Source of the DNA: Lobosporangium transversale
Lineage: Eukaryota; Mortierellomycota; Mortierellomycetes; Mortierellales; Mortierellaceae
Assembly: GCF_002105155.1 (NCBI RefSeq)
Contig: NW_019029001.1
Coordinates: forward strand, 124,001-188,000
Direction: 5' to 3'
DNA length: 64,000 nt
Of the stretch, positions 1 to 64,000 are shown piece after piece; position 1 is the first letter of the stretch, and each line of letters opens with the position of its first letter. The notes beneath the pieces were generated by a model. The model made no database searches and was not told the origin of the DNA. It saw only the letters and a list, made by a program, of their open reading frames with translations. The position numbers were made by a program, and so were the translations under genes.

Positions 1-163
1 CAAAAGTGTGACCAAGAGATATTAATTGATTCTCCCTTTTTCTTCATTCCCACATTCTCTTGCTCCTCTCCTCTTTCTCCACTTTTACTCACGCCTTGTT
101 TTTTTTTTTTTTTCATCTTCGCCTTCAACTGCCCACTTGAACAACGCTTATATTTCATCCATC

Positions 164-858
164 ATGGGTCTCTCCAAGCGCATCGCTGTCGCTTGCGTGC
201 TCTCGCTTGCTACCTCTGCTTTACTCTTCTCTTCTCCTACTGCTCAAGCATCGCCTGCACCCGCGCCTGATTCATTCAATTCACTCCTCAATGAAGCTGA
301 CCACTTTGTGGACCAGAGCATTCGTGATCTCGAATTCAATTGGGATAATATTGAGGAAAAGGTCCACGGTGTCCTTGACGACCTTTCCGACAAATTCAAG
401 TCCAAAGTTGGCAAGGCCACAGAATGGGCCCGCACTCTCACTCACGAGAGCTTCCCTGGCGTACAGATGCGTCTAAAGGAGCCCAAGCTTTGTGACCCTC
501 ATGTCAAGCAGGTAAAATGATTAAAATTATCGCATGAGAAGAAGAAAGCAGACTTGTAGAGATATGGGTATATGAGTAAGGAGTCTTAGGGAATTATCTG
601 GATCCGCGTCTCCATGATCCTTATGTTATTATTTTTTTGTCTTTCCTGTCCATCTTGTCACCTGTTTTCATCTTGCGCTTGCTTTCTATCCTACTATATG
701 TATCACTTTTTTTTTTTTGCTGCTATTGTTACGCGTGTTTATGAATATGAATGGTGTATTCGCCATGAATCCCGAAGTCAAGTTTTTTAAGCGTGTGTAT
801 ATAAATAGGAGTCTTTGAGGGTGCGACATCAGTAATGGTGATATCTGATATCACTCGC

Positions 859-892
<34 letters not shown>

Positions 893-2255
893 ATTTGAGT
901 TAAGAGCCCTTAGCAGTGAATAGATGAATAGATGAGGAAACAGGGGGATCACACAATGTTATGCTGTTATGCATTGCATCAGTTGTTAGTAACAAATCCT
1001 TCATGTTGTTTATTATGTGTAGTATTCTGGATATCTTGATGTCGGAAGCGATAAGCATTTCTTCTTCTGGTTTTTCGAGTCTCGCAACAAGCCCAAATCG
1101 GATCCTCTGACTCTCTGGCTCAATGGCGGTCCAGGCTGCTCGTCTCTTACTGGATTATTCATGGAGTTAGGCCCTTGTAGTGTTAAGGAGGATGGATCTG
1201 ATACCGTCTATAACCCTTATTCTTGGAACTCCAATTCGTCTATCATTTTCTTGGACCAGCCCACCAATGTTGGATATTCCTACGGCGACTCTGTCTCCAA
1301 CACCTTCACTGCTGCCAAAGATGTCTATGCTCTGCTTCAGGTCTTCTTCAAGGAGTTCCCTGAGTACCAGCGTCTGGACTTCCACATTGCTGGAGAGAGT
1401 TATGCGGGGCACTACATCCCAGCCATTGGCAAAGAAATCAACGACAATAACAAGAAGCTCGCTATTCCCTTGTATCGTGCTCCTGGTGTTCAACATATTA
1501 ACTTGGCATCACTCTTGATTGGTAATGGATTGACAGATCCCAAGACTCAGTACGAGTACTACCCAGAGATGGCTTGCAGAAACTCTTACGGCCCTGTCTT
1601 GAGCGATGCTCAGTGCGACCAGATGACTGCCGCGTATGACACCTGTGCTGATTTAATCCAGGCTTGTTATGACACCAACTCTGTATTCCGCTGCTTGCCC
1701 GCAGCCTCATACTGCAACAGCAAGATGATCGCCCCCTATCAGCAATCTGGACAGAACCCCTATGATGTTCGCAAGAAGTGTGAGGGCGGTGGAGGATTGT
1801 GCTACCCTATCTTGGATGCCATTCAAGATTATCTTAATAGAGATGATGTTAAGCAGGAGCTCGGTGCTCAGGTTGATGAGTACAAATCATGCAATATGCA
1901 GATCAACATGCGCTTTATGCTTCAAGGTGACTGGATGAAGCCTTTCCACTTGATGGTTCCTGACTTGCTCCACGATGGTGTCCGTGTCTTGCTGTATTCT
2001 GGTGATGCGGACTTCATCTGCAACTGGATGGGTAACAAGGCTTGGGCAATTGCCTTGCCATGGGCTGGCCAGAGCAAGATGCAGGAGAAGAGTGACAAGA
2101 AGTGGATTGCAAATGGCCAGCATGCTGGCGATGTCCGTTCGTCCGGCCCTTTGACCTACCTCCGTGCTTTTGGGGGTGGTCACATGTTACCCTATGATAA
2201 GCCTGAGGAGTCGTTGGAGATGTTCAACACCTGGATCAATGGCAATAGATTTTGA
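164..2255 (+). CDS. Vacuolar serine carboxypeptidase (carboxypeptidase Y type, S10 family)
   Basis: Two exons, 164-511 and 1023-2255, joined in phase 0, give 526 residues. The start ATG at 164 precedes a hydrophobic secretion signal (about residues 5-28). A propeptide-like segment follows, then the mature enzyme beginning near the Q-YSGYLDV junction. The S10 landmarks are present: WLNGGPGCSS (oxyanion region), GESYAGHY with nucleophile Ser242, an Asp-containing GDADFICNW block (about 444-446) and GGHMLPYD with His503. The family removes C-terminal residues from peptides in the vacuole/lysosome. Length and motifs match yeast CPY-type enzymes. The 511-nt intron contains a 30-nt poly-A run (about 861-890). 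An AATAAA lies about 65 nt after the stop. The next gene starts only 190 nt downstream on the same strand. Family assignment is secure; CPY-type sub-assignment rests on the CNW-containing Asp block. Confidence 0.93.
512..1022 (+). other. Long intron of the carboxypeptidase gene with poly-A tract
   Basis: GT at 512 and AG at 1021-1022 flank 511 nt that keep the S10 reading frame in phase 0. The intron contains a T-run (about 707-718) and an A-run of about 30 nt (861-890). I see no coding signal inside. Confidence 0.85.
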
Positions 2256-2445
2256 AACAGCAAAATTATCAGCGAATGATGTAGACTCTTCATTATCTGT
2301 TCTTCTCAATTAAATTCAGAAAATAAAGCGTTCCTTGTCGGAGAAATGAGAGAAACGAGATCCTTTTAAGGGTAGTCTTCTACTAAATATGACGACTGTG
2401 AGTTTTTATAGAAATGCATAATTATCACATGAACATGCACACATC

Positions 2446-3311
2446 ATGAAATTCATTCTATTTCGCCATGGCCATTCCCTGGCTAATCAGGAATCTAGGA
2501 TCGTATCATCACTCGAGAACGGTGCTCGAACCTCCGGCGGACCATTAGGAACAGGCTTTGGTTTGTCAGATAGAGGCAAACAAGAGGTCGCATCGGTAAT
2601 GAAAGATATTCCTGTTCAGAATTAGGAAAAGCATGCCTTTTAATCAATCATATGCTAATAGTCTATGACTCAATTTACATTTAGTCAGCAAGATCATTGT
2701 CAAACTTCATTCTTGAATCCACCAAGGCAGGTCAGAAAGCTAAGATCAAGATCTTGACCTCACCATTTCAAAGAACAATCCAAACTGCCAGTATTATCCT
2801 TCGAGAGCTTCAGACGACCTTTAAAAAAAGTAAGGAAGCCGGATCACCAGAAACCACCCGCATGATCGTGATGGAAAATAAAGATGAACCGGAATTATGT
2901 ATGGATTTGAGAGAGCGATTCTTTGGAGAGTTTGAGATGAAAACACCCTCAGACGAATTGTACGCGAGGGTCTGGCGCGAGGATGCCTTTAATCCTTTTC
3001 ATGAGCGATATGGAGTAGAGAGTGTCGTGAGTGTGACGAAACGAATGACGGATGTTATTCGAGACCACGAATGCAAAGAAATGAAAAATCGCGAGGTATC
3101 GTCACCATTGTCGAGTCTTCCGGATGAACAAGAGCAAGAGCACGGGGAGACATGGATCGTTTTGGTGAGCCATGGCGATTCCCTTCAGATCCTACAGGCA
3201 GCCATGCATGGCCTGAGCGGTGATCGTCATCGACAATTGGATCATTTGGATACCGCCTGTTGGAGAGACGTACAGTGGTGCGAAGCGTTAGCAGAGGCAC
3301 ATCATCGCTAA
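2446..3311 (+). CDS. Histidine phosphatase superfamily protein (phosphoglycerate mutase-like)
   Basis: Two exons, 2446-2595 and 2685-3311, joined in phase 0, give 258 residues. The N-terminus MKFILFRHGHS carries the RHG signature with the phospho-accepting His8. SPFQRTIQTA supplies the second conserved Arg, an acidic LRERFFGEFE follows, and VSHGDSLQI supplies the second catalytic His. This is the canonical order of the superfamily. Family members remove phosphate from sugars, nucleotides or small acids; the substrate here cannot be read from sequence. The 89-nt intron has a plausible branch site (tgctaat, about 2653). No signal peptide is visible, so a cytosolic enzyme is likely. Confidence 0.86.
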
Positions 3312-6300
3312 TCAGAAAAAATATCTAGAATACATGAATAAGAGACATATACGGATTTCATCCGCAAACAGCATACATTGGACCTATGAAGCTCATTGTT
3401 TGGATATGCCGCTTGGTAAGCAGCATGGTTCTCATGGCTACTTAGTCTGGAAACTATATTCGTAATTATGGCTTGAATTATTAAATACAAAAAAGGATGC
3501 TACCATGTTCCTTCCTGCTTTGCTCACTGTTAACGCTCAAAATCATGTGGACCTGCCAGAGGCGTAGACCCCAATGAGAGAAATCGATGTTGATAACAAA
3601 GACAATTAGTTGTCCTCTTGCTGTGTACAATGTGTTCAACACTGCTCTACTTTATATGTTATAAGCATTCCACGTGTCGCCTTCAAGTTCCAAGGGGTTA
3701 GGTATTATTTTTATTTTTTTATTCTTACCATGATAAGATCATTGGATTCATTCTCATCCAAGAGGATTTTATGAGCTGCTAACCCGGCTTTGGTGCTACA
3801 GAAACCAAAGCTTTCTGGCGACTGTATACCTCCCCAACATCCGGGTGATGCTATTGATCTGGCTCAAGAAATGGACCCTCAATTCTAGCTAGGAGCTTTG
3901 CTTGGATGAAGAATGAAGCAAAATCCAAACTACGCAGGCATGGGAGGTTATGATGGAGAACCAACTTCAACGCTAATTTATTTTTTGGACATGGTCGGTT
4001 ATTGCAGTGAATAGAAGATACGTAACACAATCTCAGTACAAATCACCCATATAGGCCCCTAAGTTTGATGATAAGGAGGAATGGTATCCCGATGATGGTA
4101 ATGATCAAGAGATGCAATATGTCTTCTGTTTTCATGAAACTGATAAAGTTGCAAGAAAATGACAGTATTGCGGGAAGCCACGCCTAGTAGATATTATTAA
4201 CTTGTTTCCAGAGAAACTCATACCATAATATGCCGTCCCATATCCTATAGATCATTAATATTTGAATGAAGTGATGAAAGAAAGAAGAGATGGAGTACAT
4301 GAAAAAGAAGAATCAATCAGCTGTTTGTACAAGTGGATGCAAAAAGAAAAGGTTAAGAACATTTCCATGTACTGCGTATGTACTCCCCACCTTCGGACAA
4401 TTATAACATCCGACTTGGAAAACAATTGACTAAGTTTTTAGCCTTAAAGGAAATGATGATCTGCAATAGCCGATGAAGGCCCGTTTTGGAACAATAATGT
4501 TGAAAGAGATAATGATAAGGCTGATTAAAAAAAAAAAAAAAAAAAAAAAAAGAAACCTCTCCAGTCCAAACAACTAAAGAGAACATGACTTGAGATGATA
4601 GCGACAATGATAAAAACGGTTTTTAATGGCCTTCTTCTGATTCTAGTTAATTTAGCATTCATACAAAAGGTTCCTTAGTATGACGTATTTCGCAATAGCA
4701 ACTATGAGGAGAAAAGTCAAGAATCTGGTGGCTGAACATGGGCAACTCTTTCATCATTATTTATCCTATATTGATTTGTGTTGTTGTCCCACGTTGGCCT
4801 AGCTTTAATTGTGGGCTGAGTTACTACATCTTATGGTTAACATATGGCCTCGTCTGAGTCATCAAGGTTCTTCAGGGTTAAAAGGCATTAGGAATATGAT
4901 CACAAAGAGTATATTAAATAAAGCATGGCTACGCTTTTTTTCTTTTTTAGTTTCTAACCGATTTCACATGAAAGTGCAGGGGCCACATTCAACTTTGACT
5001 CGTGTCAAGGAACCATGTAAACCTGTATAAAAGTAACAAAATTGCTTACCTTAATATTCTTCTATACCTCTTTATTTACTTTGTTGCTCAAAAAATCTTA
5101 TTATAAATATATTTATACAATGTACAAACACCTTTTCCCATCAAACACGTTTTTGACCAACCTATTTTCGATCCTTCCTCCACATTTCCCTGTCTATACC
5201 AAGTCTTCACATGCGAATTTCACAGATTTGTTTTTGCGAAAAACATATTTTGGAAAGCCTGTCTAATGTGGACTTGTTTTTCACGGTTCTGCTCGATTAG
5301 GCAAACAATTGCAATTGAGAAGGTGGGCGAAATAAAAAGATATTTCAAAGATGGATGCAAAGTGTCTGAGTAATTTCAACTGGAGTGGTATCCTCTGTCC
5401 TCTAAAATAAAGAAAATTGAGCGTCTATTTTTTTTTTTTTTAGATCAAGTAACGGATGTTGACTGATGCGAGCCATGGCATGCCATCCCCATAAAAATCA
5501 TACATCTTGTTCAACCATGTTTTACCTTAGTCGTGCTCATATTATGTATATATATATAATATACATGTAATATCCAGCTATTGTTTTTTGTGATCAGAAT
5601 GTTTATGGAGTCTAGAAAAACGTATGACGTTAAAGGCTACCGGAAACCTTAGCTATTGAGCACGATGATGACTTTTCAGGGACATGGGAGGAGATTCAAC
5701 GGTTCGGCTAGGATCGGACTATTAATTATTCACCCGTCTCTATCCGATTGGATGGCTTAGCAGCCTACAGGCCCAAGTGATCCCTTTTCCAGGGCCATCA
5801 AGAAACATTTAATTATTATATAAACTAAGAGATATAAACGAATGCTAAATAATGTTACATATAATATACATTTGGATACTATCATTGAAATCATTTATCC
5901 AAAGCAGAGTTCAGAAAAGGCCTAAGTTATTAGTCTAGTGCATGGAGCATTAATTGGAAAGTCATTCAACTTGACTACAGTACAGCATTGAAGGAGCATT
6001 GGAATAAAACAATGAGATAGACGGAGTTATCACCTGTTAAAATATTCATGTCATACCTTTTTCTTATATGTACGTACACCCATACACCATCGATAGATAC
6101 AAACCATCGGTCATCTTTTTTCCATCTATTCCTTTCTCATTCGAATCAGTAGATCTTCTTCTTTTCATCCATGTGTCTAAACTTGCATACATATGGTCAA
6201 AAGATCTGATTGTATACTTCAAGTGATACGTTGGAATCATAGGATCTAGAGGATTTACGCGTTTTGTACTGATTTTTTTTTTCTTTGTATATTCTTATTA

Positions 6301-6712
6301 ACATTATTATTTATTTGGTCTTCTCTCTTTCCTCCCCTTCTGAGCTCTTCGAGAGTTCAAGAGTTGCGAAGAGAGAACCAAGGACTATTGTTTGAAGACA
6401 GTTATAGACAGACTCCATTCTGATCAATCAATTCTTCTCTTCCCATGGATATTGAAACAGTTCATTTAGATAAGGGTCGTCTGCTTCAAGACGTGTTCTT
6501 GGATTAAAATGGCATGTGCGGCTGCCAAGGCCAAGACTTTCTGTTGTGGAGACGAAAGTTTTGTCCGTTCTGTCCATACTCTCTCTGCCAACTTTTACAA
6601 GCGATAACCACTACTTTACTTTGTTAACTTCCTCCTTTTTGTCTTATTGTTTCCCTTGTTGACTAGGAGGTGAGTCAAGGAAGCAAAGAAAAAAAAAATA
6701 CGAACGGAGTTG

Positions 6713-6747
<35 letters not shown>

Positions 6748-9728
6748 TCTCCCCTGTTCCACTGCCTTTCCTTCAGTGACTAATGCAAAGGATACAAGGA
6801 GAGGGCAATTTCCTCTATTATTTATGCCTTTTGCTTTTGTGGAGGAAACGGATAATACAGATTACCTGGTGCACGCGCACTGTCCTTCTCTTCCTTCTAT
6901 CTTTTGTTACAAACAGATGCTTTGTTCTCTCTCTGTCTTCTCTTCTCTTGGCATAAAAAAGGTACTCTGCGTCTCCTTTTTTCATTCTTGGGGTAGAGCA
7001 TTTAGCATGATAGCGGTAGAAATGGTAAAGAGGCAGGCTTGTGATTTTTTCACGAAATGCGGAGATATCAAGACGATAGATATAAATTGTATTGGAGAGA
7101 CCCAGGTCGTCACAAAAGTCGAAGGAGAAAGAGACCAAGTCGAATATCATGGGCCTGACCCCTCAATGATAATGCTGATAGAGATGACATAAAACCACTC
7201 GTCAGCGTTGTATTTGCCACTGAAATCGTGAACCCGGCCTTTTTTTTTTTTTTTTTTTTTTTGTCTAAACTCCTATTCTTTGGGGATGACCAACATACCA
7301 TCATATTTGCCATCGGGTCAGCCCCTGAAAAGTGGTCAGAACTCGGGCCACTTTCAGTTAGCAAGAGAAAATAACATTGGCAACAACCACAAAAAAAAAA
7401 AAAGAACGAAAGTTTGTCAAAGTACAGATGGTATGATGAGCTGTGCTTAGGTTAATTGTCTCACTCGTCAAAACATGTTCCCTTACTCCACTCTTTTTTC
7501 CCTTGCTCCACAACCTCTTTGTGAAGTGTCTTTCTTGTCTTACATGAGGTTTTGGCCTCGGCGTATGGGGGATATAATGCATCCTGGAAAATGCTGTGGA
7601 AATTGCATACGCGGATAGCCTTTGAAAGAAAGAATTTGCAGAAAAAAAAAAAAGCGAGGATGTGGCGATAGACAGGGCACCTCCCCAAGTTTCCCTTTTT
7701 TCAACAATAAATAGATGAAGCAGGTGCAGGCGTAAGTATAGTCGGGCCTTTTGCCTTTACCGAGGCTTAATGCCGCAATGAAAGGGGCAAATGAACGAAT
7801 AGAAGGATACACCACGTATATAAAAAAAAAAAATGAAATAAAAAATAAAAAGGTAGGAGGTAGGAAGGGGCGTCTCCACTGTCAAGTATTGGTTCTAATT
7901 TGATTCTGTGGTTTGCTTTTTCTCGCTTAATGCCAATAACGTAAACGCAAATACCAGTGTTGTTGTTTGGTGGTACAGAGACTGATGTAATGATGCGACG
8001 CGCGTTTTTTTAGTCTTAGTTAGCTGGTCATGGCATTGTTATTGTGGTGCGAGGCTAATAAACAAACATGTAGAATGCTGTGCGTTGCCTATTCGGCTCT
8101 ATCTCAAAGTGGGTCTTGTAGAGCTTGATACCGACCACGTTTAGACGCGCATGTTTATTTTGTTTTATATAACTAACACGACATGGTGAAGAGATATGGT
8201 TTAACAGACAATTATAGATGGTGCATGTAGATTGTTTCTTGACAAGTTGATATGCAACGTAATTATTATTCGTGAATATGTGAACCTTTTTCTGCCTTGT
8301 TTATAAAAAAAAAATAAAAGTATATAAATAAGGACAGACATTTCGGACCGTTATAGGGCCATCAGTTACTCTTCTTTTTGTTTAGCTTGTTCTTGCCTTT
8401 GATAATGGATGGATCAATCTGGCGAATACCGATGGATATTATGGGCGCGTGTGACGACAGTTCGTCGGTCTCGGATTCATTGTCTAATAAAATACAATTC
8501 CATATATCTTTATATTCATTTTTGAAGGAAAGAGCGGAGTGGAGTGGAGTAGGATGGAGCAGGGCTAAGTGCTCAACTATTGGATCGAGGATCACTTTGA
8601 CAAATTTATCGATACAAATGACATGTTATACGAATAAAAGTATAGAGTGTTATAAAATAAATTTAACATATTTTATTTTCTTTCCCAGCACACTCCACAT
8701 TGCTCACTTTCACATGCTTACGGTTTTACTTATTGCAATGTTCTCTAATGTCCCTATTTGTGTCTTTCTTTTCTTTGAGAGGACGGGCCAAGCACTCTCC
8801 CCCTCCACTTTTCTTTACAAAAAGTAAAATATTATATATATATATATACATATTTATATATCTGTATGTGTTATACGCATAATATATATATTTATATATA
8901 TTCAGTAATGGCTAACATTCTGTCTTTTTTTATTTTTTATGTTGACATATGCGATATCCGTAAAAGGAAATCACATCTGGCACTTTAATATGAACGTGGA
9001 GAATAGCTAATAAAAACGTGCACAAGAACACAACTGAACGATGTGCTTCTTATAACATTTTCTTTCTCTATTTGTTTAAGAAGTCAAAAAGTGTTCTTCA
9101 GGTCAGTTTGTTGACCTTTTGATCGGATGATCATTTCGTTACAATGATATGGACTCTATTGCCATTATCTATCTACTCTTCTGATTTCTTCAACAAGGAT
9201 GTATTGAGAATAAGTGACGAGAATGGAACGGAGGGTTGACTGAGAATGGCGAGGAGGGGTCCAAAATTTGGATCGAGAACAAGACAGAAGCGGCCGTGGT
9301 TGTGATTTGCTAACCATATAAACAAGCTGGTTTGATAAGACGACATATGTTTGTTGCGGTTAAAAAAATAAAATATAAAATATTACAGTATAAGAATATA
9401 AAAACATGCATATAATGAGAATATTTGATCCTTGCTAAGATGTGAGCATTATCACTATTCAGTCCAATACAAAAAAAAAGACGCACCCCTGTCAACAACC
9501 ACACAATCACACCACTTTTCAGTGGAAGCCCGCAAAGTTACAAGTTAGTAAGTATATCTATAATATTTTTATATTGATGAAGATTTTAAAGGTTTAAAAT
9601 ATTCACTATTTACTATTTACTTTTGTTTATTAAATCTGTCGGTCTCTCTGTTTGCTCGCATTCACATTTTGCGCAACCGAACCTATGCTAGACCCCTACC
9701 CTTCCTTCTCCTTGGAAGGAAAGGTCGG

Positions 9729-9736
9729 TATAAAAG
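9729..9736 (+). promoter_or_regulatory. TATA box upstream of the C2H2 regulator
   Basis: TATAAAAG lies about 370 nt before the ATG at 10108. It is followed by a strongly pyrimidine-rich (CT/CTT) leader at about 9762-9900, a common arrangement in highly regulated fungal promoters. This implies a 5' leader of roughly 340 nt unless a leader intron exists. Confidence 0.5.
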
Positions 9737-9761
9737 GGAACTCTTCCCCACCCCGCTCTTC

Positions 9762-9900
9762 CTCCTTCGACGTCCTTTTCTTTTCTTTTCTTTTCATTTT
9801 CTTCTTTTCATTTCTTCTTCTTCTTTCCCTTCATACTCTTGCTCTTGCTCTTGTTCTTTCTCTTTCTCTTGTTCTTTCTCTTCATTATCTTCACTTCAAC
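9762..9900 (+). repeat. CT-rich leader tract
   Basis: Almost pure pyrimidine on the + strand (runs of TTTTC, CTTCTT, CTCTTG) between the TATA box and the coding start of the C2H2 gene. It is probably transcribed as part of the leader. Short ORFs inside it (from 9652 and 9669) look like chance reading of the tract, although upstream ORFs cannot be excluded. Confidence 0.55.
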
Positions 9901-10107
9901 TAATCATCATTATCTCTATTGTCCTTAACCTCTCTTTTGAAACGACCCTTGTTCTATTTCACATTTGACTTGAGATTTGAACACAATAAACTAAAACACA
10001 CGATCATCCAAACAATATCCACACACACCACTCTTTCCACACAACGTACATACAAATAAGCTTACAATAGCCAACAATTATCGCTTACACACGGATACAT
10101 CACAACA

Positions 10108-11355
10108 ATGTCGTCTACATCCTCTTCTCCTTCATCCTTTTCACTCGCTACTATCATGAATGATCCTGCTCCAGTAGACAAGAGTCGGGATACCAGCAGG
10201 TCTGGCACCCCTACTTCCTCCAGTGCTGATTCAGATCATGATGCTCCCGAACAGGCTGTTCGTCCATATGAATGCCATCTCTGCGATAAATCTTTCTTTC
10301 GTCTAGAGCACCAAACACGTCATATCCGCACCCACACTGGCGAAAAACCTCATCCTTGCGACTTTCCCAACTGTGACAAACGCTTCTCGCGATCAGATGA
10401 ACTCACTCGTCATATGAAGGCCCATACCTCTGCCTGCAAGACCGGTAATGCAGACATTCTCTCCACCTCTCCTCATCACTATGCTACCTATCAAGAATAT
10501 CTCCATGCTCTCGAATCTGCAGAATGGGCCCGGAAGCATATCTGTCCCGTGCCCAATTGCTATAAATCCTTCACTCGATCTGGTCATCTTGCTCGTCACA
10601 TCCGTTCCCATACCTCTGAGAAGCTGTTTGTCTGTCCAGTTGAGAGCTGTGGCCTTGGCTTCACGCGTTCAGATGCCCTTCGCGAACACACCAGAACACA
10701 TGTCATCCGTAACAGGAGCCGCAAGCCCGAGAATCTCAAAGCCAGGTCAAACAGCGGAAAGAAGTCTACTTCTCATTCGCCTGCCAGCTCTGCGCGTTCA
10801 TCCGTCTCGCCTTATCATTCTGAATCGGAGGATTCTATGCCTGAAGTCCCATCTTGGGCTAGGATGACGCCCATCCATCCTCCCAATGCTGTTCAATCTA
10901 ACGTGGATAGATCTTTTGTATCTCAACATGCCAGCTTTAATAACATCAGTAACAACAGCGATTTGTTTGCAGAGCACACAAGCATGCTTCAAACTCCTCC
11001 TTACTCCCCCCCCACATCCCCACGTTATAACAGTGTGAGCTCGACTCGGTATGCAGTAGCGCCCTATCCTCAATTCAAACAGCAGTCTGCACTCCAGCCT
11101 AGTCTTCCTTCGCTGATGGAGACCAACTATAACTTGCACCAGCATCACCATCAGAACAGCAATAACTGCAGCCATCGCATCAGTGACATCTTGAATGGTT
11201 CAACCAACTTGTCGCTTCCTCCACCCACCCCTAGCGGCAATAATAATTCTAATAGCAATGGTAGCAACAACAGCAGCAACAATAACGGACTGAGCTTCGG
11301 ACCAGAATTTAGCAGGACATTGCCTCCTATCTCGTCCTTGCTTCCTATCTTTTAA
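10108..11355 (+). CDS. Four-finger C2H2 zinc-finger transcription factor (Mig1/CreA-like first pair)
   Basis: Intronless, 415 residues, with ATG at 10108 after an A-rich context. A Ser/Thr-rich N-terminus of about 50 residues leads into two adjacent C2H2 fingers (about 54-76 and 82-106) joined by a HTGEKPH linker. The RSDEL helix of the second is typical of GC-box-binding Mig1/CreA/Nrg fungal regulators. A 37-residue spacer precedes a second pair (about 144-168 and 174-198), with RSGHLARH and RSDALREH helices and a TSEKL linker. The remaining 215 residues are disordered, rich in Ser, Pro, Asn and His, with an N/S homopolymeric run near the C-terminus. A nuclear DNA-binding regulator is certain at family level; the orthologue is not. 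A duplicated pair of fingers distinguishes it from two-finger Mig1/CreA. Confidence 0.9.
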
Positions 11356-11523
11356 AAGGCAATACTATCTTTCGAGTCTTTCGTGGAGAAACATCTTCAT
11401 GAGTTCATCTTGTACATAGCTCCTATCCAACTACATACATATTAATATTATCATTATCACTTTTTATTTTAGTTATTTTTTGTATTTCTCTTTTCATCTC
11501 TGTAGACAATTGCTTTGCTATAC

Positions 11524-11562
<39 letters not shown>

Positions 11563-13641
11563 TACATAATAATTTCACATTCCCATAATGATAATAAAAT
11601 TAGCATTCAATCCGAGCTGACATATGAAGGCGTGTGGTGCTGTATAAAAAAGATTCATTTCTACCAACTCATGTAATAGAAGAATAAAAACCATTACATG
11701 TGGCTTTGACTTATTTCACTTATACAGCTATAGATGACTATTCTGTCGATCAAGGATATCACGTTTTCCCTAAATGACTGGTAACTTTGATCCGTTGCGA
11801 CACAAGAGTAACAAAAAGGATATGCCGCTATCAATGACATCCTGACAACACTGATCACTTTATGGTTCCTTTTTTATTTTATTCTATTAGAATCAATATG
11901 TCAACTCATGCTTCTGTTTTGTAAATAACAAGGTATGGCCCATCAGTTCCATCAAAGAAGGAAATAAAATAAACATTAGTAAGGGTAGAATACAACATTA
12001 GACAAGCAAGAACACCTTGCAAACCTTGTATAACATGAACATAAAAATCACACATGCATTGCAAATGAGCATGAAAAAGGGTGGATGCCCATTTGTGGAG
12101 CAAATTTCGACCGTTGAAAACCTTAAAGTGTGATTAAGAGCTCCGAATGTGTGCAGCCGTCGGTCGTCGTAAACCTGAGTTGGGTCGTCTTCCTAACCGA
12201 GCCGTCACCCTTTATCTCTTCTCATCTTTTTTCTATTTAGCAACCTGTTTTTGAGCAATTTTTCTATTTATTATATATATGTGCATGTATATATATTTAA
12301 TCTGAAGTTTCCATGAGGAGCATTGTTAAATATTTTTTACTATTGTCTATTTCATCTCATGTTCCCCTAAAATATCAGATTGGATTGACGAATGTCAGTG
12401 AGTTTGTCTTTCGGACTATGCTGGGAACCCCTTCTGTTCGTCGTGCGTTGATTCAATTCATCAAACCAGAACGACTCTTATTACCAATCTTGTAAACATC
12501 CAAGTAACTTGAGGACTGTCAACTATGTTACAAAGAAAGGAATTCGATCACTGACAATGCCAAGACTGGATGAAATAAAATAAAAAATAAAAAAAATAAA
12601 AAAAAAAAACAAGGACTCTCTTGTTTTTGTACATACCTTTATGTCTATGCAACCCCACCGGAAGTATTTTGAATAAGCCTACCAAGTTTATTGATCTTCT
12701 TCGTGTTCTCACTTTCAGATGCTCTCAAGATTTTTTTTATCTTATTCTTCGTGTCGCCTTGGGAAAGTATTCCCAGAAAGATATAAATCAACCTTTGTCA
12801 ATTTGTTGTTAGTCAGCCTTTTATTTTAAGTGTAAACAGTGTAAACAATGTAAACAACATGGTTCAAGCAATAAAAAACTGGCATGCCAATTTTCTCTCT
12901 TACATCTCGCTATGCTCTTTTTTTTTTCTTCTTCCTTCTTCAATAGGTTTGTGTAAGTTGATTCGTAAGCTCGAACAGAGTTTAGGAGAAAGATATTTAA
13001 TATTCGCGTGCTGAAATATGGCATGAGGCCCAACACGTTGAGACAAAGGATAAATACATTCCGTACAAACAATCATTAACGAGCACATGTGCCTCACCGT
13101 TTTGCCTCTCACAATGCAGCACACGCATCCTATCGATTGTCTACTATGTCTTTTGAATTGTGTAGGTTCGCGTAAAACTCGTGTGTAAAAAAAAGGTGAA
13201 ATGAAGGGCATCCTTGTTTTTTTTTAATACTTTACGATTCAGATAGGAATCAGCTCTTATTTGAATGGACCTTTTGAAGACAGCTAGGATAGATTCCTAT
13301 CCTAATCCTATTCTACATTCCTTGTAGCTTCTCATGTCCCGTATCATATGTGCAGCCCCGGTTGCTCGATCCCTCACGTGAATCCAACCAGTTAATTATT
13401 ACATCTCCAGTAATAGCTTTGTCTAAGTCTAACTGTAACATTATTAAATAGCATATCATATGACATATGATAAATTTAGGATATGATGCGTTATGGCATG
13501 ATGCGTTATCCAAGATCAACCTTTGACTCCCACACTCTTTTTCTCTTTTTTCATATCACTTTTCTTTCTTCGTTTACAAGCACCAGGAAAACGCGGTTAC
13601 AAGCGAAAAGACTTTAAATCCACGTATTCATATCTTCAATT
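11356..13641. other. Intergenic region between the C2H2 and TMEM33 genes
   Basis: The 2.3 kb contain an abrupt poly-T then poly-A block (about 11525-11563), further A/T runs (12577-12611), and no ORF with recognisable family features. The first part presumably carries the 3' UTR of the C2H2 gene and the last part the TMEM33 promoter. Confidence 0.6.
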
Positions 13642-14073
13642 ATGCCTCCAGCTGCTATCCCGTCAACGCTCGCTGACCGCCTCACGGCTCTTGTCAAGGT
13701 AAAGACCAAAATATATATATATAAAAGAAAAAAAATCAACAAGAGTAAAGCAATGAAAGGCATGCCAACTGAGGAAAGAACAAAGCGGCAAAGCAATATG
13801 GGCAGGGTCGTATGATTGGAATAAAAATGGGCAATAATGTATGTGCAATACAAAGGATCCATAGACAGACCGGCAGACTGACAGATGAGAAGTGCTTTCA
13901 CCATTAAGCTGAGGATATCAAAGGCAACAACAAGCATGACGTACCGCTTTCAGAAGTCTGTATTGGAAGTTTTATGCATGGATTGGCTCTCTCACAGTAC
14001 ATCAACACACAAGAATGATCAGCCTCTTGTCATCATAACTATGGGCTAGGACATGAATCACTTGAATTAGGGA

Positions 14074-14104
<31 letters not shown>

Positions 14105-16132
14105 CCCTCTTTTCTCTTTCTTTCATTGTGCGTGTTTGCACGCCTTAAAAGAAGAGTCATCGCTCGTTGTTGCTGATCTGACATCATGTTCATTGAATTG
14201 TTTAGGGCCCCCAATTCATTTGGTGGTTGGGCCATGTGATGATGCTGGTGTCCACTGCATTTTATGCATTATATTGGATCACTTTCAATTCCAAAGCTGG
14301 AACGCATTGGTATACGCGTGCTTTCTTTGGAGCGCTTGTCAGCTACAGTGTCGTCGTCTATAAGTCATTCCCTGTAAGTAGCCATGTCACCCTCTATCTG
14401 TCTATTTTCGCTTTATTTGGCTGTGACTTTGGGTGCAGTGCCCACTTGATCCAGCGCTTTCGAATTGAATATTATTCATGTCAAATCGAATGGCAGTAAA
14501 CAGCAGCAAGTATTTGGTAACAGCAGCGTGCACAAATATACTCCACGGAGATGGCATCATCGAGTTGGATCAACTTTTTATTATACTCATGCTTTAATGT
14601 TATTTACTTTAACATGATTCTTGGCGTTCTGGAAAAGGGCTTTTGTCACCACACCCAATACCAACAGGTTGACTTCGAAGCAGGACTTTTTAATTTCATC
14701 TATCTCTCCTTTGAAGCAGCTTCTGCCTCTTACAATGATCAACACCTAGCTTAAAAAAAGTGCTTGCTTTTGCATTCTGTCATCCCTCGCCTTTGGAACC
14801 CTAACGACGAAGGAAAAAAAAAAAAAAAAAAAGAAAAAAAATGACGAAACATGGAGCAAAGAGAGAGAGTAGGATTTGTGAGAGAGCAAATGCTTAAACA
14901 TAAACAAACATGCATCGTTTTCTTCTGGTCACACCTGTTATCTCTTGGCGAAAAGAAAAGTGAAATTAAATTACGCGCAAACATGATACCTTTGTTTTCT
15001 ATCACACGGACTCGGGACTGCGGACTGTTCAAGGGGAAGGAGTGTATGCATGAAAAAGAAGGTGTTGACATGCATGGACCGTGCTTAATGCGTTTCCCTT
15101 CTCACTTTTTTTTTTTTTTTTTTTTTTTCTTTAAATTCTTTTGTCATGCGAATAGAATATCCAATTCACAGTAGAGTTTGTTCAGACTCTTTTTAGCGAG
15201 GTAAGGGAGCTTGCCAATTTTATTTGCATATTTTCCTGTAGTGTTCTTTATTGCAGTCTTTTAGTCGCTTAATTAAGAAATAATAAGTATTGATGCCTTA
15301 CATATGATCTCGATTGGTCAACCTAGGAAAATGTCCAATATCTGCTCATGGCTTTCTTCTGGTGGAGATCGACACCCATGCTTGGTAAGTAGTCCAAACG
15401 AATACTTAAAGGCAGAAAATATGGAAAGAAGGATAAATTGCATTTCGTTCAGACCAGTTTTTTTGACTGATGACTTGACTATTTTACGACCAAATGTGAA
15501 TACTTTCAATCCCCGCTAGCTCCTCTGATTCCGTATGCTATCTTTGCATTTTTCAACTCGCTCAACTATGCCAGAACAAATATCCTTCCTGCCATCTTCC
15601 CTTCACTCCCAGCTGGTACAACAGACCCTACTCATGCTTGGGTTGCCAATGTCTCACGCAAGATTCAAGTTTGGACTGAAAAGAACCATGCAGGTGCCAT
15701 GGCTTTTGTCGCCTACGTCGAGGTTGTTGGAGTCATGGGCTCGTTAATCTTTGGTGCCATTACGTATGTATCTTTCCCTTTCACTTGAATAACATAGACA
15801 TTATCAGTGCATCTCAATAACTAATAATGACACGTATTTTTTTTTTTTTTTTTTTTTTTTTTTGCTTTATTTTATTTTATAGCTTCCAATCGTCTTTCTT
15901 ATCGCCTATTGTGTATGCCAACTTCCTGCGCTTCCGTTATTTTTTCTCTTTGCACACCCGTGCTGCGTTCGCATTAATCCGTGCACGCCTTGACAATTTG
16001 ATTGTGCCTCCAGGCGGCAATCCCAATGTCCCACCAGTAGTTGCTCAAGGATACACCACTATCCGTGGCGCGATCACACGCTTTGGTCAAGCCGCTGTTC
16101 AGCAGCCTGCTGCACATGCTCGTGCTCAATAA
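13642..16132 (+). CDS. TMEM33/Pom33 family membrane protein
   Basis: Six exons with consistent phases (13642-13698, 14206-14373, 15156-15200, 15327-15384, 15520-15763, 15883-16132) give 273 residues. This is close to yeast Pom33 and vertebrate TMEM33. Landmarks are GPQFIWWLGHVMM opening the first membrane segment, a central ENVQYLLMAFFWW helix, the PLIPYAIFAFFNSLNYART segment, and C-terminal NFLRFRYFFSLHTR followed by a soluble tail. The family sits in the ER and nuclear-pore membrane and supports membrane shaping and pore distribution. The 45-nt third exon is defined only by splice sites and frame, so it is the least certain part. Three introns carry long homopolymers: T at 14078-14104, A and T in intron 2 (T run just before the acceptor at 15155), and T at 15839-15863. 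Confidence 0.9.
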
Positions 16133-16556
16133 AACGGAAGTAGCCCACGTGACATACCACAGATTGAATTTGTTTGTGGAATTTTTTTAGACGCATTGGA
16201 TCAGATATGAAAAGAGAAAATAAAAATCAATGTTAATGTCGCCACGGCGACATAAGCGACAATAAAACAGGAATCAATAAAAAAAAATAAAAAAAAAATA
16301 AAAAATCGATAGTATAAATATAAAAATACCCCATTGTGGCCAAGAAGGATCATTGAAAAGCATTGGCCTGTTGCTACAGCAGTAAAAAAGCGGACCAAAC
16401 TATCGGAGGGTAATAACCTTTTTGTAGAGCCCATAATGACATGACAAAGAACACTTGTTATGTGGAAACTTTTTTCTATTATTCAGTACTTTTGAAAGAA
16501 GCCTTTTGTGTAGAAGCTAGATGTGTTCTACAGTAAAAGTTACAGTAAAGGCAATC

Positions 16557-16592
<36 letters not shown>

Positions 16593-17035
16593 TACTTTTC
16601 AACTGCTTTCGCCAATCTCTTACATGCGCTTTATTTTTACTCTGTAGCCATTTTTTTCCGTTAGTTGACTTTTTTTTTAAACCCACTTCCTTTCCTGAAA
16701 TTCTAGTACAGGATAGCTCTTCGTTCTACAAGGGGTCATCATTCTGAACGCAATCATAGATACAAGCACAGGCACGACATGAACAATCGAAATCATGACA
16801 CGGTCATTTTATCCTGTACAACCAATAATGTTGATCCTTTGAGAGTAAAAAGTAAAAAAGAGGTCTTTTTACGTAGTAAGTAGTCTTATTTAGACAATAG
16901 GGGGAAAAAAGAGTATCTGGGTATGACTGACTGGCTGTTTAGCTGACTGACTTATATATATATATATAAATAGTGGGTCGAAGAATCAGAAATGCCTTTG
17001 AAAGGCACAGTCGTAACGAAGCAGGCAGGCCTGCG
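16133..17035. other. Spacer with 32-nt poly-A tract
   Basis: About 0.9 kb between the TMEM33 stop and the first ATG of the orphan gene. It holds a poly-A run at about 16559-16590, A/T-rich 3' sequence, and a (TA)n stretch at 16952-16967 immediately before the orphan reading frame opens. No gene is visible. Confidence 0.6.
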
Positions 17036-20000
17036 ATGATGATGACCATCCCTAGATCGCTCCAAGGGAGTTTGGTTGTCGAGAAGGAAGATGGCCTGGA
17101 TAATGAAGCTACCCCCAATGTCAGTACCAAGATAAGATCAATCGAAAAAGCATCAGCAGCATCTGTTGTCCAATACCATGGTAACTATGATGGTCATAGC
17201 ATTTTCAACGATAGAAGTAGCGATGGCTCAGGATCTGCCAGAGATAGGGTGTCTTCCCATCTTCTCAACAAAGCAAGCCCCATTATTCTCACATCTTCCC
17301 CTCCAAGGCCTTATGCACAACAATATCCGAGTCCACTCGTACAGACTAATGTCCACGTAAATCCGAGGGTTGTCAAGTTCCAGACCATGACGGAGGCCCT
17401 ACAAGCTCACAAAGCAAAGCGACGAGGGCATGAAAATGAGACACTCCTACAGCAAACACAGGAACAAAAGCAAATAAAACACCAAAAGCCTCGAGATCAC
17501 TATAGTGGCAAAGGGGTAAACAGGGTCAGTGATGGGGAGTATGGTAGCTATGCGGATATAGGGGAAAGTGATTGTCGACCTCTGCGTTCCAGAACTAATC
17601 GATCAACATCCAAGGATGAGCAAGCACCTAAAGTTTCTACTATTCCTGTTGCTATTGCTGCTACTGCACCAGAAGAAGAGACCAAGAACAGGCTCATTAA
17701 CAATAATTCGCCTGCACACCTAGCAGAAAGCAAGCGAATTAATAATAACTGGATGGATCAGTATCAGGATTACTGTATGACTAACGGCTATGACGGAAAC
17801 ACACATAAATCCGCCTCTTTATATCCACTTTCATCCTCATCCTCCAGCTCCCCTCCTCCGCTCTTTCGTGCCGGCAGTAGTGACATTGCCAGCCACAATA
17901 GTCATGGTAGGGATATGGCTGACGTGAACGATGTTCAGGAGGATCACAATGAAGGACAGGGTTTCATAAGCTGGACAGATCATTTTATTGCGCTCCACAG
18001 CACCTACAGGGACCGCCTTGCGTTACTCCACTTTCGGCTTTGTGCAGAGGTACATCAGCTCCTGCTTTTGCATCGACATGCGATACGGCATCTCCAGACT
18101 CAAATTCTACGCACAGTTGGAGAACTAGAGCCTCTGCTGTCGGACACAATCCATAACAAGATGTTACCAGAAATGGCTCGAGATTTAAAAGATCAACAAA
18201 GCTGTTGTCAGGCCGTTGGTAAAGTTATTCGGCGAGAGTTACGGCATGGAATGCTAACAATTTCTTCAGTAGAGAGTGACTTTACTGGAATTTATCTCCC
18301 AGAGGATGATGGCGGTTTCTTTGAGAAGGAAAAGAGGAAGGAAAAGGAAGAGAATGAAGAGGATGTAGAGTGGACACTCTTTGGATGGTCTGAATCGCAA
18401 AAGCCATTCGAGAGCTGGCGAGATGTCTCTATTGCACGACAGAAGCTACACAACATTGAAAGTAAAGAGAAACAGCCTCTGGAGATACAGTCTTATAATA
18501 AGGACGATGAAAGTGTGAGGCGGCGGAAATATTTCGGTACTGGCGGTAATACTAGCGATGCTGACATTGATATTATTGCTACTGTCGCTATGGTTCCTGT
18601 CAAGGATCTTCATGACCAAGATGGGAATACCAACGACAGCGCTTTGGTGCTGCGCGAGCACAGCTGTCATGGTCATAATCCCACCCGCAGCTTTAACCAC
18701 AGTAGTAGGGACGATTACCACAAATATGTTTCTCAAATAAGTAACAAGTGCAGCAACAGCAATAGCACTAGTATTAACAGCCCTCTGCTTCGTCCTTCTT
18801 GCATTTCAAGGCTACAGCCCGAGCCCATATCAGCATCGTCTTTAGTTGATACCGAATCGTGCAAATGCGCCCGATCAACTGTTTTATCAACATCGCTTTT
18901 GGATGTGCATGTTAACACATCTACTACTCGACCAAGGACCCGTCGAGGCGGACAATTTTGGCCTATTTCATATACTCCCATAGAATCTCATCCCCCTGCT
19001 GCCACCAATATCACCATTTCTACCACACCTTGCAGACATAGCATACATGGCAAAAATGACTGTAGTAAGAGCAGCAGAAGGAGCTCTCAAGAAATACATT
19101 CCACGCGCTCATGCTCATATTCCATTCGTCAAAAACATTTAAAAAACCATAGCAATCGCAAGAGGCGAATCGGTCCTTCAGGGAATGGAGGGGCACTTCG
19201 GACGAGGATGACGGACAGCGTGCGGAACTTTTATCAAGGTGGAACCCATTTTCACTATGCGACTGCTCCTTGTTGTGTTCACTGGCACAGCGTCCACCAT
19301 AGCCATCACCATAGGAGCTGTATCAGAACCTCAAGTCCTGGAAAGGATAGAAGCGCGGAAAGGGATTACCACCGCCATCGATGTGGTCAATCGTATCAGG
19401 AAGATCATAATGACGAAGATAGCAGCAGCAGCGAGGTTGACGAAAAAGATAGGAATATGAGCCACGATCCTTCTACTAGCATGCAGGGTTGTTGTCTGAG
19501 ATACAGCATCCCGACCCATGGAGGCGATAGGTACCTTGATAAAAATGATGAAAGAGTCTATACAGGCCTGATGACAAGTAGGTGCAGAGATGGTAATCGG
19601 GAAGACCCCACCTCAGCGAAGCTTCAAAACGATGATATTTTTTATTATAATATTGCTGATACGGACATGGGCGTTAGTTCTGGTTGTAGAGGCAATGGTG
19701 ATACCCCCCATAACGGCAATGGTGATACCCCCCATAACGGCAATGGTGATACCTCCCATAACGGCAAAGGTAAAGCCGAGGTTCTGGACATACCATCATC
19801 TTCCAAAGCCGGCAATAACCGAGTCCACATCTCTCGTAACAAACCTTGTACTCGTCCGTGCCCAGGAACGCGGATTCAGATACAGACACAAAGCGTCACA
19901 CAGAGGCATAACAATTTGCCTTCTCGTAGCAGCACTTGCTCGACTTCATCATCTCAAGACGTTTCTTCTTTGTCCCTTATCTCACTACCTTCAATCACTC

Positions 20001-20491
20001 AAGACAGTGATAGTGTTGGAATTCGAGGCCGATCTGTTGTAGTGATTGACTTGGCTGATTGGGCAAAGGTTTACAAGTCTCAACTGCTACGCGAACGATG
20101 GGATGTCCAGGAACAAGAGCTGGAGCAGGAAGAAGCACAAGCACAAGTCTTGGCAAACAAAAACACCACATCGTTATTAATGTCATCCTCATCATCTTCT
20201 AAAAAGCAAAATCAAAGCCGACGAGGTAATCATAAGAAAGAAACCGACGAAGATTCGTATCCTCCAGATCAAAAATGGATTCGTGAGATGCATGTACAAG
20301 AGTCAACATTGCTTCTTGAGGGCCATCGAGAGGAGGCCAAGGCACTTCGAAGAGCACGAAGGGTCAAAATGGCACTGAAAACAGCCAGTGTCTATCATCT
20401 ATTGGATAATATCTATCAAACTCAGTGTCTTCCACATAACCATAACCGTCATTTTTATCGCAGTTGCGTGGTGGGATTGCAGAAGAGTTAG
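17036..20491 (+). CDS. Large low-complexity orphan protein
   Basis: A single open frame of 3.5 kb, much too long to be chance. The first in-frame ATG at 17036 gives 1,151 residues; the frame is open from 16970, so an upstream exon is possible. I do not recognise a catalytic family. Most of it is polar and disordered (Ser, His, Asn, Asp). Two segments look folded. One, at about 17960-18280, is a helical block containing WTDHFIALHSTYRDRLALL and a His/Leu-rich amphipathic helix. The other, at about 20040-20440, contains IDLADWAKVYKSQLLRERW and charged coiled-coil sequence. A short tandem repeat (GNGDTPHN, three copies) lies at about 19690-19765. The C-terminal W-x3-Y-x3-L-x-RE pattern loosely recalls the segment after F-boxes in fungal WD proteins, but no F-box or WD repeat is present. 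Confidence 0.65.
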   Translation: MMMTIPRSLQGSLVVEKEDGLDNEATPNVSTKIRSIEKASAASVVQYHGNYDGHSIFNDRSSDGSGSARDRVSSHLLNKASPIILTSSPPRPYAQQYPSPLVQTNVHVNPRVVKFQTMTEALQAHKAKRRGHENETLLQQTQEQKQIKHQKPRDHYSGKGVNRVSDGEYGSYADIGESDCRPLRSRTNRSTSKDEQAPKVSTIPVAIAATAPEEETKNRLINNNSPAHLAESKRINNNWMDQYQDYCMTNGYDGNTHKSASLYPLSSSSSSSPPPLFRAGSSDIASHNSHGRDMADVNDVQEDHNEGQGFISWTDHFIALHSTYRDRLALLHFRLCAEVHQLLLLHRHAIRHLQTQILRTVGELEPLLSDTIHNKMLPEMARDLKDQQSCCQAVGKVIRRELRHGMLTISSVESDFTGIYLPEDDGGFFEKEKRKEKEENEEDVEWTLFGWSESQKPFESWRDVSIARQKLHNIESKEKQPLEIQSYNKDDESVRRRKYFGTGGNTSDADIDIIATVAMVPVKDLHDQDGNTNDSALVLREHSCHGHNPTRSFNHSSRDDYHKYVSQISNKCSNSNSTSINSPLLRPSCISRLQPEPISASSLVDTESCKCARSTVLSTSLLDVHVNTSTTRPRTRRGGQFWPISYTPIESHPPAATNITISTTPCRHSIHGKNDCSKSSRRSSQEIHSTRSCSYSIRQKHLKNHSNRKRRIGPSGNGGALRTRMTDSVRNFYQGGTHFHYATAPCCVHWHSVHHSHHHRSCIRTSSPGKDRSAERDYHRHRCGQSYQEDHNDEDSSSSEVDEKDRNMSHDPSTSMQGCCLRYSIPTHGGDRYLDKNDERVYTGLMTSRCRDGNREDPTSAKLQNDDIFYYNIADTDMGVSSGCRGNGDTPHNGNGDTPHNGNGDTSHNGKGKAEVLDIPSSSKAGNNRVHISRNKPCTRPCPGTRIQIQTQSVTQRHNNLPSRSSTCSTSSSQDVSSLSLISLPSITQDSDSVGIRGRSVVVIDLADWAKVYKSQLLRERWDVQEQELEQEEAQAQVLANKNTTSLLMSSSSSSKKQNQSRRGNHKKETDEDSYPPDQKWIREMHVQESTLLLEGHREEAKALRRARRVKMALKTASVYHLLDNIYQTQCLPHNHNRHFYRSCVVGLQKS
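19690..19767 (+). repeat. 24-bp coding tandem repeat
   Basis: Three near-identical 24-bp units encode the octapeptide GNGDTPHN (third copy GNGDTSHN, followed by a GKG tail) inside the orphan gene. An in-frame repeat of this length is a likely site of length polymorphism. Confidence 0.85.
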
Positions 20492-20682
20492 TTAGCATTT
20501 TTGAAATCTTAAAGTATCATAATATGGGTTTCTAAAGAGTAAAAAATAAAATAATGGGGACTTGAAGAGAGAGACAAAAAACAAGAAAGAGACGACTTTT
20601 TATTAACTCTTTCTAAACGAACTTAGTCAGTAGGTTCTTGTGATATTCTCCCCAGATACTTATTTCCTCCAGAATGCTTTGT

Positions 20683-21268
20683 TCAAGCTTCACTAGCGGC
20701 AGCAGTCTCGCTTGCAGCAGCAGCATTGGCCTCTGCAATCTGGAGCAAGTTCATAATGAGCTCTTGCTGCTCTAGCGTAGTGGCCTTTGTGAGCTCGTGG
20801 TATGAGGCAGGATTGTGTTGCTGGAGACCAGTCAAGACCTCACGAAAGACCACATAAGGATCCAGGTCATCCAAGGGCGATTCAAAGTAGATCTCTTCCT
20901 GCAGGCTGTCCGAGTCTTCATCGTCATCCTCATCATCGTCCTCTTCTTCACCGTCATTTCCAGTAGCTCGGGTCTTGGCAGCCTGCTGAGCCAAATACTC
21001 AAGGTACTCGTGACCTTCATCGTAGACATCCTCTTCATCATCCACCCACTCTTCTTCAATTTCATCATCTCCTGCAAGAGCGGCCTCGAGGGCAGTCTGT
21101 CCTTCATTATCACTATCTTCATCATCATCGTCATCGTCATCGTCATCATCATCGTCCGATCCAATATTGTACAGCTTTTCCATTTCCTTGCGCTCTGATA
21201 GTAAAAAAGAAAGTACAAACTATAGTCAATAAACAAAGAAGGAAAACCATAGATCATCAAAAAATAAC

Positions 21269-21301
<33 letters not shown>

Positions 21302-24051
21302 CGTGGGCTATAATGACGAACGACTTACTAGCTTGAGCAACAGGAAGACGTTCAAAATTGCGGAGAATGCCGTTCAAGACTTGAGGCCAAGCATTATGGA
21401 GGGTTGGAGGAAGTTTCTCCACAGGGACGTTGAGGATGGCACAGAGCGCAAATATGGATAGCTTCCTGTCATGGACACGCGTAAATTTGTCTAGGTTGGC
21501 AAACCAGACCTCAAAGAAGCGTTGAGTCCATTGGTTCTCTTCCAAAACGCGCAAAGTCTCCGTAGCATTGTAGTACAGAGCGTTCATTACAACTTCCGTA
21601 GCTTGAACGCGGAATTCTGTCGTTTCGATTCCCTCCTCAGGGGCCAAGTAATAAAAGACCAAGTTCAAGATCGGGGTCACATACTTGTCTACATGACCAC
21701 GACAGTTTAACAAAAATGATTCTGCCAACTTGCATGCCTGTATACGGTCATTCTCAGAAAGACGATCGCTCTTCATCACAGTTTCAATAATGTCATAGAT
21801 AGAATGCTGTACATTTGCGTTGGCGCAAAAGATCTCTTTGCCATAAGAGAGATAGTTATCAAGCGAGGGTAGCATTTCTTCCATAAAGTCCAGAGCCGAT
21901 TCCTTGAAAGTCTTGTAAATGAGTTCAAAGACGCCCCACATATTGGCGGAAATGGCCTTGGCAGAGAAGGTGCAGCTGTCAATGATTTCGAAGATGCCAT
22001 CGAATAGATCAATGATCGAGTTTTGGAGAGTAAAAGTAATGACAGGTAGGATTGCGACTTCAAGCTGGTTCAAGACATCGGGTGTACTCTCAAGGCTCAA
22101 AATCAAGGTACCCATAGTTTTAAGAACACCCATAGCAGCCATAGACTTGTCAGAGGTGTCATCATTTGCTTTATCCGTAAACTCATCGAGACCATCCGAG
22201 TTAGGCCCCATATCCGCACAGATGCGCATGAACGTGTCTCGAAGCTGCTCGCAGAGTTGAACAGCAAAGGGCGTCAGATCCTGTGCAAAGACCTCTACGA
22301 ATTCATCCATGACTTCTGACAAAGTGTCGATGTCGATTTGGTTCGTGATAGCGAGGAACTCATGCATAATAAACTGAAGATGAGGCTTCATGGCCTCACA
22401 GACAACCTCGTGTCGGATCATGGGACGAAGTGCCAGCGCGGCAGCAACCTTAACAGGTAGCTGATTGTCACGAAGGTTTTCCATCAAGTTGGTAAATGCG
22501 ATGCCAGTGTTGTTGGGATCTTCAAAGTCCAGGTCACTGAACTGATTAATCATCTCACAGGCCTACAGAAATAGGTTATAGAGATGTTAGTATTTGGTGT
22601 ACGTGTTTTCTGTTCAAAAATGTACTTAACCGTACAGTTTTTTTTTTGCTTATTCGGTGTAGCTTACACGAGCACGAAGGAATGGATATTGACTTTTGAA
22701 TTCAGTGAAGACGTGGTTGACAAAGAAAGGCTCCATATTGCTGGCAAGAGCTTTCTAAAAGTAGAAAAAGATAAAATAATAATAGTAGCAATGATAGTTC
22801 AGTATTAGCTGAAGAGTTTTGTTTTTCAACAATGAAGAATTAATACGGATTTTTTTATTTATTTATTTACTTTACCTTGCGCAGAATCATGGGAGCCAAA
22901 GCACCGATCATGACCAAAGCGCCATCCTTTTCCCTAGGGTTCTTTGCGTCTGCAGGAGATTCATTGTACTTTTGAAGAACATCATTGGCGAAAGAGAGAA
23001 CTTGCATGAAAGCATTCCGTCTATAACGGGCCATGACACTCATAAAGTTGATAGCAGCTGTGGACGGATTACTGAAATCCTCGAGGACATCTAAGATATC
23101 GCAGGGTTGGACAGTAAGGTTAATGAATCTGATTTGGTTTTCTTGACATGGAAACCATCATCTATCGTCTTTTTTTTTTTTTTTTTTTTTTTTAAACCTT
23201 ACCACTCTTGGCATGAACATATTCGACAGGATCATCAACCCAGAGGGCTTCATCAGCGGGTGTGAAGCATAGTTGTGGGAATACAAAATGGGTGATCAAA
23301 GTCACAGAATGAGGCTTCATCATGGACCAAATGTGCTTATCCTTGACACTATTTTAGACCACAAAATAAGAGGTAAGTCCAAAATCCAGCTATTTGTTAA
23401 TACGTTCAGGATCGAATAGTAAGAAGTAATAAAGAGCAGCATCTTTTACCTTTCCTCAAAAAAGTTGCCTATCAAGCAGAGGACGCGGGGGCTGAGCCAA
23501 GCTTGCTTTGCCACCCATAACTCAACTTGTTTCAAGTAAGCAGTCAAGATGTTGGGTGCAAAATTCTGAACAAATCCAGTGGCGAAGGTTTTAAATTTGG
23601 AATCAGAGGTCAACGCCGTAGGGTTTCCATAACGAGTATAGAGACGGTTCAAGCACTGGTACGCCCATCGTTTAGCCTTCCACCAAGGGTGTTTCTCTAG
23701 CTCATCCAGATCAGTGGGTAAACCCTCTGTGGGTACAGACTTTTCCACCATCTGAATAAACAGTGTGCCCCAAGGGATGAGTGAAGAATTGTCACGGAGA
23801 CGTTCTGAAAGATCCAGTTGAATGGTGTGGTGATAGCACTTGAAGATGATTTTGAGCATCTCTGCAGCCTCGACATTGTTGGCACTGATGAGTCTTGTGC
23901 CGATTTGTTGGATAGCTGGAAAGAATGATGAAATGATTTCCTCAACAGGCTCGCGATCTGATGATCTGAATCTACAAAAAGCAAAAACAAAAACAAAAAA
24001 TAAAAAATAAAAATCAACTTATGCTCTTGATCCACACATACATACATTGAA

Positions 24052-24083
<32 letters not shown>

Positions 24084-25084
24084 AAAAAAAAGATATACTT
24101 GTAAGCACGGGTGAGCTCCTTCAATGCTAAAAGTCCGACAAAGGCAATCTGAGGATCTTGAGATTGAAGTAAGGCTTGGACTTGAGCGAGGTAACCTGGG
24201 TATTTAGAAGGGAAATCATTCGAAAGGATCACACCAAGAATTGTGATCAATTGGGTACTAATTGTGATTGATCCACACGGTCCAAAAAGAAGACAAACGC
24301 ATTTATGATTAAATTAAGGCGAAAAACTATTATGCCTCAATTCAGGTATGCAGAAAAATAGCAATGATAATGTCAAAAAGGATAGAGAAGAACAAAAAGG
24401 AAAAAAGAGCGAATTTCTATAGGACAAGATGAGAAAGCGAGGCGTTACCGAACAACAGAAGGAGTACTAACAAGCAACTGGAGAATGTTGTCTTTGATGG
24501 TCTGCCTGTCATTATCTGAAATCTTGAGATGGGTCGGTGTAGACTCTGTCTCAAACCAATATCGCTTCACAGCATTCTTGAAGTAAATGGACGCTTTATA
24601 TATATGTCAATGTTTTGTAAGATTGGTTGTTTCCACCAAGGTCAATTGAATTGTTTTTAAAATATATCCAGATTTGTCTACGCTTATGAGGCAAAAAAAA
24701 AGTCTTTGCCCTTACCAGCTTGGCGTACATGTAACTCGGATTCTTCAGATCCAATAATCTGCATTGAGCAGAGAAGAGTACCCTGGGTACCTTCCAGCTA
24801 TATGTAGAATTAATCAATCATTGTCCATCATCAGCCAAAGTAATAATAATAAAAAAGAAAGCGCGCTTATACTATATGGAGACACATTTAACGCGTCAAA
24901 TACATTTTTTTTTGTTATAATACGCGTCAAATACATATCAGTTATAGTAAAATAATTATATGTAACGTGATTTTTTTTTTTTTTTTTTTTTTACTTGTTT
25001 GAGTTGTAGCTCTGCCTGCATGCGAATATTAGCATCAGGTTGAAATGTAGCCTGAAACAGATTATAAAGTGTCTGGATATCCAT
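20683..25084 (-). CDS. Importin-7/8-type nuclear transport receptor (karyopherin beta)
   Basis: Ten exons, read right to left: 25084-24995, 24797-24716, 24593-24449, 24257-24099, 23971-23450, 23348-23203, 23141-22876, 22754-22668, 22562-21329, 21194-20683. The summed frame is exact and gives 1,080 residues (human importin-7 is about 1,040). The N-terminus MDIQTLYNLFQATFQPDANI and the following SIYFKNAVKRYW form the importin-beta N domain. KFRSSDREP, the HPWWKAKRWA block, DPVEYVHAKS and VKVAAALALRPM follow the importin-7/8 order. A poly-Asp acidic segment with a second acidic patch sits near the C-terminus, as in this subfamily (yeast Nmd5/Sxm1 relatives). It carries cargo such as ribosomal proteins and kinases through the nuclear pore under Ran control. 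The exon 7 acceptor (about 23142) is the least certain junction; it adds about 14 residues relative to relatives. Confidence 0.93.
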
Positions 25085-25455
25085 GATATTCTGTAAAGTG
25101 AATTGAAATAAGGTTGATTTAGGATGAAAGAGGATGAGGATGAATGGAAGAAAGCGAGAAAAGGATTAAAGGGGTATGAAGAGGAAAGGTCGTCAAGCAG
25201 AGCCAAGTGTCAGTGTCAGTGTCAGTGTCAGTGTCAGTGTTCAGTTTTATGTCTTGTGTTATTCAAGGTCAGGAACAGGAAAATAAAAAAAATAAAAAAA
25301 AAAAAGAATAAACACGACCGTTGTTGAGCAGTCACTTTTGACCTTTTTTTTTCCTGAGTCAAATGATCATCTAATTGCTAATCTCTCTCTTCTCTCTCTT
25401 TTCCACCTCCTCCACACATAAACACGCACGCATATTCCTTTCTTTTCTTCCATTG
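25085..25455. promoter_or_regulatory. Divergent promoter between importin and D-2-HG dehydrogenase genes
   Basis: The 371 bp separate two head-to-head start codons. They contain a hexamer microsatellite (GTCAGT units, about 25208-25240), an A-rich run (about 25280-25310) and a CT-rich leader for the + strand gene. Sharing so little DNA makes a bidirectional promoter likely. Confidence 0.6.
25208..25240 (+). repeat. GTCAGT hexamer microsatellite
   Basis: About five and a half perfect copies of a 6-bp unit within the divergent promoter. Confidence 0.9.
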
Positions 25456-27836
25456 ATGCTTCCTATCAAGACTACTGTCGCTGCTGCACGCTTGCAAAGC
25501 TCTCTTCGCACTCAAGGAGTCCGATCCTTACAGCAACTGCTTCCGAAGAGTTCTTTCACCACAACTCAAATCATTTGTGCCACAAAAAATGCTCGCCTTG
25601 CTACTTCTTTCTCTGCTTCCTTCTTGACATCCTCGAGGACAGCGTATGCCTCGTCCATATCAGGAAGTAAATTACCCCTTACTGCTGACAAATACCCTTA
25701 TCTCAAGCGAAATCAGTCCTACAAGAAGGTCTCTTTTTTATTTTACTTTTTTTTATTTTTATTTATTTATTTTATTTTTATTTATCTTTATCTTTATTTT
25801 TATTTTTATTTTATTTTATTTTTATTTTATTTTATTTTTATTTAATTTTATTTAATTTTATTTTATGTTTATTTTATTTTTATTTTTATTTTTACTTTTT
25901 TAATTTTCGTCGGTATGAACCTCCTCGACTTTCTTCCTCCATCTTCCTAATTTGGCCTTTTCTTCTGGTACATATAGCTTGCGGATAAGGATATTGATTA
26001 TTTCAAATCTATTCTCGCTCCTTCAGCAATTTCCCAGGACGAGGAAGATCTGGAAGCTTTCAATATTGACTGGATGCAAAAATATCGTGGTCAGTCCAAA
26101 TTGGTGTTGAAGCCATCTTCTACTGATCAGGTTTCCAAAATCCTTAAATACTGCAATGATAACAAGTAAGACTCCAGCGTTTACTCACACTGTCTCCCTT
26201 ATCATCATCACACTTGTTATTTATAAAGAAATAGGAAGGAAAAAAAGAAAAAAGAAAAATAATGCTCACATGAGGATTGGGTGATGGGCGATTGCATTTT
26301 TTTTTTTTTTTTTAATCTTTGATGACTGATAGATTGGCAGTGGTCCCTCAAGGCGGGAATACTGGTCTGGTAGGCGGTGGAGTGCCTGTGTTTGATGAAA
26401 TCATTATTTCTACTGCTAACATGAACTCAATCAGAAGTTTTGATACTGTCTCAGGTATAAGCGATCGTTTTTTTTTTTTTTTTTCTCTCACCGATCCTAT
26501 GCTTCCTTATTTTAAGGCATTCGAAACTCTCTGATCGCTTTTCCTTTATTATTATTATTGATATTTATAGGCGCATTAGTATGTGACGCAGGGTGCATTT
26601 TGGAGGTATTAGACAACTATTTGGCAGAAAAAGGATATATTATGCCACTGGATTTAGGCGCTAAGGGGAGTTGCCATATCGGAGGCAATGTCGCCACGAA
26701 CGCTGGCGGATTGAGGCTTTTGCGTTATGGGTCCCTTCACGGTACAGTCCTCGGACTCGAAGCCGTCTTGCCCGATGGCACCATTCTGGACAACCTCTCA
26801 ACACTCCGTAAGGACAACACGGGTTATGACTTGAAGCAACTGTTCATTGGCTCTGAAGGAACTCTAGGCATCATCACTGGAGTCTCAATCATGGTGCCCA
26901 AACGCTCCAAGGCTGTGAATGTGGCACTTTTGGGCGTCAGTAGCTTTGAACAAGTTCAGGCTGCATACAAGAGATCTAAAGATGAATTATCTGAAATTTT
27001 ATCCGCTTTTGAATTTTTTGATGGAGCCTCGATTGATCTGGTCAAGAAGCATCTGGTCGCTGGCAAGAACGACCCTCTGGAGTCACAGCATCCTTTCTAT
27101 GTTCTTATCGAGACTAGTGGAAGCAACAAAGATCATGATGATGAGAAGCTGAACAGCTTCCTCGAAGGACTATTGACAGATGACATTGTTCAAGATGGCG
27201 TCATGGCACAGGACACAACCCAGTTTAAGAATTTATGGGCTATTCGTGAAGGTATCCCAGAGGCATGTTCCAAGACCGGATCAGTGTATAAATATGATCT
27301 CTCAATTCCTGTACCAGTATTTTATCAGATGGTTGAGGATATGCGTGCTCGACTTGATCAGGAGGGCGTATTGGGCGAAGATAAGGATGTTCGCTGTGTC
27401 GTCGGCTTTGGACACATTGGTGATGGTAAGAGAGGAAGGAAAAACGTAGAGGAAGAACAAAACAACAAATGACTGACATATATCGCATTTGATCACTTTA
27501 ATTGGAGTTGTTGTGATTCCTATGGCTTGCTGACATGAGCATCCTTGTAATCATTTTCTATTAATGCTATATACAATACAAATAGGAAACTTGCATCTCA
27601 ATATTGCTGCAAAAAACTATTCAGAAAAGGTGACCAATATCATTGAGCCGTATGTGTATGAATGGACGGCAAAGTACGCAGGGTCAATTTCATCCGAGCA
27701 TGGTCTCGGCCTTTTCAAATCGCCTCATCTTCATTACTCCAAATCGTCATCTATGATTCAGTTGATGCGACGAGTCAAGGATATGATAGATCCCAATGGA
27801 ATCATGAACCCATACAAATACCTACCCGAGAAGTAG
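25456..27836 (+). CDS. Mitochondrial D-2-hydroxyglutarate / D-lactate dehydrogenase (FAD, Dld2/D2HGDH type)
   Basis: Five exons (25456-25728, 25978-26165, 26333-26454, 26571-27425, 27586-27836) with exact phase sum, 562 residues. The Arg/Ser/Ala-rich N-terminus of about 60 residues looks like a mitochondrial presequence. [14 protein letters not shown] is the FAD-binding PCMH core. It is followed by [30 protein letters not shown] and [19 protein letters not shown]. The C-terminal cap has [28 protein letters not shown] (metal/substrate His region) and SSEHGLG. This order matches yeast Dld2/Dld3 and animal D2HGDH, which oxidise D-2-hydroxyglutarate to 2-oxoglutarate; D-lactate is an alternative substrate. 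Intron 1 is a TTTTA-type repeat tract; introns 2 and 3 carry poly-T runs. It is transcribed divergently from the importin gene. Confidence 0.93.
25735..25905 (+). repeat. TTTTA/TTTAT-rich repeat intron
   Basis: Nearly the whole of intron 1 of the dehydrogenase gene consists of T-runs separated by single A residues on the coding strand (TTTTA, TTTAT units). The tract is close to pure T/A for about 170 nt. Confidence 0.85.
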
Positions 27837-28026
27837 TAACCTATACTATATAGACTAGACATGTACAGAAACGCATTATGATTGTTTTTTTTTTTTTTTT
27901 TTTTTTTTTGTAATGTAATGCAGCAATTCCGCCTTAATGCTTGCACACGCCATAAAATCGGTGCCTATAGCTTAAAGACATGACATGTACCTCGCTTGAC
28001 GAGGTGTAAAATCGCCTATGGTGTCC

Positions 28027-28160
28027 TTGACCCAACGGTGTCGTGATCGTAGTAGGCTTGGCAGCCGTGACAGTATTTGAATCGCTTCCACCCTTTTTTA
28101 TCAGTAACCGAGATCCACATAGGAGAGACTTGTAACTTGTAGGGCCATGATCATTATGCT
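28027..28160 (-). pseudogene. Decayed C-terminal fragment of a Fanzor/TnpB-like protein
   Basis: One minus-strand frame reads KGWKRFKYCHGCQAYYDHD followed by TVGS, then meets a stop. It aligns with the C-terminal zinc ribbon and RuvC-III block of the Fanzor-like relic at 43.4-43.6 kb, which reads KYCRSCQIYCDRDMVGS. The C-x2-C pair, the D-x-D spacing and VGS are shared. The catalytic-block Arg is His here (DHD for DRD), the frame stops soon after, and I cannot follow an RuvC core upstream. I read it as a remnant of an old insertion. The alignment is short, so chance similarity is not fully excluded. Confidence 0.42.
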
Positions 28161-31100
28161 TGCCACAAACAGCTATTACTGTGTCCTCTTCCGTCGGTCG
28201 TTGCGCAAGGCGCCTTGACACTCACTCTATGCCATGTTCGATAAGTAACCCCGGTACCTCTTATGAGGCGGCCTGGATCTAACGTTATTATTTAAGTCTT
28301 AACCTGCAATCGCTCAGTTGCAAATGTCCCTGTAGATGTTTAATAACTCATTCATCAGTTACCGTTCAAGTTTTGACGACAAAAGAACTGAAATAAACCG
28401 ACAAATTATCTGATATGCGTCTCTTGTTCAGAGCTGTGATATCCACAGCCTTCCCTGTCTCATCGCCCCTTCACATTGTTCCTGTTTCAAATATAAACTG
28501 CGTCGCCATGTATGTGGCAATGAGTGTCCCAACCGCACCTTCTGTCATTGTACCATTGCTAAGAACAAGATATTACTCATATGATTCTTGATCTCGTTTT
28601 GTCCATCTCAGAGACTACTGAATGTACCTCTGATTAGCCTTCATAAAGCTCAGGCGGGCCTTCAGGTTTGTCTGCCTTCTCTCCTGCCATTCACGGAATG
28701 AATGGCGCTCGGCTTTCCTCCCCATTTGTGTCGTCTTTCCAACGTTCTCTGACCAAGCACTCTTCCGGTATAAAGTGTATCATAACAGTTACAAAGATAA
28801 TGATCTGCCTCAACTCCTTCGTCACATCGTTTCCAACGCTCGGGACCATATAAATAAGAATACCGTTGCTTCATCTGTTTCAGCATCGGAAACATGACTA
28901 ACAGTTTCTTGACTATCTGCTCGCGCTTAGTAACCTTGCACACTAGTATACAAGGCTTTGGGAGTTATTGTGTATTGTGTAAGATGCAGCTTTTTCGACA
29001 TGCGTACTATTCATTCCTGGATGTAATGGCGTATACTACTCTTTCATTTCGGCTGTGCTTCATGATTTTTTATTAAGGTAGCACAGAGTGTTGTTCATGA
29101 AGACGTCTTCTATTGATTTAAAGGATGACAAAGACATGCATGGAGTCCTTCTGTACTTTGTCAGCCAAAGAGAAAGCAAAAAAAAAAAAAAAAAAAAGCA
29201 TGAGAAATTACAAATGAGCGCATGCAAGGGTAGTACGAAAGTGATAGTGATAGATAAATATGATTAGAAAGGAGGTTTACACAAGTAATATGAATGAAGC
29301 TTTTTCGTGATTAAATTTTGATTACATTAATTGGTAATACATTTTTATTATGAAGTGATGGCTCACCTGGACCTTTCTTTTCCAAACATCTTGCATGCAG
29401 AGCAAAATAGTTTCTTCTAACGGTCAACGGCCAACGGGATAACTATTGCTGGGAAGTTTTTTTTTTTTTTTTTTTTTTTTTTTCCCGTTAAATCTCTGCA
29501 GAAAAACATCGCGGGCCAACGTCAAGATGAAGTCTCTTTCCAGGCAAAGTATAAATGTTTGTGTTTGTCTTATTTTTTTTGTATGTGTGTATGTTGTCAT
29601 TTAGCAATGATTCAGGAACAAGAAAAAAATATAAAAAATAAAAATACAGGGGCATAAGGCGTAAATGTTGATGTAAGTGTATCCTCAGATTCAAATCCTG
29701 GCCCTGGTCCAGGAGTAAGCAAAAGTATTCACGCGAGGACAAGCGAAACAAGTGGTGGTATTTCCAGAACCAAGCAGAGGATATGAGGAGAGATTCCTCG
29801 ATCAGAAAGGACAAGATCTGCATTGTAGAAATAACAGAATCTATCGATCGTCTCGTGGCAATGATGGACTAAAAGTACAAGAGGACATACAACAATGTAC
29901 ATGTATAAAATATACAGGATAATATACGTGTATTATATATATATCTAGATATGTATAAACATGTATTACTTCGCAATAGAACAAGGATAGAGTCAAGGAA
30001 AAGACATGCAGTTGAAAACCAAGACAGAAGAGGCGAAGTGGCTTCAAAGAAAGGAAAAAAAAAAAAAAAAAAAAAGCAGTTTTTTCATCATTTTCTTCCC
30101 GGGGAGACGTACATGTATCCAACGTCTCGTAGATCAAAGAAAGGAATCTTTCAGTGAGTAAAAAAAGAACAAAACAATGAAATCAATGCCGCTTTTCCCC
30201 TCTTCCCCTTCTCCCTCTCCCTACCCCAAATATAAAAATGTATATATTTTCAACCAACATGTGGAGACAGAAATAGGATCAAAAAGGATACAGCCTTTAG
30301 AAATATTCTGCATATTTTTTGCCTTTTGAGTAAGGATAGGGTAAAGAACAACAGGGGGACTTAGATGTGGCACTCTAAAAAACAGACAGAGACACTCGAC
30401 AGGGGTTAAAACGAAGGAAAGAAAAAATTGTCTTGCGGGTTGAAAGTCGCTTTTATTCTTTTTAGCACCTTGCTCCATCCATGCGGGAAACAGTGATCCA
30501 TGCCAGATCCTCAATGCATAGACTATGCAACGCCTTTTACTCCTCCTTTTGTCTTTTCCCATGCAATAAAATAAAATAAAATAAAATAAAATAATAGCAA
30601 CCAAGGAGGAATAGAAAAAACAACCCTGGCAAGTATCCTCATGAATGCTTGATTGGAAAGCAATTTCGAGAGCATTACCAAACATGTCGAGAGCACGATT
30701 CGCAAAAGAAATGGTTTTTCTTGCAGTGATTTGGAAAAAGATTGAGAGCGTCCGACATCATGACCGAAACCCAAAAGCCGCCTGCTACTCTTCTCCAAAC
30801 AGTGACAGCGAGTGTCAATGACATGGATCTTTAGCCTCTCACTCGTCTGCCCGTAAAGACCTCTTGCTCCTTCCTCCTTCTGGATCCAAGTCCGAGATAA
30901 CAATGAACCCTTAAAATGTCTCATAACTCTATCCTTTTCAGCTTTTTTTTTTTTTTTTTTTTTTTTGATCTGCAAAAAGGAACAATAGGGAATGGAGGAA
31001 ATAAAAAAAACTTTTGATACGAGAGCGGAATATATTATGGAGTAACAAGAATACTGACATGGTAGGTATTCAAGTCAAGCGAATAAAGATCGATGGTAAA

Positions 31101-31564
31101 TTGACTATATTTCTTTATTCCAAAAGTGGGGTGGAAAGGGGAGAATGACGGTGATGATGATGGTAAGGTATGGCATGTTTTCCGTTAGTTTGATAGATCC
31201 GATGACAACGAATGACAGCAGCTTTTATGAATCCTAGTCTCTCAGCGTACCCATCATGACACTAACTATGAACTATGCTATCGACATCCATCATCTTTGA
31301 TATCTCATTTACCCATGGTTGCTCGACATTGGTGAGCATGAATAGGAAAGATTGTTGTGTAGCAGGATTGATATCGTGCCCTGTTGGGTCAAATCGCCCA
31401 ATGATAAGAATGAGAGTGAGAAAAAAAAAAGCAAGAGCGAAAACCATGCGCCATGTACCACCCTGTCCATGTAGTGCAGTATCTCCTTCTTTCTTTTCTT
31501 ATTTTTTTTCCTTCCATCTGTTGTTTGTCGATCTTGCACTCGAACTTTGTCATCCACTTCCTTT

Positions 31565-31760
31565 GCAGTCCATTCACATTCACATCACACTCACATTTAC
31601 ATTCATATTCATATTCACATTTATATTCATATTCATATTCATATTCACATTTATATTCATATTCATATTCATATTCACATTTATATTCATATTCATATTC
31701 ACATCCATATTCACATTCATATTCATATTCATACTCATATTCATACTCATACTCATACTC
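31565..31760 (+). repeat. Hexamer-based minisatellite (CATTCA / CATATT)
   Basis: About 200 bp of imperfect 6-bp units alternate between CATTCA, CATATT and CACATT, grouped into a higher-order unit of about 54 bp (copies beginning near 31598, 31646, 31682). Long ORFs in three frames across this tract (His/Ile, Ser/Tyr and Phe/Ile repeats) are products of the repeat and not genes. Confidence 0.85.
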
Positions 31761-32511
31761 TTTTTCTTAAAAAATCATTTGTTTCTTGCATACGATTCTA
31801 ATTGATACATCCAGGTCAGGAACAAAGCCCCTCACCTTGTTTCATACTATAAACAGTATTCAATTTACACATAACGACATCAAACTACTACATCCAAACA
31901 GCTTTAGATGTCAGATAAAGGATGATGAATCCTTCTTTCTTTTTTTTCCCTTCCCCTTTCTAATCCCTCCAACGGACGCGTTTATTTTATTTTTATTTTT
32001 TTTTTATATATAAATGTAAAAAAAGAAAAGAAAAAAAAAAAGCTAACGAGACAGTCCTGTCGTGTGCTTTTCAGGGCACTTGCCACTTGAAACGCACACT
32101 CGATATCTGTAATGCATGTGTAGTTGTTCAGTTATTGGCCATCGTTCTTTTATTTGGTCATTGGAGTGAGCTCAACACCCATCCATGCGCCGCTTTCTTT
32201 CTTGCATCCCCGCGATCTTTTTTAGACCCGATGTGTCCTAACCAACTCATATCTTTTTCAATCTGGCGACACAGGGCTTTTCTTTGAATAATCGATTTTG
32301 ACCATGCAATCTGTTATTACGTTTGTGGCCTAACACTACTCCACTGTACCCAAACCAGGTACGAGTCTCTTTCTCCCTCAAACACATCCACGTTCTGTCT
32401 CTGTTTTTCAACACATCCCCTGCAGTTTGACAACTTGATAATTTGGACTAACCATTAACAAGTATTACAATTCTCTGCTTGATCGCAGATCCGTTGTCGC
32501 TATCACCGCTC

Positions 32512-35500
32512 ATGTTGCGCAAAAAGTCATCATTTTCTAGTCGTACTTCCTCTCCAACACCCTCACCTATCCCTGCGCGTCCCAACACACCTGTTCACTC
32601 CCTTCTTCATCACGAGTCTAGCGGGGTCCGACGTGCTCTGTCTAGTCTCCAGAACGCGTTACATCCCGCTCGGAGATTGTCCTCTGATGAAAAGAGAATA
32701 TTTGCCCTTTCGGACCAACAAAGCCATCTCAGCGCAAATAACTACCGCTCTATCAACACCAATCCTACCAAACTCTATACCTCCATTATTAACAATCGTC
32801 GCATCCCCCTGAGTCATTCCAACGGTACTTCTGACTCCCTCTACACTGCCAACTCGACCATGACCCCACTCACCACAGACGACGATAGCTCTTCCACTAC
32901 TAGTCACCCTCTTCGTCTCCAGCGACCACGCCGATCAAGTAGATCTGGCTCTCTTCCATCATCACCGCTTGGCTCTTTCCTGTCGAACGGGAGTTCAGTC
33001 GCACTCTCTACCCACAGTACACACATTACCGAGACAGCGAGCGAGTGTCATGAGATTGAGGATGAGGATGACGCTTCTGACAATCTTCACGACAGTCCAA
33101 ATGGCGCTGCTCTGCGGGTCCGACATCTCGAGCATGAAGCCTCATATTCGGGCTACTTGGCTAAATTCTCATCTAGGACCTTCTTCTCGCGCAAGCAATG
33201 GAAACGTCGCTACTTTATTTTGAACCAGTCCTCCCTGCACTGCTTCAAGTCCTCGGACCCACAACATCCACTATTAGAGTCTCTAAAGCTCTGTGCTGAT
33301 ACCATTATTTGTGTCACTGATATGTTTTCAGGCAAGCGATATTGTCTTCAAATCACATCGCCTGGTGAAAAGAACTGGTACGTGCTTGCAGATACAGCTG
33401 CAGATATGTCGAGCTGGCTTCGTGAGCTTAAAGGCACGGTGCTTCGAATCAGGGGTCTTCCTGTCAACTCTAGGCCAGGCACTCATTACTCGGACTCGTC
33501 CGAAATGTCAGACCTTTCCTCATCTTCTGCAGCCATGACAGACAGCATTCCAGCTATTCCTCATATTCCAAGTCAACATGATGGTTATGTCCTTATTGGT
33601 AGAACGCCGTCACCAGCACCATCTTCTCGTTCTTCCCATCTCTCTCATCCCCCACAGCGGCTCGACTTGTATCAGTTTGCAAACATGACAGATTTTACCC
33701 AGTTAGGAACACCCAAGTTATTGGAATCATCATCAAATTCAGAACAAGAGATTAAATGGAAAAAGGACAGTTCTTCATCTTCGGTACATATTCCCGGAGA
33801 ATACGCTAGCTTTGGGACCGTTATGGAGCAAGCGGATGCCCTCCCACTTGAGAGGAATGAGCATTTACCCACACCGATATCTCAACAAAAGAGATTGAGT
33901 GAAAGTCCATACGCCGCAACGATAAAATCCAAGATACCCTATAGCACAAGCGATAGCAATAGCAATAACAATAACGATAGCAATAGAAATAGCACTAACA
34001 GCAGTAATGGACGTCGTATCTCGATCGTCACTGACCAACCTGAGATAATGATGAAACTGCCTCGTCGAAGTTCACAGCGATTGAGCCCTGTATCACCGCG
34101 GCCAATGAGTCCCAACCGTAACAGCCCGCGCTCTTCATTGGTGGTATCTCCTCCTCCACGAAGTATCCATCGACCCAGTATTTCTGTTAGACAATCTGCA
34201 CAAATCATCCCATTACAGATGACGGGACGCTCGCTGTCACCGACTCCAGGTCAATCTGCTAATATTCTACATAGTTCTCTTGCAAGATCGACTAGTTTCC
34301 GGGGCAGTATGCTGACTGGATCGTTACAGGAGCGCTCGTATAGATCACCTTCTAGACCAACCATTATTACTGACTACCATTCGCGGCCCACGTCCCCAAC
34401 ACCGATAGCGTTCTCCTCGGCCCCAACTTCACCGCTGCCAGAGCCACCGCGCTCTGAATCTCCTGTGATGGCATTGAAGCATTCTCTATCTCTTAGCTCG
34501 AATGGATCATCACAGCGAATCGCGATAGTGCCTCGCCATCATGATCCCGAGCGGTTGATTAAGCATCGGCCATCCAAGTCCCGCAATCGTTCAAGGTCAC
34601 AGGAGTTAGCTCTAAGCGTCCGTCTGAATGATGTACAGATCAGTATGGCCAAAAACAGGGCGAGCACTCCCTCCCCTCGACTTAGTGCTATTGTCACCAC
34701 GAATGATCTGAATGACGATGCATTGCCGACCCCTCCAATTTCACCATCGGGCATAAAGATGAATGGCGATACTGTCTTTAAGCATTTTCCGCTTCTTCAC
34801 AATGGTGGTTTGGTCCTACCACCGCCTCCAACTGGACAACAGCCAGACCTTCCAACGTCAACAGCGACTTCCAATGATGGTAGCATCAATCAAAGTGGAC
34901 CTTCGAGTCACAAACACTCCCTTTCAACTTCATCACTGCGATCTGTGAGCTCTTCATCCTCAATTGGATCCTTCTCGACAGTGTCGCATGGAGGGTTGAA
35001 CAAGAAAAATTCCACTAGAGAATCTATGAGACTTTCAGCTCGTCTTTCAAGTTTGGTTCCCATTCCGTTGGAATCCACAGTGTTTGTGCCTAATCCACCT
35101 CAAACAGCTCTGCCACCCATCCCCAACCAATCCACCTCTCCAACTTCGCTTGCTGAAGTAAAGGATCAGAACATTAAGAAACAATTGTCAGTTGAGACAG
35201 AGCGCATGGAAGAGCTCTTTAAGGACACTGAAGCGGAGGCCAAAATCACGAACGCGAATGAGTCTCATGACCTTACTACTGCTGATACAAAAGAAGGAGG
35301 GGACAAGTCAGCAGAGGTTTCCACGCCAGAATCCAAAGATGGTGATAGGGAGTTGAAGGCAGCTGAGACCGCGGTGGATGTTCCGATTAAAGAGCATGTG
35401 GCGACTTGTATCCAGAGTCGACCTCTTGGGAAACAGACAAGCACGTTTGAAATGATCTTGGAGGAGGAAGAGGGAGCAGATCACGAGTCAGTTACGTCGA

Positions 35501-35592
35501 AGGACATTAGTTCGCAAAGGGCGAACCCTCAAGTCAGCGGCGGCATCATTCAAGCAAGCACTGATGAGGAAGTTGACGCTACCAATACTTAA
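32512..35592 (+). CDS. PH-domain protein with long disordered Ser/Pro-rich regions
   Basis: One exon, 1,026 residues from the ATG at 32512. The frame is open 11 codons further upstream, and a leader intron ending at the cag near 32487 is possible. A Ser/Thr/Pro-rich N-terminus leads to a pleckstrin-homology domain at about residues 205-315. It opens with YSGYLAKFSSRTFFSRKQWK, includes RRYFILNQSSLHCFKS and closes with the typical C-terminal helix containing the conserved Trp (DMSSWLRELKGTVLRI). The remaining 700 residues are disordered, with many SP/TP sites, a poly-Asn/Ser stretch and an acidic Glu-rich C-terminus. PH domains bind phosphoinositides, so a membrane-recruited, phosphorylation-regulated scaffold is likely. 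No GAP, GEF or kinase domain is visible. Confidence 0.86.
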   Translation: MLRKKSSFSSRTSSPTPSPIPARPNTPVHSLLHHESSGVRRALSSLQNALHPARRLSSDEKRIFALSDQQSHLSANNYRSINTNPTKLYTSIINNRRIPLSHSNGTSDSLYTANSTMTPLTTDDDSSSTTSHPLRLQRPRRSSRSGSLPSSPLGSFLSNGSSVALSTHSTHITETASECHEIEDEDDASDNLHDSPNGAALRVRHLEHEASYSGYLAKFSSRTFFSRKQWKRRYFILNQSSLHCFKSSDPQHPLLESLKLCADTIICVTDMFSGKRYCLQITSPGEKNWYVLADTAADMSSWLRELKGTVLRIRGLPVNSRPGTHYSDSSEMSDLSSSSAAMTDSIPAIPHIPSQHDGYVLIGRTPSPAPSSRSSHLSHPPQRLDLYQFANMTDFTQLGTPKLLESSSNSEQEIKWKKDSSSSSVHIPGEYASFGTVMEQADALPLERNEHLPTPISQQKRLSESPYAATIKSKIPYSTSDSNSNNNNDSNRNSTNSSNGRRISIVTDQPEIMMKLPRRSSQRLSPVSPRPMSPNRNSPRSSLVVSPPPRSIHRPSISVRQSAQIIPLQMTGRSLSPTPGQSANILHSSLARSTSFRGSMLTGSLQERSYRSPSRPTIITDYHSRPTSPTPIAFSSAPTSPLPEPPRSESPVMALKHSLSLSSNGSSQRIAIVPRHHDPERLIKHRPSKSRNRSRSQELALSVRLNDVQISMAKNRASTPSPRLSAIVTTNDLNDDALPTPPISPSGIKMNGDTVFKHFPLLHNGGLVLPPPPTGQQPDLPTSTATSNDGSINQSGPSSHKHSLSTSSLRSVSSSSSIGSFSTVSHGGLNKKNSTRESMRLSARLSSLVPIPLESTVFVPNPPQTALPPIPNQSTSPTSLAEVKDQNIKKQLSVETERMEELFKDTEAEAKITNANESHDLTTADTKEGGDKSAEVSTPESKDGDRELKAAETAVDVPIKEHVATCIQSRPLGKQTSTFEMILEEEEGADHESVTSKDISSQRANPQVSGGIIQASTDEEVDATNT

Positions 35593-37075
35593 CCACTAAC
35601 TGCTTCTGCTCCTGTTTCTTCATCCTCCACCATTCGTTTTCAATACCCTATTTCATTACTAATCTTTACCTACTTAATTTTATCATAATACCCTTTGTTT
35701 ATTCGTTTTATTAGCTTATTCGTCCTTTCTGCCCATATCGTTTGTTTCTTATTGCTAATGCTTAATTTTCTTTACTTTCTTTACCTAATTCTGCCCTCCA
35801 GTCATCCTAATACTAAGATCCTTTCCTCTCCTTATTATCATTGTCCCTTTTTATATTTTTTATATATTTTTTCTTTCAGTTTTTTTTTTTTTTTTTTTGT
35901 CTTTTTTTATACTTGTCAAACCATGCTGTCTTGAATAAAAATCTGATTGCTAAATAGTAAACTATAATTTTGCACAGGGATGGGGACTGTTGCATACTTT
36001 ACAGAACGTCTGTTGCGTAAAAGATTAAACGAAATAGATACTTTCTTGTGGATAAGAGCATACATCTTGTATTAATGGACGTAGCACCTTGTACACGCTC
36101 TATCTATGTTACTCGTACACAGACTTGTAGCTCTGCTCTGGATATGATAAAAACTTCAATAAATACTCCATCGGTGTGGTATGTAAAAAAATTTCTCGCC
36201 CCGCATTATAGACAACAAAGAAGCGCCTAAATTGTTTGTTCAATGTTTTCATGTTCACACACATACATCTTTTACTGTTAACGTGTTTGTTTTGTCTAGA
36301 ATACCCACATCCAAAAAAAAAAAAAAAAAAAAAAAACACATTCCCATGATCGGTACCAAGTTTGATAACAGCATACCATGCATGAAAGATAGAGCCTTGA
36401 CACCATGGCTATTGTTATATTCACCTCATGCAGACTCCCCATAATCAACTTGTGATCACAACTGCTACTTGGACGCATGGACTCTATTGACATGTTGACA
36501 TGAGTTTTTCGATCGTGCTCTGTCTCTGTTGCCAAGAACTTGAAAAGATATATAGACCCATTCTTCCCCGCTGAACTCCCCTCATTACCGCTCACATTCT
36601 CTCAACACTATCTACAACCACAACACTCAAATCATACACAGACATTTCACCACTCACTCCAACAGCCCCCACAAATCCTATTAGCAGTGCTTACCAAACT
36701 AGGTCTATCAAGGAAGATAAGGAAGCAACGGATGTGGGAAACCAAGCCTCACCGAATTGTATAGGAAAAGATCGAATTAGTCAAGCTACATAATGCGGTA
36801 GAATGGATCAACCTAGATTGCCCTCGTTTCAAGTTGATACTACGGCGATGATAGCAGCCATCACCACTACATACATCAGTCAATAAGTACTGGATAAAAA
36901 TCATGCTCTCAACATCATTAAATAATGCCATGAAGGCCCCCAAGCGGTCACTGGGATTATGAGTAAGTCTTCATATATATATATATTTGTGTAAAAAAGG
37001 AGCCAGGGTAGCTCCATGAAAGGATACATGTAGCCACAGTTTTGTCAACCTATTTTAATATGTAGGATAAGCTAA
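35593..37075. other. Convergent spacer between the PH-domain and 2OG-oxygenase genes
   Basis: Two gene 3' ends face each other across 1.5 kb. The left part is T-rich with a poly-T run (35880-35898). The middle holds a 22-nt poly-A (36315-36336). The right part has a short (TA)n (36973-36986). No coding signal is visible. Confidence 0.6.
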
Positions 37076-37816
37076 TCAATTCAACATTTGTGGGCCATAA
37101 AGAACATCACTTCTGATGACATACTTTTCTCCCTGTGTAACTTTACTTCCCTCATGAACTAAATCATGCTGAAAGACCAAGGCCTGTCCAACTTTTGGGG
37201 ACACAGCCACACAGTTGCGCAGAGTCATCTCCTCGTCAGTTTTGGCCCACGCCATCCGTTCCTCTAAAAACGTAGTTGCACCTCCTTCACAGCCTTCATT
37301 CAAATAAAACTGAACCGTGACCTTGGTGACATGACCAGACCCATCGGTTCGCCTATATTCGCCATCCATATGAGGCTGGAACTGATCACCAGGTCTGTAT
37401 TTCAGGAACCGGAGTCGCTCATTCATCCCAATGACGGGTCGTTTCTGATAGATGGTGGGGACATGTTGCTGAATTCGTCTCCATAGCTCTGCAGCGACAG
37501 CATGGTCATCAATGATACATCGTTGACCATCGCGATATCCTGGGATATGAACTCCAGAGCCTTCGCTGCCAGTGTTGACGAGCGCAATATCGTATCCCAC
37601 CGCTTCGGATCGAGCAATTAGAGATTGACATTCTTGAGGCGTCAAGATGTTTTGGAGTGTGAAGGCCACAATAGATTGGTCCTGACGATGTCGACCCAAA
37701 AGAGGTTTTAGATCCAGATGTGATGGTTCTCCTGGCGATTTGACCAAGGCTGCAGTGACCTTTGGGTTAAGGACGCCCTGGAGTGAGGAAGTTGTTGATA
37801 TTGACTCTGATGCCAT
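37076..37816 (-). CDS. 2-oxoglutarate/Fe(II) oxygenase, prolyl 4-hydroxylase-like
   Basis: Single exon, 246 residues; the ATG at 37816 is the first in frame. The double-stranded beta-helix signature is complete. FLKYRPGDQFQPHMDGEY carries the H-x-D iron ligands (His149, Asp151), HDLVHEGS the distal His221, and KYVIRSDVLY the Arg235 expected to bind the 2-oxoglutarate carboxylate. FTLQNILTPQECQSLI is the usual N-terminal strand-helix of P4H-alpha-like proteins. No signal peptide is seen, so this is probably a cytosolic or nuclear hydroxylase rather than an ER collagen-type enzyme. The substrate is unknown. It is transcribed divergently from the prolyl peptidase gene, with 511 bp between the start codons. 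Confidence 0.88.
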   Translation of the reverse strand: MASESISTTSSLQGVLNPKVTAALVKSPGEPSHLDLKPLLGRHRQDQSIVAFTLQNILTPQECQSLIARSEAVGYDIALVNTGSEGSGVHIPGYRDGQRCIIDDHAVAAELWRRIQQHVPTIYQKRPVIGMNERLRFLKYRPGDQFQPHMDGEYRRTDGSGHVTKVTVQFYLNEGCEGGATTFLEERMAWAKTDEEMTLRNCVAVSPKVGQALVFQHDLVHEGSKVTQGEKYVIRSDVLYGPQMLN

Positions 37817-38327
37817 GGAGCAGTAGCTGTATCGACTGAGTTTTGATGCGGGATATCTTGAGGACTATTTGGTAGCAAAAGATTCCAGAGAGAACGGAAA
37901 GGAAGAAAAAGATTTAATAACCAAACAGTTCAAAGTTTTTATACTAAAAATGTTCAACCGTGGGCAATGCACCGATGTCAACGTTTTACAATGCCGCAGT
38001 CAATAACTCTGGACAGGAGGCGCAGGCCATATCGTGGCGGGAAAATGTTCGGTCATGTGGTTCACAGTAACTATGTCAGAACTCAGTAATTCATATTCCG
38101 TTGTTTGAGAGTTGTAAATATAATCAAGAGGCAAAACTATGAATGGCGATTGATGGCATGCACTTCTACCGAAGCAATCAGTAGCCAATCAAAAGAAAGT
38201 CCAAAATAAACATTATACTCACGCTCCACTCGCTCATTCTTTTATTGTTGCAGTTATAATCCTTTACCATTCATTCTTAAGATTATTGCCTTCATTCATT
38301 CAATTCATTCACTCGTTCTACCATATC

Positions 38328-41300
38328 ATGGCATCATTCTCTTGGGACCAGATTCGCAATGAGGTGCGCTCTTTTCGGGCATTAGTTCAACCCACAGTTG
38401 TTACCATCTGCGACGTCGTTTTTGATCCCACTCGAGACCGCATCTACTTCCTCGCCAGCGACCTCTCGCGCTCATTCAAATCTCCCATGCTCTTCCGTGT
38501 TGACCTTCCGCCATCTTATTCAACCTTGTCTTCATATTCCCCCGAAGTGGGCAAGACTGAAGACGACATGGAATCACATATTGATACAGATACAGATACA
38601 TATATATATACAGATACAGAGACAGAGACAGATACCGCAGCAGATTCAGATACCGACATTAACACAAATAATAGCACTATTCAGGTCTCAATCTTAACAG
38701 GTCCAGAAGCTGCACAGCATTCACACTCATCCTATCGCCACATAAGCCAATCCCATGATTGTCGTTGCCATGATCATCAGCAGTGTCAATGTCAGTCTCA
38801 GCCCCAGTCTCAGTCTCGGCCCAGGCACACTCGATACCGACGCAGACGACGACATGGACACAATGATCATGACATGGATCTTATACCCTTCAATCCAGAC
38901 TCATATCAAGGCTTTGCCTCCCTAGCACCACCGATCCACATCTTTATTAGTCCTAGGACAGAGCCCATCCAAGCAGCAATCGGGTCCTCCTCCACCTCTA
39001 CTTCATGTGCTAGTTCTGTTGGCGCTAATGGTTCAGCTAACCAGAGATACCCCCACAATGCCTATACACCTGATGTTTCACTCGAAGCTTCTACAGCCAC
39101 GGACCAGATCCTTGCAGCTGCACCTGTGTTGGACTGGACCCCTGTCTTGACTGAGGAATGGCTTAAATATGCCAGTACATGTTGGGGACATTCTCCATGC
39201 GATCGATTATCTTCCTTTCAATTTGAGCCTCAAGTAAATCGTCTCATGTTTTCATTCGGTACAGTCATATACACTGGCGATGTCCAAGAGGTATTTATGG
39301 ATCCTTTGGCGCACTGTCCTTTATATAATCATTCCTAAACTGAATGGCACCATTTCCTGCTACTAACTATGGTTACTTCCTTTTTTTTTTTATGGCACAC
39401 TCTACACTAGGATGGTAAAGTCAACCCGCAGCCTGCTCAATCAGATCCACATCCCTCAACAGACAGCCCGAGTCTCAACCGAACATATTCCAACATGGTT
39501 CACAATGCTCTAACAGCAGGACTCAACCTTGTCTCTGTCTCTGGGCCTTTGACATCGCCACGGGCATCACTTTCAGGATATGGGTCTACACCTACATCTA
39601 CATCTACATCAGCGTCTGCATCTCCATCTCATCTGGATAAGAGTGGTGCTGGATCAACAGGAACCAGAGCAGATCCGAGGCTCGGCGGATCAGCCATGGA
39701 TCTAATCGCATTTACGCGTGATCAGGATATTTGGGTCTCTACGATGACAGGAGTCGAGACACAGCTGACGTTTTGCTCTCGTAACACAAAGAAATCCGAC
39801 ATCAGTTGCGGCATTGCCGAGTTTGTGATGCAAGAGGAATTCCATCGCTCCACAAACTATTATTGGGCTCCGCCTCCACCGCAGTCAAAATCACGTCGGA
39901 GGCCGCAGACACAAATACATATGCAGACAAACACACAGGCGGATATGCAACCATGTATGCATATGCATTCAGATCACCCATCATCTATATCGCAGGATAT
40001 AGACGCTCTTCCTGTGTCAATAGCCAACAACGCGTCTTGTAGAACAACTGAGAAAATCTTGTATCTGCAAGTGTCCGAAGCCATGGTGGATTTGGTTGTG
40101 ATTCCAAGGCAAGGAATGCATCCATCCTGTGAGGAATATAGATACCCGCATGCGGGCACTCCAAATGCGGTCTCGGATCTCCAGATTGTAGAATTTGTCC
40201 CGAAACGGTTTGAGAAGGTAACCGTGCTGGACGGCTTGCGAAATAGCCTGATGACGGCTTTATAGGGCTCCTTATCCTTCTTGGCCATACTAATTAATAG
40301 TCTATATTTTTGTTGCTTCGCATGCTACATTAACCTGTAGGACGAAGTACCAGAGCCCCTTCATAAACGTCTATGGGGTAGGGCATCACTGTACAAACTA
40401 TTCCCTTGGCTCGAGTACATTGTACGCTTTGGATGGATGCCAGATGGAGGAAGGTATAGTGGGACAAAGGCAAAAAAAAAAAAAAAACTGGAAAAAAGTG
40501 TAGATATTGATATAGCACTGCTATTTGTTTCTACTTTTGATCAGTGTATGGGTACAAATCTTAGATCGCCGACAGCAGGTTACAGCAATTATTGTGATTC
40601 CATTAGAATGCTTTATGTCTGTGGCGGAAAAGTCGGATTCATCAGAAGAAATCGAAGACAAACTTGCCAGTCGTATCCGCGTTATACACGAAGAGCAAAG
40701 CAAATACTGGATCAATGTAAGTTATAGAAAGCCTTTCCGTGCACAAAATATAAATAAAAGTTAGATTTTTATATTGGCTTCTGCCCTTTGGTATTATCGA
40801 CTAATAATATCAATTAATAGGTGACAGACATCATACATATTCTTCCATCAGAGCATCATATTACCGACAATCACTCTATGGGAGCCCAAAGTGAGGAAGG
40901 CGCTTTAATTCAATTTATCATCCCATCGGAACGTACGGGATATCGTCACTTGTATCTAGTAACCCACTCCTTCAAATTTGGATCCACGGTCAGACCTATT
41001 ACTGCAGGGCAGTTCCAAGTTGTAGATAAGCAGATCACTGTGGACCCATCTCGCCAGCTCGTTTACTTTACTGCTAAACGTGATTCTGTCTTGGAAACTC
41101 ATCTCTATGTGGCAAGCTACGCCCGCAGCGCTCGACCTGAGAATATGAAGCGATTAACAGAACTTGGATACAGCCATCAGGCCATTGTAGATGTGGAGAA
41201 AGATCGGTTCTTGACCATGTATTCAAGCATGGATCAAAGCCCGGCATGTGCAGTGATACATCTACGGTGGAATGATTGTCGTCTTACAGAACCGGCTTCA

Positions 41301-42880
41301 CCTTCGACCTCAATTGGAAAAAATTATGGAAACAACCATACAGAAAAGATATGCTGGTGCGATTGTGGATGTCACTTCCCAAAAATTTCATCTCATGCAT
41401 ATCTTATTAAGCAAGGGATTATTAATCAAAATGCTGAAAGGATCCGACGCGCCCCTGTTGTGGCTTCTTCATGTCGCCAACAGCAAGGCCACACGCGGTC
41501 TTTTTCAGAGTCATTTGTAAAACCATTTACCTCATCGCCTTCTCCACGAATGGATTCTGCGTTGGATGGATTCAAAGCAGGACCCATGAGCTCGGTTTCA
41601 GGATTCCTAGCTAATCATTCACTGTCAAGCAGTCTGCCAAAAATGTTTACTCAACATCACCATCAGCGTCGCAATCATTGTGACTCAAGTATGGTTGTAA
41701 GCTCTACTGATGATAGCCATAATACCGAAGGATCCAGTTCAACAGGGACGCGCTTACCCAATTTTAAGTTTATATCAGCGATTCGGTCCTCCCCTTCTTT
41801 TTCTAAAGCGCCGTCGCTCTCTCCTTTTTCCTCCTCTCGGTCTTCTCCATCTTCATCTGCTGACTCATCATCTGGTAGTAGTCTTATTAATGCGACTCAT
41901 CACCCTGTGGGGGAATTTTTCTCATTCATGAGTTCTGATAATATAAAACTACATGGCTGCCTGTACAGGCCTGCGAACTATATCGAAGGTCAGAGATATC
42001 CGACGTTGGTTTGTATCTACGGCGGGCCAAGGTCACAGATGGTGTTGAACGAATACAAACTTCCTAGATTCTTACGTGTGTTTTTAGCGGCTAGTCTAGG
42101 CCATGCAGTAGTAATGATCGATGGGCGAGGTAGTAATGATCGTGGACTGGAGTTTGAAGGGAGATTACGTCATCAAATGGGTTTGGTCGAGATTCGAGAT
42201 CAGGTTGAGGGCCTGGAGTTTCTGGCGAGACCTGAAAATGGGGGTATAGTCGATATGAACCGCGTTGCCATTTCTGGGTGGAGCTACGGTAAGTACTGCA
42301 ACAAATACAGCCAAAAGCGCGTATCTTTTATTGGATAGAGTAGATTAATTGGTTTCTTAATTCCTTCATCTCGTGTTTGTAACAAAAAAAAGGCGGCTAT
42401 CTGTCTCTGATGGCTCTGGTGCAATATCCCCACATCTTTAAGCTGTCTATTGCAGGGGCACCTGTCACACAATGGGAACTCTACAACTCGGCTTATACGG
42501 AACGCTACATGGGGCTTGTTCATGAAAACAAGGATGGCTATGCTAAAAGCAATATACTCAACTGGGTCGACAAGTTCCCAGACAGGTAAAGAATGATCGA
42601 AACACGCTTTTTTGTTAATATTGTTTGCTGATATTAATATTGGCATGCCTTTCTATTTTTTCTGGACCTTTGTAGTGAAAATCGTCTATTAATTGCGCAC
42701 GGACTAATTGATGAGAATGTCCACGTCAAGAACACAGAGACCTTGGTGGAGGCTCTCGTGCGAAATAATAAGCCACACCAGACCCAGTTCTACCCAACTG
42801 AGCGTCATGGTCTTCGAGATTCTCGCACTAACGAGCAATTCGAGACATTATTGCTTTACTGGCTTAAAAATTACCTATGA
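38328..42880 (+). CDS. DPP8/9-like prolyl peptidase (S9 family)
   Basis: Seven exons (38328-39290, 39411-40217, 40341-40453, 40545-40716, 40821-42288, 42393-42585, 42676-42880) with exact phase sum, 1,306 residues. The N-terminal propeller includes DLIAFTRDQDIWVSTM and a GIAEFVMQEEFHRSTNYYW segment diagnostic of DPP IV-type enzymes (EE substrate clamp). The C-terminal hydrolase has YPTLVCIYGGP, VVMIDGRGSNDRGLEFEGRL, GWSYGGYLS with Ser1173, LIDENVH with Asp1251 and ERHGLRD with His1283. The family cleaves X-Pro dipeptides from peptide N-termini. Absence of a signal or anchor points to a cytosolic DPP8/9-type enzyme. It is about 400 residues longer than animal DPP8/9 because of Ser/Thr, Asp/Thr and His/Gln-rich insertions in the propeller, for example the DTDTDT tract near 38580-38660. 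Confidence 0.92.
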
Positions 42881-43379
42881 AGTGTAAAAAAAAAAAAATG
42901 GCTCTTGTGTTTTGTATCTAAAATCTATTTACTCAAATCCATTAATGGCAACATGCTCTGTAGTGAAGTCCTTCAGGCTGTATTCAAAAAGGATTGTGCT
43001 CTCAAAATCCAGTAAATATAATAGAACACATCTTTAGAAAGCTCCCAGTATTTTAGAGGGATTTGGCATCTCTCATGACGAGGTCAAACAACTTTAGAGG
43101 AGAATCTAGGCTAGAGTATGTTGTATGGATCTGTCTAAATTCTATGGCTCTCGCCATGTTTACTCGCTTAAACTCACTTTTAAGGATCAGTTATTTGATG
43201 GACAATATTTGTGTAGGGGGTTTGCCTATTGTCAGGAGCTTTTGAACGTCCGTACACCATTACAGTATATATTTTTGAACAAAAAAAGGCAAATTGGAGT
43301 TTTACATGAAACAACTATCAAGATGCATTAAATTTCTGATAAAATAAATGAAACAAATTTTTGAAGGCGTTCCTAACGC
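42881..43379. other. Spacer between the DPP gene and the Fanzor-like relic
   Basis: About 500 bp between the 3' end of the DPP gene and the 3' end of the opposing relic. No ORF of note. A perfect 7-bp stem with a 3-nt loop (43365-43381) sits at its right edge, overlapping the relic stop codon, and is listed separately. Confidence 0.6.
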
Positions 43380-43381
43380 CT
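43365..43381 (-). other. Stem-loop at the 3' end of the Fanzor-like relic
   Basis: AGGCGTT-CCT-AACGCCT is a perfect 7-bp palindrome with a 3-nt loop, overlapping the last bases of the relic reading frame. TnpB and Fanzor guide RNAs typically overlap or follow the 3' end of the nuclease gene, so this could be a remnant of such an RNA or of the element end. A chance hairpin is the alternative. Confidence 0.35.
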
Positions 43382-46300
43382 ATGAACTTGTTGACTTGAA
43401 CTTGTTGGGCCTCGTTTGTGTAGTTATATGGGACAGGCACACACGCGCATTGTTCTCGGATCCGACCATGTCACGATCACAATATATCTGACAGCTTCGA
43501 CAATACTTGGACCTGTTGACATGAATTTCTAGGAATGCGTTGCGGTTGGGGCGGGGACATTTAGCACCAGTGTAATACTCATGAACGCCAACAACTTCGT
43601 ATCCAAGGGGCCTCGCCTGTTTGAGGAAAAAGTAAATAAATGAATATAAATAGGATAGAGAATAGAGTGACCAAAGTCTCTTTTTTTTTTCTGATACTTA
43701 CTCTCGTTATGAATCGCTTTTCGAACTCGGAACGCTTCGAGGATAATGCAGTTTGTGTGTTGAAAGAACCAAGATCGATTACGAAAACTGCAGGGTTGGA
43801 GGAATCCATCTTCCTCCCGTTGTTCCCTCCAGCAAGTTGAGGGATTGAATCAATCCCATAGTCGTATGCAGTTTTCTGAGCTTTTCTCAAGTCCCAAGTC
43901 TTTCGGAGATGCCACTAGCGGAGATAAAAAGATCGGAGTCTTTTCCCCTCTCCATCCCTGTACAGGTACTCCAAGTACGAATTGATCCCTGAAAGCGTCA
44001 TGGGCGGCAGCACTGACTCGATCAGATCGATACCGAATTGGGCCTTTCACTCTTCAAGCAAGTGACGGTACTTGATATAAGGCCCGTACAAGAACGATCG
44101 ACGGATGGTGGTGAAGCGAGGGACTTGGGGCTCCCCTGGACTCAGCGCTGCTGCAACCATTGTCTTTACCTCTCCAGGATCCATCCCAACGACAAGCGGT
44201 GTCGGACCGGAACTTGAGGAGACATTCTTCAGCATCTTGGAGCCTCGTTTCCAGTTGATGCTAGAGACACGCGCTCTTTCCGTATCCGAAGTGTCTGATC
44301 CATCGTCCGAAGAGAGGGTCCAGAGCCAGGAGCCCTTGGAAGCACGGGAGTACGTGGTGCTCCACCTCGCGCACGTTTCACAGTCGCAGGCGGGGCGGCG
44401 CTGAGCTTTCGCTTAGCACAAGTACGTAAGTGGGCCCTTGATGATGAGCTTTCAGCTTCCTGCTCCTCAAGTTGCAAAAGAGCGCTTTCCATGTCATCGT
44501 CATTTTCATCATCGGGGGGCCTGGATGAAGACGCTCGAGGCTTCGGGCGTTCCTTAGTGGTGTCATATGCTAACAGGTTGAGCACGAGTTCATTGGTGCA
44601 GATGGTCCCCTTCAACTTGAACCGATCCGATAATGTATCCATAGTCCCACCTTGCCATGATATCCGTTTATGCGCTGACGGGTTCGAACAGGGCAGAGCA
44701 AGCTACTGATCGACAATCCCTTACGCCTCAGAACCAGCTGGGCAGCCTCATCAATGCTCGCATCATTTGCGAATTCTAATGCGTGGGGGCCTTACGACGC
44801 GTGTCCTCGTGACCGTGGAAGATGTGGAACAAATCCTCCTCAGATAGATAGACGTATGTAGGCTTGTGTTTACTTTTTGGGAAGTCTGCAACATTCTGTT
44901 TGACTATTTTTCTCAAAGAATTAGCCAATCGGGTTTCTGTTTCCTGGCCGCTGCCCAGTCTCGGAGAACTGCTTGAGTTACATCCAAATGAAAAAAAAAA
45001 AAAAAAAAAAAAAACCTAATTGTTGTTTCGCGATGCAGGAGTGCCGCCTCATGTTTAGGCTTGGACATAAAAGTGCGACCCACCACTGATCCCATGAAAT
45101 GCACTCGCATAGCATGCTTAACGGAGATCATTGTCAATATCAGTACAGTAGTGCGGACATGAGCCGACGTATGCCCTGGCCGCTCGGCGAACCCGAGGAA
45201 ATTTGTTTTAGCCTTGTAATGTACGAAGGCTCGCAGGGTATGGGGCTTTTGAGGAGGCGGCCGATGACCAGGAACGGGATTTGAACGCGTTACTATGGTT
45301 GTCTGTGAAGCACGCAAAGCTCTTTCATATCCAGACATCCTCCCAAGTCGCCCTTTTTGGATTAGCGTACTCAATGAGAAGTAAAGTCCTCGCTCTCGAG
45401 GATGTCTTCAAGGTCCGTGATATCTTGCTGAGAGAGGATGTGTTGCACCTGAGCCGGCGACAGGGTATTGAGGAGGATTGTCGGTGAGCCGTACCCGTGG
45501 TTGGATTGCTGCTCGAGAGCCCTTGAGATATGGAAGATATCTTGCTGTGAGAGTCCTGGTTGCGTCCGAGCCACCAAAGGCGTATTGGAAGGGATCACCG
45601 GTGGAGTAAATGTGCAGCTGTATTTCCGCCCGAGGATCCTGGCGATATCGAGGGCAATAACCTCATAACTTATGATCCTTGCCGAATGAAGATAGAACAC
45701 ATGAGACTGCAGGGCATTAGACAGCTTCCTCGCTGCAGGGTTGGACATGTTTCTACACCGCAACGTGTTTGCCTTGATACTTCTTACAGCCAAGGCCTTG
45801 GTGAAGTATCTCTTACGCAAGCTATGGTCCCTTTTTGTGGTAGCAATAAGGCCTCTCCTCTCTTCTGGTTCTGATGTACTACTTCTCCTTGGTAGTATCT
45901 TCTTCTTGTAGAGCCGACGCTATGTAGCCTTCCTAGACGGATCTCGCGGTGACGCTGGACGAGAACTGTGTATGTCAGCATTCAGGGTCATTGTTTGGGG
46001 ATGCAGCTTTGCTTCTTTACTCTTGAAGTGTGGCCGGAACTGATTGGGGCTTGATCCTTCGCGGATATATGCTGTGAGCGGCCTATCAGTCATTCAACAT
46101 AAAATAAAAACAAGATAAATAATTAGTTGTTTGTCAGCTGCAAATTATGTCAACCACTGATTAGTTGTGTGCTAGTATTGATAGCAGCAGCAAGAAGGAG
46201 GTACGGTGAACCAACTTTTGAACTACAATCTCAGTGACATGAAGAGCTTTCAGTTGATTGAAAGTGGTGAGCCCGGACATGAACATCTGGTTGGTAGGGG

Positions 46301-47208
46301 ATGGGTCTTACATAGATGAGGTGTGATATCTAAAAAGACATTACCAGCTAGAGCAAAGTACTCAGAAGCGATAGCCGTGATTGGCCTTTGGTTCATCGTG
46401 GTGATATAGGAGGCTAGTAACGCACGAGCCGATTGAGCTTGAGGCAATTTTCGGATGATGTTTAGATTCCTCGATAGGCCATACTGTGGGATATTATTTG
46501 TATAGTCGTTTTTAGACACCACTCCAAAATCCTCAAGGTGATCAGGGGACGGTAGCCGAAGAGCTTGCATTACATCGATCTTCCTCAACAGAACAAACCC
46601 TTCTTGCCCTGTTAACCTCCTAACTACGTAGGAGATACTTGGATAGATTAGGAAATCACTATCTGACGACACAGCAAACCTTTCAAGCACATTCAAGCCT
46701 CTATTAACCCGGGATTGGCCACGACATAAAGCAGCAATGTATGCATCAGATTTTCCTTGACAGCATACAGTGAACATGGTCACGAGACCATCTGCCAATC
46801 TGTTTATTGTCTCAGTGGTGACGACGAAGGCTCCTCAGGCAAGTTTCAATTCGGTGGATAATAGGTTTGGAAGTCCATCTTCCCTGGGCTGACCGACCGC
46901 GCATCATAGCGAGGTTTTCCTGCAGCCTGTATTTGGCTATTTTGGCGCTCATTATATGCTTTTAGCTTTTCTTCCGTGCGCGCCCGTCGAGATGTAACGT
47001 AGAACAACGTGGGTCAAACGACGATGATATGATGTGCGCCAGCCTTATACCCGCTTGATATGGATTGAGGCTGGAGGTTGAGGCTAAGCTGGCCAAAATA
47101 AACTGGTAATAAGTGCCGAAGATATCGATGTCAAAATGCACATCAGATTGTGTTAAAGGCTTGAAGCCTGCGTTTCTTCAAATACTGGTAGAGGCCGTGC
47201 ACACCCAT
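43380..47208 (-). pseudogene. Decayed FEN1/XPG-like nuclease plus Fanzor (TnpB-like) RuvC gene
   Basis: Read right to left, one co-oriented set of coding fragments spans 3.8 kb. (1) 47208-46250: a FEN1/XPG-like PIN domain beginning MGVHGLYQYLKKRRL, with LASTSSLNPYQAG, FVVTTETI, SSDSDFLIYPSISYVVRRL (acidic metal-ligand block) and VVSKNDYTNNIPQYGL; several frameshifts and stops interrupt it. (2) About 46080-44913: a long middle region of unknown fold, open at 45820-45371 and 45374-45010. (3) 44640-44330: FKLKGTICTNELVLNLLAYD, similar to the segment before the RuvC core in Fanzors, then an acidic Ser-rich linker. (4) 44317-43702: RuvC-I with VVGMDPGEV (catalytic Asp), SFLYGPYIKYRHLLEE, WHLRKTWDLRKAQKTAYDYG and VIDLGSFNTQTALSS. 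(5) After an 85-nt GT-AG intron (43701-43617), 43616-43380: VVGVHEYYTGAKCP, YCRSCQIYCDRDMVGSENNA (zinc ribbon, RuvC-III Asp) and the stop. Within parts 4 and 5 the only breaks are TGA at 44047-44049 and TAG at 43915-43917. The first zinc-ribbon Cys pair has lost one Cys. Whether parts 1 and 3-5 were once one protein is inference. Confidence 0.75.
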
Positions 47209-47361
47209 GGTATGGATTATAGAAGGGGGGTGATTTGGGATGGGGTTTTTGGATAGGCTTGTAAAGTGTTGGAAGGAAAGATGGATTGGAGAGTAAGGAT
47301 AAAATGTGGGTCTGCACATCAAACCCGTAGGGTATTTATATGATTTTTTTTATTTCTTTTC

Positions 47362-47394
<33 letters not shown>

Positions 47395-47731
47395 GTCGTT
47401 TGGAAGATGGGCAAATTTACCCTTTTTACGGACGAAGGGATAGAGTATTTTTGTGCCTTGAGTGTTGACAAACATGGCATTAAGAATGCAATGTTTTAAC
47501 CTGATTGAGATAAACATACTGTGTAATACGAACTAAAGTTCAATAGGACAAAAAGTGGGACCTTTATTTTCAGGACAGACGACATTTTATACATATACTA
47601 ATATGATATCGTCTTCTAAGTCATCGTATATACGCTCTGTGTGTCTATATGATGCAAAGAAACTAAAATTTGATATAATTAATAGTTTTCTAAATTGTTC
47701 ATGCGCCCAATCCGTCTGTGCGTTCCAAAGA

Positions 47732-47765
<34 letters not shown>

Positions 47766-48354
47766 AGACACGAGCCGGTGCCAAGATTTTAGTATTACAC
47801 TTCTTTAGGCTAAATCACTTTGTTTATCCCTTGAACCGTAAAACGGGAAATATTTGCCCATTTAGCTTTCAATTCATGGCAGATCAGACCCAGTTCCCTG
47901 TGCTTTCTACTGGGATATATTTTCCGTCTTTGCATGCCAAGGAATAAAGAAAGCAGTAAAAATCAATCGGCAAAAAATTAGCACATATCAAGCTATATAA
48001 TCACAATGCACTCTGTCTACCATTCACTTGCCTCGACTTCTTTGCGCATATGGCAACCTTTACCGTGCATTCATTTCTTGTTGATAGTCATGGCGAAGGC
48101 TGGAGTTGGCAAATGTAGATTGGAGAAGAGCTGTAAACAATACTCAAAATAATAAAAAAAAACCCTATTTGTTTTTCTGTTGAAAATCTGATGAGTGTGT
48201 TTATTTCAAAAAACGTGACCCTTTTGTTTCGAGTTGGATTGCCGAAGTATAAAAAAAGCGGCTCCACATTGAAATCAAATTTGTGGTAAATTCATCAGCG
48301 TTTTGTTTCGTTCTCTTTCATGCACCCACGAATACATCCTGCCTCTCTCTCTTC
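47209..48354. other. Non-coding spacer upstream of the FEN1-Fanzor relic
   Basis: The 1.1 kb hold a TTTTC repeat (about 47350-47392) and a 28-nt poly-A (about 47736-47763). The relic promoter would have been in the left part. The ORFs at 47555-47947 (+) and 47587-47784 (-) read through the poly-A/T and look spurious. Confidence 0.55.
47350..47392 (+). repeat. TTTTC pentamer repeat
   Basis: About six copies of TTTTC followed by a T-run, 140-180 bp upstream of the start of the FEN1-Fanzor relic. Confidence 0.85.
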
Positions 48355-48885
48355 CTACATAAAGAAACAAAAGAAATTTATTTGCCAAGATTTCAAGTAC
48401 GTCCTGTACTGTATCAATGTCTTTGAGTGACTCTTGTTGGCCAGGAGAGATTTAAGGACATTGTTGGCGCAGATTTTTCTCCGTTCTGCTCTTTCCTCAG
48501 ACGAATAAGATGACTGAGGGTAGCTGGAAGAGCTAGTTGTTGCTGCACCGATCATCGTGCCTTGGGAATAGACCCGTTTGCGAGGGTTGTATTCCTCGGT
48601 GACATCATGGACGTCTACAGAACAGGCCTTTTTTTTGCCCTCGCGGATCTCTTTCCCTTTTTCTCTTTCATCTCTGGCTTTCTTAGCCTTTCATGCATAA
48701 CCACTTCTTCCTTCTTTCCCTTGCTTCACGCTAAATTCAAAGAAAGCACCACTTGCTGATGAAGAGGCAGCATTGCCAGAAGATGATGAAGCGATAGCAT
48801 TTCTGCGGGGTATGTTGATAGATTGCTTTGTATTATTGAGGGGATTGCGTAGATATTTGTGAGTACGAGCAAGTGTTGCAAGTAG
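48355..48885 (-). pseudogene. Unrecognised reading frame broken by one TGA
   Basis: A single minus-strand frame runs for roughly 175 codons from about 48885 to the stop at 48355 and is interrupted only once (TGA after a KEGRSGYA segment, about 48693). It encodes LATLARTHKYLRNP, a Ser/Ala-rich stretch, a Lys/Arg/Glu-rich charged stretch, HDVTEEYNPRKRVYSQG and a helical C-terminal part with EERAERRKICANNVLKSL. No start codon sits at its upstream end. I do not recognise it. It may be a decayed gene fragment or the last exon of a gene with an unrecognised short intron at the TGA; no convincing GT-AG pair spans it. Confidence 0.3.
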
Positions 48886-49582
48886 TGGTTATCGTAATAA
48901 ATGGTGATGCATGATGTATAATAAAAAAATAAAAGAGAGAAATATAAGTGAGCATGGTTTTATACTTTTAATGGATATTATCAAGCCAAAGATCAAGAAT
49001 ATACTTTCCTCATATTTCAATTATTCAATCGTTATCTTAATGGTCTTGGTTGCTTAATTCCCTCAAGCGTCAAGCGCACTTTTTTTTTTTATTTTTATTT
49101 TTTATTGTTTTTCCTTTGAATAAGGAATGAGGAATGAAGGTATGAAGAATGGAGCATGAAGCAGGGTGTTGATCTGATCAGATCGCTTTTTAGAGCGCTG
49201 CGCGCGTGTAACTGAAGATTTTTTTTTTACTTTTCAGTTAAAAGACATGTGCCTGAATTAGTTTCTTAAGGCTCGACCTATCACGTTCACGACAGTTGCT
49301 AATATCAACTGTAGGTCTGCCTAATATGTTCAACTTATCAGGAAAGATGGGCTTCTATGCGATCTTCCCGCTATATAGAACGATTGCGTGTCTCAAAAAT
49401 ATCCAAGAAATAGCCAGTGATTAATACCAAAGATGTTTGGTTTCAAGGCCAAAATTAAGGCTTAAGCTCTCTTACGTTTCGCGACGCTGTGATCGCCTTT
49501 GCTGAGCCATTCTATGGCGGAGATTCTTTCCATCAAGTAGACGCTTCTTGAAGTTATCGAGCTCAGTGTTTGGTGGCAACAC
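48886..49582. other. Non-coding spacer between relic fragments
   Basis: About 0.7 kb of A/T-rich sequence with a T-run (49080-49112) and no recognisable coding content. Confidence 0.5.
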
Positions 49583-50391
49583 TTAAGTCGACATTTGATG
49601 GCCGGAAGCTAAGGCGTGGCGAGCTGCTTTGAAACAGCCTTCTCCATAGGCTACACTCTCCTCCAACTTCTCGCTAGCCTCCCTAAGGTAACTGCGAAGC
49701 ATTATATTGTAGCTCTTGTTCCACGCAATGTTTCGAACTAAATCTGGGGTTATTAATCGGACCCGGTATCTTAAGGTTTTTCGAGTAATCATTGTCTGAG
49801 ATCACACAGAACAATACCAGATGTTCATGGGCTGGCGGGCTTAATGCCTGGATAACGTTGTCCACGTCGTAAGCCCCAAGCTTCCGTTGAGGGCACTGAG
49901 GAGGCCACACTGGGGTGTAGACTCATTCATACGCGAAAAAATTGAAGTCTTGGGATATCACAATCTACCATCCTCCACACCATGGCATCTTATGCATGGG
50001 TCTGTTTCATATACGCACAGGCGGGCATCGTAGATAGAGGCGAGGCCTGTTGCCTGTTAGCCCCTGTCATGGTCGCTCAGAATGTGGGCTTCTCGAAGGC
50101 TTTCTTTTTGGATGTGCCCCGTGAGTTGAAGCTTAGTTCAAACCCCGTTCCGTGGATTTTTCTCGAAGATGTTCATAGCGTTCTCCAAAGCGCCCATATT
50201 TCTACCTTCTGACTTGTCGTTCTGTCCTTGCGTGTCCTTTTTCAGTACAAGGACCGCCATCAATATTTATGGTTAGATAGTCTGTTTTGAAAAGGTCCCT
50301 CAGCTTGAGAGCCAGAGGTTTGCCTACATCAATAACGGATTTGTGTTCATCTTTGCATGGACTATTCTACTGTGAATGTCGTAATTGAATG
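49583..50391 (-). pseudogene. Second FEN1/XPG-like PIN nuclease relic, ending at the transposon
   Basis: Reading leftward from the transposon boundary, fragments in changing frames follow the FEN1-like order. LALKLRDLFKTDYLTINIDG (about 50310) is the first acidic beta-strand block. NAMNIFEKNPRNG follows, then VISQDFNFFAYE interrupted by a stop (acidic metal-ligand block), KLGAYDVDNVIQAL, VISDNDYSKNL (about 49815), and a helical end with LREASEKLEESVAYGEGC. The block order parallels the 46-47 kb relic (SSDSDFLIYPS, VVSKNDYTNN), but the sequences differ enough to be a different subfamily. Stops and frameshifts are numerous, so it is not functional. The N-terminal 30-40 residues expected for the family are missing exactly at the transposon edge. 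No Fanzor RuvC part follows on its left side. Confidence 0.6.
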
Positions 50392-50393
50392 TA
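50392..50393. other. Left TA target-site duplication
   Basis: TA immediately outside the left terminal repeat (which starts TAGCCCG at 50394). The matching TA is at 57377-57378. TA duplication is the hallmark of IS630/Tc1-mariner insertion. Confidence 0.8.
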
Positions 50394-51745
50394 TAGCCCG
50401 TTTCATTTGGTCACGATACCTTATATTTTTTAAATTGATTGAATAGACTCAAGCGAAAATTGAATTGTATTGAATAGCAACTCTAAATCCGATGTCGTTC
50501 GCTACTTGCAAGCTTGGCTCGCTGTCCTCTATTTGCACGCCGAGCGACGGAAGAGGTCAGTGGCTTTGACGTTGAATAACTGTTATGCGTCACTATGTTT
50601 TGCTTCCTTACCTTCACTCTAGCTCTCACGCAACACAATCAAACATGATGATCGTCAAATTCACAGAGTTCCATCAAGTAAGTAATAGACTATCTTTTTT
50701 TTATCATTTACCTGCGCTTCCTAATTATTTGTGAGTAATCTCTGGTTTCTTACGATGAATAGACGCGGAATCTTTCGATCCAATGAGAACATCGCAGCTT
50801 CCTTCTCCCTTTTCTTTTTTTTTGACCTTGGAGGTCGTTACAAGGAGACGCCAGATGTTCTGCTGATTCGAACTGGCCACTACCCATAGTGGGGAAACTT
50901 TTTGAGCAGGTCTTTGACCTTGTGCAAAAGTTTCAGCCCTCCGGTTTTAAAAAGATTCTGTCAAGCATCTGAGTCTTTTCTTTTTTTTATATTTTCTTTT
51001 TCTTTTTCTATGGCTGCTGAGGGATATACGAAGGGACGCCGGATGCTCTGCTGATTCGAACTGGCCACTACCCATAGTGGGGAAACTTTTTGAGCAGGTC
51101 TTTGACCTTGTGCAAAAGTTTCAGCCCTCCGGTTTTAAAAAGATTCTGTCAAGCATCTGAGTCTTTTCTTTTTTTTATATTTTCTTTTTCTTTTTCTATG
51201 GCTGCTGAGGGATATACGAAGAGACGCCAGACATCTCACTGATTCGTTAACTGCCCACTATTTATAGTGATGGAAACTCTTGGTCTTTGACCCTGGTTTC
51301 AGCAACCCAGTCGTATCGAATCTCAAGGGTTCTGGCTCTATTTCTTTTTTTTTTCTATTTTTTTTTTCCCCCTCCAAGACATGGTTCCGCCTTGGTTCTT
51401 GCTATCTCCTGCCAGCTCGCCAGGTCTGACCACAAGTTGCCGTCTGTTCTCCGTCGCGGAAAATGGATAATATGATTATTTTTTTGCATGGTATTACAAA
51501 CGCAAGGCCTTTATTCAAACCTACAACATGCAACTCGACATCGAGACCAATTTTAACCATCATATATACTCTGAAGTAATATTAGGCCAACCAAGATTTT
51601 ACCCATTCGCACACTCGGATTCTTAGCAGCTGTCGGGCCGCGGTTTTTGTCGAGGCGTGGATGAGGATATCGTGGGCAAGACTCTCAACAATGTTTATAT
51701 TTCGTTGGAATAACAAAAAGCATCAAGCATTAAAGTCGAATAACA
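50394..51745 (+). repeat. Left terminal inverted repeat (1,352 bp)
   Basis: It is the reverse complement of 56025-57376. It contains three 188-bp tandem units (50847-51034, 51035-51222, and a diverged copy from 51223). The inner border falls inside a 30-bp imperfect direct repeat (51708-51737 and 51738-51767), of which the right side keeps only one copy. Confidence 0.93.
50847..51290 (+). repeat. 188-bp subterminal tandem repeats in the left TIR
   Basis: GACGCC starts at 50847, 51035 and 51223, exactly 188 bp apart. Units 1 and 2 are nearly identical; unit 3 diverges after about 60 bp. Each unit carries a short palindrome: CCACTA-CCCA-TAGTGG in units 1 and 2, and CACTA-TTTA-TAGTG in unit 3. 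The arms are kept while the loop differs. Similar subterminal arrays in other DNA transposons bind transposase. Confidence 0.85.
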
Positions 51746-52131
51746 AAAAGCACCAATCATTATACTCGAATTGCGCAACAAGAATTATCAGGCAATAAAG
51801 CTGCATATTTTCGATAAACCCTTAATATTTATTTATATATATCATGTATTATGCAAAACTTGACTGCAATTATGCCAGCTAATGGCACACATGTCTGCGT
51901 GATCATGGTAAGAAAGGCTATATCTTCTGTATGCCATCGATAGCGTTTTCTTCACAAAGCTGCTGAAGTATTCAATTTCTTGCTGTTGTAGATCTCGATC
52001 ATTAGACTAGGTCATACACTGAAGGCCTAACATTAGTGACGGCTATGGCGGGGTTCAATAAAGGGCTCCCTCTTGACAACAAATAATAAACAACTTTTTA
52101 TCTTCCTTCACATTCCAGCAAAATTTTTACA

Positions 52132-53955
52132 ATGTCTTCAGCACAATTTTCTTTAATCCCCAAAGAACTTAGTGCGGAACAGGCAAGCCGGAGAAGCGAG
52201 TCTTTTATTTATGAAGAGTCCAACCAATCCATGTTTTCTCAAGAACATGAGAATGATAATCCCTTCCTCATCAGCATGGATGAAGGTGGTCTTCATGCAC
52301 CGCCACGACTTAGTAAGACAACCGTAGCGGAGGAGGAATACCGCCTAATCGCACATATCTACGCAAAGCTCAGCAATGCGCCGCCAGAGTTTCAAAAATG
52401 GATGAGACAATCGTTTGGCATGAAAGAGTGTGTGCAGATGGCTAAGCTTACCGGGGTAAATGCACATTCCTGTCTAGCAGCTATCAACTACTCAAGGACA
52501 GGGGTATTGAAGTTGCCCAACAAGGGTGTGGGACGTGGCCGTAAAGCACAAGCAAAAGATAAAGTGCTCCAGGGACATATCACGGATATCATCAGGAGAA
52601 CTAATCTGGGAGGTATCCCGAATACACTTGGACGAGTGGTGAATGAGCTCAGAAATGAGCATGGTATCAGGACGTCAAGGTCAACAGTTCATCGATACCT
52701 ACATGCAAGTAACTTTTACTGGGGAAAGGGGGTTCGAAGGAACTTTATGCACGATGCACCTCACATTGTGCAATACCGACTGAAATACCTCACAGAGCGT
52801 TTCAAGAACCTGGTGGAGCTTGACGATGGTTTAATCCCTATGATGCCAGAGGTATTTCTTGATGAGTCCTATTGTCACCTGGACCATTCCTCAAAAAATC
52901 GATGGGTAGAACGGGACGGAGGCATTGTGTGTGAATCATCTCGGCAACCACTTCTCGTCATGTTCGCTGCATTTGTCATCTATTACGACCGTGACGAACA
53001 GAAGGTGGTGGGGAAGTTTGTTGAGAACAGTGTTCACATCTGGGCGGCGAACAGCAAGGCATCTCTTCAGGGAAACGCCGATCATATGCAGCCCAATAGT
53101 CAGATTCTTGCAAATGATCATGACTATCATGGTCATTTTAACCACGAGGTGTTCGAAGAGCTGTTTACGACGGTTTGCCAAAGTCTGGTAAAGATGAATC
53201 TCGGTCCTTGTAAAATACACATGGATGGTGCCAGGTACCATTTCCATTGCCCTGATAGGAAGCCAACGGCCGCCAATAAGAAATCGGAGATAATGGAATG
53301 GCTTATATCTCATCAATTTGGAATTCCACCCGGTTCTAACGGTGATCGAACGCCAAGCAAGTCAGAACTACTTGCTTATATAAGGACCCTTGATTACCAG
53401 CCACGGTACACGGTCTGGGACATCGCATTAGAGAATGGGGGCCACTGGATTATTAGGACACCTCCTTATCATTGCGAACTCCAGCCCATTGAATTAATCT
53501 GGGGCGTTATAAAAAACAGCGTAGCTTACATGATATCCGGATCGATGGCTGCCGATCAACTTATCCAGATGCTGAAGGAACTCTTCCGAAATGTTCAAGT
53601 TAAAACTTTCGTTTCTGCCTGGAAAAAAACCCTTAGTTTTGCCTACAGATACATGCAGGAAATTCGTGGCCAGACATTCGAGACGGCCGAGGTGCAGGAA
53701 GAGTTGGAACAAATTTTTCATTCGATTGATTTTTCCGAGGCCACATTCAACAGGCTTTTTGGGATTGGTGCTGCCAGAGGCCGATACAATGTCTTAATTG
53801 AGCCCATGGAAGATGGTGATATTGGTGATGAAGTTGATGAAGTTGAAGAAGACGTTGATCTTATCCCGACATCTCGATCCTTGGCTCCTGATGAATTGGA
53901 GGAAGACGATAACTCAATGCCGGCTTCACCTTCAGCCCGTTTTTACCGCCACTAA
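52132..53955 (+). CDS. DDE transposase of the transposon (IS630/Tc1-mariner-like)
   Basis: Intronless and uninterrupted, 607 residues from the ATG at 52132. An acidic and Ser-rich N-terminus (1-65) is followed by helix-turn-helix-type DNA-binding sequence (about 70-200) ending STVHRYLHASNFYWGKG, typical of the superfamily. The catalytic core has EVFLDESYCHLDH (Asp244), KIHMDGARYH (Asp365) and RTPPYHCELQPIELIWGVIK (Glu454). All three acidic residues are present, so the enzyme is predicted active. The 88 residues between the second Asp and the Glu are far more than the 34-39 of classical Tc1/mariner; the extra sequence includes KKSEIMEWLISHQFGIPP and a segment after it. The C-terminus is acidic (EVDEVEEDVD). 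It would excise and reinsert the element through the TIR ends at TA sites. Confidence 0.92.
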   Translation: MSSAQFSLIPKELSAEQASRRSESFIYEESNQSMFSQEHENDNPFLISMDEGGLHAPPRLSKTTVAEEEYRLIAHIYAKLSNAPPEFQKWMRQSFGMKECVQMAKLTGVNAHSCLAAINYSRTGVLKLPNKGVGRGRKAQAKDKVLQGHITDIIRRTNLGGIPNTLGRVVNELRNEHGIRTSRSTVHRYLHASNFYWGKGVRRNFMHDAPHIVQYRLKYLTERFKNLVELDDGLIPMMPEVFLDESYCHLDHSSKNRWVERDGGIVCESSRQPLLVMFAAFVIYYDRDEQKVVGKFVENSVHIWAANSKASLQGNADHMQPNSQILANDHDYHGHFNHEVFEELFTTVCQSLVKMNLGPCKIHMDGARYHFHCPDRKPTAANKKSEIMEWLISHQFGIPPGSNGDRTPSKSELLAYIRTLDYQPRYTVWDIALENGGHWIIRTPPYHCELQPIELIWGVIKNSVAYMISGSMAADQLIQMLKELFRNVQVKTFVSAWKKTLSFAYRYMQEIRGQTFETAEVQEELEQIFHSIDFSEATFNRLFGIGAARGRYNVLIEPMEDGDIGDEVDEVEEDVDLIPTSRSLAPDELEEDDNSMPASPSARFYRH

Positions 53956-54282
53956 GTTAATAAAAAGCATGTGCTGGTGGTCCACCTCAGTCTTAAAGCA
54001 TTGATTTCCTACTCTGTTGATTCCATCCATGTTGCTTATTCATTTAGCACAGTCGTTACAAATGTTCCTGATTTCATCTGGTAAGCTTGGTCCACTTATT
54101 CCCAGAGGCGGGGCATTGTCTCATGTTGCACAAAGGAGTTAGGAGTTATATTTTTGTCGCTTTCACAGATAAAAAGAGGTCTCTGAACTTCTTCGCAATA
54201 CTAATAAACCTCTTCACAAACTCTTCACAAAGCTTCACACAAAACTTCTTCACAAACCTCATAAATACCTCACCAAACAAAA
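53956..54282. other. Spacer between the two transposon genes
   Basis: The 327 bp contain the 3' end of the transposase transcript and the presumed promoter of the second gene (AT-rich TATATTTTT near 54148 and a CTTCACAAA-type repeated leader at about 54188-54265). No ORF is visible. Confidence 0.5.
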
Positions 54283-55998
54283 ATGGCCACCAGCACAATT
54301 TTTCAGAAGCCTCAAAAGGTCAAGGTTGACTTGGATACTATGATATCTCAACTTCCAATTGGCAAATGGCCAAGCCCAAAAGATCTTACCCTTTTCCATT
54401 TCGTCGAATGGGCCGTCAAGGAATACGGCGTGGATCGTGAAGCTAGCAGTTTCAGCAAAATTATCAGTGAGATCAGGAGGGCGGCGCGACCAAGAAGAGA
54501 TGACTCAGTCCTGATCATCATTTACAAGGAGAACTTACGTGCCTTACTAAAAGGCATAAAAAAAACAAACATCAACAATTACCTGAAAGTATGTGTCGAA
54601 TAATTTAACGTTGAACCAATGTTTACTTCCATTATGATCCAATATTAATAAAAATAATAACAACTAGCCCGACGAGTCTGACAAGACTAACAAGTCTGAC
54701 GCGGATGAGCCTATCAACCACCTCACTGGGGAAGGCGAGAGGAGTAGTCAGGTCACCGATAGGTTGGTCTTAAACGGAGGTTTCGATGTATCTTCTCCCC
54801 TCATGGAGGTACGAGAAGAACTCATTAAACTTGAGGAAGAGCGCCAGGGAACGCTCCTCTCTCCACATGATATTCTGTGAGTGCTTTTTACTACCATTTA
54901 TTTCATTGCTTGAGAACACACCGAAGGCCGTGACGCTGATACAGTTCTTACTGTGTTTTCTAGCTCCATAAACTTCATTTTCACAAAAGAGTTTATGGAA
55001 AAATATTTTTCAAAGGCGGGGCGTCGTAAACTCAAGCGCTTTTTCAAGGTTACAGAGACCAGTGTAGCCTTGAGTGAGCAGGATTTGGATTTTTCCAAAT
55101 TCTGCGTGGAGAAAGCAAAGGCGTCGAACTCTGCTTCCGAGTATCGCGCCTTTCTTGAAAAGGGTCAGGAAGGAGCAAGTGAAATGCTCAAGAGCATTTT
55201 CACCAAACTTGGCGAGGACGAGATGTTTTGGGAGTCGCCTGGCAAAATAAAAAAAAACGAGGCGACGTACAGCGCGCTCTACGTCAGGCCCTACATCTGC
55301 GCCATCGCATCGACTTTGGGATACTGGTGAGTAGTAGATCTGTCAGTTCTTTGTTCTTCATTCATTTCTGCAGGATATTCACATGTTATTTCTTCACTCT
55401 TGGTATAACACGTCTCCGCTTTCAGCGATAGCAGAATCCCAACGGAGAAATACTATACGGAGCGCTTTAGACCAGATAACCTGGTTATGGTCGACGGCCT
55501 GCCTCTACTCGTAGTGGAGGTGAAGCCCCCAGGAACCTCTAAAAAGCTCCTTGATAGAGATTTCAGGAAGTTACTTTCTGAAATGAAGCTGGCACTAGAT
55601 CTCTTGTTCGCCAAGGGTGTAAAAGACCCAACGGTCCTGGGTCTGCTTGTCCAAGGTATGTTACACTCTTGTATATTTTTACGATCCATGAAACCTAAAC
55701 GGAGACAGTGGTGCTAATTCACGCTTTAGATGGTCAAATGGAAATCTTCGTGATGACCCTAGATTACGAAGCCGTTTATATCCCCAGATTATTGGGCAAG
55801 GTCAAAGTGCCCAAGGGCAGGAAGAGCCTTAGCGTGGTTGCGGAAGCAGTGCCAATTCTGGAGACTACAAAGACAGCTTACTTGAAAGCCAAGGAAGCTG
55901 TCGGGGAGCGTGTGAGGGTTACAGACGAGGTGAAACATACATGGGTGAGGCCATCTTTTTACCTCCAGATCAATAGAAAGCGCAAGAGATCAGAATAA
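54283..55998 (+). CDS. Transposon-borne PD-(D/E)XK nuclease-like protein
   Basis: Five exons (54283-54588, 54668-54876, 54964-55326, 55426-55655, 55730-55998) with exact phase sum give 458 residues. The 74-99 nt introns all have GT-AG ends, and coding continues smoothly across each. Residues 1-100 are basic and unclassified, and 103-170 are polar. Exon 3 is helical and Lys-rich. Residues 305-345 read ERFRPDNLVMVDGLPLLVVE followed by VKPPG: an Asp (310) on one strand, then a hydrophobic strand ending E-x-K (Glu324, Lys326). This is the pattern of the PD-(D/E)XK restriction-endonuclease-like fold, with a following helix DRDFRKLLSEMKLALDLL. The C-terminus is basic (RKRKRSE, a likely nuclear signal). 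No disruption is seen, so it is probably expressed. The nuclease assignment comes from motif and predicted strand order only. A role beside the transposase (end processing or accessory) is inference. Confidence 0.75.
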
Positions 55999-56024
55999 AT
56001 TGCTTCATTTAGGATTGTTTATTG

Positions 56025-57376
56025 TGTTATTCGACTTTAATGCTTGATGCTTTTTGTTATTCCAACGAAATATAAACATTGTTGAGAGTCTTGCCCACGA
56101 TATCCTCATCCACGCCTCGACAAAAACCGCGGCCCGACAGCTGCTAAGAATCCGAGTGTGCGAATGGGTAAAATCTTGGTTGGCCTAATATTACTTCAGA
56201 GTATATATGATGGTTAAAATTGGTCTCGATGTCGAGTTGCATGTTGTAGGTTTGAATAAAGGCCTTGCGTTTGTAATACCATGCAAAAAAATAATCATAT
56301 TATCCATTTTCCGCGACGGAGAACAGACGGCAACTTGTGGTCAGACCTGGCGAGCTGGCAGGAGATAGCAAGAACCAAGGCGGAACCATGTCTTGGAGGG
56401 GGAAAAAAAAAATAGAAAAAAAAAAGAAATAGAGCCAGAACCCTTGAGATTCGATACGACTGGGTTGCTGAAACCAGGGTCAAAGACCAAGAGTTTCCAT
56501 CACTATAAATAGTGGGCAGTTAACGAATCAGTGAGATGTCTGGCGTCTCTTCGTATATCCCTCAGCAGCCATAGAAAAAGAAAAAGAAAATATAAAAAAA
56601 AGAAAAGACTCAGATGCTTGACAGAATCTTTTTAAAACCGGAGGGCTGAAACTTTTGCACAAGGTCAAAGACCTGCTCAAAAAGTTTCCCCACTATGGGT
56701 AGTGGCCAGTTCGAATCAGCAGAGCATCCGGCGTCCCTTCGTATATCCCTCAGCAGCCATAGAAAAAGAAAAAGAAAATATAAAAAAAAGAAAAGACTCA
56801 GATGCTTGACAGAATCTTTTTAAAACCGGAGGGCTGAAACTTTTGCACAAGGTCAAAGACCTGCTCAAAAAGTTTCCCCACTATGGGTAGTGGCCAGTTC
56901 GAATCAGCAGAACATCTGGCGTCTCCTTGTAACGACCTCCAAGGTCAAAAAAAAAGAAAAGGGAGAAGGAAGCTGCGATGTTCTCATTGGATCGAAAGAT
57001 TCCGCGTCTATTCATCGTAAGAAACCAGAGATTACTCACAAATAATTAGGAAGCGCAGGTAAATGATAAAAAAAAGATAGTCTATTACTTACTTGATGGA
57101 ACTCTGTGAATTTGACGATCATCATGTTTGATTGTGTTGCGTGAGAGCTAGAGTGAAGGTAAGGAAGCAAAACATAGTGACGCATAACAGTTATTCAACG
57201 TCAAAGCCACTGACCTCTTCCGTCGCTCGGCGTGCAAATAGAGGACAGCGAGCCAAGCTTGCAAGTAGCGAACGACATCGGATTTAGAGTTGCTATTCAA
57301 TACAATTCAATTTTCGCTTGAGTCTATTCAATCAATTTAAAAAATATAAGGTATCGTGACCAAATGAAACGGGCTA
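56025..57376 (-). repeat. Right terminal inverted repeat (1,352 bp)
   Basis: Reverse complement of 50394-51745, including the three 188-bp units and the terminal TAGCCCG. A 62-residue ORF appears on the minus strand here and identically on the plus strand of the left copy; it is a by-product of the duplication. Confidence 0.93.
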
Positions 57377-57378
57377 TA
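57377..57378. other. Right TA target-site duplication
   Basis: TA directly after the last base of the right terminal repeat, matching 50392-50393. Confidence 0.8.
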
Positions 57379-57392
57379 CCGAGGGGACATAC

Positions 57393-57650
57393 ATGGGCAG
57401 GATGATCAAGATTTGCCGGCAAAGAAGTGTCCACGCCAGTTTTCGAGGGCAAAGCCCCACGAGCCGCTATCAGCTTGAAGAAGGACTGACTAATACCCAA
57501 GCAAAAAGAAAAGGAAAACGCGAAAATAGGATTGCTGTCATTGCATTGATGGAGACTTTGAGCTCTGAGATAAATACACTAAAATGTCTAAAGTATAAAT
57601 ATCGGCTAGACATTAAAATTTTTTACGAGGTTGCTAGTCTATGTCCTTGT
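57393..57650 (+). pseudogene. Possible FEN1/XPG-like fragment in opposite orientation
   Basis: One + strand frame starting next to the transposon reads RQRSVHASFRGQSPTSRYQL, then a Lys/Arg-rich helix (QAKRKGKRENRIAVIALMET) and LKYKYRLDIKIFYEVASL before the frame becomes T-rich and meaningless. The order (strand plus G-x-S-P, basic helix, helix before the metal-ligand block) resembles the middle of the FEN1-like family, but no acidic ligand block follows. If real, it lies head-to-head with the relic left of the transposon, so the two are not halves of one interrupted gene. Confidence 0.28.
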
Positions 57651-58217
57651 TCGCTTATTTTTTTTTGCAATAATTATGACTATGATTGTTACTTTTGTCT
57701 CTTCCCTACTGTCATCTTCATCCCATCTCGTGAGCGAGCAGCAAGTTAGGCCCCAGAACTCTCATAGCCAATCTCGTCCCATACTCGATGACGATACGGA
57801 CGATGAAGAACTAGCACACAGGAGCATACACCCAAGGGTTGAAGACGAGAGATCTTTTTACCGAAAAGTGGAAGCAAGTGCGCAAATTGGGCGGGATTGG
57901 GTTGCTCAGTGGTTGAAAGGCTATGGCAAGACCAAACTGGTTAGAAAACTGCCTCTTCATTAATGTGGAAAAGCGGCCTTGTGAATGTCAGTGAAGTTGA
58001 CATCTGTTGTCCGATCATCTAATCCAAGCCACATTTATATCATTTATTTCAACCAGCCAAAAAAAAAAAAAAGTTTAGATAATGTCCATGGATTGCTGAA
58101 TTTTCACCCTATTTACAATGGCAACTTGATCCTTTTTCCGGACGAAGGGATACACCTGTTTCACTTCAAAGCCCATGCAACTTCACAAATAGTCTTCAGT
58201 CCTTGCCAAACATCGGA
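57651..58217. other. Spacer between the transposon flank and the amidohydrolase gene
   Basis: One + strand frame (57631-57963) encodes a charged 75-residue segment with DDDTDDEELAHRSIHPRVED, unassigned and without a convincing start. The rest is A/T-rich. A short segment at 58135-58151 (tccggacgaagggatac) nearly repeats 47424-47440 upstream of the FEN1-Fanzor relic. Confidence 0.4.
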
Positions 58218-60673
58218 TTAGAATGCGCGTGGGTTGCAATGGATACCGCTCTTTCCCCCACCAATAATGGCCGACACTTTAGCTCCAAATTCAAATGGAT
58301 CACCATTATAAAGCACCAAGCCCGAAGGATTTCTGGGAAGCCCTGCGATTTGCGCTAGATTCCAGCTCAGCAGGCCGATGGCTTCCTTCTCTGTCAGACC
58401 CAAATCCGAGCGAGCCCATGCAGCCATCCATAGTATATGGCGAATATCCTCGAATTCTTCTGCAGCAAGGCCTACAGTAACACCTGCCCCGTACAATGCA
58501 GAAAGTCCAGTGCCTTTTGACAGGGGGGCTCCCGGGAGGCACCTTTGGGCTGTCCATTGGTGAGGAGTGCAATGATATGGGCGCAATATGACACCAATGT
58601 CTGCCTCTGCCAGGTGCTCTGCTACTGTCCAGGCTTCTGTTGCTCCAAGCAAGCTCAGCTTGATCTTCGCTCCCTGGTGTTCTAACTCCTTTTTGATCTG
58701 TATCAAGCGAACAATCTCGTCTCGGTTATGGACCTCGACCACTAAAGGAAGATTTCCTTTGACAACCCGAGCAAACTCATGGGAAGGATTAAACAAATTT
58801 AGCAGTCCTTTTTCCAGTGAAGAGCGTAGGAATGCAATTTGGGACGAAACCGTAGGAAAAAGCCTCGACTTGGATGCCTGACCAAGCCTGACATGCAGTG
58901 CTACATCTTTTTTGAGGACAGCATCCTTGGATGCAAGTGCTATTCGTCGTTTTTTTTTTTTTTTTTTTTTTTTTTGTTAAAAAAAAGTCAGTTGCCTCGG
59001 TCTCATTCATGGCGCTTGCTTAAATAATAACAAAAAGTACCATTTTGAGCGCCAGTACTGAATGCAACGCTGACCCCTGGATGACATGCTGTGATACTGG
59101 CGCAGTGACACCAATCAATACTCCTGCCTTATAGGCTTCATCCATGTGAAGGCCACCAAACTTGAGGGCGTCAGCCGCGTGGAGAATTTCGGGATTCAGA
59201 TTTGAATAACCGTCCCCCGTACTGGACTCAGGTGGAATTTCAAGTAGACCAAGATAAGGTGTGCCGACAGAGATAAATGAAGGTAAAACAACGCCCTCGC
59301 CACCCAGATCATACATTGGTATGCCCTCTTTTTCCGCCGCAGCAACGTGCTCTCCACAGTGGCCGATACAAATGACTCGACCGCCTTTGGCCACTACACT
59401 CAAACTGTTGTTGGAGGACACTTCTTCGACATTCTCAAGGATAATCTTTTTAATCACTGTGAATATACCATCCTCAGCTTTGTCTGTGCAGGCGTCCTTG
59501 GCCTTGGGCACAGCCAGGTCTAGATACTCTCGGAATCTGAGCGGCTCACTTTGGTGACTCCATTGTGATGGATCGGCGTCCTTGATTTGAGCTATGCCAT
59601 CAATGTAAACTTGTAGAGGATGTGATCCTAGAGACAGGGGATGCCTCTCCCAGACGACCAAGTCCGCGTCCATACCCACTGCAATTTTGCCGATACGGTG
59701 ATCCTGTCCTATGGCTTTGGCTGGAACAGAAGTCACAGAGGCTAGTGCCTGCAGCTCTGTGAGGCCATAATGACGAGCCATGGATGCTTGGTAGATGAGG
59801 TGCTGTGAATTTAGAATTGGATGATCACTCTTCATAGCCACAGATATACCTGCATCTACCAATATCTTTGGTGAATTTACGGAGCTCTGAAAAGCTTCTT
59901 TCTTGTAGCCGAATTTTCCAGCAAAAGTAGCAATTACAGGGACACCCTTGTAAGCGCGCTTGAGAATATCGGGGATACGATAGGCATCAAGGCCATGGTG
60001 GAATGCTGCAATCTTGAACTTGAACTCGTTCGAGTGGCGCACCATTGCCTCAATATCATGTGTTTCATAGCAATGAATGTTGAGCTTGACATCGCCTCTA
60101 AGGATGCCAATTAAACTCTCATATTGCGGATCCTCTGGGAATGGAATGCTCAAACGATAACGGCCAAAGCGAGGTAGTCTCTCTATAGCGTTACACCAAT
60201 CGTCCTGAGCTCGTTTAAGTTCCGTTGCTTTGGCGAATTGCTCGCGGAAGACCCAGCCCTCGCCAAGTCGTGTAGAAGGCATCTGGCCCCGTCGTCCATA
60301 ATTGTTTTTAGCATTTTCACCACATGCCATCTTCATATAGCGCCACTTCTCTTCTACACCCGCCTCGATTTGCATATCCTCTGTACTGAGTGTATCGACC
60401 TTTCGTAGCTTGAATGCGAAAGCTTCACCACCTATCACATTACCGGACCCAGGTAAGACTAGGGTGCTAGTGACACCGCCCGAAACGATCCATTCTCGCG
60501 CGACATCACTGGGGTTGAATCCATCGATGGAACGCACAAATGGTACCGTTGGGTTGCTCATTTCATTAAAGTCGTTTGTTGCTGATAAAGTTGGCCAAGA
60601 AAAAACTCCTACATGGCTACCCAACAAAACAGGATAGAAATTGGTTAATATGTTGAGTAATTGTTCTTTATGC

Positions 60674-60710
<37 letters not shown>

Positions 60711-61197
60711 ATGCATGTCCACAATGCCTGGAGTTAAGATATGCCCTTTAAGGTCGACAACAACTGTGTCCTTGGATCCCTTGATATCCTCACCAATCTC
60801 GACAATAATGCCATGGTCGACTAGGACGTCACCTTTGAAGACCTCAGAAACACCATCAAAAATGTGTAGGTGCGGTCCCATTGACGAACCTTGGATTATG
60901 CGTTCTAGTTTCAGGAGCCGGGTACAGATGTTTACCTTCACGGCGGATGGCTTTACACTTGGCTACACCTTGCATGAAGTGTTTTGCAGAGATTCCTGGA
61001 GCCTCAAACTCAATCGGGTGGTGGGAAAATTCATTGGTGGCTCCAAGAAGATATGCAGTCATCCCTAGGAGAGCTATCGCTGCCGCGACTAAGAGTGCCG
61101 TAATATTTTTGTCCTGAAAAATAGAAGTCATTCGACTCCGAACAGAATAGCCTCCGCGTTCAGGGTCTTGTTGAGGAAGTTGTTGGTAGTCAGCCAT
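58218..61197 (-). CDS. Membrane-anchored amidohydrolase (imidazolonepropionase-like superfamily), frame broken twice
   Basis: Exons, right to left: 61197-60709, 60616-59041, 58939-58218. The ATG at 61197 (MADYQQLP) precedes a single membrane segment (about residues 31-50, ALLVAAAIALLGMTAYLLG), implying a type II membrane protein. A metal-dependent amidohydrolase composite domain follows: LTPGIVDMHNHVGVFSW with the H-x-H ligands formed across intron 60708-60617, later HCYETHDIEAMV, FKIAAFHHGLDAYRI and MKSDHPILN (His/Asp ligands), and in the last exon GLLSWNLAQIAGL. Phase bookkeeping is off twice. In exon 1 the frame changes between HNPRFVNGTAPT and HIFDGV; a 46-nt GT-AG segment (60935-60890) would also restore it but would remove the conserved HNPR block. 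In exon 2 one base is missing at the C4/G4 run 59074-59077, before VSVAFSTGA. The substrate is unknown. It is either a decayed gene or a gene with consensus errors. Confidence 0.82.
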
Positions 61198-61240
61198 GAT
61201 TGAAAATGCAATCAAAACACCTAGAGTTTATGTATGCCTT

Positions 61241-61279
<39 letters not shown>

Positions 61280-61641
61280 ATAATAATGACAATGCTGAGG
61301 AAAGAGGAGTATAGAGGAAGAGGGGAAGGTGAAAGGTAGGTCGAAACCCCCAACTATTTAATGGTAATGATCTAAGCCGTGAGAAATTTGCACCATTCAA
61401 AAGAATTACTGATTGATATCCACCCCTTGCTGCCAATGTCGCACAAATGTGCAATTTAAAAAGCACGACGCTTCCAAAAGAGGAAACCATTTGTCATAGG
61501 AATAGCTCACAGATTCAGTCACTCACGGGCTTTTATGCTTCCAGTGCTAGGAATCGGATACGTCATCAGACTGTGAAGGATGCATTAAGAATGAAGATGT
61601 AGGATATGGTATTTAATTACAATGCAAAAACATGCTGTAGG
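61198..61641. promoter_or_regulatory. Promoter region of the amidohydrolase gene
   Basis: The 444 bp separate two minus-strand genes and begin with a T-run followed by a 30-nt A-run (about 61239-61276) close to the amidohydrolase start. No specific binding site is recognisable. Confidence 0.45.
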
Positions 61642-64000
61642 CTAGCTTTGGATAGGGCCGAGTCGTGGTGAGGATCGTGGGGTTGGAAGTGACCGTTCCA
61701 TGCTGCCAACACTCCTATCACTATCCTCACTGTTCCTAGAGGCTGTCCAAGTATGACTAACTGTAAATGGAGCTGTCTTGATTGATGTTGTATCCTGATT
61801 CACTGCTAGATCTCTATTCACAATCAACGTCGAGTGGGGAAATCCTGTCTCTACTACTTCTGTCGTCGATGACATAATCTCTACAGCATGAGGATGCATT
61901 ATAGGAGGTTCAGAGCCGCTGCCTCGGGTGGTTGATTTTAAATGGTCTGGCATGCCAGACTGAGATAATGCCTCATCTACTATTCTTTTATAAGCCTTTT
62001 CGTTATAAACATCATGGATTCCATCGCCAGGCGTGTTTCCATAAGGGACTGCGGTAGAAAACAAACAATAAAATAAAAATAAAAATAAGATAGAGGCTAA
62101 AAAAATATAAATAAAAAAGTAGGAAAACTAGGTATGTCACTTACCAAACCATAGCCACCATGATGGGCCCATGATACTCTTCCAGTTACCCATCAATGAG
62201 CCGCGGTGCCATAACTGTTCGCCAGGCTCAACTTTGACAACGTTGAAACCTTGTCCTGACCAATAAGGAGAAGACGAGAAAGAAGACGCTAGGGCTGGGT
62301 CCGATCTGATGTATTGAACTCGAACGAAAGTAGCTCTTACATCCTGTAAAGACTCAATTGTTGTCCGATTTTTGAGGATATAATCAGTGTGAGCCGCCGT
62401 GAACGAGACAATGAGCAAACCCAACAGAAAAGCTACAGCGGTCATAATCGGCCAGTGTGTATTAAACACACAACGAGGTTGAGTATCATGTCCATCAGCG
62501 TCTGAACCATTCAACGGAGAGTTTATCTCGCACCGCCGTACAGCAGATGTAATCATAGGTATCATCGTTGTAACAACAAAGACAGAGATTACAGAGGCAT
62601 AGAAAATGAATAGATAAAAAAACTTGTGATTGTTATAGCCGATACAGCCTCTGACCCAAGGACAATGGTGGTCCATCCTGAGTACGCATTTATCGCATTC
62701 GGAACAATGGTGGCACCGGTCTGGTTTGACGATCTTACATATATCGCACCATCGAGGACGGCCATCTCGCTTAGCAATGCTGAGGGTGGCAATAGGTTTC
62801 TCCGCACGCCTCTTTCCATGTGTGGCTTGTTTTATCCTTTTATCGATATCAATTCTAAAAGAGCCATTTCCTTTATCGTTGCATTGAATCATTGTCGCCT
62901 GGCTGGAACAACGCCTTTCCTTCTGCTTCATTCCCTCTGCTCCAGAAGATGTCGCTTGATATTGATGTTGCGCACGATTAGAGCCGGTTGTAACGTTATC
63001 AGGCTTCAGCAATGGCGTGGTATCTGTTACTGGTGAATTGAGTCTCTCTCTTCCCTCCCTAAGATCATCCCGAAACGATGGCATCAGCAGGGCTATGGGG
63101 ATTCTTTGAGGTTGATAAGGAGTGGTCGTGGGTGGGATAGGAGGCGTGGGGCTTCTCTGCGGTGGCTAGTGAAAAGTAGTCCAGAGTAACATGCGCATAA
63201 TATTTTTAAAGTTTCCGTGATCAGTCTATGTACTAGCACGAACGGAACACTAAACGTAAGACAACAAATGATAGCATACATCCAATGGAGATCCTGGCCC
63301 ACAGTTGAGACAACGGATATATGAGATAAAGAAGAGCAGCGATAGAGTATTAATCACGCCCAAATAAAGACCTAGGGTAGTAAAAAAGATCATCAGGCAT
63401 ACATCAACATATGTACCCACATGTCAAGCATACACCCCTTTATTGGCAATCTATCCAGCTCTGGAGGTCTCAAGAAATTGTGGAAAGTCGTCGGTGCTAA
63501 TAACCACATGTTACTCCTGCTAGTCTTCATCGTTACCTGCCTGTAGGGGACGACGCTGCTCATGAAGTATAAAGTCAACTTGTATCGACAATAGAAACAT
63601 AAAAAAGCTCATTAATATTATCAAATCAACTATGCGCAGCAATGAGATGAAGGCATGCAGAAAACTATGGGAGAATAAAACAGAAACTTCAAAGAAAGTA
63701 AGGAAAGACAAAAGAGGAACAAAAATGAACTTACTGCAAACTCGAAAGCTGAAGACATAGTAGATGTAGCCTATGACCAGAGCAAGCCCCAGAGGCATTA
63801 ATGGTTGAACTACATCGCGCACCACATCCAAAGCCAAGGATGATGAGGGATTTGAGCCCGAATTTGTCCCTGCGCCTTGTGCGCTGGCAATGATAGCCAT
63901 ACTATCATTTGCAGCAGCCAAGGCAGCCGCACGCTGAGCAGCAGCTAATGCTGAAGAATGAACCTTGTATCCGTCCACTGTAACTGTGACGGCCGAAGTA
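61642..64000 (-). CDS. DHHC-type protein palmitoyltransferase (5' end outside window)
   Basis: Exons, right to left: (>64000)-63735, 63578-63537, 63371-63280, 63165-62145, 62048-61642, with consistent phases; the start lies beyond the window. The first exon has an Ala-rich segment and a membrane helix (LMPLGLALVIGYIYYVF). Exons 2 and 3 continue through IDFILHEQRRPLQAG into helix 2 (LYLGVINTLSLLFFISYI) and a GPGSPLD turn. A Pro/Ser-rich cytosolic loop precedes the Cys-rich domain WCDICKIVKPDRCHHC, then CVLRMDHHCPWVRGCIGYNN with the catalytic DHHC. Helices 3 and 4 follow (FFYLFIFYASVISVFVVTTM and MTAVAFLLGLLIVSFTAA). NRTTIESLQ is the conserved TTxE element. The enzyme attaches palmitate to cysteines of membrane-associated proteins. 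The layout resembles Pfa3/ZDHHC-type four-helix enzymes. Confidence 0.92.

Follow-up and report, generated by a model that had tools for sequence, protein, structure and literature searches.

Fanzors are RNA-guided nucleases of eukaryotes and the eukaryotic relatives of CRISPR nucleases. According to PMC11423790, Fanzor1 (Fz1) proteins are mostly 600-700 residues long, with a RuvC insertion in PpFz1 as the notable exception, and the benefit of Fanzors to their host transposons is presented as an open question in PMC10432273. Fanzor1 genes between Mariner-type TIRs, without a transposase, are already known, and one of these elements, PGv-1, is described by Bao and Jurka (2013, PMC3627910) as carrying a separate GIY-YIG nuclease gene. 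What differs here is a predicted FEN1-like nuclease within the same polypeptide as the Fanzor1; a search of open-licence papers retrieved no report of such a fusion.

The stretch of DNA analysed, hereafter the window, comprises 64,000 nucleotides from the genome of the soil fungus Lobosporangium transversale. As judged from sequence comparison, two copies of a gene family carried by transposons lie in it, both of them dead.

Two relics in the window

The first copy, a decayed gene on the minus strand (47208-43398), can be aligned in collinear order with an intact relative, the C51 copy, from residue 1 to residue 1162. Its features are as follows.

47161..47208, minus strand: start of the FEN1/XPG-like domain (MGVHGLYQYLKKRRL), residues 1-16 (tblastn with P0003 and the C51 protein); C51 residues 1-15 match 47208-47164
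46827..47162, minus strand: FEN1-like domain, residues 16-142; motifs FDIDIFGTYY and LHLDG; frame changes and one stop; C51 residues 16-142 match 47159-46827
46316..46798, minus strand: FEN1-like domain, residues 153-310, XPG-I type; SSDSDFLIY, SKNDYTNNIP
45578..46093, minus strand: exon-2-like linker, starting near PLTAYIREGSSPNQFRPHF
44508..44898, minus strand: start of the exon-3-like part, upstream of RuvC; C51 residues 725-762 match 44624-44508
43678..44265, minus strand: Fanzor RuvC-I to RuvC-II region; C51 residues 850-1093 match 44259-43699
44173..44181, minus strand: RuvC-I DPG motif (MDPGE), a hallmark according to PMC10711439
43398..43640, minus strand: zinc ribbon and RuvC-III; C51 residues 1089-1162 match 43628-43407; one zinc-ligand cysteine gone
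43578..43580, minus strand: alternative catalytic glutamate, six residues ahead of the first zinc cysteine
43470..43472, minus strand: RuvC-III aspartate (CDRD), read from the translation

A tblastn comparison with the C51 protein gave six collinear blocks, all on the minus strand and in the order proposed in the initial annotation, i.e. FEN1/XPG-type nuclease, linker, Fanzor RuvC core and zinc ribbon; a single block covers C51 residues 158-522 (46789-45578). The blocks scored 102, 87, 82, 35, 33 and 25 bits, and two linked sets of them reached E values of 4.6e-45 and 1.8e-25. The 25-bit block (residues 1-15) carries weight solely from its position among the other blocks, since the top score in 200 shuffles of the stretch, made in units of two bases, was 26.2 bits. 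Chance similarity as the origin of the blocks was ruled out by this shuffle control. The blocks contain nine stop codons in total, and the frame shifts from block to block. Some of these stops may fall within the intron between exons 1 and 2.

Both domain assignments of the initial annotation are supported. The zinc ribbon of the window, taken alone, matches the Pfam family Cas12f1-like_TNB (hereafter TNB) above the cut-off (E 1.5e-6), and a profile of the Fanzor part of the relatives (A2) finds its best PDB match in SpuFz1 of Spizellomyces punctatus (8gkh, E 1.7e-4). The FEN1-like pieces of the window gave no Pfam match on their own, and their recognition comes via the relatives, whose N-terminal profile (A1) matches FEN1 (PDB 1a76, E 8.8e-7). 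The intervening coding stretch of about 1.5 kb, reported as unclassified, is indeed present and can now be placed as the relatives' exon-2 linker and the start of their exon 3; PLTAYIREGSSPNQFRPHF corresponds to the point where the exons meet in copy B and in P0013 of M. alpina. No Sailor-type repeats were found near this relic at up to three mismatches, and among the 62 inverted repeats found around it the 25 longest all involve homopolymer tracts.

The second copy is split by a Sailor transposon.

49265..50393, minus strand: second relic, B-like, FEN1-like part from residue 42 and start of the linker (75% to L070 across 1153 bases in blastn; also tblastn)
57333..57488, minus strand: N-terminal piece of the second relic, residues 5-56 (tblastn), separated by the Sailor transposon
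50392..57378, plus strand: Sailor transposon (DD82E, IS630/Tc1/mariner) inside the second relic, with TATA at both ends

This Sailor has TIRs of about 1354 bases, a transposase ORF at 52090-53955 and 6,979 bases between its TATAs, the same as the length stated in PMC8533490. As to its target duplication, the frame of the interrupted and heavily decayed relic fits TA better than TATA. Nested elements are abundant in this region.

A predicted single spliced gene

The family gene is predicted to yield, after splicing, a protein of about 1,200 residues, consisting of a FEN1/XPG-type 5' nuclease, a basic linker and a C-terminal Fanzor1. The initial annotation, which saw this architecture here solely as a relic, needs two corrections: the relic is part of a transposon-borne family, and the same genome keeps a family A copy which reads as a single predicted spliced protein, open for 1,209 residues over four exons and with both active sites, its C-terminal tail being disturbed. 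Because one copy reads in this way, the FEN1-like and Fanzor parts can be taken as exons of one gene. GT-AG introns connect the frames in copies of family A, and copy B is open for 618 codons across the exon junction. Five of 14 A copies tested are open across the junction of exons 1 and 2 (L011, with an altered start, could not be judged), and each of nine A copies examined has at least one break.

Genome-wide, 36 of the 65 FEN1-like matches in L. transversale are followed on their own strand, at a distance of 1.0-3.6 kb, by a zinc-ribbon (TNB) match, against a chance expectation of 0.14, although these 36 loci include copies of one family and so are not independent events; the other 29 have no correctly placed TNB match. 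The two parts are thus not always unlinked. The composite was seen in four lineages, A, B, C and D, the last being that of the window. Both parts occur in one gene model in 6 of 101 collected proteins, one from M. alpina and the others including L. transversale. The protein searches behind this collection scored 8000 and 7997 candidates, of which the first set was ranked by shared words, perhaps often drawn by the lysine-rich linker.

In a region rich in nested elements, two unrelated genes could come to adjoin through successive insertions. This is very improbable here, being contradicted by the introns that join the frames, by the copy open across four exons and by the recurrent spacing. Pairwise comparisons among nine A loci gave totals of 126 synonymous and 206 nonsynonymous changes, which may be a weak sign of constraint; among close B copies dN/dS ranges from 0.2 to 1.5.

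Conservation of the two nuclease parts

The Pfam XPG_I model recognizes a lineage C copy with a TNB partner (C13:672316, 25.9 bits; cut-off 24.9 bits), and A and B score below the cut-off (13.8 and 15.9 bits). Protein P0001 has D36, D85, E171, D173, D190, D192 and D243 at what we take to be the acidic metal-binding positions of human FEN1, with position 173 presumably E in FEN1. These residues are kept in most of the aligned rows covering them, several rows covering some positions only; P0003 instead has N at 85 and V at 171, P0013 has N at 192, and the window relic has K at 171. L. transversale also has separate FEN1-like and XPG-like genes, named by their motifs. Relatives of the FEN1-like part in viruses or prokaryotes were sought by pattern scans, whose sensitivity is below that of a protein search; of the 63 and 46 stretches returned, none was confirmed.

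A profile of the FEN1-like part matches 19 PDB sequences at E values of 0.1 or less, every one of them a FEN1 or an XPG, and a narrower profile (A4) reaches FEN1 at just E 0.006. Some PIN-domain proteins are RNases, which counts for a role of this part as an RNA nuclease trimming the guide RNA or else the transcript of the element, as does the description of Fanzor as working with a guide RNA. Such a role seems quite unlikely to us, the nearest solved relatives, 19 of 19, being DNA flap nucleases; the dependence on a guide RNA is taken from PMC10432273.

In the Fanzor part, the RuvC-I motif is DPG in A, B and the window relic and DLG in lineage C, and the alternative glutamate precedes the first zinc cysteine by six residues in four of four sequences (one each from A, B, C and the window). 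Lineage C fits the strict published Fanzor1 pattern E-x6-CxxC-x(12,18)-CxxC-x(4,8)-D, A and B with C-x4-C fit a relaxed pattern, and the window relic, with one cysteine lost, fits neither. A guide RNA was looked for and not found, the fold of the 3' end in one A copy being unremarkable (z -1.3; 20 of 200 shuffles as good).

An element with Sailor-type ends

Family A forms an element of 5.6-6.7 kb with Sailor-type terminal repeats and without a transposase. A Sailor-type repeat is found on each side in 10 of 15 A copies, with TATA at the ends, and the left ends resemble one another for about 44 bases into the element. The five intact Sailor transposases, 100% identical, all lie within a Sailor repeat pair, and none of 73 transposase matches falls within the 20 A-type stretches checked (four with one end estimated). 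Since no DD82E transposase lies inside these stretches, family A is non-autonomous; in view of its Sailor-type repeats, it is most likely mobilised in trans by the Sailor transposase. The 5' end of family B lies near a different repeat, and a matching 3' repeat was not found.

Sailor-type ends without a transposase would also suit a FEN1-like part that processes the transposition intermediate, at flaps or gaps of excised ends, with the Fanzor as a separate retention module and the fusion serving just for joint expression. A gene model of Entomortierella lignicola, in which a DDE_1 transposase tail (E 4.2e-6) is joined to a FEN1-like start, points the same way, hinting at a link between the FEN1-like part and DNA transposons. 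However, the fusion is maintained in M. alpina as well as in lineages A and B, as expected if the parts cooperate, and we regard this alternative as unlikely.

The flank motif and a proposed retention model

Among the matches listed, AG precedes TATA in 17 of 24 A-type left flanks, as against 1 of 34 right flanks (P 2.6e-8) and 10 of 80 Sailor ends (P 9.2e-8). The C-variant repeats among these matches supplied the left ends (26 entries, 24 distinct flanks), and the Sailor ends are the 86 T-variant entries listed less one duplicate and five others, of which four lack TATA and none ends in AG or G; with these five counted, 10 of 85 Sailor ends have AG (P 4e-8). Positions -2 and -4 of the left flank are each conserved in 18 of 24 cases (75%). 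Since they are no better conserved than this, though family A copies are mostly 92-99% identical internally, they are not simply element sequence. Position -1 is G in 22 of 24 flanks and could itself belong to the element.

We regard AG-TATA as a candidate TAM. There is close to an even chance that the bias has another origin, in a transposase reading the 5' end of the element asymmetrically or in the terminal bases of the element. The motif and the cargo do not track each other (AG at 9 of the 11 ends that have a long FEN1-like copy and at 8 of the remaining 13), and one A-type element with other cargo in its first 4 kb (C45) also has an AG-TATA left flank; a bias present with and without the nuclease gene favours such an origin. 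Against a transposase effect stands the finding that neither the Sailor ends of this genome nor the right ends of the same elements show it, and against terminal bases the 75% conservation at -2 and -4, unlike the element interior.

Our preferred explanation, to which we assign a probability of roughly 0.55, is that a one-protein FEN1-like/Fanzor1 nuclease retains a Sailor-type element by guided cutting of the donor site and 5'-end processing. The fusion, the conserved active-site residues, the terminal repeats and the flank motif are read from the sequence, whereas mobilisation by Sailor, a guide RNA that directs cutting and the role given to the FEN1-like part are inferred. Once the element has excised and its empty donor site has been resealed, the Fanzor part would probably cut this site beside the candidate left-flank TAM, directed by a guide RNA read out of the right end of the element. 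The break would then be repaired from a copy still bearing the element. At the same break, the FEN1-like part would most likely trim 5' flaps or resect 5' ends, favouring templated repair. It is tempting to speculate, at somewhat short of an even chance, that a single chain couples RNA-guided double-strand cutting with FEN1/EXO1-like 5'-end or flap processing, and that a Sailor-type transposon thereby homes back to the sites it has vacated, next to an AG-TATA TAM.

A second nuclease, of a structure-specific type, in the same chain, a readable copy, a transposon frame and a candidate TAM together make this retention model testable. If true, it would be a natural example of guided cutting coupled to end processing, which editing work described in PMC12386499 tries to achieve with FEN1 and EXO1.

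Comparison with known systems

With SpuFz1 (8gkh) the family shares the RuvC-I DPG, the alternative glutamate, the zinc ribbon, the RuvC-III RD and a transposon-borne location, but it differs in its N-terminal FEN1/XPG-type nuclease and its length of about 1,200 residues. Compared with FEN1/XPG (Rad2) nucleases, which have the same MGI..L start, acidic active-site positions and XPG-I type core, it is diverged, multicopy and fused to an RNA-guided nuclease. The Sailor DD82E element of L. transversale has the terminal-repeat start and TATA ends in common with family A, but codes for a DDE transposase rather than a Fanzor. The Mariner elements PUl-4 and PGv-1 carry a Fanzor without a transposase between Mariner-type TIRs; in family A, unlike these, the second nuclease is FEN1-like and belongs to the same polypeptide.

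A decayed gene and its open relative

On the minus strand of the window, positions 47208-43398 hold a decayed gene (lineage D) that aligns in six collinear blocks with an intact relative on contig C51 of the same genome. The blocks score 102, 87, 82, 35, 33 and 25 bits, against a top score of 26.2 in 200 shuffles; 9 stop codons lie within them, and the reading frame shifts from block to block. This alignment confirms the initial annotation in its reading of ordered fragments on one strand, from a FEN1-like part to a Fanzor zinc ribbon. The architecture, seen in the window only as a relic, survives elsewhere in the genome: the C51 copy, in its predicted spliced form, carries both parts in one frame open for 1,209 residues and spanning all catalytic motifs, with a tail past the RuvC-III region that differs from other copies.

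Features of the window
40821-42880 (+): dipeptidyl-peptidase IV-like (S9) gene adjoining the relic
47208-43398 (-): lineage D relic, aligned to residues 1-15, 16-142, 158-522, 725-762, 850-1093 and 1089-1162 of the intact C51 protein
49265-50393 and 57333-57488 (-): second relic of the same gene family, B-like, cut in two by Sailor
50396-57374: Sailor-type transposon, 6,979 bases, flanked by TATA at each end, with a DDE transposase and terminal inverted repeats about 1,354 bases long
54265-55998 (+): extra reading frames inside the transposon

Identity of the two parts

The FEN1/XPG-like nature of the N-terminal part is supported by a 12-row profile, for which all 19 PDB matches to E 0.1 are FEN1 or XPG (best 1a76, E 8.8e-7). 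A narrower profile reaches only E 0.006 and, to E 1, also matches EXO1 and ribosomal uS4 entries. Compared profile to profile, the part matches the FEN1-, XPG- and EXO1-like proteins encoded by this genome with a probability of 82% (E 1.1e-5). For Pfam XPG_I, a C-lineage copy (C13:672316) passes with 25.9 bits against a cut-off of 24.9, under which A (13.8 bits) and B (15.9 bits) remain; the FEN1-like pieces of the window relic have no Pfam match on their own. In the FEN1-like protein P0001, which comes from another copy in the genome and is 100% identical to a protein of Lobosporangium transversale (Mortierellomycota), the acidic positions corresponding to metal ligands of FEN1 are D36, D85, E171, D173, D190, D192 and D243. 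They are kept in most alignment rows covering them; P0003 departs at two, P0013 at one, and the window relic has K at 171.

The Fanzor/TnpB-type RuvC core and zinc ribbon are likewise supported. The best profile match of the Fanzor part is SpuFz1 (8gkh, E 1.7e-4), NCBIfam guided_TnpB is matched in 3 of 5 rows, and the relic's zinc ribbon matches Pfam PF07282 (E 1.5e-6). The Fanzor hallmarks published in PMC10711439, DPG and a glutamate placed six residues ahead of the zinc cysteines, are both present in A, B and the window relic; C has only the glutamate, and C alone has the strict zinc pattern.

Recurrence and gene structure

The suggestion of a family was borne out in the 42.7 Mb assembly, in which the window is C44:124001-188000: one window piece has 65 tblastn matches, many of them near-identical to each other and with long open frames, and PF07282 has 69. 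A zinc-ribbon match lies within 8 kb of 39 of the 65 FEN1-like matches, and in 36 of these, the window copy included, it lies 1.0-3.6 kb downstream on the same strand (chance expectation 0.14). Since transposon copies within a family do not count as independent, more weight lies on the recurrence of this order in four lineages, namely A (L067-L069), B (L070), C (L071) and D. The remaining 29 matches include fragments, multiple matches at single loci and seven long B copies, of which the four examined (L025, L026, L034, L036) match L070 past base 3030, into exon 3. In their 5' non-coding part, ahead of the FEN1-like start, the family A copies L009, L010 and L012-L023 have about 550 bases with antisense homology to B-type Fanzor exon 3.

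In family A, splicing of GT-AG introns unites the frames of four predicted exons, encoding in order the FEN1-like part (341 residues), a linker, RuvC-I and -II, and the zinc ribbon with RuvC-III. Exons 1-2 are open in 5 of the 14 A copies tested (L009-L011, L013-L023; the altered start of L011 left it not judgeable, and L012, with no match to the junction strings, lay outside the test). The C59 copy has a stop at residue 430, and in a set of nine A copies each has at least one break. Spliced B has 618 open codons, and its junction RRTGVPSFYIAEGSHRNQFRPIF corresponds to RPSFYVARGSVRNQFRPIF within the Mortierella alpina gene model P0013. Both parts share one gene model in 6 of 101 collected proteins (P0002, P0009, P0013, P0041, P0086, P0098); P0013 is a partial witness to the fusion, since its model terminates after RuvC-I and misses roughly the opening third of the FEN1-like part. 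We put the probability that the two parts are fused at about 95%.

The Fanzor-part profile found at least 88 proteins; those with a named host belong to the Mortierellomycota genera Lobosporangium, Dissophora, Gamsiella, Modicella, Mortierella, Entomortierella, Haplosporangium and Benniella, plus one from Umbelopsis; eight lie at E 1e-3 to 1e-2, seven with PF26935 and one from Lobosporangium. The FEN1-like relatives number 11, with Lobosporangium, Entomortierella and Mortierella as named hosts, and none was confirmed in viral contigs or prokaryote genomes by pattern scans, which are less sensitive than protein search. One gene model of Entomortierella lignicola (P0006) joins a DDE_1 transposase tail to a FEN1-like start, hinting at another transposon host.

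Association with Sailor

Family A copies are bounded by imperfect inverted repeats (left TATAGCCCGTTCCATT, right TATAGTCCGTCCCATT). With one mismatch allowed, the repeat pattern, which also covers Sailor's own repeat, has 152 genome matches against 3 for a reversed control and, among the matches listed, flanks at least 10 of 15 long A copies on each side, over spans of 5,615-6,674 bases. For about 44 bases running into the element, the left end resembles the end of the window Sailor-type transposon. That transposon agrees with the Sailor described for L. transversale (PMC8533490: 6,979 bp, 607-residue transposase, inverted repeats of 1,362 bp, TATA duplications being usual for Sailor). The published class is DD82E; 88 residues were counted here between the second D and the E. 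In the interrupted, much decayed B-like relic, the reading frame is better explained by duplication of TA than of the published TATA (window 50392-50395 and 57375-57378). Five open transposase copies, 100% identical and each within a Sailor repeat pair, suggest recent activity; none of 73 genome transposase matches falls inside the A-type stretches checked. Sailor-type mobilisation of family A is likely.

There are signs of other cargo. One of the extra frames inside the window Sailor includes the sequence PLLVVEVKPPG and weakly matches HSDR_N (E 0.0019), perhaps a PD-(D/E)XK nuclease cargo. A C45 element with A-type repeats has, in the 4 kb read (L082, C45:132700-136700), other cargo with a P-loop-like VTGTPGIGKS motif in place of the nuclease gene.

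Flanks were read over 12 bases outside each end, with duplicates removed. Among the matches listed, TATA is preceded by G at 22 of 24 A-type left ends and by AG at 17, compared with 6 and 1 of 34 right ends and 24 and 10 of 80 Sailor ends (AG in 10 of 85 with five further Sailor rows included); Fisher P for AG is 2.6e-8 against right ends and 9.2e-8 against Sailor ends. A stands at -4 in 18 of 24 left and 9 of 34 right ends listed (P 4e-4), and of the 634 TATA sites in the window, 35 have AG just before them. As SpuFz1 requires the transposon-adjacent motif (TAM) 5'-CATA-3' (PMC10432273), an asymmetric left-flank motif ending in ATA might be expected for a Fanzor element, and AG-TATA is tentatively a candidate TAM. 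Against this reading, AG is about equally strong in listed elements without a long FEN1-like copy (8 of 13, versus 9 of 11 with one), and the A-type element with other cargo in its first 4 kb has it too. The bias would fit an end-specific transposase preference or a Fanzor acting in trans.

Proposed function and known systems

In the retention model for TnpB, guided cutting of an empty site leads to repair from a copy still holding the element. The same role has been discussed as a possibility for Fanzor (PMC10432273). Most likely, the Fanzor part would cut the empty site by its guide, repair being templated by the copy still carrying the element, and the fused FEN1-type nuclease would have that same DNA, broken or branched, as its substrate. 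Judged from sequence, guided activity of intact copies is probable, and the odds that the FEN1-like part serves in DNA end or flap processing are about even.

The main texts of the Fanzor papers examined make no mention of FEN1 or XPG, and the open-licence literature searched, which gives partial coverage, yielded no report of a FEN1-Fanzor fusion, no paper on Fanzor together with Mortierella and nothing relevant on Fanzor together with Sailor. Fz1 proteins are mostly 600-700 residues long, and PpFz1 has a RuvC insertion domain (PMC11423790, a 2024 structural paper). Fanzor1 in Mariner elements without transposase was described by Bao and Jurka, and one of these elements has a GIY-YIG nuclease, there as a separate gene (PMC3627910).
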